Shown in pieces: positions 1 through 43,329 of a DNA stretch of 43,329 bases. How positions within the stretch are numbered: the stretch's first letter is position 1; every line of letters starts with the position of its first letter. Location: contig NZ_BCRK01000030.1 in assembly GCF_001552555.1 (NCBI RefSeq), forward strand, positions 1-43,329. The letters run 5' to 3'. This DNA is from Nocardiopsis trehalosi NBRC 14201. Its GTDB lineage: Bacteria; Actinomycetota; Actinomycetes; Streptosporangiales; Streptosporangiaceae. The translations under genes were made by a program, and so were the position numbers. The notes beneath the pieces are model-generated. The model was given only the letters and a program-made list of their open reading frames with translations, ran no database searches and had not been told where the DNA came from.

Positions 1-184
1 CCACCAGCCGCACGCCCGCCGAGGTGCGGACCGGCCCGGCGGCGGGTCCGGCGAGGCGGACCCGGTAGCCGGCGCGGTCCGCGGTCTCGCGGTCGGCCAG
101 CGCGAACACCTCGGCCGGGCCGGTGACGTCGAGGAGGTCGACGTCGGGGAAGACCGCGATGACGACACGGTGCGGAAGGGGCAT
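1..184 (-). CDS. GlxA/FtrA-type transcriptional regulator, 5' end only
   Basis: The first 61 codons of a gene that runs off the left edge. The protein begins MPLPHRVVIAVFPDVDLLDV and continues with TGPAEVFALAD, the N-terminal strand-helix of a DJ-1/PfpI (class I glutamine amidotransferase-like) domain. In the GlxA/FtrA family this domain precedes an AraC-type helix-turn-helix, so the full protein is probably a ligand-sensing transcription factor. That C-terminal part is outside the window. The ATG at 184 follows a GGTGAGGATGG purine tract that can act as a ribosome binding site. It could also be a stand-alone DJ-1/PfpI protein; the visible part cannot separate the two. Confidence 0.75.
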   Translation of the reverse strand, partial: MPLPHRVVIAVFPDVDLLDVTGPAEVFALADRETADRAGYRVRLAGPAAGPVRTSAGVRLV

Positions 185-268
185 GCCCCCATCCTCACCG
201 CCCCGGGCCGTGACCGCAATGACGGGTCGCTGTCACATCCGGACATCCGGACCGGTCCTGCGGTGGCC

Positions 269-294
269 CCGCCCCCGCCCCGGGGCGGGGGCGG
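269..294 (-). terminator. Perfect GC hairpin after the response regulator gene
   Basis: A perfect inverted repeat with 13-bp arms (269-281 and 282-294, CCGCCCCCGCCCC and its complement) lies three bases beyond the stop of the response regulator gene. There is no U-tract, which is usual for actinobacterial hairpin terminators. Confidence 0.7.
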
Positions 295-296
295 TG

Positions 297-947
297 TCAG
301 CCGGGCGGTCCGTCGCCCAGGTCCAGCAGGCCGCGCCGGAAGCCCGCCGCGACGGCGGCGGCCCGGTCGTTGACCCCGAGCTTGGCGTAGATGTGCAGCA
401 CGTGCGTCTTGACCGTGGCCTCGCTGATGAACAGGTGGGCCGCCGCCTCCCGGTTGGTGGAGCCGGCGGCGATGAGCCGGAGGATCTCCAGCTCCCGGTC
501 GCTCAGGGGTGCGGCGGGCGCGCGCACCCGGCCGACCAGCCGGGTCGCCGCCAACGGGGAGAGCACGGTCTCGCCGCGCGCGGCCAGGCGGACGGCGCGC
601 GTCAGCTCCTCCGGTGGGGCGTCCTTGAGGAGGTAGCCGGTGGCCCCGGCCTCGATGGCGGGGGCGACGTCGCTGTCGGTGGCGTAGGTGGTGAGGACCA
701 GGACGCGCGTCGGGAGCCCCAGGCGGACCAGCTCGCGGATGGCCTCCAGACCGCCCGTCCCCGGCATGCGCAGGTCCATGAGGACCACATCGGGCTCCAG
801 CGACCGCGCGAGTTCGACGGCGCGGGCACCGTCGCCGGCCTCCCCGACCACCGTGAGCCCCGGTTCTCCGGCGAACATGCCGCGCAGGCCGTCCCGGACC
901 ACGGGGTGGTCGTCGGCGATCAGCACGCGCACGGGGGCGTCACCCAC
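297..947 (-). CDS. NarL/FixJ-family response regulator
   Basis: A 216-residue two-component response regulator. The N-terminal receiver has the acidic pair in LIADDHP (residues 9-15), the phospho-acceptor Asp58 in VVLMDLRMPG, and Lys in YLLKDAPPEEL near residue 108. The C-terminal LuxR-type HTH (about 150-205) reads LSDRELEILRLIAAGSTNREAAAHLFISEATVKTH (shortened here in meaning to the ISEATVKTH recognition helix). The GTG start at 947 overlaps the end of the upstream kinase gene by 8 bp, so the pair is translationally coupled. It is the last gene of an ATPase-permease-kinase-regulator operon and probably controls that exporter. The stimulus is unknown. Confidence 0.93.
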   Translation of the reverse strand: MGDAPVRVLIADDHPVVRDGLRGMFAGEPGLTVVGEAGDGARAVELARSLEPDVVLMDLRMPGTGGLEAIRELVRLGLPTRVLVLTTYATDSDVAPAIEAGATGYLLKDAPPEELTRAVRLAARGETVLSPLAATRLVGRVRAPAAPLSDRELEILRLIAAGSTNREAAAHLFISEATVKTHVLHIYAKLGVNDRAAAVAAGFRRGLLDLGDGPPG

Positions 948-2226
948 CTCGGGCCCCCTTCGGAACGGCCGGTACCGCGACGGAGACGGCCGTCCCGGAG
1001 CCGGGCGCGGACTCGATCTCCAGCGTGCCCGCCAACCGGGCCACCCGCTGCCGCATCGACGTCAGGCCGAACCCGCCGTCCGCGCCGTCGCCGCCGGGCG
1101 GGCGGGCGGTGTCCGGGGACGGGTCGAAGCCCGCGCCGTCGTCGCGCACGTCCAGCACGATGAGGTCCTCCATGTACGACAGTGTCACCCCCGCCCGCGT
1201 GGCCCCGGCGTGCCGGGCGACGTTGGACAGGGACTCCTGGGCGGTGCGGAGCAGGGCGGCCTCGACCTCCGCGTGCAGGGGGCGGACCGGTCCGGTCGCG
1301 GTGAAGTCGGCGCGCACGCCGGTGAGCCGGGACCATTCGGCGGTGAGGCCGGCCAGGGCGTCGGACAGCGGAGCGGCCTCCAGGGGGGCCGGGCCCAGCG
1401 CGTGGACGGACCGGCGCGCCTCCGCCAGGTTCTCGCGGGCCAACCGGACGGCGTCGGCGACCCGGAGCCGCCACTCGGCCCCGGGCCCCTCCGCCGGCGC
1501 GGCGTCCGCGGCCCGTTGGGCCGCCTGGAGCTGGGTGATGATGCCGATGAAGCCCTGGGCCAGGGTGTCGTGGATCTCGCGGGCCATGCGTTCGCGTTCG
1601 TCGTGGGTGCCGGCCTCGCGGGCCTGGACCAGCAGTTGGGCGTGGAGGCCCTCGTTCTCGCGGATGGTCTCGCGCAGCCGCCGGACCACGCGCCCGCGCT
1701 CGTCACTGCGCTCCTCGGTGACCTCGCCGAGGTGGCTGAACACCGCGACCAGGACGACCAGGCAGGCGACGAAGACCAGGTACAGCAGGATCGACGCGGG
1801 GGTGGGGTCGGGGGGCCCGCCCATGTAGCCGGTGACGTTGACGGCGGCGGTGGCGGTCACCCCCGCGAACCGCCACCGGCCCCGGAGGAGCTGCCAGGAG
1901 TACACGTAGCCGGCGAAGCCGAAGAAGCCGGCGAACCAGACGCTCCGGGCGCCGAGCACGGCGATCATCACGATCAGCGCGGCGACGAGGCCGGCCGTGA
2001 GCCCCGGGCGGGAGGCGCGGTCGAGCTTGAGGCCGGCCATCGTCCACATGAGGGCCGCCGTGGCGGCCACCAGGCCGAGCGTCCCCGGAGACCGCGCCGC
2101 GGGCAGGTCGCGGGTGACCAGGGCCAGGACGGTGGACGCGGCCAGGAGGAAGAAGGGGACGGAGGCCGTGAGGCGGCGCAGCCGCTCCGCCCGCAGGTCG
2201 AGGTCGCGCTCCGGCGCCGTCTCCAT
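940..2226 (-). CDS. Sensor histidine kinase (HisKA_3 type)
   Basis: A membrane sensor kinase of about 428 residues. The first 165 residues hold about five hydrophobic segments. They are followed by a DHp helix with the phospho-acceptor His219 in AREIHDTLAQGF, typical of HisKA_3 kinases that pair with NarL regulators, and an ATPase domain with DDGAGFDP and GGFGLTSMRQRV. ATG 2226 is chosen because GGGAG lies 5 bases upstream. A GTG at 2232 would overlap the permease stop in a GTGA and is the alternative start. There is no large extracellular loop, so the signal is probably sensed in or at the membrane. Confidence 0.92.
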   Translation of the reverse strand: METAPERDLDLRAERLRRLTASVPFFLLAASTVLALVTRDLPAARSPGTLGLVAATAALMWTMAGLKLDRASRPGLTAGLVAALIVMIAVLGARSVWFAGFFGFAGYVYSWQLLRGRWRFAGVTATAAVNVTGYMGGPPDPTPASILLYLVFVACLVVLVAVFSHLGEVTEERSDERGRVVRRLRETIRENEGLHAQLLVQAREAGTHDERERMAREIHDTLAQGFIGIITQLQAAQRAADAAPAEGPGAEWRLRVADAVRLARENLAEARRSVHALGPAPLEAAPLSDALAGLTAEWSRLTGVRADFTATGPVRPLHAEVEAALLRTAQESLSNVARHAGATRAGVTLSYMEDLIVLDVRDDGAGFDPSPDTARPPGGDGADGGFGLTSMRQRVARLAGTLEIESAPGSGTAVSVAVPAVPKGARGG

Positions 2227-2228
2227 CT

Positions 2229-2930
2229 TCACTCCCAGCGAAAGGACCTGGCCGCGACGAGGCCGCCGACCACGGCGTAGACCGCCAGGGTGACCAGGGG
2301 CGCCGGCGCGAGGGCCGCGCCGATCCAAGCGTCGTGGAGGCCCTGCCGCAGCGCGCCGAACGGGGTGTACCCGCCGACGAGCACCAGGATATCGGGCATC
2401 CGGTCGGCGGGCTGCATGAGTCCGCCCAGGTAGGCCAGCGGGAAGAAGAGCAGCACGCCGAGACCGTTGGCGGACCGCCCGTTGGGGGCGAGCGCCGCGA
2501 TGAGCAGCCCGATGGAGAACACCGCGGCCGTGCCGAGCAGGGCCGCCGTGAGGAATTCCAGGGGCCCGGGGGCGCGGGCTCCGAGGAGACCGATCCCGAT
2601 CGCGAGCAGCAGGGCGACCGCGAGCACGGCGAGGGCCAGCTGGAGCAGGAGCTGCACGGTGAGCAGGTTGGCGGGGCGGACCGGGGTGACCGAGAGCCGG
2701 CGCAGGATGCCCCGCTCCCGGTAGGTGGCGAGGGTCGTGGGCAGCAGGTACAGGCCGACCAGGCCGATCGCCATGGTGACCGCCATCGGCAGCAGGACGG
2801 TGTCCCCCTCGGTGATCGCGCTCCCGAAGACCACCAGGATGAACAGGGGGATGGCCAGGGCGAACACGGCGCCGGGTTCGCGCACCAGCAGCTTCGTCTC
2901 GACGGTGGTGAGCTTGGCGAGGGTTCTCAC
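2229..2930 (-). CDS. ABC-2 type transporter permease
   Basis: A 233-residue integral membrane protein with about six hydrophobic segments. It includes the ABC-2 family region TYRERGILRRLSVTPVRP on the cytoplasmic side between TM2 and TM3 and the late motif YLGGLMQPADRMPD. The GTG at 2930 is preceded by GGAAGAA. The gene lies 44 bp after the ATPase gene and next to the kinase gene. With the adjacent ATPase it would form a DrrAB-like or LnrLM-like efflux system. The substrate cannot be read from sequence; such exporters with NarL-type two-component systems usually handle antibiotics or lipids. Confidence 0.93.
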   Translation of the reverse strand: MRTLAKLTTVETKLLVREPGAVFALAIPLFILVVFGSAITEGDTVLLPMAVTMAIGLVGLYLLPTTLATYRERGILRRLSVTPVRPANLLTVQLLLQLALAVLAVALLLAIGIGLLGARAPGPLEFLTAALLGTAAVFSIGLLIAALAPNGRSANGLGVLLFFPLAYLGGLMQPADRMPDILVLVGGYTPFGALRQGLHDAWIGAALAPAPLVTLAVYAVVGGLVAARSFRWE

Positions 2931-2974
2931 GGGGTTCTTCCGTTCTGGTGGTGGTGGGGGGTCCGGGGGCCCGG

Positions 2975-3892
2975 TCAGACCTGGAGGGAGCGGCCGGTCA
3001 GGGCGATGTAGGCGTCGTCCAGGGTGCGCTTGTCGATGCGGAGGTCGCGGACGGGGACGCCCTCGCGGGCCAGGGCGGCGGTGACGGTGGTGGCGAACTC
3101 GCCCCGGCCGGCGACGGCCACCAGGTCCCCGGTGCGGGACACCGAGGCCACGCCGTCGAGGTCCCCGAGCAGGCGGGACGGGTCGGTGGCGTCCCCCGCC
3201 ATGAGGCGGAAGCTCATCCGGTACTCGGCGTCGGCGCCGTCGATCAGGCCCGCCGGGCTGTCGAGGGCGACGACGCCGCCCCGGTCCAGGACCGCGACCC
3301 GGTCGCACAGCTCCTCGACCTCGTCCATGAAGTGGCTGACCAGGACCACGGTCACGCCCTCGGCGCGGACCCGCTTGACCAGCTCCCAGGTGGCCCGGCG
3401 GGCCTGGGGGTCGAGCCCGGTGGTGAGTTCGTCGAGGAACGCGACCTTGGGGTCCCCGACCAGGGCCAGGGCGATGAACAGGCGCTGCTTCTGGCCGCCG
3501 GACAGCTTCGCGAACCGCGCGTCGCGCTTGTCCGCGAGGCCCCACTGCTCCAGCAGTGCCCGCCAGTCGCGGGGCCGGTCGTAGAACGAGGCGTAGAGGT
3601 CGAGCGCCTCCCACACCTTGAGGTTCTCGGGCAGGTGCGTGTGCTGGAGCTGGACGCCGATGTGCTCCCGCAGCTCCGCGCCCTGGCGGAACGGGTCGAG
3701 GCCGAGCACCCGCACCGACCCGGAGTCGGGCCGGCGCAGGCCCTCCACGCATTCGACGGTGGTGGTCTTGCCCGCCCCGTTGGGGCCGAGGATCCCGAAG
3801 ACCTCCCCCTCCTCCACGGAGAAGGAGACGCGGTCCAGGACCGCCTGGGTGCCGTACCTCTTGCCGAGCTCTGTGACCTCGATGATCGCCAT
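2975..3892 (-). CDS. ABC transporter ATP-binding protein
   Basis: A 305-residue ABC ATPase of the multidrug/daunorubicin-resistance type. Walker A is GPNGAGKTT (36-44), the signature is LSGGQKQR, and Walker B is VAFLDE followed by LTTGLDP. The H-loop is VLVSHFMDEVEEL. The C-terminal 80 residues form the accessory domain usual in DrrA-like ATPases. ATG 3892 is used because the longer upstream reading frame is low-complexity and crosses two inverted repeats. It is the first gene of the four-gene exporter/two-component operon. Confidence 0.95.
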   Translation of the reverse strand: MAIIEVTELGKRYGTQAVLDRVSFSVEEGEVFGILGPNGAGKTTTVECVEGLRRPDSGSVRVLGLDPFRQGAELREHIGVQLQHTHLPENLKVWEALDLYASFYDRPRDWRALLEQWGLADKRDARFAKLSGGQKQRLFIALALVGDPKVAFLDELTTGLDPQARRATWELVKRVRAEGVTVVLVSHFMDEVEELCDRVAVLDRGGVVALDSPAGLIDGADAEYRMSFRLMAGDATDPSRLLGDLDGVASVSRTGDLVAVAGRGEFATTVTAALAREGVPVRDLRIDKRTLDDAYIALTGRSLQV

Positions 3893-3910
3893 GCCCACCA
3901 GCCTGGCCGA

Positions 3911-3945
3911 CCGGGGCCGGGGGCGGATCGCCCGTCCGGCCCCGG
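3911..3945 (-). promoter_or_regulatory. Long hairpin in the 5' leader of the ABC operon
   Basis: The arms CCGGGGCCGG (3911-3920) and CCGGCCCCGG (3936-3945) pair perfectly. A second inner stem, GGGCG/CGCCC (3921-3925 and 3929-3933), closes a GAT loop with a 2-base bulge. The structure sits 18 bases upstream of the ATPase ATG and could limit ribosome access or stop transcription. High GC makes chance pairing a real alternative. Confidence 0.4.
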
Positions 3946-3970
3946 TTCCCGGCGGATCGGGTGGACCCCC

Positions 3971-3994
3971 GGCATCCACCGAACGGTGGATGCC
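3971..3994. promoter_or_regulatory. Perfect palindrome upstream of the ABC operon, probable operator
   Basis: The 10-bp arms GGCATCCACC (3971-3980) and GGTGGATGCC (3985-3994) are exact complements around GAAC. The site is about 80 bp upstream of the ATPase start and just after the stop of the DsbA-like gene. The operon encodes its own NarL-type regulator, so an autoregulatory binding site is the simplest reading. A terminator for the upstream gene is the alternative. Confidence 0.5.
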
Positions 3995-4016
3995 CCCGCG
4001 CACCGGGCCCGGTGGT

Positions 4017-5003
4017 TCAGGGGCGGGCGTAGGCGGGGGTCATGGTGGCGGCGGCGGCCAGGTGCGGAGCGGCGGCGTCGCGGTCGCCGCGGCGCTCCAG
4101 GGTGCGGCCGAGGAGCAGCCGGGCGTAGGAGTCGTCGGGGAAGTCGGCCACCAGTCCGCGCAGCGCCGCCTCGGCCCGGCCGAGCTGGGCCGAGGCGTAG
4201 TAGGCGCGGGCCGCCAGCGTGCGCACCCCGCGGTCGCCGCCGTGCTCGGCCAGCAGCGGGCCGAGCAGGACGAGCGCGCCCAGGGGGTCGCGCCGGTCCA
4301 GCAGCGCCTCGGCGTGCCGCAGGCGCTCGACCTCGCGGGGCGGGCGCGGGCGCGGGTCGCGGACGGCGTCGCGCAGGAACGCCAGGATGACCTCGGGCGG
4401 CTGGGCCCCGGCCAGGGCCCGGCCGCCCACGACGATGGTCGGCGAGGTCGCCACCCCCATGGCCGCGCCGGTGAGCAGCCGTTCGCGGACCTCGGCGTGG
4501 CCGCCTCCGGCGGCGAGCAGGTCGGCGGCGCCGGCGAACCCGGCCGCCTCCGCCGCGTCGGCGAGCACGTCGGGGCGGCTGATGTCGCGGGCGGCCACGA
4601 AGTGCGCGTGCAGCACCTCCTCGACGACGGCGTCCTGCAGCGGGGCGCCGCCGTGCGCGCGGGCCAGCGCGATGAGGCGGTGGGCGTCGTGGCTGCTCGC
4701 GTGCCAGGCGGCGCCCCAGCGGGGGCCGAGCCCCTCGTCGGCGGCGATGCGCGAGACCCGCGCCCGGTTCTCGGCCGGGGTGAGGGCGGGGGCGCAGGAG
4801 CGCAGGGCGGTGTCGACCTCGGGGTCGCGCAGGACGGCGTCGAGCGGGACGCCGGGGGCGGGCGCGGTGGGGTCGAGCCGGTAGGGGTACCAGACGACCT
4901 CGGTGGGCACGCCGCCGTCGGCGGCGGCCAGGGCGCGCTCCAGCCGCCGCTTGCCGATGTAGGCCCACGGGCAGACGACGTCGGCCCAGATCTCGATGTG
5001 CAT
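4017..5003 (-). CDS. DsbA/FrnE-like thioredoxin-fold protein with C-terminal TPR region
   Basis: A 328-residue protein. Residues 1-215 form a DsbA/FrnE-type fold: MHIEIWADVVCPWAYIGKRR at the start, SHDAHRLIALAR in the helical insert, and the cis-Pro loop TSPTIVVGG. The active site is CPWA (Cys11), so the second cysteine of CxxC is missing, as in FrnE-like and HCCA-isomerase-like members. Residues 225-328 are helical and TPR-like (ARAYYASAQLGRAEAALRGL, ARLLLGRTLERRGDRDAAAPHL). The gene is divergent from a TetR regulator 75 bp away. The -10 TAGCGT ends 6 bases before ATG 5003, so the mRNA is probably leaderless. Confidence 0.85.
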   Translation of the reverse strand: MHIEIWADVVCPWAYIGKRRLERALAAADGGVPTEVVWYPYRLDPTAPAPGVPLDAVLRDPEVDTALRSCAPALTPAENRARVSRIAADEGLGPRWGAAWHASSHDAHRLIALARAHGGAPLQDAVVEEVLHAHFVAARDISRPDVLADAAEAAGFAGAADLLAAGGGHAEVRERLLTGAAMGVATSPTIVVGGRALAGAQPPEVILAFLRDAVRDPRPRPPREVERLRHAEALLDRRDPLGALVLLGPLLAEHGGDRGVRTLAARAYYASAQLGRAEAALRGLVADFPDDSYARLLLGRTLERRGDRDAAAPHLAAAATMTPAYARP

Positions 5004-5078
5004 GCCGGAACGCTAAACGACGAGTGTCGTCTAGTCAACACATGTCGTTTAAGCGACTCCCGTCGTATACTCCGGCGG
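5004..5078. promoter_or_regulatory. Divergent leaderless promoters with repeated GTCGT half-sites
   Basis: On the minus strand, TTGACT (5038-5033), a 17-bp spacer and TAGCGT (5015-5010) lead to a start point at ATG 5003. On the plus strand, the -10 TATACT (5066-5071) sits 7 bases before GTG 5079. Between them are ACGAC-GAGT-GTCGT (5017-5030), the near-palindrome GTCGTTTAAGCGAC (5044-5057) and another GTCGT (5062-5066). The arrangement fits a TetR operator controlling both directions. Confidence 0.7.
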
Positions 5079-5648
5079 GTGAACCCGATCGATCCGCGCG
5101 CCCGGCGCACCCGCGACCGCCTGCGCGCCGCCGTCCGCGAACTCGCCGCCGACCACGACCCGGCCGCCATCTCCATGGGCGCGATCGCCCGGCACGCCGA
5201 CGTCAACCGCGCCACCGTCTACGCCCACCACTCCGACGTCGACTCCCTGGTGGCCGACGCCCTGGACGACACGATCGCGCACGTCGCCCGCGCCGCCGCC
5301 CTGTGCCCGCTCGACGCCCCGCGCGACCGGCCGCCCGCCCCGCTGGTCGAGCTGTTCACCCGGGTGGGCGCCGACGCGGTCCTGGTCGCCCGGGTCCTGG
5401 GGCCGCACGGCAGCCCGCGCGCGGCCGCCGAACTGCGGGAGCGCACCGCCGCGGCCCTGGCCGAGCGCTTCGCCGCCGGCGCCCGGCCCGCCGGAACCGC
5501 CGGCGTCGACCCCGAGGTCCACGCGGCCTACCTCGCGGGCGCCCTGACCGGGGTGCTCGCCCACTGGACGGCCGGCGGGCCGGCGGTGCCGGCCGAGGAC
5601 GCCGCCCTCGCCTTCTGGCGGCTGCTGCGGGCCGGGCCGGGGGACTGA
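5079..5648 (+). CDS. TetR-family transcriptional regulator
   Basis: A 189-residue repressor with the TetR N-terminal HTH: RARRTRDRLRAAVRELAAD, then ISMGAIARHADVNRATVYAH (HTH near residues 30-52) and HHSDVDSLVADALDD. The ligand-binding C-terminal half is Ala-rich and not diagnostic. GTG 5079 is preferred because the -10 box TATACT ends 7 bases upstream, giving a leaderless transcript, and no ribosome binding site is visible. Upstream in-frame ATGs would lie within the operator. It most likely represses itself and the divergent DsbA-like gene. Confidence 0.88.
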   Translation: MNPIDPRARRTRDRLRAAVRELAADHDPAAISMGAIARHADVNRATVYAHHSDVDSLVADALDDTIAHVARAAALCPLDAPRDRPPAPLVELFTRVGADAVLVARVLGPHGSPRAAAELRERTAAALAERFAAGARPAGTAGVDPEVHAAYLAGALTGVLAHWTAGGPAVPAEDAALAFWRLLRAGPGD

Positions 5649-5692
5649 GCCGCCGGGCCGCGCCACGTGCCGCGACCACCGGCGGGCGGGGT

Positions 5693-6493
5693 TCACCCGA
5701 TGCCGGGCAGTGTGCCGACGACCACCGTCGCCCCCCGGTCGTCGTCGGCGGCCACCTCGGCGCGCAGCCCGGCCCGCTCCACGGCCGCCGCGGTGCGCGC
5801 CGCCTGGTGGCGGCCGGTCTCCACCAGCAGGTGGCCGCCCGGCGCCAGCCAGCGGGGCGCCGCGGCGGCCACGCGCCGCTGCACGTCGAGCCCGTCGGGG
5901 CCGCCGTCGAGCGCGGCGCGCGGCTCGTGGTCGCGGGCCTCGGGCGGCAGCAGGCCCAGTTCCCCGGTCGGCACATAGGGCGCGTTGGCGGCGAGCACGT
6001 CGACGCGTCCGCGCAGCCCGGCGGGCAGGGGGGCGTCCAGGTCGCCCTCGTACACGCGTCCCCCGACCGGGGCGAGGTTGCGCCGGGCGCACCGCACCGC
6101 GGCGGGGGAGACGTCGGCCGCGTGCACCTCCAGGCCGGGGACGGCGGCGGCCACCGCCGCCGCCGCGGCGCCCGCGCCGCAGCACAGTTCGAGCAGTACC
6201 GCGCCGGGCCGGGCGAGGGCGATCGCCCGCTCGGCCAGGAACTCGGAGCGGCGGCGGGGGACGAACACCCCGGGGCCGACCGCGACGCGCAGGCCGAGGA
6301 AGCCGGCCCAGCCCAGGACGTGTTCGAGCGGCCGTCCCGCGACGCGGCGCGCGACCAGGGCGGCCAGGTGTACGGGGTCGGCGGCGGCATCGAGCAGCAG
6401 GCGGGCCTCGTCCTCGGCGAAGACGCAGCCGGCGGCGCGCAGTTCGGCGGCGACGTCGGCGGGGGCGGGAAGAGCGGAGCGGGGAGGGGTCAT
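5693..6493 (-). CDS. PrmC/HemK-like N5-glutamine methyltransferase family protein
   Basis: A 266-residue SAM-dependent methyltransferase. It has an N-terminal helical substrate domain (1-75), the linker GRPLEHVLGWAGF, and the region GPGVFVPRRRSEFLAERAI. The SAM motif is LLELCCGAGAAAAAVA. Family members that methylate release factors carry NPPY; here the motif is ANAPYVP, so the first Pro is Ala. The paralogue group called putative protein N5-glutamine methyltransferase in actinobacteria often has this form, so the substrate is probably not RF1/RF2. The ATG is preceded by GAAAGG. It is convergent with the TetR gene. Confidence 0.85.
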   Translation of the reverse strand: MTPPRSALPAPADVAAELRAAGCVFAEDEARLLLDAAADPVHLAALVARRVAGRPLEHVLGWAGFLGLRVAVGPGVFVPRRRSEFLAERAIALARPGAVLLELCCGAGAAAAAVAAAVPGLEVHAADVSPAAVRCARRNLAPVGGRVYEGDLDAPLPAGLRGRVDVLAANAPYVPTGELGLLPPEARDHEPRAALDGGPDGLDVQRRVAAAAPRWLAPGGHLLVETGRHQAARTAAAVERAGLRAEVAADDDRGATVVVGTLPGIG

Positions 6494-6617
6494 GCGGGGG
6501 CCTTTCGGGTCACCGCCGGGCGCTCCGCGACCCTCTACGCCGGGCGGAGGGCCCGACCGCGGGGTGCGAGCACCCGGTCTCTGCGGAAGGAAACGGGACT
6601 CACCTCCTCGGCCGGCT

Positions 6618-6631
6618 CCGGTACGTACCGG
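6618..6631. promoter_or_regulatory. Perfect 14-bp palindrome CCGGTACGTACCGG
   Basis: A perfect palindrome in the 257-bp gap between the MBL-fold gene and the PrmC-like gene, 125 bp upstream of the latter's start. It could be an operator. No clear -10/-35 pair was identified beside it. The rest of the gap shows nothing recognisable. Confidence 0.35.
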
Positions 6632-6750
6632 CCCGAACCTACCACCGGCCCCGTGCCGACCGCTGCCGCGTGCCCGGACGCGGCCCCGCTGCGCCCGGTC
6701 GGCCCCCGTGCCTGCGGCGTGCGCCGGGGCGTGCAGGACGGGCGCCGGGG

Positions 6751-7641
6751 TCAGGCGTCGACGGGGTGCCAGGCGGGGCGTCCGGCGCCGTCGGGCCGGA
6801 CCCGACCGAACACCACGTCGGCGAAGTGGATGCCGAAGCCGATCGTGTCCGGGGCCGCGAGTTCGGCGACGAGCCGGCGGCGGGCGTCGGCGGACCGCCC
6901 CGTGTCGTGGTCGGGGGCCGCCGACCACTCCGGGTGGCCGACCTGGATCGGCGAGTGGAGGGCGTCGCCGAAGGCGACCAGCCGGCGCCCGCCCCCGGTG
7001 ATGACGTAGGCGGTGTGGCCCGGGGTGTGGCCGGGGGCGAATCGGACGGTGACGCCGGGGAAGACCTCTTGACCGTCCTCGACCGTGCGGACCCGCGGGG
7101 CCAGCTCCGCGAGCGCGTCGGGGCCGGTGCCGTGGGCCTCAAGCAGGTCCCGCCGGGACCACTCGGGCTCGGCCACGAGGTAGGGCGCCTCCGCGAACAG
7201 GGGGCCGCCACCGGGTGCGGGGTGCCGGGCCCAGCCGATGTGGTCGACGTGCAGGTGGGTGAAGGCCACGGCCTCGATCCCGGCCGGTGGGCGGCCGATG
7301 CGGGCCAGGTTGGCCGGGAGCGCCCCGCCGTGGATCGGCCCGTGGGGGTCGCCCGGCCGGTGGGGGAGCGACACCGGGCCGAAGCCCGCGTCGATGAGCA
7401 GCGCGCGGTCGCCCGACTCCACCAGCAGTCCCCCGATGCCGGCCGCGAGTCCGCCGGTGCCGTCCAGGTACTCGGCGTGCTCCCGCCACGTCGCCTCGCT
7501 CGTGGCGGGGAGCCAGTCGTGCGGCGAGAGCCGGACCGCGCCGTCGGGCACGTAGGTGACGGTGATCGGGCCGAGGGTGAGCGAGCGGATCACCGACGGG
7601 CGGCGGAGCCGTTCGGCGTACTGCGACGGTGCGGTCTTCAT
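6751..7641 (-). CDS. MBL-fold metallohydrolase (lactonase-like)
   Basis: A 296-residue metallo-beta-lactamase-fold enzyme. The zinc motif is FTHLHVDHIGW (HxHxDH). The later metal ligands are the His of FAPGHTPGHT and the Asp of LVAFGDALH, with a final GFGIHF. There is no signal peptide, so it acts in the cytoplasm, like AHL-lactonase and AttM-like relatives. ATG 7641 follows GAGAGGA. It is divergent from a MarR gene and its -35 box overlaps an 11-bp palindrome. The actual substrate is unknown. Confidence 0.9.
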   Translation of the reverse strand: MKTAPSQYAERLRRPSVIRSLTLGPITVTYVPDGAVRLSPHDWLPATSEATWREHAEYLDGTGGLAAGIGGLLVESGDRALLIDAGFGPVSLPHRPGDPHGPIHGGALPANLARIGRPPAGIEAVAFTHLHVDHIGWARHPAPGGGPLFAEAPYLVAEPEWSRRDLLEAHGTGPDALAELAPRVRTVEDGQEVFPGVTVRFAPGHTPGHTAYVITGGGRRLVAFGDALHSPIQVGHPEWSAAPDHDTGRSADARRRLVAELAAPDTIGFGIHFADVVFGRVRPDGAGRPAWHPVDA

Positions 7642-7705
7642 GGCGGGCGGTCCTCTCCGCGGGTGGGTGCGCCCGGCGGCGGGCCGGCGCTCGGATGGCG
7701 CGGCC

Positions 7706-7741
7706 ACCATAAGACACAAGCTGACACTATTCAAATTGAAA
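7706..7741 (-). promoter_or_regulatory. Promoter of the MBL-fold gene with overlapping MarR-type operator
   Basis: TTGAAT (7734-7729), exactly 17 bp, then TATGGT (7711-7706), reading on the minus strand. The -35 lies inside the palindrome TTCAAATTGAA, within an AT-rich patch that stands out sharply from the surrounding GC. A MarR dimer bound here would block this promoter and sit about 30 bp upstream of its own -10. Confidence 0.65.
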
Positions 7742-7764
7742 ATATTTCGGTTGCATGCTCTTGG

Positions 7765-7770
7765 TAGGAT
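7765..7770 (+). promoter_or_regulatory. -10 box of the MarR gene, leaderless start
   Basis: TAGGAT is followed by 7 bases and then ATG 7778, so the predicted transcription start coincides with the start codon. No good -35 is visible. This decides the start codon in favour of 7778 over the ATG at 7769, which overlaps the -10. Confidence 0.55.
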
Positions 7771-7777
7771 GGCCGGC

Positions 7778-8203
7778 ATGACGGACGCGGAGTCGCACGC
7801 CATCGCCGAACGGGAGCTGTGCGGACTGGTCAACGGGATGGCCCAGCGGATCGCGGAGCATGTCCGCCGGCGGGCGGTCGTCCTCGGGCTTACCGCGCCC
7901 CAGGCGACGGCCCTGCGCGAGCTGACCGGACCGATGACCATGCGGGAGCTGGCCGGGCGCATGAGCTGCGAGCCCTCCAACGCCACCTTCATCGTCGACC
8001 GGCTGGAGGGGCGGGGCCTCGTCGAGCGGCGCCCCCACCCCACCGACCGCCGCGCCCGGCAGCTGGTGCTCACCGGGCCGGGCACCGAGCTGCGCGAGCG
8101 GCTGCTGGAGCTCCTCACCGAGGACTCCCCGCTGGCGGGGCTCTCCACCGCCGAGCAGCGGACCCTCCACCGCCTCCTGGAGCGCGCCGTCACCCGCCCC
8201 TGA
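7778..8203 (+). CDS. MarR-family transcriptional regulator
   Basis: A 141-residue winged-helix regulator. The HTH and wing read LTAPQATALRELTGPMTMRE, then ELAGRMSCEPSNATFIVDRL (recognition helix near residues 60-80) and RRPHPTDRRARQLVLT (wing). Dimerisation helices lie at both ends. The size is normal for the family. It is divergent from the MBL-fold hydrolase and very likely represses it through the palindrome at the hydrolase -35. Confidence 0.9.
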   Translation: MTDAESHAIAERELCGLVNGMAQRIAEHVRRRAVVLGLTAPQATALRELTGPMTMRELAGRMSCEPSNATFIVDRLEGRGLVERRPHPTDRRARQLVLTGPGTELRERLLELLTEDSPLAGLSTAEQRTLHRLLERAVTRP

Positions 8204-8207
8204 GGCG

Positions 8208-8223
8208 GCCGCCACCCGGCGGC
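8208..8223. terminator. Short hairpin between convergent genes
   Basis: GCCGCC-ACCC-GGCGGC lies 5 bases after the MarR stop and 20 bases before the stop of the convergent PPOX gene. It could serve both directions. The stem is only 6 bp. Confidence 0.4.
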
Positions 8224-8243
8224 GCGGACCGCCCGCGGCGGGC

Positions 8244-8756
8244 TCAGCCGTCCGCCGGGGCCGGGGTGGAGACGTCCAGGGCGGTGCCGTAGAGGCGGGT
8301 GGCGCGCAGCCGCACGACGACGCGGTGCTCGGCGACGGCCTCCTCCAGGAAGGCGGCCTCCTCGGCGGGGTCGGTGAAGGGCGGCACCAGGGAGAGCAGT
8401 TCACGCCCGACCGCGTCGCCGGGTGTGGTGGTGGGGGCCGAGACCTCCGCCTCGCCCTCGGCGACGGCGAACGACCACACGTCGGGGCCGCCGACGTGCA
8501 GGGCGGCGTGCGGGTCGCGGGCGAGCATCCGGGGCTTGGCGCGCTCGGCGGTGGTGGAGACGCGGGCGACGCGCTCCTCGGGGTCCCAGGAGTAGAGGAC
8601 CGTGGTCAGGTGCGGGTGCCCGCTGCGGCGGACCGCGGCCAGCGTGCCGAAGGTGCCCGCCGCCAGCAGCCGGGAGACCTCCTCGGCGTCGAGGGGGCGC
8701 GGCGCGGGGCGCTCGGGGTCGGTCTCGTCGGCCGCGGTGGTGGGCGTGGTGGTCAT
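8244..8756 (-). CDS. Pyridoxamine 5'-phosphate oxidase-fold (PPOX) protein
   Basis: A 170-residue split-barrel flavin/F420-binding protein. Characteristic parts are LLAAGTFGTLAAVRRSGHPHLTTVLYSWD, with the Gly-His-Pro cofactor loop, and RVARVSTTAERAKPRMLARDPHAALHV. This matches the PPOX-class TIGR03618-like F420-dependent enzymes common in actinobacteria. The ATG is preceded by GGAGGACACC, a strong ribosome binding site. It lies 52 bp after the DHA2 transporter gene on the same strand and may share its transcript. The substrate is not predictable. Confidence 0.85.
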   Translation of the reverse strand: MTTTPTTAADETDPERPAPRPLDAEEVSRLLAAGTFGTLAAVRRSGHPHLTTVLYSWDPEERVARVSTTAERAKPRMLARDPHAALHVGGPDVWSFAVAEGEAEVSAPTTTPGDAVGRELLSLVPPFTDPAEEAAFLEEAVAEHRVVVRLRATRLYGTALDVSTPAPADG

Positions 8757-8808
8757 GGTGTCCTCCGGATCGGTGGTGCGGATGGCGGGTGGCGCGGATC
8801 GACTGCGG

Positions 8809-10254
8809 TCAGGAGCGGGGGGCGCGCGGCGCCGTCGGAAGGGTCAGGGCGACGGCGATCGCGGCGGTGATGAGCACGGCCCCGGCGCCGAACGCCAGCG
8901 TGTAGCCCTCGGCCAGCGCCGCGGCGCGCTCGGCGCCGGCGGCGAGCAGGGTTTCGGTGCGCGTCGCCGCCAGGGTGGTCAGCGCGGCGGCGCCGAGCGC
9001 GCTGCCGACCTGCTGGGTGGTGGTGAAGACGCCGGACGCGGTGCCGGCGTCGTCGGGACCGGCGCCGGACATCGCGAGCCCGGTCAGGGCGGGCAGGGCC
9101 AGGCCGAACCCGGCGGACAGCGGCAGCAGCGGGAGCACCCCGGTGGCGAAGTCGGCGTCGGCGGGGAGCCGGGCGAGCAGGGTCAGCAGCACCGCGAGCA
9201 GGACCAGTCCGGTCAGCAGCACCGCGCGCTCCCCGAACCGGCCGATGAGCCGCGCGGAGAGGCCGAGGGAGGTGGCGCCGATGGCGAGCGCGGCGGGCAG
9301 CATGGCCAGCCCGGAGCCGCCCGCCCCGTAGCCCAGGACGTTCTGCAGGTACAGGGCGAGCACGATCTGGAAGGCGTACAGCGCGGCCACCATCAGCAGC
9401 TGGACGGCGTTGGCGCCCGCCGCGGCGCGGGAGCGCAGGACGCGCGGCGGCACCAGCGGGGTGCGGGCGGTGGCCTGGCGGACGCCGAACCCGGTGAGCA
9501 GGACGGCGCCGCCCGCTCCGGCGGCGAGGGTCGGCGCGCCGGTCCAGCCGTGCTCGGCGACGCCCACGACGGCGAGGATGGCGAGCACCAGGCCGCCGGT
9601 GGCCAGCGCCGCGCCGAGCAGGTCGGCGCCGCCGGACAGGCCCGGCCCCCGGTCGCGCGGCAGGGAGGGCAGGGCGAGGGCGAGCACCAGTAGGCCGATC
9701 GGCAGGTTGATCAGGAAGATCCAGTGCCAGGACAGGGCGTCGGTGAGGACGCCGCCGGCGACCTGGCCGATGGACGCCCCGGCGGCGCCGGTGAAGCCGA
9801 GGACGGCGAGCGCCGTGGCGCGTTCCCGGGGGGCGGTGAACAGGGTGACGAGGATGCCGAGCCCCACGGCCGCCGACATCGCGGCGCCGACCCCCTGGAG
9901 GAAGCGGGCGGCGATGAGGACGGCGGCGCTTCCGGCCGCCCCGGCCAGGAGGGAGGCGGCGGTGAAGACGGCCAGCCCGGCGAGGAAGAGGCGGGTGCGG
10001 CCGAGCAGGTCGCCGAGGCGCCCGGCGAGCAGCAGCAGGCTGCCGAAGGCGATCAGGTAGGCGTTGACCACCCAGCTGGTCCCGGCCGGGGTGAAGCCGA
10101 GGTCGTGCTGGACGGCGGGCAGGGCCACGGTCACGATGCTGCCGTCGAGGATCAGCATGAGCGAGGCCGAGGCCACCGCGACGAGGGCGGTCCAGCGCGA
10201 GCGCAGCGGGGACGGCGGGGCGCTGGGGCGCACGGGGGCGGAGGGGGTCGTCAT
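8809..10254 (-). CDS. MFS drug:H+ antiporter, DHA2 (EmrB/QacA) family
   Basis: A 481-residue membrane transporter with about 14 hydrophobic segments. Motif A is GRLGDLLGRTRLF after TM2, and the DHA2-typical TM1 is LMLILDGSIVTVALP. Motif C appears as GASIGQVAGGVLTD in TM5. GGGAGA precedes the ATG. It lies 75 bp downstream of a MarR gene on the same strand and upstream of a PPOX gene. A MarR-controlled efflux pump is the natural reading. Confidence 0.93.
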   Translation of the reverse strand: MTTPSAPVRPSAPPSPLRSRWTALVAVASASLMLILDGSIVTVALPAVQHDLGFTPAGTSWVVNAYLIAFGSLLLLAGRLGDLLGRTRLFLAGLAVFTAASLLAGAAGSAAVLIAARFLQGVGAAMSAAVGLGILVTLFTAPRERATALAVLGFTGAAGASIGQVAGGVLTDALSWHWIFLINLPIGLLVLALALPSLPRDRGPGLSGGADLLGAALATGGLVLAILAVVGVAEHGWTGAPTLAAGAGGAVLLTGFGVRQATARTPLVPPRVLRSRAAAGANAVQLLMVAALYAFQIVLALYLQNVLGYGAGGSGLAMLPAALAIGATSLGLSARLIGRFGERAVLLTGLVLLAVLLTLLARLPADADFATGVLPLLPLSAGFGLALPALTGLAMSGAGPDDAGTASGVFTTTQQVGSALGAAALTTLAATRTETLLAAGAERAAALAEGYTLAFGAGAVLITAAIAVALTLPTAPRAPRS

Positions 10255-10329
10255 TGGGGTTCTCCCGATCGAGTGGGCGACGGGAAGAACCGTAGCATAT
10301 TGATTTGTAGTAGACGATATTTTTCGGAA
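10255..10329 (-). promoter_or_regulatory. AT-rich control region of the DHA2 transporter
   Basis: A 30-bp AT-rich island in GC-rich DNA. It contains a -10-like TATGCT (10299-10294 on the minus strand), with CGTAG at 10291-10295 and GTAGTAGACG at 10307-10316 as possible half-sites. No convincing -35 or perfect palindrome is present. The base composition and position between MarR and transporter genes suggest the MarR binding region. Confidence 0.45.
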
Positions 10330-10812
10330 CTACTTTTCCCGCTGGCGCGCCCGCCGCACCGGCGCGTCCGCCGGGGTCGCGAGATGGCCCTCCGCCAGGC
10401 CGGCCAGGGCGCGCACCAGCACGGCGCGATCGCCCTCGGGCACCGCCTCCAGCACCTCGCGGTGGACCCGGTCGACGATCTCCCGGCTGCGCTCGGCCGT
10501 CCGCGCCCCGGCCTCGGTCACCGCGATGACGCGGGCCCGCCGGTCGGTGGAGGAGGGGCGGCGCTCGGCCAGGCCGGCCTTCTCCAGGGCGTCGACGGTG
10601 ACCACCATCGTGGTCTTGTCCATGTCGCCGATCTCGGCGAGCTGGGCCTGGGTGCGCTCCTCCTCCACGGCGTGGACGAGGACGCAGTGCATCCGCGCGG
10701 TCAGGTCGATCTCGGCCAGGGCCGCGGCCATGCGGGTGCGCAGCACGTGGCCGGTGTGATCGAGGAGGTAGGAGAGGTCGGGGACGTCCGTGGAGGAGGC
10801 CATGGTGGTCAT
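10330..10812 (-). CDS. MarR-family transcriptional regulator
   Basis: A 160-residue MarR protein. The HTH is TQAQLAEIGDMDKTTMVVTV and the wing is ERRPSSTDRRARVIAVTEAG. The C-terminus is basic (VRRARQREK). ATG 10812 follows GGTGGGGGG. The sequence TAGGGT ends 6 bases upstream, so the mRNA may alternatively be leaderless. ATG 10803 is an internal alternative. It is followed by the DHA2 transporter on the same strand. Confidence 0.9.
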   Translation of the reverse strand: MTTMASSTDVPDLSYLLDHTGHVLRTRMAAALAEIDLTARMHCVLVHAVEEERTQAQLAEIGDMDKTTMVVTVDALEKAGLAERRPSSTDRRARVIAVTEAGARTAERSREIVDRVHREVLEAVPEGDRAVLVRALAGLAEGHLATPADAPVRRARQREK

Positions 10813-10821
10813 CCCCCCACC

Positions 10822-10953
10822 CTAGCAACCCGTTCCGTGGCGGATCTTCTGGCGCAGCACCATCTCCGCCGCCCGGCGTCCCGGCAGGCCGCCCGGGAGG
10901 GCGGCCCGCGGTTCGAGGCGGCGCACCGGGTCCCGGTCAGGGCCTCCCGGCAT
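10822..10953 (-). CDS. Possible 43-residue small protein, or gene remnant
   Basis: An open frame from ATG 10953 to TAG 10822. The end reads RRAAEMVLRQKIRHGTGC, which looks like a natural amphipathic protein C-terminus rather than the Arg/Pro/Ala filler of shadow frames. No ribosome binding site precedes the ATG. It may be the tail of a decayed gene. I do not recognise it, and the call is weak. Confidence 0.2.
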   Translation of the reverse strand: MPGGPDRDPVRRLEPRAALPGGLPGRRAAEMVLRQKIRHGTGC

Positions 10954-10983
10954 CGGGTGCCGAAGCGGGGCGGGGCCGGCGGC

Positions 10984-12963
10984 TCAGCGGCGGTTGATGA
11001 CGCGGGCGGCCCCGGCGGCGATCGTGGTGGCCAGCACCCACCCCGCGGCGACGAGCGCGTAGGACAGCCACTGGTAGGCGCCGGCCGGGTTGAACGCGCG
11101 CTCCTGGCCGAGGTCGGCGATCGGGACCATCAGGTCGAGCGTGTAGACGACCGCGTTGAAGTGCGGCGCCTCATCGGCCTTCAGCGGCTCCGGGGGGTGG
11201 GCCCCGTAGACGGCGCTCCCCGCCGCCAGCAGCAGCGCCAGCCAGACGAACGCCCGCCACGGCTGGTACCCGTACCCGGTCGTGACGTCCTGCATTCGGC
11301 CCCAGAGCCGCAGCAGAGGGGGCTCACCGGCGATCCGCCGGCGCTCCTTCGCGCGCAGCACCACCCGCGCGTCGGTGTGCAGGCCCAGCGCCGTGTAGTT
11401 GGCGGCGAGCTGCTCGTAGGGCTGCGGGTCGAAGCCGTCGCCGCCGGTCAGCCGGGCCAGCCGCCGCCGGGCGGGCAGCGTGGGCTCCAGCGCCTGGTAG
11501 GTGAGGCCGCCGGCCTCCAGCGTCGCCTCGTGCCGGTCCGGATCGTCGCGCAGCACGCCGATCAGCGCGTGCGCGAGCACGATCCGACCGCGGATCGGCG
11601 CGGCGGGCGCCAGCGTCAGCTCGTCGGCCGTCAGCCGCTGGGCGTCCAGGGCGACGCCGTCGTCCACCGACAGCCGCAGCCCCGTGAGGTCGACGTGCCG
11701 GCCGACGCGCATGCCGTACAGCCGGACCTCGCCCTCGGCCACGAGGCCGTGGGCGATGAGGTCGGAGCCGATCTCGGTACCGGAGGCGCGCAGCGCCGGG
11801 CCGCCCGCGCCGTGCAGCCGGGCGTCGCTCACCACCAACCGGACGCCGATCCGGGTCGCGCGGATCATGACCTCGCCCTCCGCCCGCAGCCCGCGCAGCG
11901 AGACGAGGCCGAGGTCGGCGTGGTCGGCGGCCAGGGAGCGGCGGGTGCCGGGGGCGGACAGCTCGGCGCCGTCCAGGGTGACCTGCCCGGTGACCCGGGT
12001 GTTGCGCATGCTCACCTCGCCCGCCACCACCCGCAGGCCGGCCGCGTCGACCAGGTCGCACGCCGCCGAGTCCAGGTTCAGGGCGACGCCGCCGGGATGG
12101 TGCAGCCGGGCGCCGTCCAGGGTGAGGTTGCCGCGGATCTGCGCGCCGACGAGCCGGACCCCGCCCTCGGCGCGGAACCCGCGCCCGCAGAACAGCCCGC
12201 CGCCCACGGTCGCGCCGCCCGCGTTGAGCGCGTCGCGCCCCCGCGCGTCCAGCCGCGCGCCCGCGAACGACGCGATGCCGACGCGCGCGTCGCGCAGCAG
12301 CACCGCACCGGTGGCCTCGATGTCGACGGCGTGCAGCCGACCGTCGATCGCGGCGTCGTCGCACCGCAGGGCGGCCTTCCCGTCGGGGTTGCGGAACCGT
12401 CCGCCGACCAGGTCGAGGTCGGCGCCGACGCGGCCGCCGCGCAGGGTGAACTCGCCGTCGACCGTGATGCCGTCGGCGTTGAGCGTGCCCTGCACCTCGA
12501 TGTTGCGCGCGTCGACCCCCCGCACGGTGACGCCGGTCAGCCGGACCTCGCTCTCCAGGCGGGCGTGGTCCAGCCGCAGCCGGCCGCCGATCGACGACCC
12601 CTCCAGGGAGAGCAGGCCGCTCGCCCGGAGCCGGGAGGCCTTGACCGCCGGGAGCCGGCTGTGCGTGATGCGCAGGGTGCGCAGGCTCGCCTCGGCGAGG
12701 CTGACCGCCTCCTCGAAGACGCAGCCGCCGCAGTCCAGCATGGCCTCGAAGGCCGCGCCGTCCAGGTCGAGCCGCCCGGTGATCCGGGCGCCGCGGACGC
12801 GGACGGCCGGGAAGGAGCCGGGCTCGGGGTCGACGGCGCCGAGCAGCAGCGCCGCGATGACCCCGGCGCGCACGGCCTCGCCGTTGTCGAAGGTGATGAT
12901 CTCGCCGCTGGGGTGGGCGTCCCACAGCCGACGCTCGGCGTCGGTCAGGTCATGTCGTCGCAT
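10984..12963 (-). CDS. Large beta-helix (pentapeptide-like) membrane protein
   Basis: A 659-residue protein. Residues about 45-530 consist of repeats of the type xLxGAxIxGxLxLxGA (ARITGRLDLDGAAF, AQIRGNLTLDGARL), which predict a right-handed quadrilateral or parallel beta-helix. The C-terminal 130 residues carry two hydrophobic segments (WLALLLAAGSAVYG and SYALVAAGWVLATTIAAGA) and end INRR. Relatives in Streptomyces are usually called membrane-associated oxidoreductase, but I see no redox cofactor motif here. ATG 12963 follows GAAGGGTG. A scaffold, or a two-TM channel-like C-terminus, is possible. The function is unknown. Confidence 0.8.
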   Translation of the reverse strand: MRRHDLTDAERRLWDAHPSGEIITFDNGEAVRAGVIAALLLGAVDPEPGSFPAVRVRGARITGRLDLDGAAFEAMLDCGGCVFEEAVSLAEASLRTLRITHSRLPAVKASRLRASGLLSLEGSSIGGRLRLDHARLESEVRLTGVTVRGVDARNIEVQGTLNADGITVDGEFTLRGGRVGADLDLVGGRFRNPDGKAALRCDDAAIDGRLHAVDIEATGAVLLRDARVGIASFAGARLDARGRDALNAGGATVGGGLFCGRGFRAEGGVRLVGAQIRGNLTLDGARLHHPGGVALNLDSAACDLVDAAGLRVVAGEVSMRNTRVTGQVTLDGAELSAPGTRRSLAADHADLGLVSLRGLRAEGEVMIRATRIGVRLVVSDARLHGAGGPALRASGTEIGSDLIAHGLVAEGEVRLYGMRVGRHVDLTGLRLSVDDGVALDAQRLTADELTLAPAAPIRGRIVLAHALIGVLRDDPDRHEATLEAGGLTYQALEPTLPARRRLARLTGGDGFDPQPYEQLAANYTALGLHTDARVVLRAKERRRIAGEPPLLRLWGRMQDVTTGYGYQPWRAFVWLALLLAAGSAVYGAHPPEPLKADEAPHFNAVVYTLDLMVPIADLGQERAFNPAGAYQWLSYALVAAGWVLATTIAAGAARVINRR

Positions 12964-13267
12964 CGCACCCTTCAGACGCGGCCCGGCCCCGGACGGTTCT
13001 CCGCACCTCCGCCCGAGCCTCCACGCGGCCGGACGTCCGGGTGCGGCGGAGCCTTCCGCCGCACCCGGCGGCGTGGTCAGGGACTCCGCCGCGCCCGAGC
13101 GCGTACACACCCCCTGCGTCCCGGTGGCCCCCAGCGGGGCGGCCCCCACCGGTCGCGGCCGCGGGGCGGTTCGGCCGCGCCCCGCCGGACGCGGTGCTGG
13201 CGTCGGTCACCCGGGGGGGCGACCGGGTGAGCCTCATCGAGGACCGGGCGGCCCCGCCCGCCGGGTG
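12964..13267. other. Intergenic leader of the beta-helix gene, no gene seen
   Basis: About 300 bp between the beta-helix gene and the terminator of the upstream MFS gene. I find no convincing reading frame and no clear -35/-10 pair. Only GC-rich low-complexity sequence is visible. The promoter of the beta-helix gene should lie here. Confidence 0.4.
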
Positions 13268-13299
13268 GCGGCGGGCGGGGCCCGGGTCCCGCCCGCCGC
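13268..13299 (-). terminator. Strong hairpin after the MFS gene
   Basis: Twelve-base arms (13268-13279 and 13288-13299) pair perfectly around an 8-base loop. The hairpin begins 7 bases after the MFS stop at 13307. It has no U-tract. Confidence 0.7.
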
Positions 13300-13306
13300 G
13301 GCGCCG

Positions 13307-14866
13307 TCAGGGGTTCCCGGCGGGCTCGGGCGCCCGTGCCTCCGGCCGCTCGGTGGGGCGGGCGCGCTCGCGCAGCAGGACGGCGACCGCGACCGCCAGG
13401 CCCAGGAGCACCACCGCCAGCCCCCACGCGGTCGCCGCCATGCCCGCCAGGAACGCCCCCCGGGCGGCGGCGAGCAGGTCCGCCGCCGGACCGGCGGGCA
13501 GGTCGCCCGCCGCCGCCACCGCCCCGCCCAGGGTCTCCCGGGCCGCCCGCGCGGCCTCCCCGGCGATGCCCTCCGGCAGTGCGCCGCCGTCCATCCGCGC
13601 CCGGTAGACGGCCGCCCCCGCACTGCCGGCGATGGCCACCCCCAGCGCGATGCCCAGCTCGTTGCCGGTCTCGGCGGTACCCGACGCGGTACCCGCGCGC
13701 TCCTCGGGGGCGCTCGCCAGGACGAGGTCGTAGGTCAGCACCATCGCCGGGTTCAGGGCGAGGTTGACGACGACGAACCCCGCCGCCGCCATCAGCGGGC
13801 CCACCGACCCCGCCGCCGCGACCGGCACCATGCCCACCGCGCCCGCCACCAGCGCGCCGGTGATCACCGCGACCGGCCCGAAGCGCCGGGCCAGGGCGGG
13901 CACCAGCAGGTTGGCGGCGATGCCCGCGACCATCGCCGGAACCGTCCACGCCCCCGCGACCAGGGGCGACAGCCCCAGCACGAGCTGGAGGTACTGCAGG
14001 AAGAAGAACTGCACGGCCGCCAGCACGAACAGCGCCATGGCCTGCGCGCCCAGCGACACGCTGAACCCGCGCGCGGCGAACAGCGACAGGTCGAGCAGCG
14101 GCGCGGCCAGCCGGCGCTGCCGCCGCACGAACAGCCACCCCGCCGCGCCGCCCAGCGCCAGCGCCCCCAGCGGCACGGCCGCCGCCCCGGAGACCGCCAG
14201 CTCCTTGAGCCCGTAGACGGCCGGCAGCAGCGCGGCCATGGCGAGCAGCACGCTCAACGGGTCGGTGCGCCCGGCGTCGTCCGACCGGTACTCCGGGATC
14301 AGGAACGGCCCGAGCACGACGAGCACCAGCATCACCGGCACCGCGGGCAGGAACACCGCCCCCCACCAGAACGCCTCCAGCAGCGCCCCGCCCACCAGCG
14401 GCCCCACCGCGCCGCCCAGCATGAAGCTCGTCGACCACACCGCGATGGCCAGCCGGCGCTGCACCGGGTCGCGGAACATGGTGGTGATCAGTGACAGCGT
14501 GGACGGCATCAGCGTCGCCCCGGTCACCCCCAGCAGGGCGCGCGCCGCGATCAGCAGCTCGGCGCTGGGCGCGAACGCCGCCAGCAGCGACGCCGCGCCG
14601 AAGGCCGCGCCTCCGAACAGCAGCAGTCGGCGCCGCCCGATCCGGTCGCCGAGCGTGCCCATCGGGATGAGCAGCCCGGCGATCATGAACCCGTACACGT
14701 CGATGACCCAGAGCAGCTGCGTCCCGGTGGGCGCCAGGTCGGCGCTCAGGTGCGGGGCGGCCAGGTGCAGCGCGCTGAAGTCCAGGGCGATCACCAGCGC
14801 GGGCAGCGCCAGCACCGCCAGTCCCGCCCACTCGCGTGCCCCCGCCCGCACGCCTGTTTCGGACAC
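13307..14866 (-). CDS. MFS transporter, 14-TM DHA2 family
   Basis: A 519-residue transporter. Motif A reads MGTLGDRIGRRRLLLFGG. TM1 is LPALVIALDFSALHLAAPHL, and motif C is STSFMLGGAVGPLVGGAL. About 14 hydrophobic segments are present, and the tail is Arg/Glu/Pro-rich. GTG 14866 follows AAGGAGGA with 6-base spacing. Relatives export quaternary ammonium compounds and antibiotics. It lies about 1.5 kb downstream of the NRPS operon and could export that product, but it is separated from it by the CtaG pair and a terminator. Confidence 0.92.
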   Translation of the reverse strand: MSETGVRAGAREWAGLAVLALPALVIALDFSALHLAAPHLSADLAPTGTQLLWVIDVYGFMIAGLLIPMGTLGDRIGRRRLLLFGGAAFGAASLLAAFAPSAELLIAARALLGVTGATLMPSTLSLITTMFRDPVQRRLAIAVWSTSFMLGGAVGPLVGGALLEAFWWGAVFLPAVPVMLVLVVLGPFLIPEYRSDDAGRTDPLSVLLAMAALLPAVYGLKELAVSGAAAVPLGALALGGAAGWLFVRRQRRLAAPLLDLSLFAARGFSVSLGAQAMALFVLAAVQFFFLQYLQLVLGLSPLVAGAWTVPAMVAGIAANLLVPALARRFGPVAVITGALVAGAVGMVPVAAAGSVGPLMAAAGFVVVNLALNPAMVLTYDLVLASAPEERAGTASGTAETGNELGIALGVAIAGSAGAAVYRARMDGGALPEGIAGEAARAARETLGGAVAAAGDLPAGPAADLLAAARGAFLAGMAATAWGLAVVLLGLAVAVAVLLRERARPTERPEARAPEPAGNP

Positions 14867-14904
14867 GGCCGTCCTCCTTCTCTCGTCTATGTGGGAACAC
14901 CCCG

Positions 14905-14935
14905 ACCGTAGGAGTTCGAGCTAACTGGAGGTCAA
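14905..14935 (-). promoter_or_regulatory. Promoter with 19-bp spacer, possibly MerR-controlled
   Basis: On the minus strand, TTGACC (14935-14930), a 19-bp spacer and TACGGT (14910-14905), about 38 bp upstream of the MFS start codon. A 19-bp spacer is too long for normal RNA polymerase and is the hallmark of MerR-activated promoters. The left part, ACCTCCAGTT, resembles the usual MerR half-site ACCTCAAGTT. The right half-site is poorly conserved. Confidence 0.45.
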
Positions 14936-14979
14936 CGCGCCCCCGGAGTGACCCGCGCCGCACCGCGCCGGCCAGGCGC

Positions 14980-15828
14980 TCACGGCCCGGCCGGCGCCGG
15001 CGCCGCGTACCGGCCGGGGGCGCGGCCGCGCCGCCGGTACCAGGCGGCGAACAGCGCCACCGCCAGCAGCAGCTCGGCCCCGTCGCCGCCGTAGTACATC
15101 AGCACGGCCGCGTCGGCGCCGTTCGCGGTGGCCCCCGGCGGCCACAGGTGCGGGTGGGCGTAGAGCAGCTTGGCCAGCACCGCGTGCGCGGCGGCGGCAG
15201 CGAACAGCGCGCCCAGCCGTACCCCCGTCCCGGGCCGGCGCGGGGCCGGGTCGGGGCCGGCGACCGCCCACGCGAACAGGCACCCGGCGGCGAGGTAGTG
15301 GGCGTGCACCAGGGCGTGCACGCCCGGGTGCGCCTGCGCGGCCGCGTACAGCGGCGTCAGGTGCACCAGGTACAGCCCGCCGGTGTCCAGCGCGAGCGCC
15401 GCCACCGGGTGGCCCAGCACGTGCGGGACCCGCCCCGACAGCAGCCGGGCGAGCCGCCGGCGGCCGGCCGGGGGCAGGGTGCGCAGCGCCAGCGTGACCG
15501 GGGCCGCCATGACCAGGGCGGTCGGCGCGTACATGCCGACGGCCAGGTGCTGGAGCACGTGGCCGCGCGGGTCGGCGTGCGCGGCCTGCGCCGCGGCGGG
15601 CAGGGCGGCCGCCGCCAGCAGCGCGACACCGGCCGCGAACGACGCGGTGCGCCACGCGCTCCACCCCCGCGCCGTGCGGCGGGCGCGCAGCGCCGCCCAC
15701 ACGTAGCCGCCGAGGGCACCGGCCAGTACCGCGCCCAGCGGGGCCCAGCCGAGGAGGTCGGCCACCGCGCCCCCGCCAGCACCCCCGTGTCCGCCGTGCC
15801 CGCCGTGGACGCCGTGGGCGGTGGTCAC
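14980..15828 (-). CDS. ctaG: Cytochrome c oxidase assembly protein (CtaG/Caa3-CtaG family)
   Basis: A 282-residue polytopic membrane protein. Family motifs are RGHVLQHLAVGMYAPTALVM, HYLAAGCLFAWAVAGPDP, and YYGGDGAELLLAVALF near the end. About seven hydrophobic segments are present. A His-rich N-terminus (AHGVHGGHGGHGG) may bind copper, consistent with a role in CuB insertion into cytochrome oxidase. GTG 15828 overlaps the DUF2243 stop in a GTGA, so the two are translated together. Confidence 0.85.
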   Translation of the reverse strand: MTTAHGVHGGHGGHGGAGGGAVADLLGWAPLGAVLAGALGGYVWAALRARRTARGWSAWRTASFAAGVALLAAAALPAAAQAAHADPRGHVLQHLAVGMYAPTALVMAAPVTLALRTLPPAGRRRLARLLSGRVPHVLGHPVAALALDTGGLYLVHLTPLYAAAQAHPGVHALVHAHYLAAGCLFAWAVAGPDPAPRRPGTGVRLGALFAAAAAHAVLAKLLYAHPHLWPPGATANGADAAVLMYYGGDGAELLLAVALFAAWYRRRGRAPGRYAAPAPAGP

Positions 15829-16292
15829 CGCGGCCGCCCCGACCCGGCCCGGCGGGCCCGCCACAGCAGGGCGCCGCCCGCCGCCAGCAGCACCAGGGCC
15901 GCCCCGTTCCACGCCAGGTCGTAGGGGAGCGGGTCGACCCCGTAGCGGATCTGGTGCAGCCGGAGCAGCTTGTGGTCCACGACCCCGTCGAAGAGCTGGA
16001 ACCCGCCCAGGCCCAGCAGCGCGCCCGCCCGCACGGCCGGGCCGTGCAGCTCACCGCGCCGGTACAGGTCGGCGGCCAGGAAGAACCCGGCCACCAGGGC
16101 GATCAGCTCGGCGGCGTGCAGCAGCCCGTCGGACAGCAGGCCGACCGCCGGCGTCGCCCGGTCGTAGAAGTGGTGCCAGCCCAGCACCTGGTGGAACACG
16201 ATCTCGTCCACCCCGGCCATCAGGGCGGCCCCGATCAGCGCGGCCGCGCCCAGCGACCGGCCGAACCGGGGGGCGGCGGCGGGCGGTGCCAT
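15825..16292 (-). CDS. DUF2243 membrane protein
   Basis: A 155-residue protein with about four hydrophobic segments and several conserved His: GVDEIVFHQVLGWHHFYD, LLHAAELIALVAGF, and LFDGVVDHKLLRLHQIRYG. This matches DUF2243, which is found beside CtaG in many actinobacteria and is probably linked to metal handling or oxidase assembly. ATG 16292 follows AAGGAGAA. It overlaps CtaG by 4 bp. Confidence 0.85.
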   Translation of the reverse strand: MAPPAAAPRFGRSLGAAALIGAALMAGVDEIVFHQVLGWHHFYDRATPAVGLLSDGLLHAAELIALVAGFFLAADLYRRGELHGPAVRAGALLGLGGFQLFDGVVDHKLLRLHQIRYGVDPLPYDLAWNGAALVLLAAGGALLWRARRAGSGRPR

Positions 16293-16318
16293 GGCGTTCT
16301 CCTTCGGACCGGGCCGGC

Positions 16319-16352
16319 GCCGCGCACCGGTGCGGGCGCGGCGGTGCGCGGC
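16319..16352 (-). terminator. Hairpin at the end of the NRPS operon
   Basis: Eleven-base arms (16319-16329 and 16342-16352) pair perfectly around a 12-base loop, 50 bases after the methyltransferase stop. It separates the biosynthetic operon from the DUF2243-CtaG pair. Confidence 0.6.
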
Positions 16353-16401
16353 TACCCGCCGCCGCACCCGGGCAAACCCGGCCACCGCGGCACCGCGGCC
16401 G

Positions 16402-17160
16402 TCAGCCCCCGGGGACGCGGTGCCGCCAGCGCACCGGGTCGTCGGGCACCGCCCGCGCCCCCGGCGGGGCCGCCGCCAGGGGGCCGCGGCCGCCGCAGTC
16501 CAGGACCAGCATCTCGTCGCCGCCGGGCAGGAACGCGTAGTCCACCCGCTCCAGCCGCGAGTCCACACCCGACTGCGCCAGGTGCGCGCGCAACCCGTCC
16601 AGGCCCGCGTACCGCCGCCCCCCGGTGTGCGGCACCAGCGGGTACAGCCGCACCTCGCGGCGGGCCACCCGCACCAGCTCCACCAGCGCGTCGCGGTGCA
16701 CCCGCTCCCCGAACCGGTCGCCGTAGCAGAACAGCAGGTGCGAGCTGAGCACCAGGTCGAAGGCGCCGTCGCGGAACGGCAGGTGCGGCAGGGCGCCCGC
16801 GACGTAGCGGTGCGGGCGGCGCGCCAGGTCGGCGGTGAAGGCGCGCGCCGCCTCGGCGCGCGAGCGCGTGTACCGGTCGGGGTCGCCGAACCAGCTCCAC
16901 ACGAACCGCTCCGGGTGCGCCGCCACCTCGGCGTGCTTGTGCGCGATCTCGCGCAGCGCCAACCCGCCCAGCCGGTGCCCCTCGCGCCCGTACTCGGGGT
17001 CGACCGCCACGGCATCGGTGCCGCGCGCCCCGGCCCCGGCGACGAAGCCCGCCGCCCCGCCCGGGCAGTCCAGCACGCGCAGCGCCAGGTCGTCGTCGGT
17101 GAGGGCGAACATCGCCCGGTACTCCGCGAAGGAGCGGGCACTGACCAGCACCGCCCTCAC
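16402..17160 (-). CDS. Class I SAM-dependent methyltransferase, NRPS-operon tailoring enzyme
   Basis: A 252-residue Rossmann-type methyltransferase. Motif I is LRVLDCPGGAAGFVAGA (about 27-43), followed by AVDPEYG with the acidic ribose ligand. The region AGALPHLPFRDGAFDLVLSSHLLF is the post-II segment. GTG 17160 overlaps the SDR stop in a GTGA. It is the last gene before the hairpin, so it is taken as the operon's methylating enzyme (O- or N-methylation, not predictable). Similar stand-alone proteins exist elsewhere in actinomycetes, so recruitment from a general role is possible. Confidence 0.85.
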   Translation of the reverse strand: MRAVLVSARSFAEYRAMFALTDDDLALRVLDCPGGAAGFVAGAGARGTDAVAVDPEYGREGHRLGGLALREIAHKHAEVAAHPERFVWSWFGDPDRYTRSRAEAARAFTADLARRPHRYVAGALPHLPFRDGAFDLVLSSHLLFCYGDRFGERVHRDALVELVRVARREVRLYPLVPHTGGRRYAGLDGLRAHLAQSGVDSRLERVDYAFLPGGDEMLVLDCGGRGPLAAAPPGARAVPDDPVRWRHRVPGG

Positions 17161-17930
17161 CCCCGCCCGACGTAGGGCATGGTCGTCGGCAGCACCGTGA
17201 GGTACTGGACGTTGGCGTCGGTGGGCATCGACGCCATCAGCAGCAGCGCCTCGGTGAACCGCTCCACCGGGATGGTCGCCTCCACCGCCATGGTGCCGTC
17301 GGCCTGCATCGCGGGCGGCTGCGGGCCGCCGTCGTGCGGGGCGACGTTGCCCACGTCGATCTGCCCGACGGCGATCCCGTGCGCCCGCCCGTCCAGCGCC
17401 AGGGCGCGGGTCAGCCCCAGCACGGCGTGCTTGGCGGTGGTGTAGGCGACGGCGTGCGGCCGGGGCGCGTGCGCCGACGGCGCCCCGTTGTTGATGATGC
17501 GCCCGCCGCGCGGGTCCTGCGCGCACATGGCGCGGAACGCCTCCCGCGCGCACAGGAACGTGCCGGTGACCGTGGTGTCCATGATGCGCCGCCAGTCCTC
17601 CAGGTCGACCTCTGCCACCGGGCGGCGCGGCACCGCCGCGCCCGCGTTGTTGAACAGCAGGTCCACCCGGCCGAACCGGTCGCGCACGGCGGCGAACAGC
17701 GCCGCCACCGCATCGGGGTCGCGGATGTCGGTGGGCACGCACACCGCCCGGCCGCCGCCCGCCCCCGCCAGGGCGGCGGTCTCGGCCAGCGCCTCGGCGC
17801 GCCGCCCGGCCAGGGCCACCCGCCACCCGGCGCCGAGCAGGGCGAGCGCGCTCGCCCGCCCCAGCCCGCCGCCCGCGCCCGTCACGACCGCGGTGCGCGG
17901 GGCCGCGCCCCCGTCGGCGCCCCCGCTCAC
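17157..17930 (-). CDS. Short-chain dehydrogenase/reductase, NRPS-operon tailoring enzyme
   Basis: A 257-residue classical SDR. The nucleotide motif is TGAGGGLG (17-24), followed by FNNAG (93-97). The catalytic Tyr163 and Lys167 lie in AYTTAKHA, with Ser152 in NNGAPSAHA. AGRRAE after beta-2 suggests NADP(H). GTG 17930 overlaps the TauD-type gene stop, and its own stop overlaps the methyltransferase start, so all three are coupled. It could reduce the aldehyde released by the NRPS reductase domain, or oxidise a hydroxyl set by the oxygenases. Confidence 0.9.
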   Translation of the reverse strand: MSGGADGGAAPRTAVVTGAGGGLGRASALALLGAGWRVALAGRRAEALAETAALAGAGGGRAVCVPTDIRDPDAVAALFAAVRDRFGRVDLLFNNAGAAVPRRPVAEVDLEDWRRIMDTTVTGTFLCAREAFRAMCAQDPRGGRIINNGAPSAHAPRPHAVAYTTAKHAVLGLTRALALDGRAHGIAVGQIDVGNVAPHDGGPQPPAMQADGTMAVEATIPVERFTEALLLMASMPTDANVQYLTVLPTTMPYVGRG

Positions 17931-18790
17931 ACCGCCTCCGACGACATCCACAGCCGCAGCATCCGCCGGGACCGGTCCCCGGGCGCGTCGGTGTAGGGCG
18001 AGCGGCCGTGCAGCACCCGGCTGTTGCGGATGACCAGCAGCTCACCCGCCTCCAACCGCAGCCCGAACGCGATCTCGGGCCGGTACAGCACCTCGTCCAG
18101 CACGGCCAGCGCGTCCCACTGGGCGGGGGTCAGCGGCCGCCCGCCCGGCGCCTCGGCCGAGGCCCGCACCGTGCGCGTCTGGTAGTAGCAGCCCACCGTC
18201 CCGTCGTCCTGGGTGAACAGGATCGGCGAGACGACGAGCTGCGGCCCGGCGCGGCCGGTGCGGTCGAACCGCCACTCCCGGCGCAGCTCCGCCAGCGCGT
18301 CGGGGCGCTCGCGCCCGATGATGTCGTGCACCCGGCGGGCGCTGGCCAGCCGGGTCTGGCCGCCGCCGTCGGCCGAGGGCCGCAGGCACAGCAGCACCAG
18401 CAGGTCGCAGGTGTCGCAGTGGAACCCCAGCTCGGTGGCGCCGTCGCCGTCGCGGTCGCGCAGGACCTGGGTCAGGTCGCCCGCCGCGTTCTGCGGCACC
18501 ACCCCGCCGAACTCCCGCAGCAGGAACGACAGGTTCGCGGCGACCTCGTCCTCGGGGGCGGTGGTGTCCATGAGGTTGCGCACGTGGGCGAAGCCCACCG
18601 CGCGCAGCGCGTCCAGGACCGACGCGCGCACCCGCGCCCGCACCCCGTCGCCCGGCCCCCACCGCCGGGCGGCGGTGTCGGCCCACAGCAGCCCCCGCTC
18701 CTCGTCGCTGAGCGCCGACGACCACCGGCCGCGCCGCTCCTCCAGGTAGGCGCTGTCCCAGCCGACGTCGACCACCGTGTCCTCGGACAT
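17927..18790 (-). CDS. TauD/clavaminate-synthase-like Fe(II)/2-oxoglutarate dioxygenase
   Basis: A 287-residue enzyme. The iron triad is His124 and Asp126 in LGFHCDTCDL and His261 in RVLHGRSPY. Arg276 or Arg279 in RSRRMLRLW would bind 2-oxoglutarate. LVIRNSRVLHGRSPYTDAPG is typical of the TauD/CAS group. GGGAAGGG precedes the ATG. It lies 67 bp after the NRPS gene, separated by a short hairpin. Related SyrP-type enzymes hydroxylate aspartate while it is held on a carrier protein, which fits an Asp-loading NRPS. That role is inference. Confidence 0.88.
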   Translation of the reverse strand: MSEDTVVDVGWDSAYLEERRGRWSSALSDEERGLLWADTAARRWGPGDGVRARVRASVLDALRAVGFAHVRNLMDTTAPEDEVAANLSFLLREFGGVVPQNAAGDLTQVLRDRDGDGATELGFHCDTCDLLVLLCLRPSADGGGQTRLASARRVHDIIGRERPDALAELRREWRFDRTGRAGPQLVVSPILFTQDDGTVGCYYQTRTVRASAEAPGGRPLTPAQWDALAVLDEVLYRPEIAFGLRLEAGELLVIRNSRVLHGRSPYTDAPGDRSRRMLRLWMSSEAV

Positions 18791-18834
18791 GAGCGGGCCC
18801 TTCCCTTCCTCGACACTTCACCTGTACCACCGGA

Positions 18835-18854
18835 GGTCCGCGCGGGCGCGGACC
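18835..18854 (-). promoter_or_regulatory. Intercistronic hairpin between NRPS and dioxygenase genes
   Basis: GGTCCGCG (18835-18842) and CGCGGACC (18847-18854) pair perfectly around CGGG, 3 bases after the NRPS stop. It could lower transcription into the tailoring genes or stabilise the upstream mRNA. Confidence 0.45.
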
Positions 18855-18857
18855 GCC

Positions 18858-21800
18858 TCACCCGGTCCGGTCGGCGGCCACGGGCGCCGGCAGGAACCCG
18901 GCCCGCCCCGCCCACGCCAGCGCCGCGCCCCACCACAGCGGGGTCGGCGCGGCGAAGCGCACCCCGAGCCGGTCCAGCGCGGCCGCGCTGGCCGCGCAGT
19001 CGACGTCGACGTTGCTCTCGCCGACGCGCGCCCACGCCGCCGCCAGCCCGATCTCGGCGGGATGCGCCCGCTCGGCGCGCTCCAGCGCCGCCGCGTAGGC
19101 GTCGTCGCCGACCAGGGCCACCGGGTACCCGGCGCCGGCCATCCACCCCACCAGGACGTCGTGCGGCACCCGGTGCGGCGTCTCCACGTGGTAGGCGCCC
19201 GGCGCGGCGCCGGGGTGGACGGCGAGCGCGGCGATCCCCGCGGCGACCGTGTCGACGTGGGAGAACGCGAACGACGCGGCGGGCCGGCGCGGCGCGGCGC
19301 CGGCCAGCACGTAGCCGCGCACCACCTGGTAGACGCGGTTGTCGGCGACGTTGCGCTGGAAGGCGCCGGTGCGGCTGTGCGCGGCGACGTGCCCGCTGCG
19401 GTGCACGTAGCAGCGGCGGCCGGCCGCCGCCCAGTCGCGCACCAGCACCTCGGCGTCGAACTTGGTCCGCTCATAGGGGGTGCGCGGCGTCTGCCCGATG
19501 TCGAGGTCGGCCTCGCTGAACCGGCGGGCCGGCCCCTCCACCCCGCCGGCCACGGCCAGCGTCGACAGGTGGTGGAACCGCACACCGGTCGTCTCGGCGT
19601 CGAGCCAGGCCAGCAGCCGCCGCACCCCCGCCGTGTTGGTGCGCGCCAGCTCCTCGGGCGCGGCCACCAGGCGCACGTCGGCGGCGGCGTGCACGACCGT
19701 GTCGACCGCGCGGGCGCGCTCGGCCCCCGCCGCCGACAGCCCCAGGCCCTCGGCGGTGATGTCGCCCGCCACCACCTCCACCCCCGGGCGGCGGCCGCCC
19801 AGCCGCCGCGCGGCCTCGGCGTCGCCGCCGCCCCGCACCAGGCAGGTGACGCGGGCGCCGCGGTCGAGCAGCGCCGCGAGCAGGTGCCCGCCGAGGTAGC
19901 CGGTGGCGCCGGTGAGCAGCACCCGCGCGGGTTCGCGGACCACGCGCACCGCGGCCCGCGCCGGCCACTCCCCGAGGTGCAGCAGGTGCCCGGAGGTGGA
20001 GACGGGCGCGCGCACGGGCACCGGCGGGGCGGCCCCGGTCGCGTCGGCGACCGCCCGGGCCACCTCCGCCAGGACGCGCGCGGCGGTGGGCTCGGCGACC
20101 CCGGGCCGCGCGTACACCAGGTCGGCGACCAGGCGCCCGCCCACAACGCGGGCGGTCAGCCGCAGCGGGTGCGCGGGGTCGCCGCCCGCGCAGCGGGCCG
20201 GCCCGGGGTGCTCGCGCGCCGGGGACCACCCCAGGTCGGGGGCGTCGGGCAGGCGGAAGGTGCCGAGGAAGTTGAACCCGGCGTCGGCCAGCGGCCCGGG
20301 GGCGTCCAGGGGCAGCTCGGGGGCGGCGGACAGCAGGCCGGCGACCGCGCGCACCCGCTCGGGCGGCGCCCCGGGCGGCCCCGCGTCGACCTCGACGCGC
20401 TTGACGGCGGTGAACCAGCCGACGGTGTCGAGGTGGGTGCCGTCGGCGGTGGGGCGCCCGTGGGTCTCGACCTCCACGCGCAGCCGGGGGCGCCCCTGGG
20501 CGCGCGCCGCCGCCGACGCGAACGCGGCGAGCAGCAGCGACTCCAGCCCCTGCCCGGCGCCGTGCCGGGCCACCAGCCGGGCGGTCGCCCCCTCGTCCAG
20601 CGCCCAGCTCAGCGCGGCCGGGTCGACCGGCGCCCACACCGGTCCGGGCGCGGCGGGCCCGGGGGGCGGCGCCGCCCGCGCGGCCCACTGGTAGAAGTCG
20701 GCGGCGGGCGGCAGGTCCGGGCTGCGGCCCGCCCGCGCCGCCCGGTAGGCGGCGGCCAGGTCGTCCAGCAGCACCCGCCAGGACAGCCCGTCCACGGCCA
20801 GGTGGTGGGCGACCAGGGCCAGCCGGTCGGCGCCGCCCCCGGTGTGGGTGAACAGGTGGACCCGCAGCAGCCGACCCGCCTCCGGGTCCAGCCCGCGCTG
20901 CAGTTCGGCGCACAGGCCCTGCACATCGGCGGCGACCCGCCCGGTGCCGCCGCCGGTGCGGGAGAACGACACCGCGTCGACCTGCTCCGCCGGCCGCGCC
21001 GGACCCACCCCGCCGGGGCCGACCGGGCGGCGCAGCGCCGCGTGCCGGCGCAGCACCGCGGTGACGGCCGCCGACAGCGCGGCCGCGTCCACGGGCACCG
21101 CGCAGCGCAGCACCACCGCCTGGTTGAAGTGCCGCCGGTCGGTGAGCGGGCGGCCGAACAGCCAGCGCTGGGCGGGCGCCGGGCGGGGCGGGGCGCCGTC
21201 CGCCGCGGCGGACGGGGGCGGCGGGGCGGACCCGGCGGCGCGGGCGGCCGCCGCCAGCCCGGCGGGGGTGGGGTGGCGGTAGAAGTCGTCGAAGGCGGCC
21301 CGGTGGCCGCGGGCGCGCAGGAACGCGGTGGTGCGCATCGCCAGGATGGAGTCGCCGCCCAGGCCGAGCACGTCGGCGTGCGCGGCCACCGACGGCAGGC
21401 CCAGCGCCTCGGCCCACAACCGGGCCAGCGCGGCCGCCAGCTCGGGGTCGGCCGCCGCGGGGCCGCCGGGGACGGCGTCGGCGTCGGCCGCGCGGGCCGC
21501 GACGGCGGCGTCGACCTCGGCGCCGAGCCGGTCGGCGTCGAGCTTGCCGTTGGGGCCGGTGGGGAACGCGGGCAGCACCAGCACCGGCTGCGGCACGGCG
21601 TATTCGGGCAGCCGGTCGGCCAGGTGCGCGCGCACCGCCTCGGGCAGCCCCGCCGCACCGCGCCCCGGCGCGGCCACCACCGCCGCCAGCAGCCGGGTGC
21701 CCGCCGGCCCGGTCCGCGCCAGCACCGCCGCCTGCGCCACCCCCGGGCATCCGTCCAGCACCCGCTCCACCTCGGCCGGGTCGACGCGGAACCCGCGCAC

Positions 21801-23030
21801 CTTCACCTGGCGGTCGGCGCGGCCCAGGAACACCAGGCCCCCGTCGGGGCGCGTCCGGCACAGGTCGCCGGTGCGGTAGACCCGCCGCCCGCCGCGCACG
21901 AGGAAGCGCCGCGCGGTCTCCTCGGGGCGGCCGAAGTAGCCGGCCGCCACCCCGCGCCCGCCGATGTGCAGGTCGCCGGGGGCGCCGGGGGGCACCTGGG
22001 CGCCGTCGCCGCCGAGCAGCAGCAGGTCCGCCGACCCGATCGGGGTGCCGATCGGCACCGCCGCCTCGTCGGCGGGCAGGTCGGCCGATGATCCGGCCAC
22101 GAAGCAGGCGGCGCCGATGGTGGCCTCGGTGGGGCCGTAGTGGTTGACCACCCGCGCGGCCACCCCGCCGTCGAGCAGCCGCGCCGCGAACGCCCGGGTC
22201 AGGACCTCGCCGCCGAGCACCAGCGTGTCCAGGGCGGGGGCGTCGCCGGGGCGGCCCTCCAGCAGCGCGGCCAGGTGCGACGGCGTCGTCTTGAGCACCG
22301 TCACCCCCGCGGCGCGCAGCGACGCCCAGAACGCCTCGGGGTCGCGGGTGCGGTTGTCGGGGACGACGTGCACGGCGCCGCAGGTGGCCGCCGCCAGCAG
22401 CCACGCCGTGTGCCCCAGGTCGGCGGCGAGCGTGGTGACGTGCGCGGTGCGCGGCGCCGCCACCGGCCCCAGGCCCAGGCGGCGGCGGAGCGCCCGCGCG
22501 TAGTGGGCGGCGTTGCCGTGGGTGACCGCGACCGCCTTGGGCTCGCCGTTGGACCCCGAGGTGAACGACAGGTAGGCGGTGGCGTGCGGCGGCGGGGAGG
22601 GCGGGCGGGGCGCGGGCGGCGCGGCCACCGCCAGCGCGTCGGGGTCGAGCACCAGGGTGGGCACCCCACCGGGGGCGCGCACCGCCGGGTCGGCGGTGAC
22701 CGCACACGCGGCCGACACCGCGGCCAGGCGGCGCGCCGTGTCGGCGGCACCCCACCCCGGGTCGACGGCGACGGCGGCCGCGCCGGAGCGCAGCACCCCG
22801 TGCAGCAGGGCGAGCAGCCGGGCGTCGCGGGGGCCGAGCAGGGCCACCCGGTCGCCGGCGCGCACCCCGGCGCGGTCCAGGCGGGCGGCGACGGCCGCCG
22901 CCACCCGTTCCAGGGTGCGGTAGTCGAACGCGCGGTCGTCGTCGGTCACGGCCGGGTGCTGGGGCCGGATCCGCGCCGCCCGGGCCAGCAGGCCGGGCAG
23001 GGCGGACAGCGGGCGCGTCGCGCGCGTCAT
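18858..23030 (-). CDS. One-module NRPS, A-PCP-E-R, predicted aspartate-activating
   Basis: A 1,390-residue synthetase. The adenylation domain (1-505) has A3 SFTSGSNGEPK (155-165), A5 NHYGPTEAT (296-304) and Lys496 in TGPNGK. The ten pocket residues read D204 L205 T208 K247 V271 G273 H297 I305 G306 K496, the classic Asp code. The PCP (530-595) carries the phosphopantetheine Ser561 in LGGDS. The next domain (615-1000) is an epimerase: PAQRWLF and HFNQAV, HHLAVDGLSW with His743, Glu855 in VETHGR, and FNFLG. The C-terminus (1030-1390) is a thioester reductase with GATGYLG, Tyr1186 and Lys1190. There is no condensation or TE domain. ATG 23030 overlaps the upstream stop (ATGA). No MbtH gene is nearby. 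Confidence 0.93.
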   Translation of the reverse strand: MTRATRPLSALPGLLARAARIRPQHPAVTDDDRAFDYRTLERVAAAVAARLDRAGVRAGDRVALLGPRDARLLALLHGVLRSGAAAVAVDPGWGAADTARRLAAVSAACAVTADPAVRAPGGVPTLVLDPDALAVAAPPAPRPPSPPPHATAYLSFTSGSNGEPKAVAVTHGNAAHYARALRRRLGLGPVAAPRTAHVTTLAADLGHTAWLLAAATCGAVHVVPDNRTRDPEAFWASLRAAGVTVLKTTPSHLAALLEGRPGDAPALDTLVLGGEVLTRAFAARLLDGGVAARVVNHYGPTEATIGAACFVAGSSADLPADEAAVPIGTPIGSADLLLLGGDGAQVPPGAPGDLHIGGRGVAAGYFGRPEETARRFLVRGGRRVYRTGDLCRTRPDGGLVFLGRADRQVKVRGFRVDPAEVERVLDGCPGVAQAAVLARTGPAGTRLLAAVVAAPGRGAAGLPEAVRAHLADRLPEYAVPQPVLVLPAFPTGPNGKLDADRLGAEVDAAVAARAADADAVPGGPAAADPELAAALARLWAEALGLPSVAAHADVLGLGGDSILAMRTTAFLRARGHRAAFDDFYRHPTPAGLAAAARAAGSAPPPPSAAADGAPPRPAPAQRWLFGRPLTDRRHFNQAVVLRCAVPVDAAALSAAVTAVLRRHAALRRPVGPGGVGPARPAEQVDAVSFSRTGGGTGRVAADVQGLCAELQRGLDPEAGRLLRVHLFTHTGGGADRLALVAHHLAVDGLSWRVLLDDLAAAYRAARAGRSPDLPPAADFYQWAARAAPPPGPAAPGPVWAPVDPAALSWALDEGATARLVARHGAGQGLESLLLAAFASAAARAQGRPRLRVEVETHGRPTADGTHLDTVGWFTAVKRVEVDAGPPGAPPERVRAVAGLLSAAPELPLDAPGPLADAGFNFLGTFRLPDAPDLGWSPAREHPGPARCAGGDPAHPLRLTARVVGGRLVADLVYARPGVAEPTAARVLAEVARAVADATGAAPPVPVRAPVSTSGHLLHLGEWPARAAVRVVREPARVLLTGATGYLGGHLLAALLDRGARVTCLVRGGGDAEAARRLGGRRPGVEVVAGDITAEGLGLSAAGAERARAVDTVVHAAADVRLVAAPEELARTNTAGVRRLLAWLDAETTGVRFHHLSTLAVAGGVEGPARRFSEADLDIGQTPRTPYERTKFDAEVLVRDWAAAGRRCYVHRSGHVAAHSRTGAFQRNVADNRVYQVVRGYVLAGAAPRRPAASFAFSHVDTVAAGIAALAVHPGAAPGAYHVETPHRVPHDVLVGWMAGAGYPVALVGDDAYAAALERAERAHPAEIGLAAAWARVGESNVDVDCAASAAALDRLGVRFAAPTPLWWGAALAWAGRAGFLPAPVAADRTG

Positions 23031-23611
23031 GCGGTGGGGCCTCCGGTGCGGGAGCGGGGGGCGGCCGCGCCGGGGGCGCGGTCCGGCGGCAGCGTGCGGG
23101 GGTCGCCCGCCACGTAGGCGTCGAGCCCGCCGGCGGGCAGCCGGCCGGCGAGTTCCCAGGCGAGCATGCGGTGCAGGCCGTCGAGGTGGGTGAGGGTGTC
23201 GCGGACGCGCAGCCCCGCGTAGTCGACGTGCTCCACGCACCCGACGCTGAGGTAGACGGGGGTGAGCGGGGCGCGGCCCATGAGGTCGAGCTTGGCCGAG
23301 CACACCGGGTTGGCCGCCGCGACGGCGGCGCCGCCGGTGCGCAGCCGCTCGGCGGCCTGGCCGACGGTCAGCCCCGACGGCGGGACCAGCTCGTAGCCGC
23401 CGCCCTCGCTGAGGTGCCAGGGCAGCATCACGGCCAGCACCTCGGCGCGCCGCAGCCGGACCCGGAACCAGGTCCCCAGCAGCTCCTCGGCGCGGTCCAG
23501 GTTGTCCGCGCCGTCGCGGTTGGTGTTGGCGGGGTGGTCGCGCTCGGCCGGGTGGTCGCGCAGGTAGGCGCGGCGCACCTCGGAGAAGGCCACCGGTCCG
23601 GCGATGTGCAT
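23027..23611 (-). CDS. Unknown 194-residue protein with DGLHR motif, NRPS operon
   Basis: Not confidently recognised. It may belong to a small Streptomyces DUF family (I considered DUF6309, unverified). It begins MHIAGPVAFSEVRRAYLRDH and contains VLPWHLSEGGGYELVPPSG, ANPVCSAKLDLMG and THLDGLHRMLAWELAG (about 145-160). The DGxHRxxA pattern resembles the nucleotide-binding motif of the ParB/sulfiredoxin fold, which also includes the free-serine kinase SbnI. There are no signal peptide or TM segments. The Pro/Arg-rich tail is probably disordered. It lies 9 bp after the PhyH gene and overlaps the NRPS start, so it is a dedicated operon member. Confidence 0.8.
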   Translation of the reverse strand: MHIAGPVAFSEVRRAYLRDHPAERDHPANTNRDGADNLDRAEELLGTWFRVRLRRAEVLAVMLPWHLSEGGGYELVPPSGLTVGQAAERLRTGGAAVAAANPVCSAKLDLMGRAPLTPVYLSVGCVEHVDYAGLRVRDTLTHLDGLHRMLAWELAGRLPAGGLDAYVAGDPRTLPPDRAPGAAAPRSRTGGPTA

Positions 23612-23620
23612 GCGGTCCCC

Positions 23621-24430
23621 CTACGCCGTGGCGGCGTACTCGGTGAAGTGCCGCTCGGCGAACAGCTCCGGCCAGCGGCCGCCGCCGAGGTCGAGCTCGC
23701 GCGCACGGGCGAGCATGTGCCGCCAGTAGGGTTTCACGGGCCGCCACCGGGCGCCCGTCTGGCAGTACGAGGCGTCGACGAAGTACCGCGGCCGCCCCGG
23801 CCGGCCGGGGGTGGGGCGGCGGGCGTGGAACAGCGCCGAGTTGATCAGCACGGTCGACCCGGGCGGCAGCCGGTCGATGACGGCCTCGCCGGGGATCTCG
23901 GCGGTGCCCAGGTGGGCGCGCGCGGTCTTGCCGGCCGCCTCCCGGTGCGACCCCGGCAGCACCACCAGGCGGCCCATCTCGGTGGTCAGCCCGCCGAGGT
24001 AGTGCAGGGCGTGCACCATGACCAGCGAGGCGTCGGCGCCCGCGTTGGGCTCGTAGTCGTGGTGCCACGGCTTGCCCGCCGACCCGGGGCCGTGCCGGTC
24101 GCTGTGCATGTGGTGGAACACGAAAGGGCAGCCCAGCAGGTCGTCCAGCAGCGTCAGCAGCGGCGGGAACGCCAGCAGTTCGCCGTGCGCCGGCAGCTCC
24201 AGCTCCAGCAGCGGCGGCGCGCCGTGGGTGTCGGGGTCGAGGCTGCTCGCGATCGAGCGCGCCCGCAGCCCGTCGTCGACCCACCGGTCCACCTCGGGTT
24301 CCAGGCGGCGCACCAGCGCCTCGGGCAGCAGGCCCGGCAGGACCAGGTAGCCCGAATCGGTGAACCGGCGCCGCGCCGCGGCGGTGCCGTCGTCCTCGTC
24401 CTCGGGGAAGGGTCGCATCTCCAGCGTCAC
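23621..24430 (-). CDS. Phytanoyl-CoA dioxygenase (PhyH)-family Fe(II)/2OG oxygenase
   Basis: A 269-residue oxygenase and first gene of the NRPS operon. It opens with FTDSGYLVLPGLLPEALV, the usual PhyH start. The iron ligands are His123 and Asp125 in PWHHDYEPN and His202 in SALFHARRP. RPRYFVDASY supplies the 2-oxoglutarate Arg. The family includes ectoine hydroxylase and many amino-acid and peptide hydroxylases or halogenases. Asp125 is present, so halogenation is unlikely. GTG 24430 is used; ATG 24418 is an alternative. It probably acts on the amino acid or the released product. Confidence 0.88.
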   Translation of the reverse strand: MTLEMRPFPEDEDDGTAAARRRFTDSGYLVLPGLLPEALVRRLEPEVDRWVDDGLRARSIASSLDPDTHGAPPLLELELPAHGELLAFPPLLTLLDDLLGCPFVFHHMHSDRHGPGSAGKPWHHDYEPNAGADASLVMVHALHYLGGLTTEMGRLVVLPGSHREAAGKTARAHLGTAEIPGEAVIDRLPPGSTVLINSALFHARRPTPGRPGRPRYFVDASYCQTGARWRPVKPYWRHMLARARELDLGGGRWPELFAERHFTEYAATA

Positions 24431-24819
24431 CCCATCTGTTCCGCGTGGTGGACACGTGTCGGTGGCGGAGTGCGCGGTGCGTCCGCGCGGCCGGTGCGGC
24501 GGAGGACGGGGGCGGTGTCCGTGCCGGTGGGCGCCGGGACGGCCGCCCCGCGATCACGTAGCGGGGCCGGACTGGTATGGACGGTAACCAGCGGTGCGCG
24601 AGCGAGTCCAGACACGCAGGCGCACGTGGCCGGATGCGGCAGGCCCGCTGCGCACCCGGTCGGCCGCACCCCCGCATACCGGCCGAGGTCGGGTGGTGGA
24701 CCAGCGGTTTCACCGCCGGGGGGCCGGGCGCGGCGCCCGTCCGAGAGGTTATGGCCCCGGGCACCCGCCCGGGGCGGCCGCGGCGGTGCGGCGCGGCGGT
24801 GCGGCGCCGGGCGCGCGGA
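24431..24819 (-). promoter_or_regulatory. Leader region of the NRPS operon with CTGGT/ACCAG inverted repeat
   Basis: No gene is seen in these 389 bp. The arms CTGGT (24572-24576) and ACCAG (24587-24591) flank an AT-containing centre around TACCGT on the minus strand, which matches a TAnnnT -10. No clear -35 is present. The operon promoter and any operator should lie here. No pathway regulator gene is present in the operon. Confidence 0.35.
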
Positions 24820-24850
24820 GCCGCCGCCCCCAGCGGTCGGGGGCGGCGGC
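24820..24850 (-). terminator. Strong hairpin after the lipoprotein gene
   Basis: Twelve-base arms (24820-24831 and 24839-24850) pair perfectly around AGCGGTC, directly after the lipoprotein stop. It insulates the NRPS operon from upstream transcription. Confidence 0.7.
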
Positions 24851-24852
24851 GG

Positions 24853-25326
24853 TCAGGCGGGGGACAGGCGCAGGACCGCGCCCTCGTCGGTCAGGGCCAC
24901 GAAGGTCACCACGACGTCGTTGAGCCGGCCGACCGACTCCTCCTCCAGCGGGCCCTCGTGGCCGGTGCCCACCGAGATGCCGGGGCCGTACCCCGAGACC
25001 TCGATGCCCTCGGGTCCGGCCTCCTCGACGACCAGGCCGTCCAGGCCGTGCCGGCCGTCCAGGGCGATCTCGTCGCCGGTGCGGACGGCGACCTCGCAGT
25101 CGGCGTCGGCGCAGGCGTCCAGGTCGGTGCCGTCGGCGGGGCCGGGCGCCCCGGGGGACGCGGCCGCGGTCGCCTCCGACGCGGTGGCGGAGGGCGGCGC
25201 GGCGGGGGAGTCGGGCGCGGAACCGGGGCCGGCCGGGTCGGCGGCGGGGCCGCCGGAGCAGCCGGCCGCGACGGCCGCCGCCGCGAGGGCGGCCAGGGCG
25301 GAACGCCGGGGAGCGCGTGCGGTCAT
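24853..25326 (-). CDS. Small lipoprotein
   Basis: A 157-residue exported protein. Its N-terminus is a lipoprotein signal: MTARAPRRSALAALAAAAVA, then the lipobox AAGC with Cys23. It is followed by a low-complexity Pro/Ala/Ser linker (25-65) and a small domain with CADADCEVAVRTGDEIALDG and SVGRLNDVVVTFVAL. The two Cys in CADADC could form a disulfide. The linker-plus-beta-domain layout is common in actinomycete secreted proteins. The function is unknown. Confidence 0.8.
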   Translation of the reverse strand: MTARAPRRSALAALAAAAVAAGCSGGPAADPAGPGSAPDSPAAPPSATASEATAAASPGAPGPADGTDLDACADADCEVAVRTGDEIALDGRHGLDGLVVEEAGPEGIEVSGYGPGISVGTGHEGPLEEESVGRLNDVVVTFVALTDEGAVLRLSPA

Positions 25327-25489
25327 GGTGCCTCGTCGCCGTCGAAGGGGTGCGGCCGGCGCACCGGGGCACCGGGCGGGCCGCGTCCGTCACCGTGCAT
25401 GGTGCCGCGCCCGGCCCGGACCGCGCTCCCCCCATGGCCGCACCCGGCCACCCCGCCTCCACCCCCGCGACCGGGCGCGGGCGTCCGCG

Positions 25490-25505
25490 CATGACATCCG
25501 TCATG
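25490..25505. promoter_or_regulatory. Palindrome CATGAC-ATCC-GTCATG
   Basis: Perfect 6-bp arms. With the second site at 25542 it makes a pair of TGAC/GTCA palindromes 52 bp apart, in the 364-bp gap between the divergent lipoprotein and membrane protein genes. NarL/DesR-type response regulators bind sites of this kind. Confidence 0.5.
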
Positions 25506-25541
25506 GCCGCCCCGTGCGGGGCGCGGGGCGGAGCCGTGACG

Positions 25542-25578
25542 GGTGACACTACGTCACCGCCCGGATGCGGCCTAGGTT
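25542..25578 (+). promoter_or_regulatory. Palindrome GGTGAC-ACTAC-GTCACC with downstream -10
   Basis: Perfect 6-bp arms around ACTAC (25542-25558). They are followed by the -10-like TAGGTT (25573-25578), so the palindrome covers the -35 position, as for an activator touching RNA polymerase. The predicted leader to ATG 25691 is about 105 bases. Confidence 0.5.
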
Positions 25579-25690
25579 CGGAGCAGGCCCCCGGGCGACG
25601 ACCGCCGCCCCTCCGCCGCCGGCCCCGCCGCGCGCGAGGGCGGTGCGGCGGCGCCGGGGCGGGGCGGGACGCGACGACGGGGAGACCGGG

Positions 25691-26356
25691 ATGTTCGAGG
25701 AATGGCGGCGGCACCGGGCCGCGCGGCGGATCACACCCGGGAACGGCCGCGCGCTGCGGCCCTTCCGCTGGTGGCAGCCGTTCTCCCGCGTCCTGTTCTA
25801 CCTCCCGCTGCCCGACGGAGACGGCCGGCAGGTGGTCTACGCCGTCGACGTGCGCTACGCGCAGCGGTTCTTCTCCGAGGACGGCAAGGGCAGGGCCCAC
25901 CTGTACCGCGACGGCCGGCACCACGCCGAGTCGCCGCTGCCCGCCGCCTTCCCCGTCCCGGGCGGCACGATCGACGTCGCGCTGTCGGCCTTCGGCCTCA
26001 AGCGCTGCCACTACGTCACCGCCGGGGGAGCCGAGCACCGGCTCCTCCCGGACCGGCGCTCGGCCGAAGGGCGGCGCGCGCGCCTGGAGCGCGAGCACCC
26101 CGTGCTCAGCGGCGCCATCGGCCTCTGCTCGCTGATCCTGCTCGTCGTCCCCGCGCTCCTGCTCGTCCCGCAGCTGATCGAGACGGCCACCCTCGTTCCC
26201 CCCGTGGCGGAGCGCTTCGGCACGTTCACCTCGCCCGTCCAGCTGCCGGTCTGGCTCAACATCGGGCTCGCCCTCGGGGCCGCGGCGGCCAGCACGGAGC
26301 GCGCGCTGCGCCTGCGCTACAACTGGCTGCTGGACTCCGCGGCGCAGGGGGAGTGA
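25691..26356 (+). CDS. Hypothetical membrane protein
   Basis: A 221-residue protein of a type common but uncharacterised in Streptomyces-like genomes. The N-terminal 130 residues are soluble (WWQPFSRVLFYLPLPDGDGR, VVYAVDVRYAQRFFSEDGKG), and two hydrophobic segments follow (GAIGLCSLILLVVPALLLVP and VWLNIGLALGAAAAS). ATG 25691 follows GGGGAGACCGGG; upstream in-frame starts are not supported by a ribosome site. The paired palindromes upstream suggest tight regulation. The function is unknown. Confidence 0.75.
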   Translation: MFEEWRRHRAARRITPGNGRALRPFRWWQPFSRVLFYLPLPDGDGRQVVYAVDVRYAQRFFSEDGKGRAHLYRDGRHHAESPLPAAFPVPGGTIDVALSAFGLKRCHYVTAGGAEHRLLPDRRSAEGRRARLEREHPVLSGAIGLCSLILLVVPALLLVPQLIETATLVPPVAERFGTFTSPVQLPVWLNIGLALGAAAASTERALRLRYNWLLDSAAQGE

Positions 26357-26457
26357 CGGCCGGCCGGCGGCCGGGCCCCGGGATTCGGCAGCGCGGTCCC
26401 AGCTGAGGGGCGGGTTCCCGCCAGCGCGGCGGGCCGGCGCCGGGCAGGCTGTGCGCC

Positions 26458-26928
26458 ATGACGACGACCTCCACGACCGACTCCACCACCGTCCTCACCG
26501 GCATGTACGCGGCCGAGGCCGCCTACCTGGCCGCCGGCGGGCCCGGCACCGCCTCCTTCGACCTGCTCGCCCCCTACTTCTCGCCCGACGTGGTGCTGCA
26601 CCAGGCCGACGCCCTGCCCTACGGCGGGCAGTGGCGCGGCCACGCCGGCCTGGAGCGGTTCTTCCTCGCGATGAGCCGGACCTGGGCGGAGTTCGAGATG
26701 CGCGAGCAGGAGTTCCTCGCCACCGGGGCGACCGCGGTCGTCCGCACCCGCATCAGCGCCCGCTCCCGCGCCACCGGGCGCGCGCTGGACTTCCCCCTCC
26801 TGCAGACGATCACCGTCGCCGACGGGCGCATCACCGAGGTCCACCCGTTCTACTGGGACACCGCCGCCATCGCCCGCGCCTGCGCCGCCCCGGCGGACGG
26901 GCCGGTCAGCGGGGCCGCCGGGGGGTGA
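26458..26928 (+). CDS. NTF2/SnoaL-like domain protein
   Basis: A 156-residue single-domain protein with the cone-shaped NTF2-like fold. It contains LLAPYFSPDVVLHQADALPYGG, WRGHAGLERFFLAMS, and VADGRITEVHPFYWD. This pattern is shared by SnoaL-like cyclases, steroid isomerases and many functionally unassigned family members. There is no signal peptide. Its 3' end overlaps the convergent GntR-TetR gene by 23 bp. The activity is not predictable. Confidence 0.82.
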   Translation: MTTTSTTDSTTVLTGMYAAEAAYLAAGGPGTASFDLLAPYFSPDVVLHQADALPYGGQWRGHAGLERFFLAMSRTWAEFEMREQEFLATGATAVVRTRISARSRATGRALDFPLLQTITVADGRITEVHPFYWDTAAIARACAAPADGPVSGAAGG

Positions 26929-27784
26929 CCACGGTGGTCAGCCCGTCGAGCAGGCGCTCCAGGCCGAAGGCGAACAGCGACTCCAGGTCGAGTTCGGTCC
27001 CCGGTTCGGTGACCTGCGCGATCAGCGGGCCGTCGACGGCGAGCCGGGCCGTGGTCCACTGCGCGCTGGTCATCCCCGTGTCCAGCTCGGCCCGGGCCTC
27101 GCTCTCGATGTTCACCGCCGTCCCCCGCACGTAGTTGACCATCGTCGCGTAGACGTGCAGGCGCGTCGTCGGGTCCAGGCCGAGCCCGTCGAGCGCGCGC
27201 AGCGTCCACAGCCCGTACGCCAGCTGCCCCGGCAGGGTGGCCGGGCGGGTGATGGACACCAGCCGGGGCAGCCAGGGGTGGCGCTGGTAGACCTCCCACT
27301 GCAGCCGCGCCGCGACGCGCAGGTGGGAGCGCCACCCCGGCGGCGGCTCCGGGTAGTCGATCTCGGCGAAGGCGGCGTCGGCGATCAGCTGTGTGAGCTC
27401 GCCCTTGCCCTCCAGGTGCCGGTAGAGGGCCATGGTGGCCACCTCCAGCCGGGCCGCCACCGCCCGCATGGACAGGGCGGCCAGGCCGTCGGTGTCGGCG
27501 ATCTCCATGGCCGTGCGCACGACCCGGTCGCGTTCGAGGCCCCCGGCCGACCGGGCGGGCAGTCGGCGCCGGGCGACGACGGCGCCGACCCGGGGCGCCG
27601 ACTCGATGGCGCCCGCCTGCTTGAGCGCGGCCAGCGCCTTGGTGGCCGTCGCCATGGCGACGCCCCACTCGCGCACGATGGCCCGGGTGGTGGGCACCGG
27701 GTCACCGGGTGCCAGTTCGCCGCGGGCGATGCGCCGCTCGATGTCGGCGGCGATCCTCAGGTAGGGCGGTCGGGCGTCGTTCAC
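26906..27784 (-). CDS. GntR-TetR hybrid transcriptional regulator
   Basis: A 292-residue regulator with two DNA-binding modules. Residues 1-75 are a GntR winged helix (PPYLRIAADIERRIARGELA, GDPVPTTRAIVREWGVAMAT). Residues 85-135 are a TetR HTH (RDRVVRTAMEIADTDGLAAL, SMRAVAARLEVATMALYRHL), followed by a TetR_C-type ligand domain. Such fusions are known in actinobacteria. GTG 27784 lies 19 bp after the carotenoid oxygenase stop, so the two form an operon. The protein probably binds the TGCACTAGTGCA palindrome upstream of that operon. Confidence 0.9.
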   Translation of the reverse strand: MNDARPPYLRIAADIERRIARGELAPGDPVPTTRAIVREWGVAMATATKALAALKQAGAIESAPRVGAVVARRRLPARSAGGLERDRVVRTAMEIADTDGLAALSMRAVAARLEVATMALYRHLEGKGELTQLIADAAFAEIDYPEPPPGWRSHLRVAARLQWEVYQRHPWLPRLVSITRPATLPGQLAYGLWTLRALDGLGLDPTTRLHVYATMVNYVRGTAVNIESEARAELDTGMTSAQWTTARLAVDGPLIAQVTEPGTELDLESLFAFGLERLLDGLTTVVTPRRPR

Positions 27785-27803
27785 GGCGCCATGGTGCCAC
27801 GCC

Positions 27804-29063
27804 TCAGTGGTCGGGCAGCCAGTTGCCGTGCAGGCCCAGCGGCACCCGGGCCGGCAGGTGCACGCGGGCGACGGGCTCGCCGGTGAAGTCCCGGGCCGCG
27901 AGGATCACCAGGTCGCCGGCGCCGCGCTCGGGGTCGTGCACGTAGCCGAGCAGGTAGCCGTCGTCCTCCTCCGCGCCCGCTGCGGCGAACACGGCCTCCC
28001 CGACGGACTGGCCCCGGCCGAACGCGTGCACCTCGGCCGTGCCGCGCTCCAGGTCGTGCTTGACCAGCGCGTTGGTGAAGGCGCCGTCGGCCGGCGCGCC
28101 TTCGGGGACGAACGGGATGCCGTACAGGTCGGTCGCGGCCGAGTAGCCGTAGCGGTGGCGGCGCGTGGCGCGCGCCTCGTTGACGCGCGGGAAGTCCTGC
28201 GGCCGGTCGTCGACGCGGCGCTGGTCGACCCCGTCCGGGCCGATCGTCCAGCGGTCCAGAACGGGGCGGACCGCGCCGGGATCGGCGGGGTCGAAGGGGC
28301 CCTCGGCGGTGACGAGGTCGACCACGACCGCGTCGCCGTCGTCGTAGGCGTTGAGGGTGTGGCTGACGTGCACCGGGTCGATCTCGCTCCAGCGCACCGC
28401 ACCGCCGACGCGCGGCATGACCCCGACCCGGGTCGGGTGCCCCGGCAGCCACCGGCACTCGAACCCGTCGAAGCCGAGCGGCGTGTCCCACAGCACCACG
28501 TGGTCCTCGGTGAGCGCGAAGTCGTGCAGGAACGGCGAGCGCGACAGCGGGATGAGGGAGGTGCGGACGACGCGGCCGTCCGGGCCGGTCACGATGTACT
28601 GCACCTCGGCGCGGCCCATCATGTAGGCGAGCGAGTGCAGTTCGCCGGTGAGCGGGTCGTGCTTGGAGTGCGCGCCCGCCGTGAAGCCCTCGGGGGTGGC
28701 GCCCAGGTCGCACGGCCCGACGGTGTCGAGCAGGTCGTCGAGTTCGGCGGGCGGCAGGCCGCCCTCGGCCAGGGCGAAGGTCCGCCGGGCGTGCCGGACC
28801 ACGTTGATCATGGGCGCGTGACCGGAGGTGCGCACGAACCGGTTGCGGTACCACTCGGCCCGGCCCTCGCGCAGCCGCACCCCGTGGACCATGCCCTGCC
28901 CCATGCCCCAGATGTGGGTGGCGGGGTCCTCCACGCCCAGGGCGTTGGGCCCGTTGCGCAGGTAGCGCCCGTTGAGTTCGGCCGGGATCCGCCCGGTGAC
29001 GGGGAGGTCGTAGGCGGTGACCTCTTCGGTGACGGGCGCGAACGCCCCTTCCAGGTATCTCAT
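27804..29063 (-). CDS. Carotenoid cleavage oxygenase (RPE65/CCD family)
   Basis: A 419-residue non-haem iron dioxygenase. The four iron-binding His appear in the expected places: His132 in AGAHSKHDP, His180 in FLHDFALTEDH, His235 in VSHTLNAYDDG, and His412 in LHGNWLPDH. The start, IPAELNGRYLRNGPNAL, is the family N-terminal motif. Bacterial members cleave carotenoids, apocarotenoids or stilbene and lignin phenols. No carotenoid biosynthesis genes are in the window. ATG 29063 is preceded by a -10 TACGTT 6 bases upstream, so the mRNA is probably leaderless. Confidence 0.93.
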   Translation of the reverse strand: MRYLEGAFAPVTEEVTAYDLPVTGRIPAELNGRYLRNGPNALGVEDPATHIWGMGQGMVHGVRLREGRAEWYRNRFVRTSGHAPMINVVRHARRTFALAEGGLPPAELDDLLDTVGPCDLGATPEGFTAGAHSKHDPLTGELHSLAYMMGRAEVQYIVTGPDGRVVRTSLIPLSRSPFLHDFALTEDHVVLWDTPLGFDGFECRWLPGHPTRVGVMPRVGGAVRWSEIDPVHVSHTLNAYDDGDAVVVDLVTAEGPFDPADPGAVRPVLDRWTIGPDGVDQRRVDDRPQDFPRVNEARATRRHRYGYSAATDLYGIPFVPEGAPADGAFTNALVKHDLERGTAEVHAFGRGQSVGEAVFAAAGAEEDDGYLLGYVHDPERGAGDLVILAARDFTGEPVARVHLPARVPLGLHGNWLPDH

Positions 29064-29069
29064 GTGGAC

Positions 29070-29075
29070 AACGTA
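29070..29075 (-). promoter_or_regulatory. -10 box of the carotenoid oxygenase operon
   Basis: TACGTT on the minus strand, 6 bases before ATG 29063, which places the transcription start at or next to the start codon. No good -35 is visible. Confidence 0.5.
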
Positions 29076-29123
29076 CGCGCGCACGCCTTCGTTCTCGGGG
29101 TCGGCGGGCGAATCTCCGCGCTG

Positions 29124-29135
29124 TGCACTAGTGCA
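29124..29135. promoter_or_regulatory. Palindrome TGCACTAGTGCA, probable operator
   Basis: A perfect 12-bp palindrome about 60-72 bp upstream of the carotenoid oxygenase start. It contains one of the few CTAG sequences in the window. It is the best candidate binding site for the GntR-TetR hybrid encoded by the second gene of the operon. Confidence 0.55.
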
Positions 29136-29193
29136 GCGGGTGGCCGGGGCGGCCCCGCCCGGGGTGGGCGGGACCGCCCGGCGCCGGGTGCCC

Positions 29194-30573
29194 TCAGCCG
29201 CCGGTGGCGGCGCCCCGCCACGCGGCGGCGGAGCGGAACAGGTCGTCGGGGTCGCGGTCGGCCTTGACGCGGGCCAGGCGGCGGGCGTCCCCGGGGGTGG
29301 ACCAGGGGCGGTCGGTGTCGGCCGGGTGGTCGCCGAACAGGAAGTTGGGGGCGCGGCCCACCGCCGCGTCGCGCACGGGCGCCAGCGCCCGCCCGTGCAG
29401 CCCGCGCACCGCGGCCGGGTCGGGGCCCTCCACCGGCGACAGCACCTGGAGCAGCCAGGCGGCGCCGCGGTGGCCCACCGCCGCGCCGTGCTCGGCCGGG
29501 CGGGCGAGCGCGCCCCCGAGGTGGCGCAGCCCCACCACGCACATCAGCGGGGCGGAGGGGCCGGCCTCCTGCAGCACGGCGCGCAGCCGCCCGGCGTCCA
29601 GGGTGGTGAGCAGGCTGTTGTCGGCGTCGTAGCCGTGCGGCTCGGCGGGGTCGGCGTAGATGCGCTCCGAATCGGCGAACGCCAGGTCCGCGACCGTGTC
29701 GCGGACGGGCCCCAGCGCGCGCAGCGGGGCGAGCAGCCGCGCGCCCTGTTCGGCGTCGGTGGTGGCGGTGACCCGCAGGTGGACGAGGTAGCGGCCGCGC
29801 ACCTCCTCGGGCAGCTGCGGGATGTCGGGGTAGCGCAGCAGGCCCAGCGACGTCGTCACCTCCTCCGGCGCGGTGGCGGCCCACTCCAGGTAGGCCGGGA
29901 GCAGGGCGTCGAGGTGGTGCTCGGTGAAGACCAGCTCCCCGCCGTAGACGCGCTCGACGGGCACCAGGCCGATCTCCATCGCGGTGACCGCGGCGAGGCG
30001 CAGGGGCCCGCCGCGCAGCGCCCAGAACAGGTCGGGGTCGTCGGCGGCGGTGACGCGGCGCGGCCGGGCGTCGGCGGTGACGACCTCCAGGGCGCGCACG
30101 TGGTCGGCGGCGTAGCCGTGGGTGCGGGCGAGCAGGCCCAGGCCGCCGCCGAGGGTGTAGCCGACCGCGCCCACCGTGGGCGAGGAGCCGCTGAGCGGGG
30201 CCAGGCCGTAGCGGGCGGCCGCCGCGACCACGTCGGCCCACCGGGTGCCCGCGCCGACGCGGGCGGTGCGCGCGGCGGGGTCGACGGCGACCCCGGCCAT
30301 GGCGCCGGTGGTGACGAGCACGCCCCCGTCGAGGGGCGTGGCCAGGCCGTGGCCGGTGGCCTGCACGGCCACCGGCAGGCCGTGTTCGGCGGCGTGGGCG
30401 ACCGCCGTGCGCACGTCACCGGGCCCGGCCGCGGCGACGACGGCGCCGGGCGCGTGCGCGAACGCCGCCTGGAAGCCGCTGCGGGCGGTGTCGTAGCCGT
30501 CGTCGCCGGGCAGGTGCACCCGGCCGGCGACGTGGGCGGCCAGCGCGGCGTGCGGAGAGGTCGGGGTGGTCAT
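29194..30573 (-). CDS. BBE-type FAD-linked oxidase
   Basis: A 459-residue flavoprotein of the p-cresol methylhydroxylase/berberine-bridge group. The FAD domain has VAVQATGHGLATPLDGG, whose His is the usual 8-alpha-histidyl attachment, and SSPTVGAVGYTLGGGLGLL. The second attachment Cys is absent, so flavin is probably bound once. The usual RGGGGNFGIVT stretch is replaced by ALRGGPLRLAAVTAME. The C-terminus has APNFLFGDHP and RLARVKADRDPDDLF. GGAGGAA precedes the ATG. Relatives oxidise sugars, alkaloids or antibiotic intermediates; the substrate here is unknown. Confidence 0.9.
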   Translation of the reverse strand: MTTPTSPHAALAAHVAGRVHLPGDDGYDTARSGFQAAFAHAPGAVVAAAGPGDVRTAVAHAAEHGLPVAVQATGHGLATPLDGGVLVTTGAMAGVAVDPAARTARVGAGTRWADVVAAAARYGLAPLSGSSPTVGAVGYTLGGGLGLLARTHGYAADHVRALEVVTADARPRRVTAADDPDLFWALRGGPLRLAAVTAMEIGLVPVERVYGGELVFTEHHLDALLPAYLEWAATAPEEVTTSLGLLRYPDIPQLPEEVRGRYLVHLRVTATTDAEQGARLLAPLRALGPVRDTVADLAFADSERIYADPAEPHGYDADNSLLTTLDAGRLRAVLQEAGPSAPLMCVVGLRHLGGALARPAEHGAAVGHRGAAWLLQVLSPVEGPDPAAVRGLHGRALAPVRDAAVGRAPNFLFGDHPADTDRPWSTPGDARRLARVKADRDPDDLFRSAAAWRGAATGG

Positions 30574-30646
30574 GGGTGTGGGTTCCTCCGGTCGTACGGT
30601 GCGCGGACGGGTCGGCCACCGCCCGCGCACCGCACCCTGCCGCGTA

Positions 30647-30669
30647 AACACGACATCCGCCGTCATGTT
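30647..30669. promoter_or_regulatory. Imperfect inverted repeat upstream of the FAD oxidase
   Basis: AACACGAC (30647-30654) and GTCATGTT (30662-30669) pair with one mismatch around ATCCGCC. It lies 75-95 bp upstream of the oxidase start, in the 140-bp gap to the HxlR gene. It resembles the GACATCCGTCATG palindrome at 25490. Confidence 0.35.
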
Positions 30670-30713
30670 CTCCGGAGATCCGCGCCCCCCGTCCGCCGCC
30701 GGCGCGGTGCGGG

Positions 30714-31043
30714 TCAGGGCAGGGCCGTGATGCGGTCCATGTGCTCCTCGCCCCACGCGCCCAACGGGGCCAGGGCGGTGTTGAGCGAGCGGCCGAACGG
30801 GGTCAGCGAGTACTCCACCTTCGGTGGCACCTGGGGGTGGACCTCGCGGTGGAGGAGACCGCTGGCCTCCATCTCGCGGAGCTGCAGGATCAGCACCCGT
30901 TCGCTGATCCCCGCCACCGCCCGCCGCAGCTCGCCGAAGCGCAGCGGCCCCTCGCCGAGGTTGAACAGGATCAACCCCTTCCACTTCCCGCCCATGACGG
31001 CGATCGCGGCGTCGAGGCCGCAGGTGTACTCGCGTTTCGGCAT
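30714..31043 (-). CDS. HxlR-family transcriptional regulator
   Basis: A 109-residue winged-helix protein. It has the HxlR Cys in PKREYTCGLDAAIAVMGGKW, then GLILFNLGEGPLRFGELRRA, ISERVLILQLREMEASGLL and the wing QVPPKVEYSLTPFGRSL. Family members sense aldehydes or redox changes through that Cys. ATG 31043 is used because GGGAG lies 6 bases upstream. It is divergent from the imine-reductase-like gene, with two copies of TGT(C/A)GGTAC between them. Confidence 0.92.
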   Translation of the reverse strand: MPKREYTCGLDAAIAVMGGKWKGLILFNLGEGPLRFGELRRAVAGISERVLILQLREMEASGLLHREVHPQVPPKVEYSLTPFGRSLNTALAPLGAWGEEHMDRITALP

Positions 31044-31064
31044 CACGGCTCCCACGAACAGAAG

Positions 31065-31096
31065 TGTCGGTACCCGACAAAAATGTAGGTACTTGA
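31065..31096. promoter_or_regulatory. Direct repeat TGTMGGTACYYGA, probable HxlR operator
   Basis: TGTCGGTACCCGA (31065-31077) and TGTAGGTACTTGA (31084-31096) match at 10 of 13 positions and are spaced 19 bp apart, so they lie on nearly the same face of the helix. Each contains GGTAC. The position between the divergent genes fits control of both. Confidence 0.6.
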
Positions 31097-31224
31097 AGAT
31101 ATGTGCGCGGACGACCAGCATGAGTCGGGCACCGCCCGCGAGGCCCCCGGCCCGGGCCGACACCCCCGCCCCCGGCACCCTCCGCCCCGGCGTGCGCCCA
31201 CCCACCGACGACTGGAGTCCCGCC

Positions 31225-32115
31225 ATGACCGCCGCCGACCGCACCCCCGTCACCGTCCTCGGCCTGGGCGCCATGGGGAGCGCCCTCGCCGAGGCGTTCC
31301 TCGCCGCCGGGCACCCCACGACCGTCTGGAACCGCACACCGGGCCGCGCGGCGCCACTGGCGGCCAAGGGCGCGCGCCACGCCCCGACGGTGCGCGAGGC
31401 GGTCGCGGCCGCCCCGCTGGTCGTCACCTGCCTGACCACCTTCGAGGACACCCGCCGGGCCCTGGAGCCGGCGGCGCACGACCTGGCCGGGCGCGCCCTG
31501 GTCACCCTGAACAGCGGGTCGCCGGCCGGCGCCCGCGCGATGGCCGCCTGGGCCGCCGGCAACGGCGCCCGGTTCCTCGCCGGCGCCGTCAAGAACGTGC
31601 CCTCCGCCGTCGGCGCACCGGACACCCTGCTGTACTACAGCGGCGACCGCACCGTGTTCGACGCCCACGCGGCCGACCTGCGGGTCCTGGGCGGCGACAC
31701 CGTCCACCTCGGCGACGAGGCCGACCTCGCCGCCCTGTACGAGATGGCGGTGGGCGCCATGCTGCTGCCCGCCCTCACCGGCTTCTTCCAGGGCGCCGCC
31801 GCGCTCCAGGCCCGCGGCCTCCAGGCCCGCACCATGGTGCGGTTCGCCGGCAAGTGGCTTGACATGATCTCCGCCCTGCTGCCCGTCTACGCCGCCGAGA
31901 TCGACAGCGGCGACTACACCGACGCCGCCTCCACGGTGGACCTGTTCCGCGCGGGCGCCGCCCACGACGCGGAGCTGACCGCCGAGACCGGCGTCGACAC
32001 CGCCTGGGCCGCCCCGCTGAACGACCTGCTGGAGCGGGCCGCCGCGGCCGGGCACGGCGGCCACAGCGTCTCCGCGCTGACCGAGGTCCTGCGCGGGCCG
32101 CGCGCGGCGGCCTGA
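31225..32115 (+). CDS. NAD(P)-dependent oxidoreductase, imine-reductase-like
   Basis: A 296-residue beta-hydroxyacid-dehydrogenase-fold enzyme. The N-terminal Rossmann motif is VTVLGLGAMGSALAEAFLAA (8-27), followed by HPTTVWNRTPGRA, whose NRTPxR favours NADPH, as in imine reductases. The interdomain helix carries LGDEADLAALYEMAVGAMLL, and the C-terminal helical dimer domain contains FRAGAAHDAELTAETGVDT. TGGAG precedes the ATG. The 181-bp leader contains the HxlR repeats. The substrate may be an imine, aldehyde or 3-hydroxyacid. Confidence 0.88.
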   Translation: MTAADRTPVTVLGLGAMGSALAEAFLAAGHPTTVWNRTPGRAAPLAAKGARHAPTVREAVAAAPLVVTCLTTFEDTRRALEPAAHDLAGRALVTLNSGSPAGARAMAAWAAGNGARFLAGAVKNVPSAVGAPDTLLYYSGDRTVFDAHAADLRVLGGDTVHLGDEADLAALYEMAVGAMLLPALTGFFQGAAALQARGLQARTMVRFAGKWLDMISALLPVYAAEIDSGDYTDAASTVDLFRAGAAHDAELTAETGVDTAWAAPLNDLLERAAAAGHGGHSVSALTEVLRGPRAAA

Positions 32116-32186
32116 CCCGCCCCCGCGACCGGGCCGCCCGCGCGGCCCGGTCGGCCCGGGGCCGCGCCCGCGGGCATGCTGGAGAC

Positions 32187-33224
32187 GTGAAATTCGACCG
32201 CCTGCTGGCGATCCTGCTGCTGCTCCAGACCCGCGGGCGGGTCCCGGCGCCCGAACTCGCCGCCCGCCTGGAGGTGTCCACCCGCACCATCCTGCGCGAC
32301 GTCGAGGCGCTGTCGGCCGCGGGCGTCCCCGTCTACGCCGAACGGGGGCGCCACGGCGGCATCTCCCTGCTGCCCGGGTTCCGCACCGACGTCACCGGGC
32401 TGACCGCCGACGAGGCGCGCGCCCTGTTCGTCCTCGCCGCCCAAGGCGCCCACACCGCCCTGGGCCTGGGCGGCGCCCACGCCTCCGCGCTGCGCAAGGT
32501 CATGGCGGCGCTGCCCGCCGCCCACCGGCCCGCCGCCGACCTCACCCGCCGCCGCGTCCTGGTCGACCCCGACCGGTGGATGGCGCGCACCGGCGGCACC
32601 GACGACGGCGGTGGCACCGGCGTCGACGCCCTGCACACCGCCGTCTTCACCGACCGGCGCCTGCGCCTGCGCTACCGGCACAGCGGCACGCAGCGGCCGG
32701 TCGGCTACACCGTCGACCCCTACGGGCTCGTCGCCAAGGCCGGCGTCTGGTACCTGGTGGCCGACCACCGGCGCCGCGAACGCCTGTTCCGGGCCGACCG
32801 GATCGCGTCGGCCACCGTGACCGACGCCCCGGTCCGGCGCCGCGCCGGCGTGGAACTGGCCGACGCCTGGGAGCGGCTGCGGCGCGGCGTCGAGGACCGG
32901 CCCCCGGCCGTCGTCGTGCGGGCGCGGGTGCGCCGCGACCGCGTCGACCTGTTCGTACGCATCGTCGGCGCGTTCCTCACCGGCCCGCCGGAGCCGGAAC
33001 CCGGTGGCGCCTGGTCGGCCGTGCGCCTCGGCTACCCGGACGTGCGGGCGGTGCGCCAGCTCCTGCAGTTCGGCGACCACGTGGAGGTCCTCGGCCCGCC
33101 CGAGGCCCGCACCGAGATCGCCGCCGTCGCCGCCGAGACCGCCGCCCTCTACACCCGGGGCCGAGCCGCCGGACCGGCGCGCGCGGCGCGGCCGTCCGCC
33201 GGTCCGGCATCACGCCCGACTTGA
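32187..33224 (+). CDS. YafY-type HTH/WYL-domain transcriptional regulator
   Basis: A 345-residue regulator. The N-terminal HTH_11 is FDRLLAILLLLQTRGRVPAP, then ELAARLEVSTRTILRDVEAL. The WYL domain (about 145-225) has LRLRYRHSGTQRPVGYTVDP and GLVAKAGVWYLVADH, with the WYL triplet itself. A WCX extension follows, and the tail is low-complexity. GTG 32187 has CATGCT 6 bases upstream and no well-placed ribosome site, so it may be leaderless. It is the third gene in a row with this orientation but has its own start region. Confidence 0.92.
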   Translation: MKFDRLLAILLLLQTRGRVPAPELAARLEVSTRTILRDVEALSAAGVPVYAERGRHGGISLLPGFRTDVTGLTADEARALFVLAAQGAHTALGLGGAHASALRKVMAALPAAHRPAADLTRRRVLVDPDRWMARTGGTDDGGGTGVDALHTAVFTDRRLRLRYRHSGTQRPVGYTVDPYGLVAKAGVWYLVADHRRRERLFRADRIASATVTDAPVRRRAGVELADAWERLRRGVEDRPPAVVVRARVRRDRVDLFVRIVGAFLTGPPEPEPGGAWSAVRLGYPDVRAVRQLLQFGDHVEVLGPPEARTEIAAVAAETAALYTRGRAAGPARAARPSAGPASRPT

Positions 33225-33345
33225 GGATAAATCCGGCCCCCACCGCGCCCACCTGGGGAGATCGACGTCCACTCCTCACAAAGGGTTTCAATGGAACACT
33301 TGAAGCCGAGGGCGGCGCAGGTCCGCCCCGGAAAGGACCCCTGAC

Positions 33346-33819
33346 GTGACCGAGGACGAGATCACCGCCTTCGCCGCCACCCTGCCCGACGTGGTCGTGC
33401 ACGTCGCGAGCGAGGAGGCCGGCGACCCCGAGCCGGCGTGGGGCGACACATTCCTGTTCCACAACCCCGACGGCGTCATCCCCCGCGACGGCCGGCTGCC
33501 GTTCGCCACCATCGTCCGCAGCGACTACCCGGGCTGGGACACCGCCTCGGACCTGGACCGCCCCGGCGTGTGGCGCCTCAACATCGCCGTCGGCCGCGCG
33601 GTGTTCACCGAGCTCCTCGGCTACCCGCCCGCCGCCTACGACGACCACCGGGACGGCGTCGACCACACCGCGGCCGACCGCATCCTGCCGCACCCGCTGT
33701 ACGCGGTGCAGGGCTGGGTCGCCGTCCTCAACCCGGGCCCCGCGACGGCGGACCGCGTCCGCCCCCTCATCGAGGGCGCCTACACCCGCGCCGCCCGCCG
33801 ACCCCAGCGCCCCCGGTAG
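33346..33819 (+). CDS. DUF6194-like protein
   Basis: A 157-residue cytoplasmic protein that I recognise as the DUF6194 type. It contains WGDTFLFHNPDGVIPRDGRL, PFATIVRSDYPGWDTASDLD and GVWRLNIAVGRAVFTELLGY. The family is frequent in Streptomyces and has no known function. Its compact alpha/beta pattern resembles small antitoxin or stress proteins, but that is only an impression. GTG 33346 follows GGAAAGGA. The 121-bp upstream gap is unusually AT-rich in places (GTTTCAATGGAAC near 33285), which suggests its promoter. Confidence 0.75.
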   Translation: MTEDEITAFAATLPDVVVHVASEEAGDPEPAWGDTFLFHNPDGVIPRDGRLPFATIVRSDYPGWDTASDLDRPGVWRLNIAVGRAVFTELLGYPPAAYDDHRDGVDHTAADRILPHPLYAVQGWVAVLNPGPATADRVRPLIEGAYTRAARRPQRPR

Positions 33820-33837
33820 CCGCCCGCACCACCGGGC

Positions 33838-33919
33838 ACCAGGGGCCCCTGGTACTCCGGGAGCCGCCCGGCCGGCAGCGGAACCAGGGGCCCCAGCGGC
33901 ATCCGCGCCCACTAGGCTC
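33838..33919 (+). promoter_or_regulatory. Repeated ACCAGGGGCCCC element and -10 before the HAD gene
   Basis: The first copy is part of the 16-bp palindrome ACCAGGGGCCCCTGGT (33838-33853). The second is ACCAGGGGCCCC at 33883-33894. The -10-like TAGGCT (33914-33919) places the -35 over the end of the second copy. An operator pair is likely. The first palindrome could also terminate the DUF6194-like gene. Confidence 0.5.
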
Positions 33920-34000
33920 ACCCCGGGCCCGGACGGGCGTCGACCCCGTGTCGCCGCCCGTCCCGCCCGGCGCGGACACCGACGGCTAGGAGCACCTCCC

Positions 34001-34693
34001 ATGACCCCACCCCCCGCCATCGACGGGCTCGTCTTCGACATCCTCGGGACGATGGTCGACGAACCCGGCGGCATCCGCCGCGGCGTCCGGGCCCTGGTCC
34101 CCGACGCCGACGACGCCCGGACCGACGCCCTCGTCCAGGTGTGGCAGCGCCACGTCGACCAACGGCAGCGCGAGATCCTCGCCGGGCACCGCCCCTACTC
34201 CGACAGCACCGTCATCGACCTAGAGGCGGCGACCCGCGTCGCCGCCGAGGCCGGCGTCGACGACGCCGACGCCATCCGCTCCCTGGCGGCCGCCGGGCAG
34301 CGGCTGGACCCCTGGCCCGACTCGGTCCGCGCCCTGGACCGGCTGGCCGCGCGGTTCCCGGTGATCGGCCTGTCCAACGCCGCCGGCACCGCCCTCACCC
34401 GCATCAGCGCGCACGCGGGGCTGCGCTGGCACCAGGTGCTCTCGGCCGAGGACGCGCGCGGCTACAAGCCGCACGCCGACGTCTACCGGCTGGCCGTCAC
34501 CAACGCGGGCCGCCCGCCGGAACGCCTGCTCATGGTCGCCGCCCACGCCTGGGACCTCCGGGCCGCCCAGGCCGTCGGCATGCGCACCGCCTACGTCCAG
34601 CGCCCCGTGGGCGACCCGCCCACCGAGGCGGACGCGTTCGACCTGTACGCGACGAGCCTGGACGACCTCGCCACCCGCCTCGGCGCCCCCTGA
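34001..34693 (+). CDS. HAD-superfamily hydrolase, haloacid dehalogenase type II
   Basis: A 230-residue HAD enzyme. Motif I is GLVFDILGTMVD with the nucleophile Asp13. Motif II is the Ser of IGLSNAAGT, the motif III Lys is in RGYKPHADVYRLA, and the motif IV region is MVAAHAWDLRAAQAVG. The AHAWD ending is characteristic of L-2-haloacid dehalogenases rather than phosphatases. TAGGAG precedes the ATG. The length is typical. The actual substrate is uncertain. Confidence 0.9.
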   Translation: MTPPPAIDGLVFDILGTMVDEPGGIRRGVRALVPDADDARTDALVQVWQRHVDQRQREILAGHRPYSDSTVIDLEAATRVAAEAGVDDADAIRSLAAAGQRLDPWPDSVRALDRLAARFPVIGLSNAAGTALTRISAHAGLRWHQVLSAEDARGYKPHADVYRLAVTNAGRPPERLLMVAAHAWDLRAAQAVGMRTAYVQRPVGDPPTEADAFDLYATSLDDLATRLGAP

Positions 34694-34710
34694 CACCCGC
34701 GCCCGGGCGC

Positions 34711-34737
34711 CGGGGCGGACGCCCGGTGTCCGCCCCG
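34711..34737 (+). terminator. Hairpin after the HAD gene
   Basis: Ten-base arms (34711-34720 and 34728-34737) pair perfectly around GCCCGGT, 17 bases after the stop. A second inverted repeat, GGTCGGCG/CGCCGACC (34774-34790), follows. Together they isolate the next promoter. Confidence 0.6.
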
Positions 34738-34818
34738 CGCGGGGTGCGGCGCACACCACCGACCGGGTGACCAGGTCGGCGGCGCCGACCGTCCGGTGGC
34801 CGTGACCGGCCGGATCGG

Positions 34819-34847
34819 CTGACAGCGCGGGTCCGGCCGGTTACCGT
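34819..34847 (+). promoter_or_regulatory. Promoter of the peptide-methyltransferase operon
   Basis: CTGACA (34819-34824), a 17-bp spacer and TACCGT (34842-34847). This is the closest match to a housekeeping sigma promoter in the window. The predicted start near 34854 gives a 34-base leader with GAGGAG before ATG 34888. Confidence 0.7.
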
Positions 34848-34887
34848 CGATCCCGCACCCGACCCGCCCCGCACCCGAGGAGCACCC

Positions 34888-35031
34888 ATGGCCGGCAAGC
34901 ACGGCGACCCCGACAAGCCCACCGACGCCAACCCCGGGTCCGACCGCGACGGGCAGCGGCCCGGGGCGGGGCACGGCAGTGGGGAGCCCATGCCCGAGCA
35001 GGGCGGCGACGGCACCCGGCCCGGCCAGTGA
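34888..35031 (+). CDS. 47-residue Asp/Gly/Pro-rich peptide, candidate RiPP precursor
   Basis: A short gene with a strong ribosome site (GAGGAG, 6-base spacing). The peptide starts MAGKHGDPDKPTDANPG and ends GGDGTRPGQ. It has no hydrophobic segment and no Cys. It has six Asp, two of them in Asp-Gly pairs (Asp21-Gly22 and Asp41-Gly42), the pair most prone to aspartimide formation. Its stop overlaps the methyltransferase GTG (GTGA), so one peptide gene and one PCMT-like enzyme are coupled. This is the layout of imiditide RiPPs. A disordered helper protein is the alternative. I do not recognise the sequence. Confidence 0.65.
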   Translation: MAGKHGDPDKPTDANPGSDRDGQRPGAGHGSGEPMPEQGGDGTRPGQ

Positions 35032-36200
35032 CGCACCCTCCCGGCCTGCGCCTGGCCCGCGTCCTCACCCGGCGCGGCGTGGTCCAGGACACGGCATGGC
35101 ACCGCGCGCTCCTGGCGGTCGACCGCCGGGCGTTCATCCCCCCGACCGTCTGGGTGCCCGACCCCGAGCACCCGGGGTGGGACCGGCCCATCACCCGCGA
35201 CGACCCCGACTACCGCCGGTGGGCCGACGACGACTACGCGCTGGTGACCCAGGTGGACGACGGCCGCCCGGCGGGGGCGGACGGGCGCGGACTCCTCCCC
35301 ACCTCCAGCATCTCCCAGCCGTCGCTGGTCGTGGCCATGCTCCAGGCCCTCGACGTCCGGGACGGTATGCGGGTGCTGGAGATCGGCACCGGCACCGGCT
35401 ACAACGCCGCCCTGCTGTGCGCCCGCCTGGGCGACGCGAACGTGGTGTCGGTGGAGATCGACCCCGCCGTCGCCGCGGGGGCGGCGAAGAACCTGGCCGC
35501 CGCCGGGTTCGCCCCGCGCCTGGTCGTGGGCGACGGCGCCCGCGAGGTCGGCGGGCCCTTCGACCGGGTCATCGCGACGGTCGCCGCCCGCCGTATCCCG
35601 CCCGCCTGGATCACCCAGACCGCACCGGGCGGCGTGATCGTCACCCCCTGGGGCCCGGGCACCACGAGTGCGGCGCTGCTGCGCCTGACCGCCGCCGGTG
35701 ACGGCGGTGCCGGCGGGCGGCTGATCGGCGACGCCGCGTTCATGTGGCTCCGGGACCAGCGCAGGGCGCCGTCGAGGTGGCCCGAACACGTGGACGCCGG
35801 CGATCCCGCCGCCATCGCCGGGCCGGTCGCGGTGAACCCCCGGGTGGTGACCGACCGCGACCCCGGATGGGGTGTGGTGCTGGGCCATCTGGTGCCGGAC
35901 CTGGCGGTGGGCCCGGAGGAGGCCCCCGAGGACGACCCGGCGTCCGCCGGTGAGGCGACGGTGTACCTGTTCGATCGGGCGGGGTCGTGGGCGCTGGCGG
36001 AGTACGTGCCGTCAGGGGGTCCGTTCGAGGCCCTGCGGTGCGGTCCTCGGGACCTGTGGGGGGAGGTCGCGGCGGCGCGGGCGGTGTGGGAGGAGGCGGG
36101 GCGCCCGGGCCGCGACCGGTTGGGGCTGACGGTGACGTCCTCGGGTGAGCACCGCCTGTGGGTCGACGCCCCGGACCGCGTCCTGTCCCCGCGCACCTGA
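35028..36200 (+). CDS. PCMT-like O-methyltransferase with C-terminal extension
   Basis: A 390-residue protein. Residues 1-235 match L-isoaspartyl O-methyltransferase: VVQDTAWHRALLAVDRRAFI, TSSISQPSLVVAML (92-105), RVLEIGTGTGYNAALL (115-130), VVGDGAREVGGPFDRVIATV and PPAWITQTAPGGVIVTPWG. The last 150 residues form an extra domain (GEATVYLFDRAGSWALAEYV, ELRLWVDAP-like end EHRLWVDAPDR) that is not in the housekeeping repair enzyme. It is present in the RiPP-associated PCMT homologues of FxLD-lanthipeptide, graspetide and imiditide systems. It probably methylates Asp in the coupled peptide, leading to aspartimide. Repair of isoaspartate is the alternative. Confidence 0.85.
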   Translation: MTHPPGLRLARVLTRRGVVQDTAWHRALLAVDRRAFIPPTVWVPDPEHPGWDRPITRDDPDYRRWADDDYALVTQVDDGRPAGADGRGLLPTSSISQPSLVVAMLQALDVRDGMRVLEIGTGTGYNAALLCARLGDANVVSVEIDPAVAAGAAKNLAAAGFAPRLVVGDGAREVGGPFDRVIATVAARRIPPAWITQTAPGGVIVTPWGPGTTSAALLRLTAAGDGGAGGRLIGDAAFMWLRDQRRAPSRWPEHVDAGDPAAIAGPVAVNPRVVTDRDPGWGVVLGHLVPDLAVGPEEAPEDDPASAGEATVYLFDRAGSWALAEYVPSGGPFEALRCGPRDLWGEVAAARAVWEEAGRPGRDRLGLTVTSSGEHRLWVDAPDRVLSPRT

Positions 36201-36234
36201 CCTGCGCAGCGGTGACCGTCGACGGCAGTGCCCA

Positions 36235-36271
36235 CCGGACGCGGCCGGGGCGCCCGCCACCGGGCGTCCGG
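36235..36271 (+). terminator. Hairpin after the PCMT-like gene
   Basis: The arms CCGGACGC (36235-36242) and GCGTCCGG (36264-36271) are perfect. An inner CGCCCG/CGGGCG stem (36251-36256 and 36261-36266) is an alternative fold. It lies 35 bases after the stop. Confidence 0.5.
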
Positions 36272-36342
36272 GGGCAGGGGCGCGGCACGCCGCCGGGGCG
36301 GCCCCGCGGAGAAACCCGTGGCCGTGCCCGGACGGCCCAGCA

Positions 36343-36348
36343 TAGGGT
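36343..36348 (+). promoter_or_regulatory. -10 box, leaderless start of the methyltransferase gene
   Basis: TAGGGT, then 7 bases, then ATG 36356. No ribosome binding site is present, so a leaderless mRNA is likely and this start is favoured. Confidence 0.5.
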
Positions 36349-36355
36349 CGGCCGC

Positions 36356-37081
36356 ATGGTCGACGACTGCTTCGGACATCCGCGGCTCGCCGCGGTCTAC
36401 GACCCCCTCGACCCCGACCGCGGGGACCTCGACGCCTACCTCCGCATCGCCGAGGAGACCGCGGCCCGCCGCGTGCTGGACATCGGCTGCGGTACCGGGG
36501 TGTTCGCCCTCCAGCTGGCCGAGCGCGGCATCGAGGTCGTCGGCGTCGACCCCGCCCACGCCTCCATCGACGTCGCCCGCGCCAAACCGGGCGCCGAGCG
36601 CGTGCGCTGGATCCGCGGCGACGCCTCCGCCGTCCCGCCGATGCGGGCCGACCTCGCGACGATGACGGCGAACGTCGCCCAGGCCATCACCGACCCCCGG
36701 GCGTGGGCGGCCACCCTGCGGAGCGCCTACGCGGCGCTGCGGCCCGGCGGGCGCCTGGTCTTCGAGACCCGCGTCCCCGCCCGGCGCGCCTGGCGGGAGT
36801 GGACCCGCGAACGCACCCACCGGGTGGTGGACATCCCCGGCGTCGGCCCCGTCACGAGCTGGTGCCGGGTGACCGAGGTGGACGGTCCGCTGGTGTCGTT
36901 CCGCTGGACCTACGTCTTCGGCGCGGACGGCGGCGTGCTGACGTCGGACTCGACGCTGCGCTTCCGCGAACGGCGCGAGGTCGAGGACGACCTGGCCGCG
37001 CACGGCTTCGCGGTCGAGGAGGTCCGCGACGCCCCCGACCGGCCCGGGCGGGAGTTCGTCTTCCTGGCGCGCCGCCCCTGA
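36356..37081 (+). CDS. Class I SAM-dependent methyltransferase
   Basis: A 241-residue methyltransferase of the methyltransferase-11/25 type. The start YDPLDPDRGDLDAYLRIAEE is typical of a widespread actinobacterial group. Motif I is RVLDIGCGTGVFALQLA and the acidic loop is VVGVDPAHASIDVARAK. RWIRGDASAVP precedes the motif II region ADLATMTANVAQAI. The C-terminal half is beta-rich (SFRWTYVFGADGGVLTSDST). The substrate is unknown. It is transcribed from its own promoter and is not coupled to the PCMT-like gene. Confidence 0.88.
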   Translation: MVDDCFGHPRLAAVYDPLDPDRGDLDAYLRIAEETAARRVLDIGCGTGVFALQLAERGIEVVGVDPAHASIDVARAKPGAERVRWIRGDASAVPPMRADLATMTANVAQAITDPRAWAATLRSAYAALRPGGRLVFETRVPARRAWREWTRERTHRVVDIPGVGPVTSWCRVTEVDGPLVSFRWTYVFGADGGVLTSDSTLRFRERREVEDDLAAHGFAVEEVRDAPDRPGREFVFLARRP

Positions 37082-37937
37082 CCCCCGACCCCCGACCACC
37101 CGCGCCACCGGCGACCCCGGGGCCGGCCGACCCGGACGAGGACGGGACGCTCCCGAGACGCCCCGCCGGACCGAGACGCCGTACCCCCGGGAGGGGGTGA
37201 ACCGGAGCGCTGATGGTGACGGACCCGCACCCGCCGCAGCCCGAACCGACCGGCCCGCAGGGCGCGCGGCCCGCCGCACCTCGGCCCGACCCCCGACCGC
37301 TCGCGGCACCCCCGCCCGCACCGTCCTCGGGCGGCGCCGCGCCGGGGGGTCCGCGCACCGGCCGGTTGACGCGGGGGCGCCGATCTGGTGGAATCCGGCG
37401 CAGCGTCGCAGTGCACCCGGCCCGGAGAACGCCGAGGGCATGGAGGCGCGGTACCACGGGAACACGTTGGCACGCCTTTCCCCGCCGCACGGCCCGATCC
37501 CGGTCGGCGGCGCCCCGTCGATGGACGTGCGCCGGCGGCCGTACGGCGACCTCGCCCGGCCGCACCTCGGCGCCGCAACCCGCCTCACCCGCCGGGACCC
37601 CGGCTCCCACCGGCCTGCCCGCCGTCGCCGGCCCGCACCCGGCGCGGGACCGCAACGGGGCCGACGCGGTACCACCACCGTCGCCGCCCCGCCCCGGACG
37701 CGCGGCCTGCCCGCCCACCGGCCGCAGCGCGCCGCGCGCACGACGGAGCCGACGGCCCGGCCGCCTCGTCGGAGCCGCGCTCGGGCGGCGGGCGGCGCCG
37801 GCCGCTCTCCCCGCGCGCGGCCGCCGCCCGGGCACGGCGCCCGCGTCCTGCCCCGACCCCACCACCCACCGCTCCGCCCCTGCGCGCCCGCGCGCGCCCA
37901 TCACACCGCCCCGGCTCCGGCCGGGGGAGAGGACCAC
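37082..37937 (+). other. 856 bp without a convincing gene
   Basis: Long open frames exist here in several registers but are Arg/Pro/Ala-rich filler with no family resemblance. One of them is an in-frame extension of the downstream esterase. A promoter-like pair, TTGACG (37366-37371), 17 bp, TGGAAT (37389-37394), lies inside. An ATG at 37440 after GAGGGC opens only the same filler frame. The stretch could be a long leader, an untranslated RNA, or a decayed gene. Confidence 0.4.
37366..37394 (+). promoter_or_regulatory. Promoter-like sequence in the long gap
   Basis: TTGACG and TGGAAT with exactly 17 bp between them. The start would be near 37401, 540 bp upstream of the esterase gene. Confidence 0.4.
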
Positions 37938-38834
37938 GTGCAGCACACCCGTATCCCCGCGGCGCCCGGCGAGGGCGCTGCCGTCCGCGACCACCTCCAG
38001 GCCATGTTCGCCGACCCGCCGCGCCTGGACCCCGGCGCCGACACCGCCCCGGCGCTGCCCGGCGGCGGGGTCGGCGGCACCCCCGGCACCTGGGTCTCCG
38101 AGGGCGCCGCCGCCGACGTCCGCACCGCCGGGGCCACCGTCTACGTGCACGGCGGCGGGTTCGCCTTCAGCAACCCCACGTTCGAGCTGGTGATGGCCCA
38201 CCGCATCGCCCGCGCCACGGGGCGGCCCTGCTTCGCCCCCGACTACCGCCTGGCGCCCGCGCACCCGTTCCCGGCGGCCGTGGACGACGTCGTCGCGGTC
38301 CACCGCGGCCTGCTCGCCCACGGGGTGCCCGCCGAGCGCATCGTGGCCGTCGGCGAGTCGGCCGGGGCCACCCTGGTGCTGTCGGCCCTGCTGGTCCTGG
38401 CGGCGGCCGGCGACCCGCTGCCCGGGGCCGCGGTCGCGGTCTCCCCGCCGACCGACCTCGCCGACAACGGCACGGAGACCGCCCCCGGGCGCGACTCCCT
38501 CGCCCCCGCCGCCATGGGCGCCATGGCCGAGCAGTACCTCGCGGGCGCGCGCCCCGACCGCGCCCCCCAGTCCCCGATGTACGGGGACCTGGCCGGGCTG
38601 TGCCCGCTGCTGCTGGCCGTGGGCGGCGACGAGATCCTGTTCGAGCAGATCCGGCGGTTCGCCGCAGCGGCCGCAGCGGCGGGCACCCCCGTCGACCTGG
38701 ACGTCTACGACGACATGCCGCACGCCTTCCACGCCGCCGTGCTGGCCCCCGACACCGCCATGCGCCCCACCGGGACCGTCTTCCTGGAGCGCCTCACCCG
38801 CTGGACCGCGCGGACGGCCGCCCCCACCGGGTAG
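37938..38834 (+). CDS. Alpha/beta hydrolase, hormone-sensitive-lipase (HSL) family esterase
   Basis: A 298-residue esterase. The oxyanion motif is VHGGGFAFSNP (71-75 is HGGGF). The nucleophile is Ser141 in GESAGA, the acid is Asp in AVGGDEILFEQ, and the catalytic His is in DDMPHAFHAA. APDYRLAPAHPFPAAVDDV is the classic HSL segment. There is no signal peptide. GTG 37938 follows GAGAGGA; a longer frame upstream is filler and is rejected. Relatives cleave short-chain esters or act in terpene and polyketide degradation. Confidence 0.9.
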   Translation: MQHTRIPAAPGEGAAVRDHLQAMFADPPRLDPGADTAPALPGGGVGGTPGTWVSEGAAADVRTAGATVYVHGGGFAFSNPTFELVMAHRIARATGRPCFAPDYRLAPAHPFPAAVDDVVAVHRGLLAHGVPAERIVAVGESAGATLVLSALLVLAAAGDPLPGAAVAVSPPTDLADNGTETAPGRDSLAPAAMGAMAEQYLAGARPDRAPQSPMYGDLAGLCPLLLAVGGDEILFEQIRRFAAAAAAAGTPVDLDVYDDMPHAFHAAVLAPDTAMRPTGTVFLERLTRWTARTAAPTG

Positions 38835-38850
38835 CCGCGCCCCTGCGGAC

Positions 38851-38877
38851 CGCCCGCCCGGCGCCGCCGGGCGGGCG
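38851..38877 (+). terminator. Strong hairpin after the esterase gene
   Basis: Twelve-base arms (38851-38862 and 38866-38877) pair perfectly around a minimal 3-base loop, 16 bases after the stop. Confidence 0.65.
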
Positions 38878-39128
38878 CCCCGCACCGCCCCGGACCCACC
38901 CGCCGACCGTCGCCGAGGACGCCCGCCGCGGCGCGCCCGGCGCGCCGCGGCCGGAAGCGGCCGACCACCCCCGCGGCCACCCGCGCGTCGGCCCCCGCAA
39001 GCCCCGGCCAGCGCGGACGCACGCGTCCGGACCGGCCGCGGTCCCGATCCGGCCACCCGGGCGGGCATGTCCGCTTCCCGCCACCCCGACGGCGCTGCGC
39101 CCGCGCCGCCGCGGGGCATCGATCCGCC

Positions 39129-39827
39129 ATGACGGCGGAGCAGCGGGCGTTGTACCGGCGGGGTGCGGCACGGTTCCTGAACGCGTACGGCAGGGCGGGC
39201 CTCCGGCGGAAGTGGTCCACCTCGGCGGTGCGGGCGCACACCGCGGCGCGGCGGATCGCCCGATCGGCCGGCGACCCCTCCGAGGAGGCGGCGGCGCTGA
39301 ACGGCCTGGGGGCCGCCCTCGCCATGCGCGGACGCTACGCGCTCGCCCTCGACACCCACGCCACCGCCCGCGACCTCACCGACCGGTCCGGCGACCGGCC
39401 CGGCCACGCCCAGTCCCTGAACGGCACGGCGCTGTGCCTGGACGGGCTCGGCCGCACGGGCGAGGCGATCGCCCTCTTCACCTCCACCCGCGACATGTGC
39501 GTCCGGGAGGACCTGACCGACGGCGAGATCACGGCCCGCTTCCACCTGGGCCTGCTCCTCTCCCAGGAGGGCCGGGCCGAGGAGGCCGCCGCCGAGTACA
39601 CCGCCGTGCGCGACCTCCACCGCGCGCTGGGCCGCGACCTCCCGCAGGCGCACGCCGGGGTCCACCTCGGGGGCGTGCTGCTCGACCTGGGCCGGGTGGA
39701 GGAGGCCGTCGCCGCCCTCACCGACGCCCGCGCCGCCGCCCGCCGCAGCGGGGACCTCCACCGCGTACGCGAGGTCAACCGCCACCTCCGCGCCGCCCTG
39801 CTGCGCGAACCCCCCGACGGCGACTGA
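39129..39827 (+). CDS. TPR-repeat protein
   Basis: A 232-residue all-helical protein with at least four tetratricopeptide repeats between residues 50 and 225: AAALNGLGAALAMRGRYALA, AQSLNGTALCLDGLGRTGEA, ARFHLGLLLSQEGRAEEAAA and AGVHLGGVLLDLGRVEEAVA. The pattern matches the C-terminal TPR arrays of SARP/AfsR-type regulators, but no DNA-binding or NB-ARC domain is present. It may be a stand-alone adaptor or the remnant of such a regulator. No strong ribosome site or -10 is visible before ATG 39129. The 294-bp upstream gap holds the esterase terminator and otherwise nothing I recognise. Confidence 0.8.
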   Translation: MTAEQRALYRRGAARFLNAYGRAGLRRKWSTSAVRAHTAARRIARSAGDPSEEAAALNGLGAALAMRGRYALALDTHATARDLTDRSGDRPGHAQSLNGTALCLDGLGRTGEAIALFTSTRDMCVREDLTDGEITARFHLGLLLSQEGRAEEAAAEYTAVRDLHRALGRDLPQAHAGVHLGGVLLDLGRVEEAVAALTDARAAARRSGDLHRVREVNRHLRAALLREPPDGD

Positions 39828-39957
39828 CCCGCCCCCCGGGCCGCCCGCCCCACCCCGCCCGGCGAGGACAGGACCCGTCCGCATCGCCTCCTACCCTCGG
39901 GGCACCGCCGCGCGCAGGACCCGCGCCGGCGTCCCGCCCCACGCCAGGAGCCCCGCC

Positions 39958-41137
39958 GTGCCCCTCACCGCCGCCAGCGCACCCGCCGTCGACGCCGGCA
40001 CCGTCCTCGCCCGCCGCCTGCGCCGCCACGGCCTCACCGACACCACCCGCCACGCCACCCCCGCCGACGCCGCCGCCGCGATGTGCGGCGTCCACGCCCA
40101 GGTGCTGTCGGCGGCGGAGTGGTCGGTCGTCATGCGCGTCGCGGGAGCCGTCCGCGACGACGTCCGCGCGGCCCTGTGGACCGACCGCACCCTGGTCAAG
40201 ACCTTCGGCCCGCGCGGCACCGTCCACCTGCTGCCCGCCCGCGACCTGCCGATGTGGACCGGCGCCCTGGGCGGCGCCCCGTCCACCGCCGGCCGGTTCG
40301 GCGCGGGCGTCCGCATGGGCGCCGACCAGACCGAGGCGGTCATCGCCGCCATCGACGACGCGCTGGCCGACGCCGACCTCACCGTCGACGAACTCACCGA
40401 CGCCATCGCCGAACGCGCCGGGGCGTGGGCGGCCGAGGAGGTCATGCCCGCCTTCCAGGGCATGTGGCCCCGCTGGCGGCAGGCGACCACCGCGGCCGCC
40501 CACCGCGGCGTCCTGTGCTTCGGCGCCGACCGGGGACGCACGACCACCTACACCCACCCCCGCCGGTGGCTTCCCGGGTTCACCCCCGCCCCCGCCGCCG
40601 AGGCGGCCGCCGCCCTCGTGCACGACTACCTGCACTCCTACGGGCCGGCCACCGCCGCCCACGTCGGCCGGTGGCTGGGCGTGCCGGCCACGTGGGCGGC
40701 CCGCACCATCGCCGCGCTCGGCGACCGGGTGCGGCCGGTCGCCCTCGCCGGGGAGACCGCCTGGCTGCCCGCCGACGCCGCCGCAGCGGGCGACGGCGAC
40801 GCCCCGCCGCGCGGCGTGCGGCTGCTGCCCTACTTCGACGCCTACGGCGTGGGCTCCCACCCGCGCGCCCTCGTCTTCCCGGGCCGCGCCGCCGAACGCG
40901 CCCTGAACCGGGGGCAGGCGGGCAACTTCCCCGTGCTGCTGGTGGACGGCGTGGTGGCGGGCGTGGTTGCACCTGCGCCGCTCCGGTCGGCGCCTGGACG
41001 TCACCGTGGAGGCGCTGGGCGGGGTCGACCGCGCGCTGCGCGCCGGGGTGGAGGAGCAGGCGGACCGGCTCGCCCGCTTCCACGGCGGCACCCTGCGGCT
41101 GGCGTTCGGGCCGGTGGCCGTGGGCGGCCACGCCTGA
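39958..41137 (+). pseudogene. AlkZ-like winged-helix (HTH_42) protein gene with frameshift
   Basis: The first 336 codons encode a protein of the HTH_42/DUF1006 group, which includes the DNA glycosylase AlkZ/YcaQ. They contain VLARRLRRHGLTDTTRHATP, AMCGVHAQVLSAAEWSVVMR, LVKTFGPRGTVHLLPARDL and VRLLPYFDAYGVGSHPRALV. After VDGVVAGV (about 40965) the family C-terminus continues in the +1 frame from 40970 (HLRRSGRRLDVTVEALGG to AFGPVAVGGHA, TGA 41135). One extra base in GTGGTTGCAC accounts for it. GTG 39958 follows CAGGAG. It may be a true mutation or a sequencing error. In the original frame an unrelated Arg/Pro tail runs to 41205. Confidence 0.8.
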
Positions 41138-41158
41138 CCGGCGGCCGGGCCGGCCCGC

Positions 41159-42025
41159 TCACCCGAACAGGGCGCCGTTCAGCAGGTCGAGGTAGACGAG
41201 GTTGACCGCGACGTGGATCGCGATCAGCGCCCAGATGTTGCGGTACCGGGCCCACAGGTAGCCCTGCATCAGGCCGAACACGCCCTGGAAGGCGATGATC
41301 GTCGCGAGCCCGAGTGCCGGGTCGCCGTCGAGCAGGTGGCTGGTGTGCATGGCGGCGAACAGCAGCGACGAGGCGAGGATCGCGGGCCAGCGGCCGACCA
41401 GCACCTCCAACCGGGTCTGCAGCCAGCCCCGGTAGACCACCTCCTCCAGCACCCCGGCGGTCAGGGCGGTCACCAGCGACATGACGGCCAGGAGCACGGG
41501 GCCGGGCAGTTCCTGGGTGAGGGGCGTGGCCAGCGGGCCGAACTGGGAGAGCAGCAACCACGCCAGCACGGCGGGCAGCGGGGCGAGCCAGGTCACCGGA
41601 GCGGGGACGGCCCGCGAGCGGGGGCCGCCGCCGCGCAGCAGCCGGAACGCCGCGAGGGGGACCAGCAGCAGGATCGCGACCTTGAGCAGGGCGTACCAGG
41701 GCCCGTTGCCGACGGCGACCACGGCGGCGGGGAACAGGACGACCGCCGCCAGCACGGCCAGGGTCTCGCGCCGCAGCCGGGTCCGGTCGAGGTCGGCCAG
41801 GGGCAGGGGCACCTCGGCGCGCGGCGCGACCAGCCGCGCCAGCAGCATCGCGGCCGCGACCGGGACGACGACCGCCACGAGGGGCGTGGCAGAGGCGCCG
41901 GGGTCGGAGGAGGCGGTCACCGCGGTGTGACCGGTGGCGAGCAGCCACCCGTAGGCCCCGGCGAAGACGGCCGCCCCGCCCACGAGCAGGGCCTTGGACG
42001 GCCAGGGGAGTTGGGAGATCGACAT
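41159..42025 (-). CDS. CPBP-family intramembrane glutamic endopeptidase
   Basis: A 288-residue integral membrane protease of the Rce1/Abi (CPBP) family with about eight hydrophobic segments. All three motifs are present: EEVVYRGWLQ (EExxxR), LFAAMHTSH (FxxxH) and AIHVAVN (HxxxN). Family members process prenylated or exported proteins or bacteriocins, or give self-immunity. ATG 42025 (MSISQLPWPSK) gives a normal-length protein. However, the frame is open upstream and runs into a DUF397-like segment that starts at GTG 42298, so a 379-residue fusion is possible. No ribosome site is obvious before ATG 42025. Confidence 0.85.
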   Translation of the reverse strand: MSISQLPWPSKALLVGGAAVFAGAYGWLLATGHTAVTASSDPGASATPLVAVVVPVAAAMLLARLVAPRAEVPLPLADLDRTRLRRETLAVLAAVVLFPAAVVAVGNGPWYALLKVAILLLVPLAAFRLLRGGGPRSRAVPAPVTWLAPLPAVLAWLLLSQFGPLATPLTQELPGPVLLAVMSLVTALTAGVLEEVVYRGWLQTRLEVLVGRWPAILASSLLFAAMHTSHLLDGDPALGLATIIAFQGVFGLMQGYLWARYRNIWALIAIHVAVNLVYLDLLNGALFG

Positions 42026-42298
42026 GGCGCCATGCTCGCGGCCCCGGACCCGGCCCGGCATCCCCTTCACGGACGAACCGCCCGTGGTCCCTTGGAGGGA
42101 CACCGGCCCGCCCCCGCGACGTCGGAGCCGGTCGAGCCCCGCGACGAACACCACCCACGCACCGGGGGAGACGTCGGGCACGCCGAGGTCGCGGTTGCGG
42201 GAGTCGCGCACCAGCGTCGCCGCCCCCTCGGCGACCTCGGCGCACTCCCCTCCGGAGTGCGGGTGACTCGACGTTTGCCGGTCAGTCGCCGGGTTCAC
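42026..42298 (-). other. DUF397-like coding segment, in frame with the CPBP gene
   Basis: Starting at GTG 42298, which overlaps the GNAT stop in a GTGA, the frame reads SSHPHSGGECAEVAEG, AATLVRDSRNRDLGVPDVSP and GAWVVFVAGLDRLRRRG. This is a clear DUF397 domain (usual form SSYSGG..CVEVA..VRDSK..FTPAEWAAFVAG). DUF397 genes normally end there and sit beside an XRE/DUF5753 regulator. Here there is no stop, and the frame continues about 40 low-complexity residues into the CPBP protease. It is either an N-terminal domain of the protease or a DUF397 gene that has lost its stop. Confidence 0.65.
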
Positions 42299-43206
42299 CG
42301 GTCGTCTCCTCCTCGACCGGAGTCCGGGCGCGGGGTGTAGGTGAGGGAGCGGGCGTAGGGGGTGAAGCCGAGGGAGGTGTAGAGCGGAGCGGCGGCCGCC
42401 GCGCGCTCGATCCCGACCACCGGGTAGACGACGGCCTCCGTACCGCCCGCGCCGCGCAGCGCGTGCAGCGCCGCCAGGCAGACCGCCCGCGCCAGGCCCC
42501 GGCGGCGCCACCGCGGGTCGGTGCCGACCGGCTCCAGCTCCCCGACCCCGGTGCGCTCGTCGAACCAGATCAGGCAGGAGGCCGCGAACGAGCCGTCCGG
42601 GGCCTCGGCGACGAGGTCGAGGTCGGCGCGGTAGGGCCACGCCGCCATCACCTCGCGGAAGCTGTCGGCGGTCACCCGCGAGGGCCGCCAGGCGGCCTGG
42701 TGCACCTGTGCCCGCGCCGCCGCCTCGTGGACGCCGCGCACGGCCCGCACCCGGAACCCCTCGGGGACCTCCACCTCCGGGAGGTCGGCCAGGCCGCGCC
42801 GCATGTAGACGGCGTGCACCGGGTCCGGGGCGCGGACGAGGCCGGCGCGGTCCAGGGCCGCGATCAGGTGCGCCTCGCGGTCGAGCACGGTGACCGTCAT
42901 CCGCGCGGGGTCGTCGGCCGTGCGCGCCGACCAGGCCAGGGCCGCGTCGGCCAGCTCGGGCCGCGCCGGGTCGACCACCAGGAACAGCTCCTCGCCGCCG
43001 AACATCCACGCCCACGCGGCCACCGCGCCGCCGTCCTCCCACAGCGCGGTGCGCCACTCGGCCTCGCGCCCGGCGTGCTGGGACCGCTGCCAGGCCAGGT
43101 CCCCGATGTGCCAGTGGGCGGCGTGCGACCACACCCGGGAGACGAGGTCCTGCATGCGCCGCAGGTCGGCCGGTCCGGAGTAGGGGCGTGGTATCGGCGC
43201 GTCCAT
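42295..43206 (-). CDS. GNAT-family N-acetyltransferase, two-domain type
   Basis: A 303-residue protein with two GNAT-like halves. The N-terminal half (MQDLVSRVWSHAAHWHIGDL, GGEELFLVVDPARPELADAA) is degenerate. The C-terminal half has the acetyl-CoA loop GTDPRWRRRGLARAVCLAAL (the R/QxxGxG/A type), preceded by GVGELEPV and followed by AAPLYTSLGFTPY. ATG 43206 is preceded 6 bases upstream by CAGGAT, so it is probably leaderless; an upstream ATG at 43242 would precede the promoter. Its stop overlaps the DUF397-like start, coupling it to the CPBP gene. Confidence 0.9.
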   Translation of the reverse strand: MDAPIPRPYSGPADLRRMQDLVSRVWSHAAHWHIGDLAWQRSQHAGREAEWRTALWEDGGAVAAWAWMFGGEELFLVVDPARPELADAALAWSARTADDPARMTVTVLDREAHLIAALDRAGLVRAPDPVHAVYMRRGLADLPEVEVPEGFRVRAVRGVHEAAARAQVHQAAWRPSRVTADSFREVMAAWPYRADLDLVAEAPDGSFAASCLIWFDERTGVGELEPVGTDPRWRRRGLARAVCLAALHALRGAGGTEAVVYPVVGIERAAAAAPLYTSLGFTPYARSLTYTPRPDSGRGGDDR

Positions 43207-43212
43207 GCGCCG

Positions 43213-43218
43213 ATCCTG
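43213..43218 (-). promoter_or_regulatory. -10-like box of the GNAT gene
   Basis: CAGGAT on the minus strand, 6 bases before ATG 43206. No ribosome binding site and no clear -35 are present. Confidence 0.4.
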
Positions 43219-43273
43219 ACCGAGAACCGCCCGCACCGCCACCGGTTTTCCCCCGCCGCCCGGTGACGCCCCG

Positions 43274-43325
43274 CCCCTCCGAGCGCGACGGCCCGGGCGG
43301 GGCGGGCGCCGCGCGCTCGGAGGGG
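43274..43325. terminator. Large inverted repeat at the right edge
   Basis: CCCCTCCGAGCGCG (43274-43287) and CGCGCTCGGAGGGG (43312-43325) are exact complements with a 24-base GC loop. It is probably the terminator of a gene beyond the window. Confidence 0.5.
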
Positions 43326-43329
43326 GGGG

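Follow-up and report, generated by a model that had tools for sequence, protein, structure and literature searches.

In myxochelin biosynthesis, the nonribosomal peptide synthetase (NRPS) MxcG is paired with MxcL. In pairs of this type, the reductase (R) domain of the NRPS frees an aldehyde and a class-III aminotransferase makes the amine. In alpha-aminoadipate reductase (Lys2) and in the carboxylic acid reductases, whose domain order is A-T-R, a single acid is activated, tethered and reduced to the aldehyde. FrbJ, whose substrate carries a phosphonate, is a small-molecule 2OG hydroxylase, as is TmpA. SbnI and SerK are free-serine kinases of the ParB/sulfiredoxin (Srx) fold, and SbnI serves staphyloferrin B, according to an excerpt of PMC12704722. 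Here I describe an operon with likenesses to all of these in a 43,329-nucleotide stretch of Nocardiopsis trehalosi NBRC 14201 DNA (the window). As the first-pass annotation had supposed, no description of its gene set or domain order was found in the open-access literature searched, which gave only unrelated matches.

Gene order and conservation

All six annotated ORFs were found on the minus strand within positions 16402-24430, in the order PhyH-family oxygenase, DUF6309 protein, NRPS, TauD-family oxygenase, short-chain dehydrogenase (SDR) and methyltransferase. The overlaps claimed for them can be read from the sequence: the DUF6309/NRPS junction is an ATGA (23030-23027) and the TauD/SDR junction is a GTGA (17930-17927). 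The SDR/methyltransferase junction also contains a GTGA. Since the start MLVSARS is conserved in relatives, the comparison points to a methyltransferase start at 17151, 5 nt past the SDR stop codon. Likewise, the PhyH ORF more likely starts at the ATG at 24418 than at the GTG at 24430, since the former start is conserved in relatives. Hairpins had also been annotated at both borders. These were discarded as regulatory features because dinucleotide shuffles fold equally well as the flanks (z 0.12 and -0.07). A terminator scan gave two sites against 0.6 expected, one within the DUF6309 gene and the other about 300 nt past the methyltransferase stop codon.

Synteny, on which the annotation had been staked, is kept in relatives: of the 25 homologous loci, found in Nocardiopsis, Streptomonospora, Streptomyces and Kitasatospora, 21 hold all six genes in unchanged order, with about 50-82% identity. 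The six-gene conservation is thus more than chance. Across several actinomycete genera, the compact operon occurs at 28 loci or more, and therefore its makers probably benefit from its product. A search for plasmid-borne copies of the cluster gave no match. The six-gene set is thus a conserved operon, but relatives usually have seven genes owing to an extra aminotransferase, and the methyltransferase is missing beside the cluster at three of 28 loci (L023, L029 and L060). A core tree was built from the window and 22 of the 25 relatives, leaving out the incomplete L028, L031 and L035; L060 and L061 were also left out. Its root is for drawing only, and Nocardiopsis ansamitocini (L024) forms a long branch.

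The synthetase and the seventh gene

The NRPS (18858..23030, minus strand, 1390 aa) was annotated as a single A-PCP-E-R module lacking a condensation domain. Pfam and NCBIfam domain calls, PDB matches of the E domain and motifs in all 21 synthetases read agree on this order. These 21 are the window and 20 of the 24 relatives with a match (alignment A2; L028, L031, L040 and L042 were left out). The A domain (21525..22985) scores 317.7 bits against TIGR01733, whose cut-off is 317.4. With code positions mapped to what I take to be the GrsA numbering, its code is DLTKVGHIGK, and DLTK[VLI]GH[IV]GK is found in 21/21. This is predicted to be an aspartate code, so that the substrate can be given a putative name, and it is also compatible with Asn and hydroxy-Asp (OH-Asp). 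The PCP (21246..21431, Pfam PP-binding 2.8e-10) has the phosphopantetheine site LGGDSI, with LGGDS in every synthetase of the alignment.

Pfam finds only one Condensation-family stretch in the NRPS (19941..21188). Among solved structures, it is best matched by chains of PvdL, bacitracin synthase 3, tyrocidine synthetases 1 and 2 and gramicidin S synthase 1, and the matched parts of PvdL, bacitracin synthase 3, TycA and GrsA are presumably E domains. The window has HHLAVDGLSW here, and HHLxxDGxSW is invariant across the 21. By homology and motif, the stretch is assigned as an epimerisation domain, not a condensation domain. The R domain (18891..19922) passes the Pfam NAD_binding_4 cut-off (119.6 bits against 20.1; 1.7e-34) and scores 173.7 bits against TIGR01746, below the cut-off of 213.35; its motifs TGATGY(L/V)G (TGATGYLG in the window) and YxxxK are intact in all 21.

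Between the NRPS and TauD genes, the window has a gap of 67 nt (18791..18857). At this place, 19 of 28 clusters have a class-III aminotransferase gene resembling GABA aminotransferases, and in 18 of the 19 it overlaps the TauD gene or is separated from it by less than 60 nt. In a phylogenetic tree, the cluster aminotransferases form one clade (support 100/99) beside standalone copies. Two branches of the core tree, one of them leading to the window, lack the gene, and the seven-gene arrangement is probably ancestral. A leftover of the aminotransferase C-terminus remains at L035. The genome G296, 84% complete and with a frameshifted cluster, has no aminotransferase match and was not counted as support.

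The best solved matches of the L024 aminotransferase are the GABA aminotransferases PuuE and GabT. Since the scores of L024 (357.1 bits) and L045 (369.3 bits) fall short of the TIGR00700 equivalog cut-off (506.65 bits), while class-III aminotransferase membership was found, the cluster enzymes are classified as GABA-aminotransferase-like only. The window genome has a 71%-identical aminotransferase elsewhere (G000:C155), adjoining a succinate-semialdehyde-dehydrogenase-like gene. A homologue of this dehydrogenase adjoins 22 of 24 standalone copies; the two without it, L082 and L083, are the standalone copies closest to the cluster clade. An aminotransferase match was found in 29 of 120 family genomes, one of the 29 being a cluster copy. 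A standalone homologue is present in 38 of the 40 genomes from the Nocardiopsis-like genus. Such a copy is thus expected from kinship in genomes without an in-cluster gene, and it was not accepted as proof of replacement of the cluster copy.

Tailoring enzymes and DUF6309

As had been noted, the operon holds two separate Fe(II)/2OG oxygenases beside an SDR and a methyltransferase. This set is conserved, and both oxygenases have an intact HxD...H triad and pass the Pfam cut-offs. In the PhyH protein (23621..24418, minus strand, 265 aa; Pfam PhyH 3.9e-09), H119xD121 and H198 are invariant in 17 aligned sequences (alignment A5, the window and 16 of 24 relatives with a match). In the TauD protein (17927..18790, minus strand; Pfam TauD 3e-25), H124xD126 and H261 are invariant in 15 (alignment A4, the window and 14 of 25 relatives with a match). 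The closest solved relatives of the latter are 7n7v and FrbJ, then TmpA; a literature search for 7N7V and FrbJ gave nothing useful among open-access papers. The classical SDR (17157..17930, minus strand; Pfam adh_short 2.1e-46) is 70-82% identical to its counterparts in the 25 relatives. The class-I SAM methyltransferase (16402..17151, minus strand, 249 aa; Pfam Methyltransf_11 1.2e-05; alignment A3, the window and 19 of 23 relatives with a match) has no NCBIfam match, and its model (pLDDT 79) matched the general class-I fold alone (Z 11).

What had been called the DGLHR protein (23027..23611, minus strand, 194 aa) belongs to Pfam DUF6309 (PF19828), with 258.5 bits against a gathering score of 25, and all 24 members match. 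In these 24 (alignment A1, the window and 23 of 23 relatives with a match), D144 G145 L146 H147 R148 are invariant. The AF2 model (pLDDT 85) gave weak matches: the best Foldseek E value was 1.3, while ParB, Srx and SbnI entries topped the VIA-align list with a best Z of 4.7. There, 24 of the 28 listed entries are named ParB, Noc, KorB, PadC, Spo0J, Srx or SbnI. The model thus weakly but consistently resembles the ParB/Srx/SbnI fold, and the protein is putatively nucleotide-binding. No fold match bears the name SerK, but the matches include 1vk1, a hypothetical protein of P. furiosus that I take to be SerK-like. ParB membership was not found by sequence, as none of the 24 members matched Pfam ParB even with E values of up to 10 allowed. 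By analogy with SbnI and SerK, DUF6309 is perhaps a metabolite kinase. The family is no cluster-specific marker: it has 19 places in 16 of 297 family genomes, of which nine adjoin PhyH and NRPS genes and ten do not. Its name does not occur in the 5.39 million open-access papers searched, and the operon offers a first functional hypothesis for it.

A possible pathway and its relation to known systems

I see about an even chance that the cluster is an orphan biosynthetic operon for the reduction of aspartate to D-Asp alpha-semialdehyde, which would pass via (R)-3,4-diaminobutanoate to a tailored product. The A domain would load L-Asp (or beta-hydroxy-Asp), the E domain would epimerise it on the carrier protein, and the R domain would free D-aspartate alpha-semialdehyde, (R)-3-amino-4-oxobutanoate. 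The aminotransferase would turn this into (R)-3,4-diaminobutanoate; a GABA-aminotransferase relative is plausible here because the aldehyde corresponds to a 3-amino-substituted succinic semialdehyde. In the window's lineage, where the in-cluster gene was lost, the chromosomal copy may substitute, or the aldehyde may have another fate. The two oxygenases would then hydroxylate, the SDR would oxidise or reduce a carbinol, DUF6309 may phosphorylate as a nucleotide-dependent kinase, and in most clusters the methyltransferase would cap an oxygen or nitrogen. The annotation had proposed a D-amino aldehyde or alcohol as the product. Since clusters of this family usually hold the GABA-aminotransferase-like gene, the aldehyde is likelier to be an intermediate en route to a 1,2-diamine than the end product. 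A literature search for 3,4-diaminobutanoate gave nothing useful in open-access papers, a weak test as commas are unsearchable. The route from Asp to D-Asp aldehyde and 3,4-diaminobutanoate is a concrete prediction that is cheap to test.

The A domain might instead load beta-hydroxy-Asp or Asn, with PhyH or TauD making or modifying the acid, and the C4 unit would then be hydroxylated before release; an aldehyde from Asn would cyclise to an amino-hydroxypyrrolidinone. The operon does hold two 2OG oxygenases, and DLTKVGHVGK, predicted for Asp, loads OH-Asp in tistrellabactin (excerpt of PMC10391617). The same code is common to Asp and Asn domains, but most sequences with it favour Asp, according to an excerpt of PMC12283262, and I regard this alternative as unlikely. 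Another idea concerns the aminotransferase. The D-Asp aldehyde might be reduced to (R)-3-amino-4-hydroxybutanoate, either by the SDR or by a second reduction at the R domain, while the aminotransferase of the other clusters might be a self-resistance copy against a product inhibiting GABA aminotransferase or another PLP enzyme. Its close relation to standalone GABA-aminotransferase-like enzymes and its optional presence fit resistance copies, and relatives are flanked by MFS-exporter genes at five loci and TetR genes at seven. In contrast, the gene lies inside the operon between biosynthetic genes, closely spaced to TauD, in a single clade with a chemically sensible reductase partner. Moreover, in the nine Streptomyces and Kitasatospora genomes searched that have a cluster copy, no further copy scored E 1e-100 or better, and thus no close twin calling for a resistant partner was found. 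This reading seems rather improbable.

It is also conceivable, if very unlikely, that the aldehyde or diamine is a mere building block of a larger product, with the remaining genes for it located elsewhere in the genome. The synthetase lacks a condensation domain and the flanking genes vary between clades, as this would predict, but the oxygenases, SDR and methyltransferase would suffice for a small product, and no non-cluster gene family is common to more than nine of 25 loci (rough clustering, up to 10 kb per side, some cut by contig ends). To return to the diaminobutanoate route, a bolder version of it is improbable: an undescribed pathway class in which the one-module A-PCP-E-R synthetase together with a recruited GABA aminotransferase would give (R)-3,4-diaminobutanoate from L-Asp, and a DUF6309 kinase of the ParB/Srx fold and the two oxygenases would yield a phosphorylated or methylated GABA- or carnitine-like antimetabolite. 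If true, this would make DUF6309 a new small-molecule kinase family.

DUF6309 has a weak fold resemblance to the group of SbnI and SerK (Z only 2.8-3.1 to SbnI entries) but no Pfam ParB match, and its kinase role is putative. Of the solved relatives that have a name, FrbJ and TmpA come closest to the TauD protein (77 and 25 bits), but their substrates bear phosphonates, while no phosphonate gene was found among the eight conserved cluster neighbours scanned; these relatives carry little information on the TauD substrate. The cluster aminotransferase resembles GabT and PuuE but lies below their equivalog cut-off, forms its own clade and is absent from the window's cluster. The NCBIfam matches of the window NRPS include MxcG, far under the cut-off (295.5 of 2300 bits); the cluster NRPS differs from MxcG in lacking a condensation domain, in having an E domain and in loading one amino acid. 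TIGR03443 and NF041592 matches, both far under their cut-offs, relate the NRPS to Lys2 and the carboxylic acid reductases, from which it is set apart by the extra epimerisation domain, the predicted Asp code and the operon with 2OG oxygenases. Thus, the operon seems to combine enzyme types that are mostly familiar into a new small pathway, which appears to lead from aspartate to a small, heavily decorated product.

The six-gene cluster and its conservation

The window is contig C30 in full, from a draft genome of 6.38 Mb, and the genes for PhyH, DUF6309, NRPS, TauD, SDR, and MT lie on its minus strand from 24418 to 16402. This gene set, proposed in the first-pass annotation, was found in the sequence and by domain matches, and the overlaps that it reported are an ATGA at DUF6309/NRPS and a GTGA at TauD/SDR. 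Its observation was confirmed except for the hairpins at the two borders, since the upstream and downstream ones were no better than those of shuffles of the same very high G+C sequence. A regulator gene (26906-27784) encodes a protein with an N-terminal GntR domain and, after it, the N and C domains of TetR; it adjoins an RPE65-type carotenoid oxygenase gene (27804-29084). The genome has a second SDR (L051, G000:C166:8846-9595) with 58% identity to the cluster SDR, and the next-best match listed shows 36% over most of its length.

Is this gene set syntenic in relatives, as the annotation proposed to check? A search of genome contigs with the window TauD protein matched 25 loci, whose organism titles are Nocardiopsis, Streptomonospora, Streptomyces, and Kitasatospora. 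The full set of six proteins is present with the order kept in 21 of them, including the frameshifted L031. Loci L023 and L029 have no MT, L028 is cut by a contig end ahead of PhyH and DUF6309, and L035 is incomplete through an internal deletion. The NRPS of L042 is split, and its locus contains 706 N. A family search added two clusters, L060 (without MT) and L061. In these 27 loci plus the window (28 loci), I found TauD and SDR in 28, PhyH and NRPS in 27, DUF6309 in 26, MT in 25, and an aminotransferase in 19. DUF6309 adjoins PhyH and NRPS in 9 of the 297 genomes of the window's family; at E 1e-50 the TauD protein was matched in one of 396 genomes of an even phylum sample, the window's own. 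The gene spacing is operon-like; the 4-nt DUF6309/NRPS overlap occurs in 17 of the 23 loci having both genes, and the TauD/SDR overlap in 24 of 25, depending on the start codons chosen. In Nocardiopsis eucommiae (L031:4119-12360), several frameshifts break PhyH, NRPS, SDR, and MT; they may be sequencing errors, the assembly being 84% complete.

The synthetase and the seventh gene

Pfam finds A, PCP, E, and R domains in the NRPS, in agreement with the proposed architecture. The Condensation-superfamily stretch was assigned as E because it has an HHLxxDGxSW motif and its best solved matches are parts of PvdL, bacitracin synthase 3, TycA, and GrsA, which I take to be E domains. The R domain scores below the NCBIfam thioester-reductase cut-off, with its motifs intact. 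The ten specificity residues of the A domain, placed via an LgrA alignment and assumed to follow GrsA numbering, read DLTKVGHIGK, and all 21 of the NRPSs aligned have DLTK[VLI]GH[IV]GK. One member of this set, DLTKVGHVGK, is described for tistrellabactin as predicting Asp and loading OH-Asp (PMC10391617), and a survey passage gives it as common to Asp and Asn domains, with most sequences favouring Asp (PMC12283262). Judging from the code, the NRPS would load Asp, and its product is most likely D-aspartate alpha-semialdehyde.

A class-III aminotransferase gene separates NRPS from TauD in 19 of the 28 clusters. Among solved structures, the GABA aminotransferases PuuE and GabT match its product best, and this product scores below the curated GABA-AT cut-off. 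D-Aspartate alpha-semialdehyde is succinic semialdehyde bearing a 3-amino group. Thus, the code, the reductase, and the aminotransferase appear to point to one C4 scaffold, on which transamination of the semialdehyde would give (R)-3,4-diaminobutanoate. All 19 copies from the clusters group as one clade (100/99) in a 44-sequence tree, next to standalone copies from the window's family. The window genome also encodes a succinate-semialdehyde-dehydrogenase-like protein, which scores 594.8 bits with the SSADH model (the cut-off being 646.35), and 22 of 24 standalone loci adjoin a homologue of it; the other two, L082 and L083, are also nearest to the cluster clade.

The aminotransferase is missing on two separate branches of the core tree of 23 clusters, namely the window with N. 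potens, and N. prasina/alba with Streptomonospora. Since the cluster copies are a single clade, two losses are the simplest reading of this unrooted tree. The window genome has a standalone homologue (71%), and a search of seven more genomes with no aminotransferase in their cluster found one in six of them; the exception is the 84%-complete G296, whose cluster is frameshifted. Only one of the ten searched genomes that have a cluster copy shows a second match at E 1e-100 (48%). The distribution looks complementary, but kinship accounts for it equally, because the standalone gene is present in 38 of 40 genomes of the Nocardiopsis-like genus. In Streptomyces novaecaesareae (L035:9064-9921), the PhyH, frameshifted at about residue 207, is joined directly to a C-terminal aminotransferase remnant; no DUF6309 or NRPS was found within the locus, nor was the larger part of the aminotransferase. 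Either the cluster was shortened naturally or the assembly is in error here.

DUF6309 and the tailoring enzymes

The "DGLHR protein" of the annotation is Pfam DUF6309 (258.5 bits), and DGLHR is invariant across 24 sequences. With its AF2 model (pLDDT 85), Foldseek gave no significant match, the best being a ParB (E 1.3). In a second-look structural alignment, 24 of the 28 listed entries are named ParB, Noc, KorB, PadC, Spo0J, sulfiredoxin, or SbnI, and the others are two hypothetical proteins and two OTULIN. For this predicted model, a list filled by a single superfamily is suggestive, while the Z values (4.7 and lower) alone are not. SbnI and SerK of the ParB/Srx-type fold are described as serine kinases (PMC12704722, PMC5120207). 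I hypothesize that DUF6309 acts as a kinase in this pathway. Within the 297 family genomes, 10 of 19 DUF6309 places lie away from such clusters. Three stand-alone genes (L057, L058, and L059, at about 8.0-8.6 kb) have an in-frame stop inside the match, and their neighbours, judged by eye, are alike in Nocardiopsis-like genomes; they are possibly decaying paralogues, or the match overruns the gene's own stop.

Among Fe(II)/2OG enzymes, HxD...H generally tells hydroxylases from halogenases. Since both PhyH and TauD retain it, they look like hydroxylases rather than halogenases. Among solved structures, TauD is closest to 7n7v, predicted to be a hydroxylase (95 bits), then to FrbJ (77 bits) and TmpA (25 bits). 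MT belongs to the class-I methyltransferases and has neither an NCBIfam match nor a close solved relative. Its absence from 3 of 28 loci suggests that methylation is probably optional.

Comparison with known systems

The earlier interpretation was right in kind and incomplete: the cluster is predicted to be Asp-reducing, its ancestor probably had seven genes, and the aldehyde is probably a pathway intermediate. Searches of an open-access paper collection yielded no match to the gene cluster.
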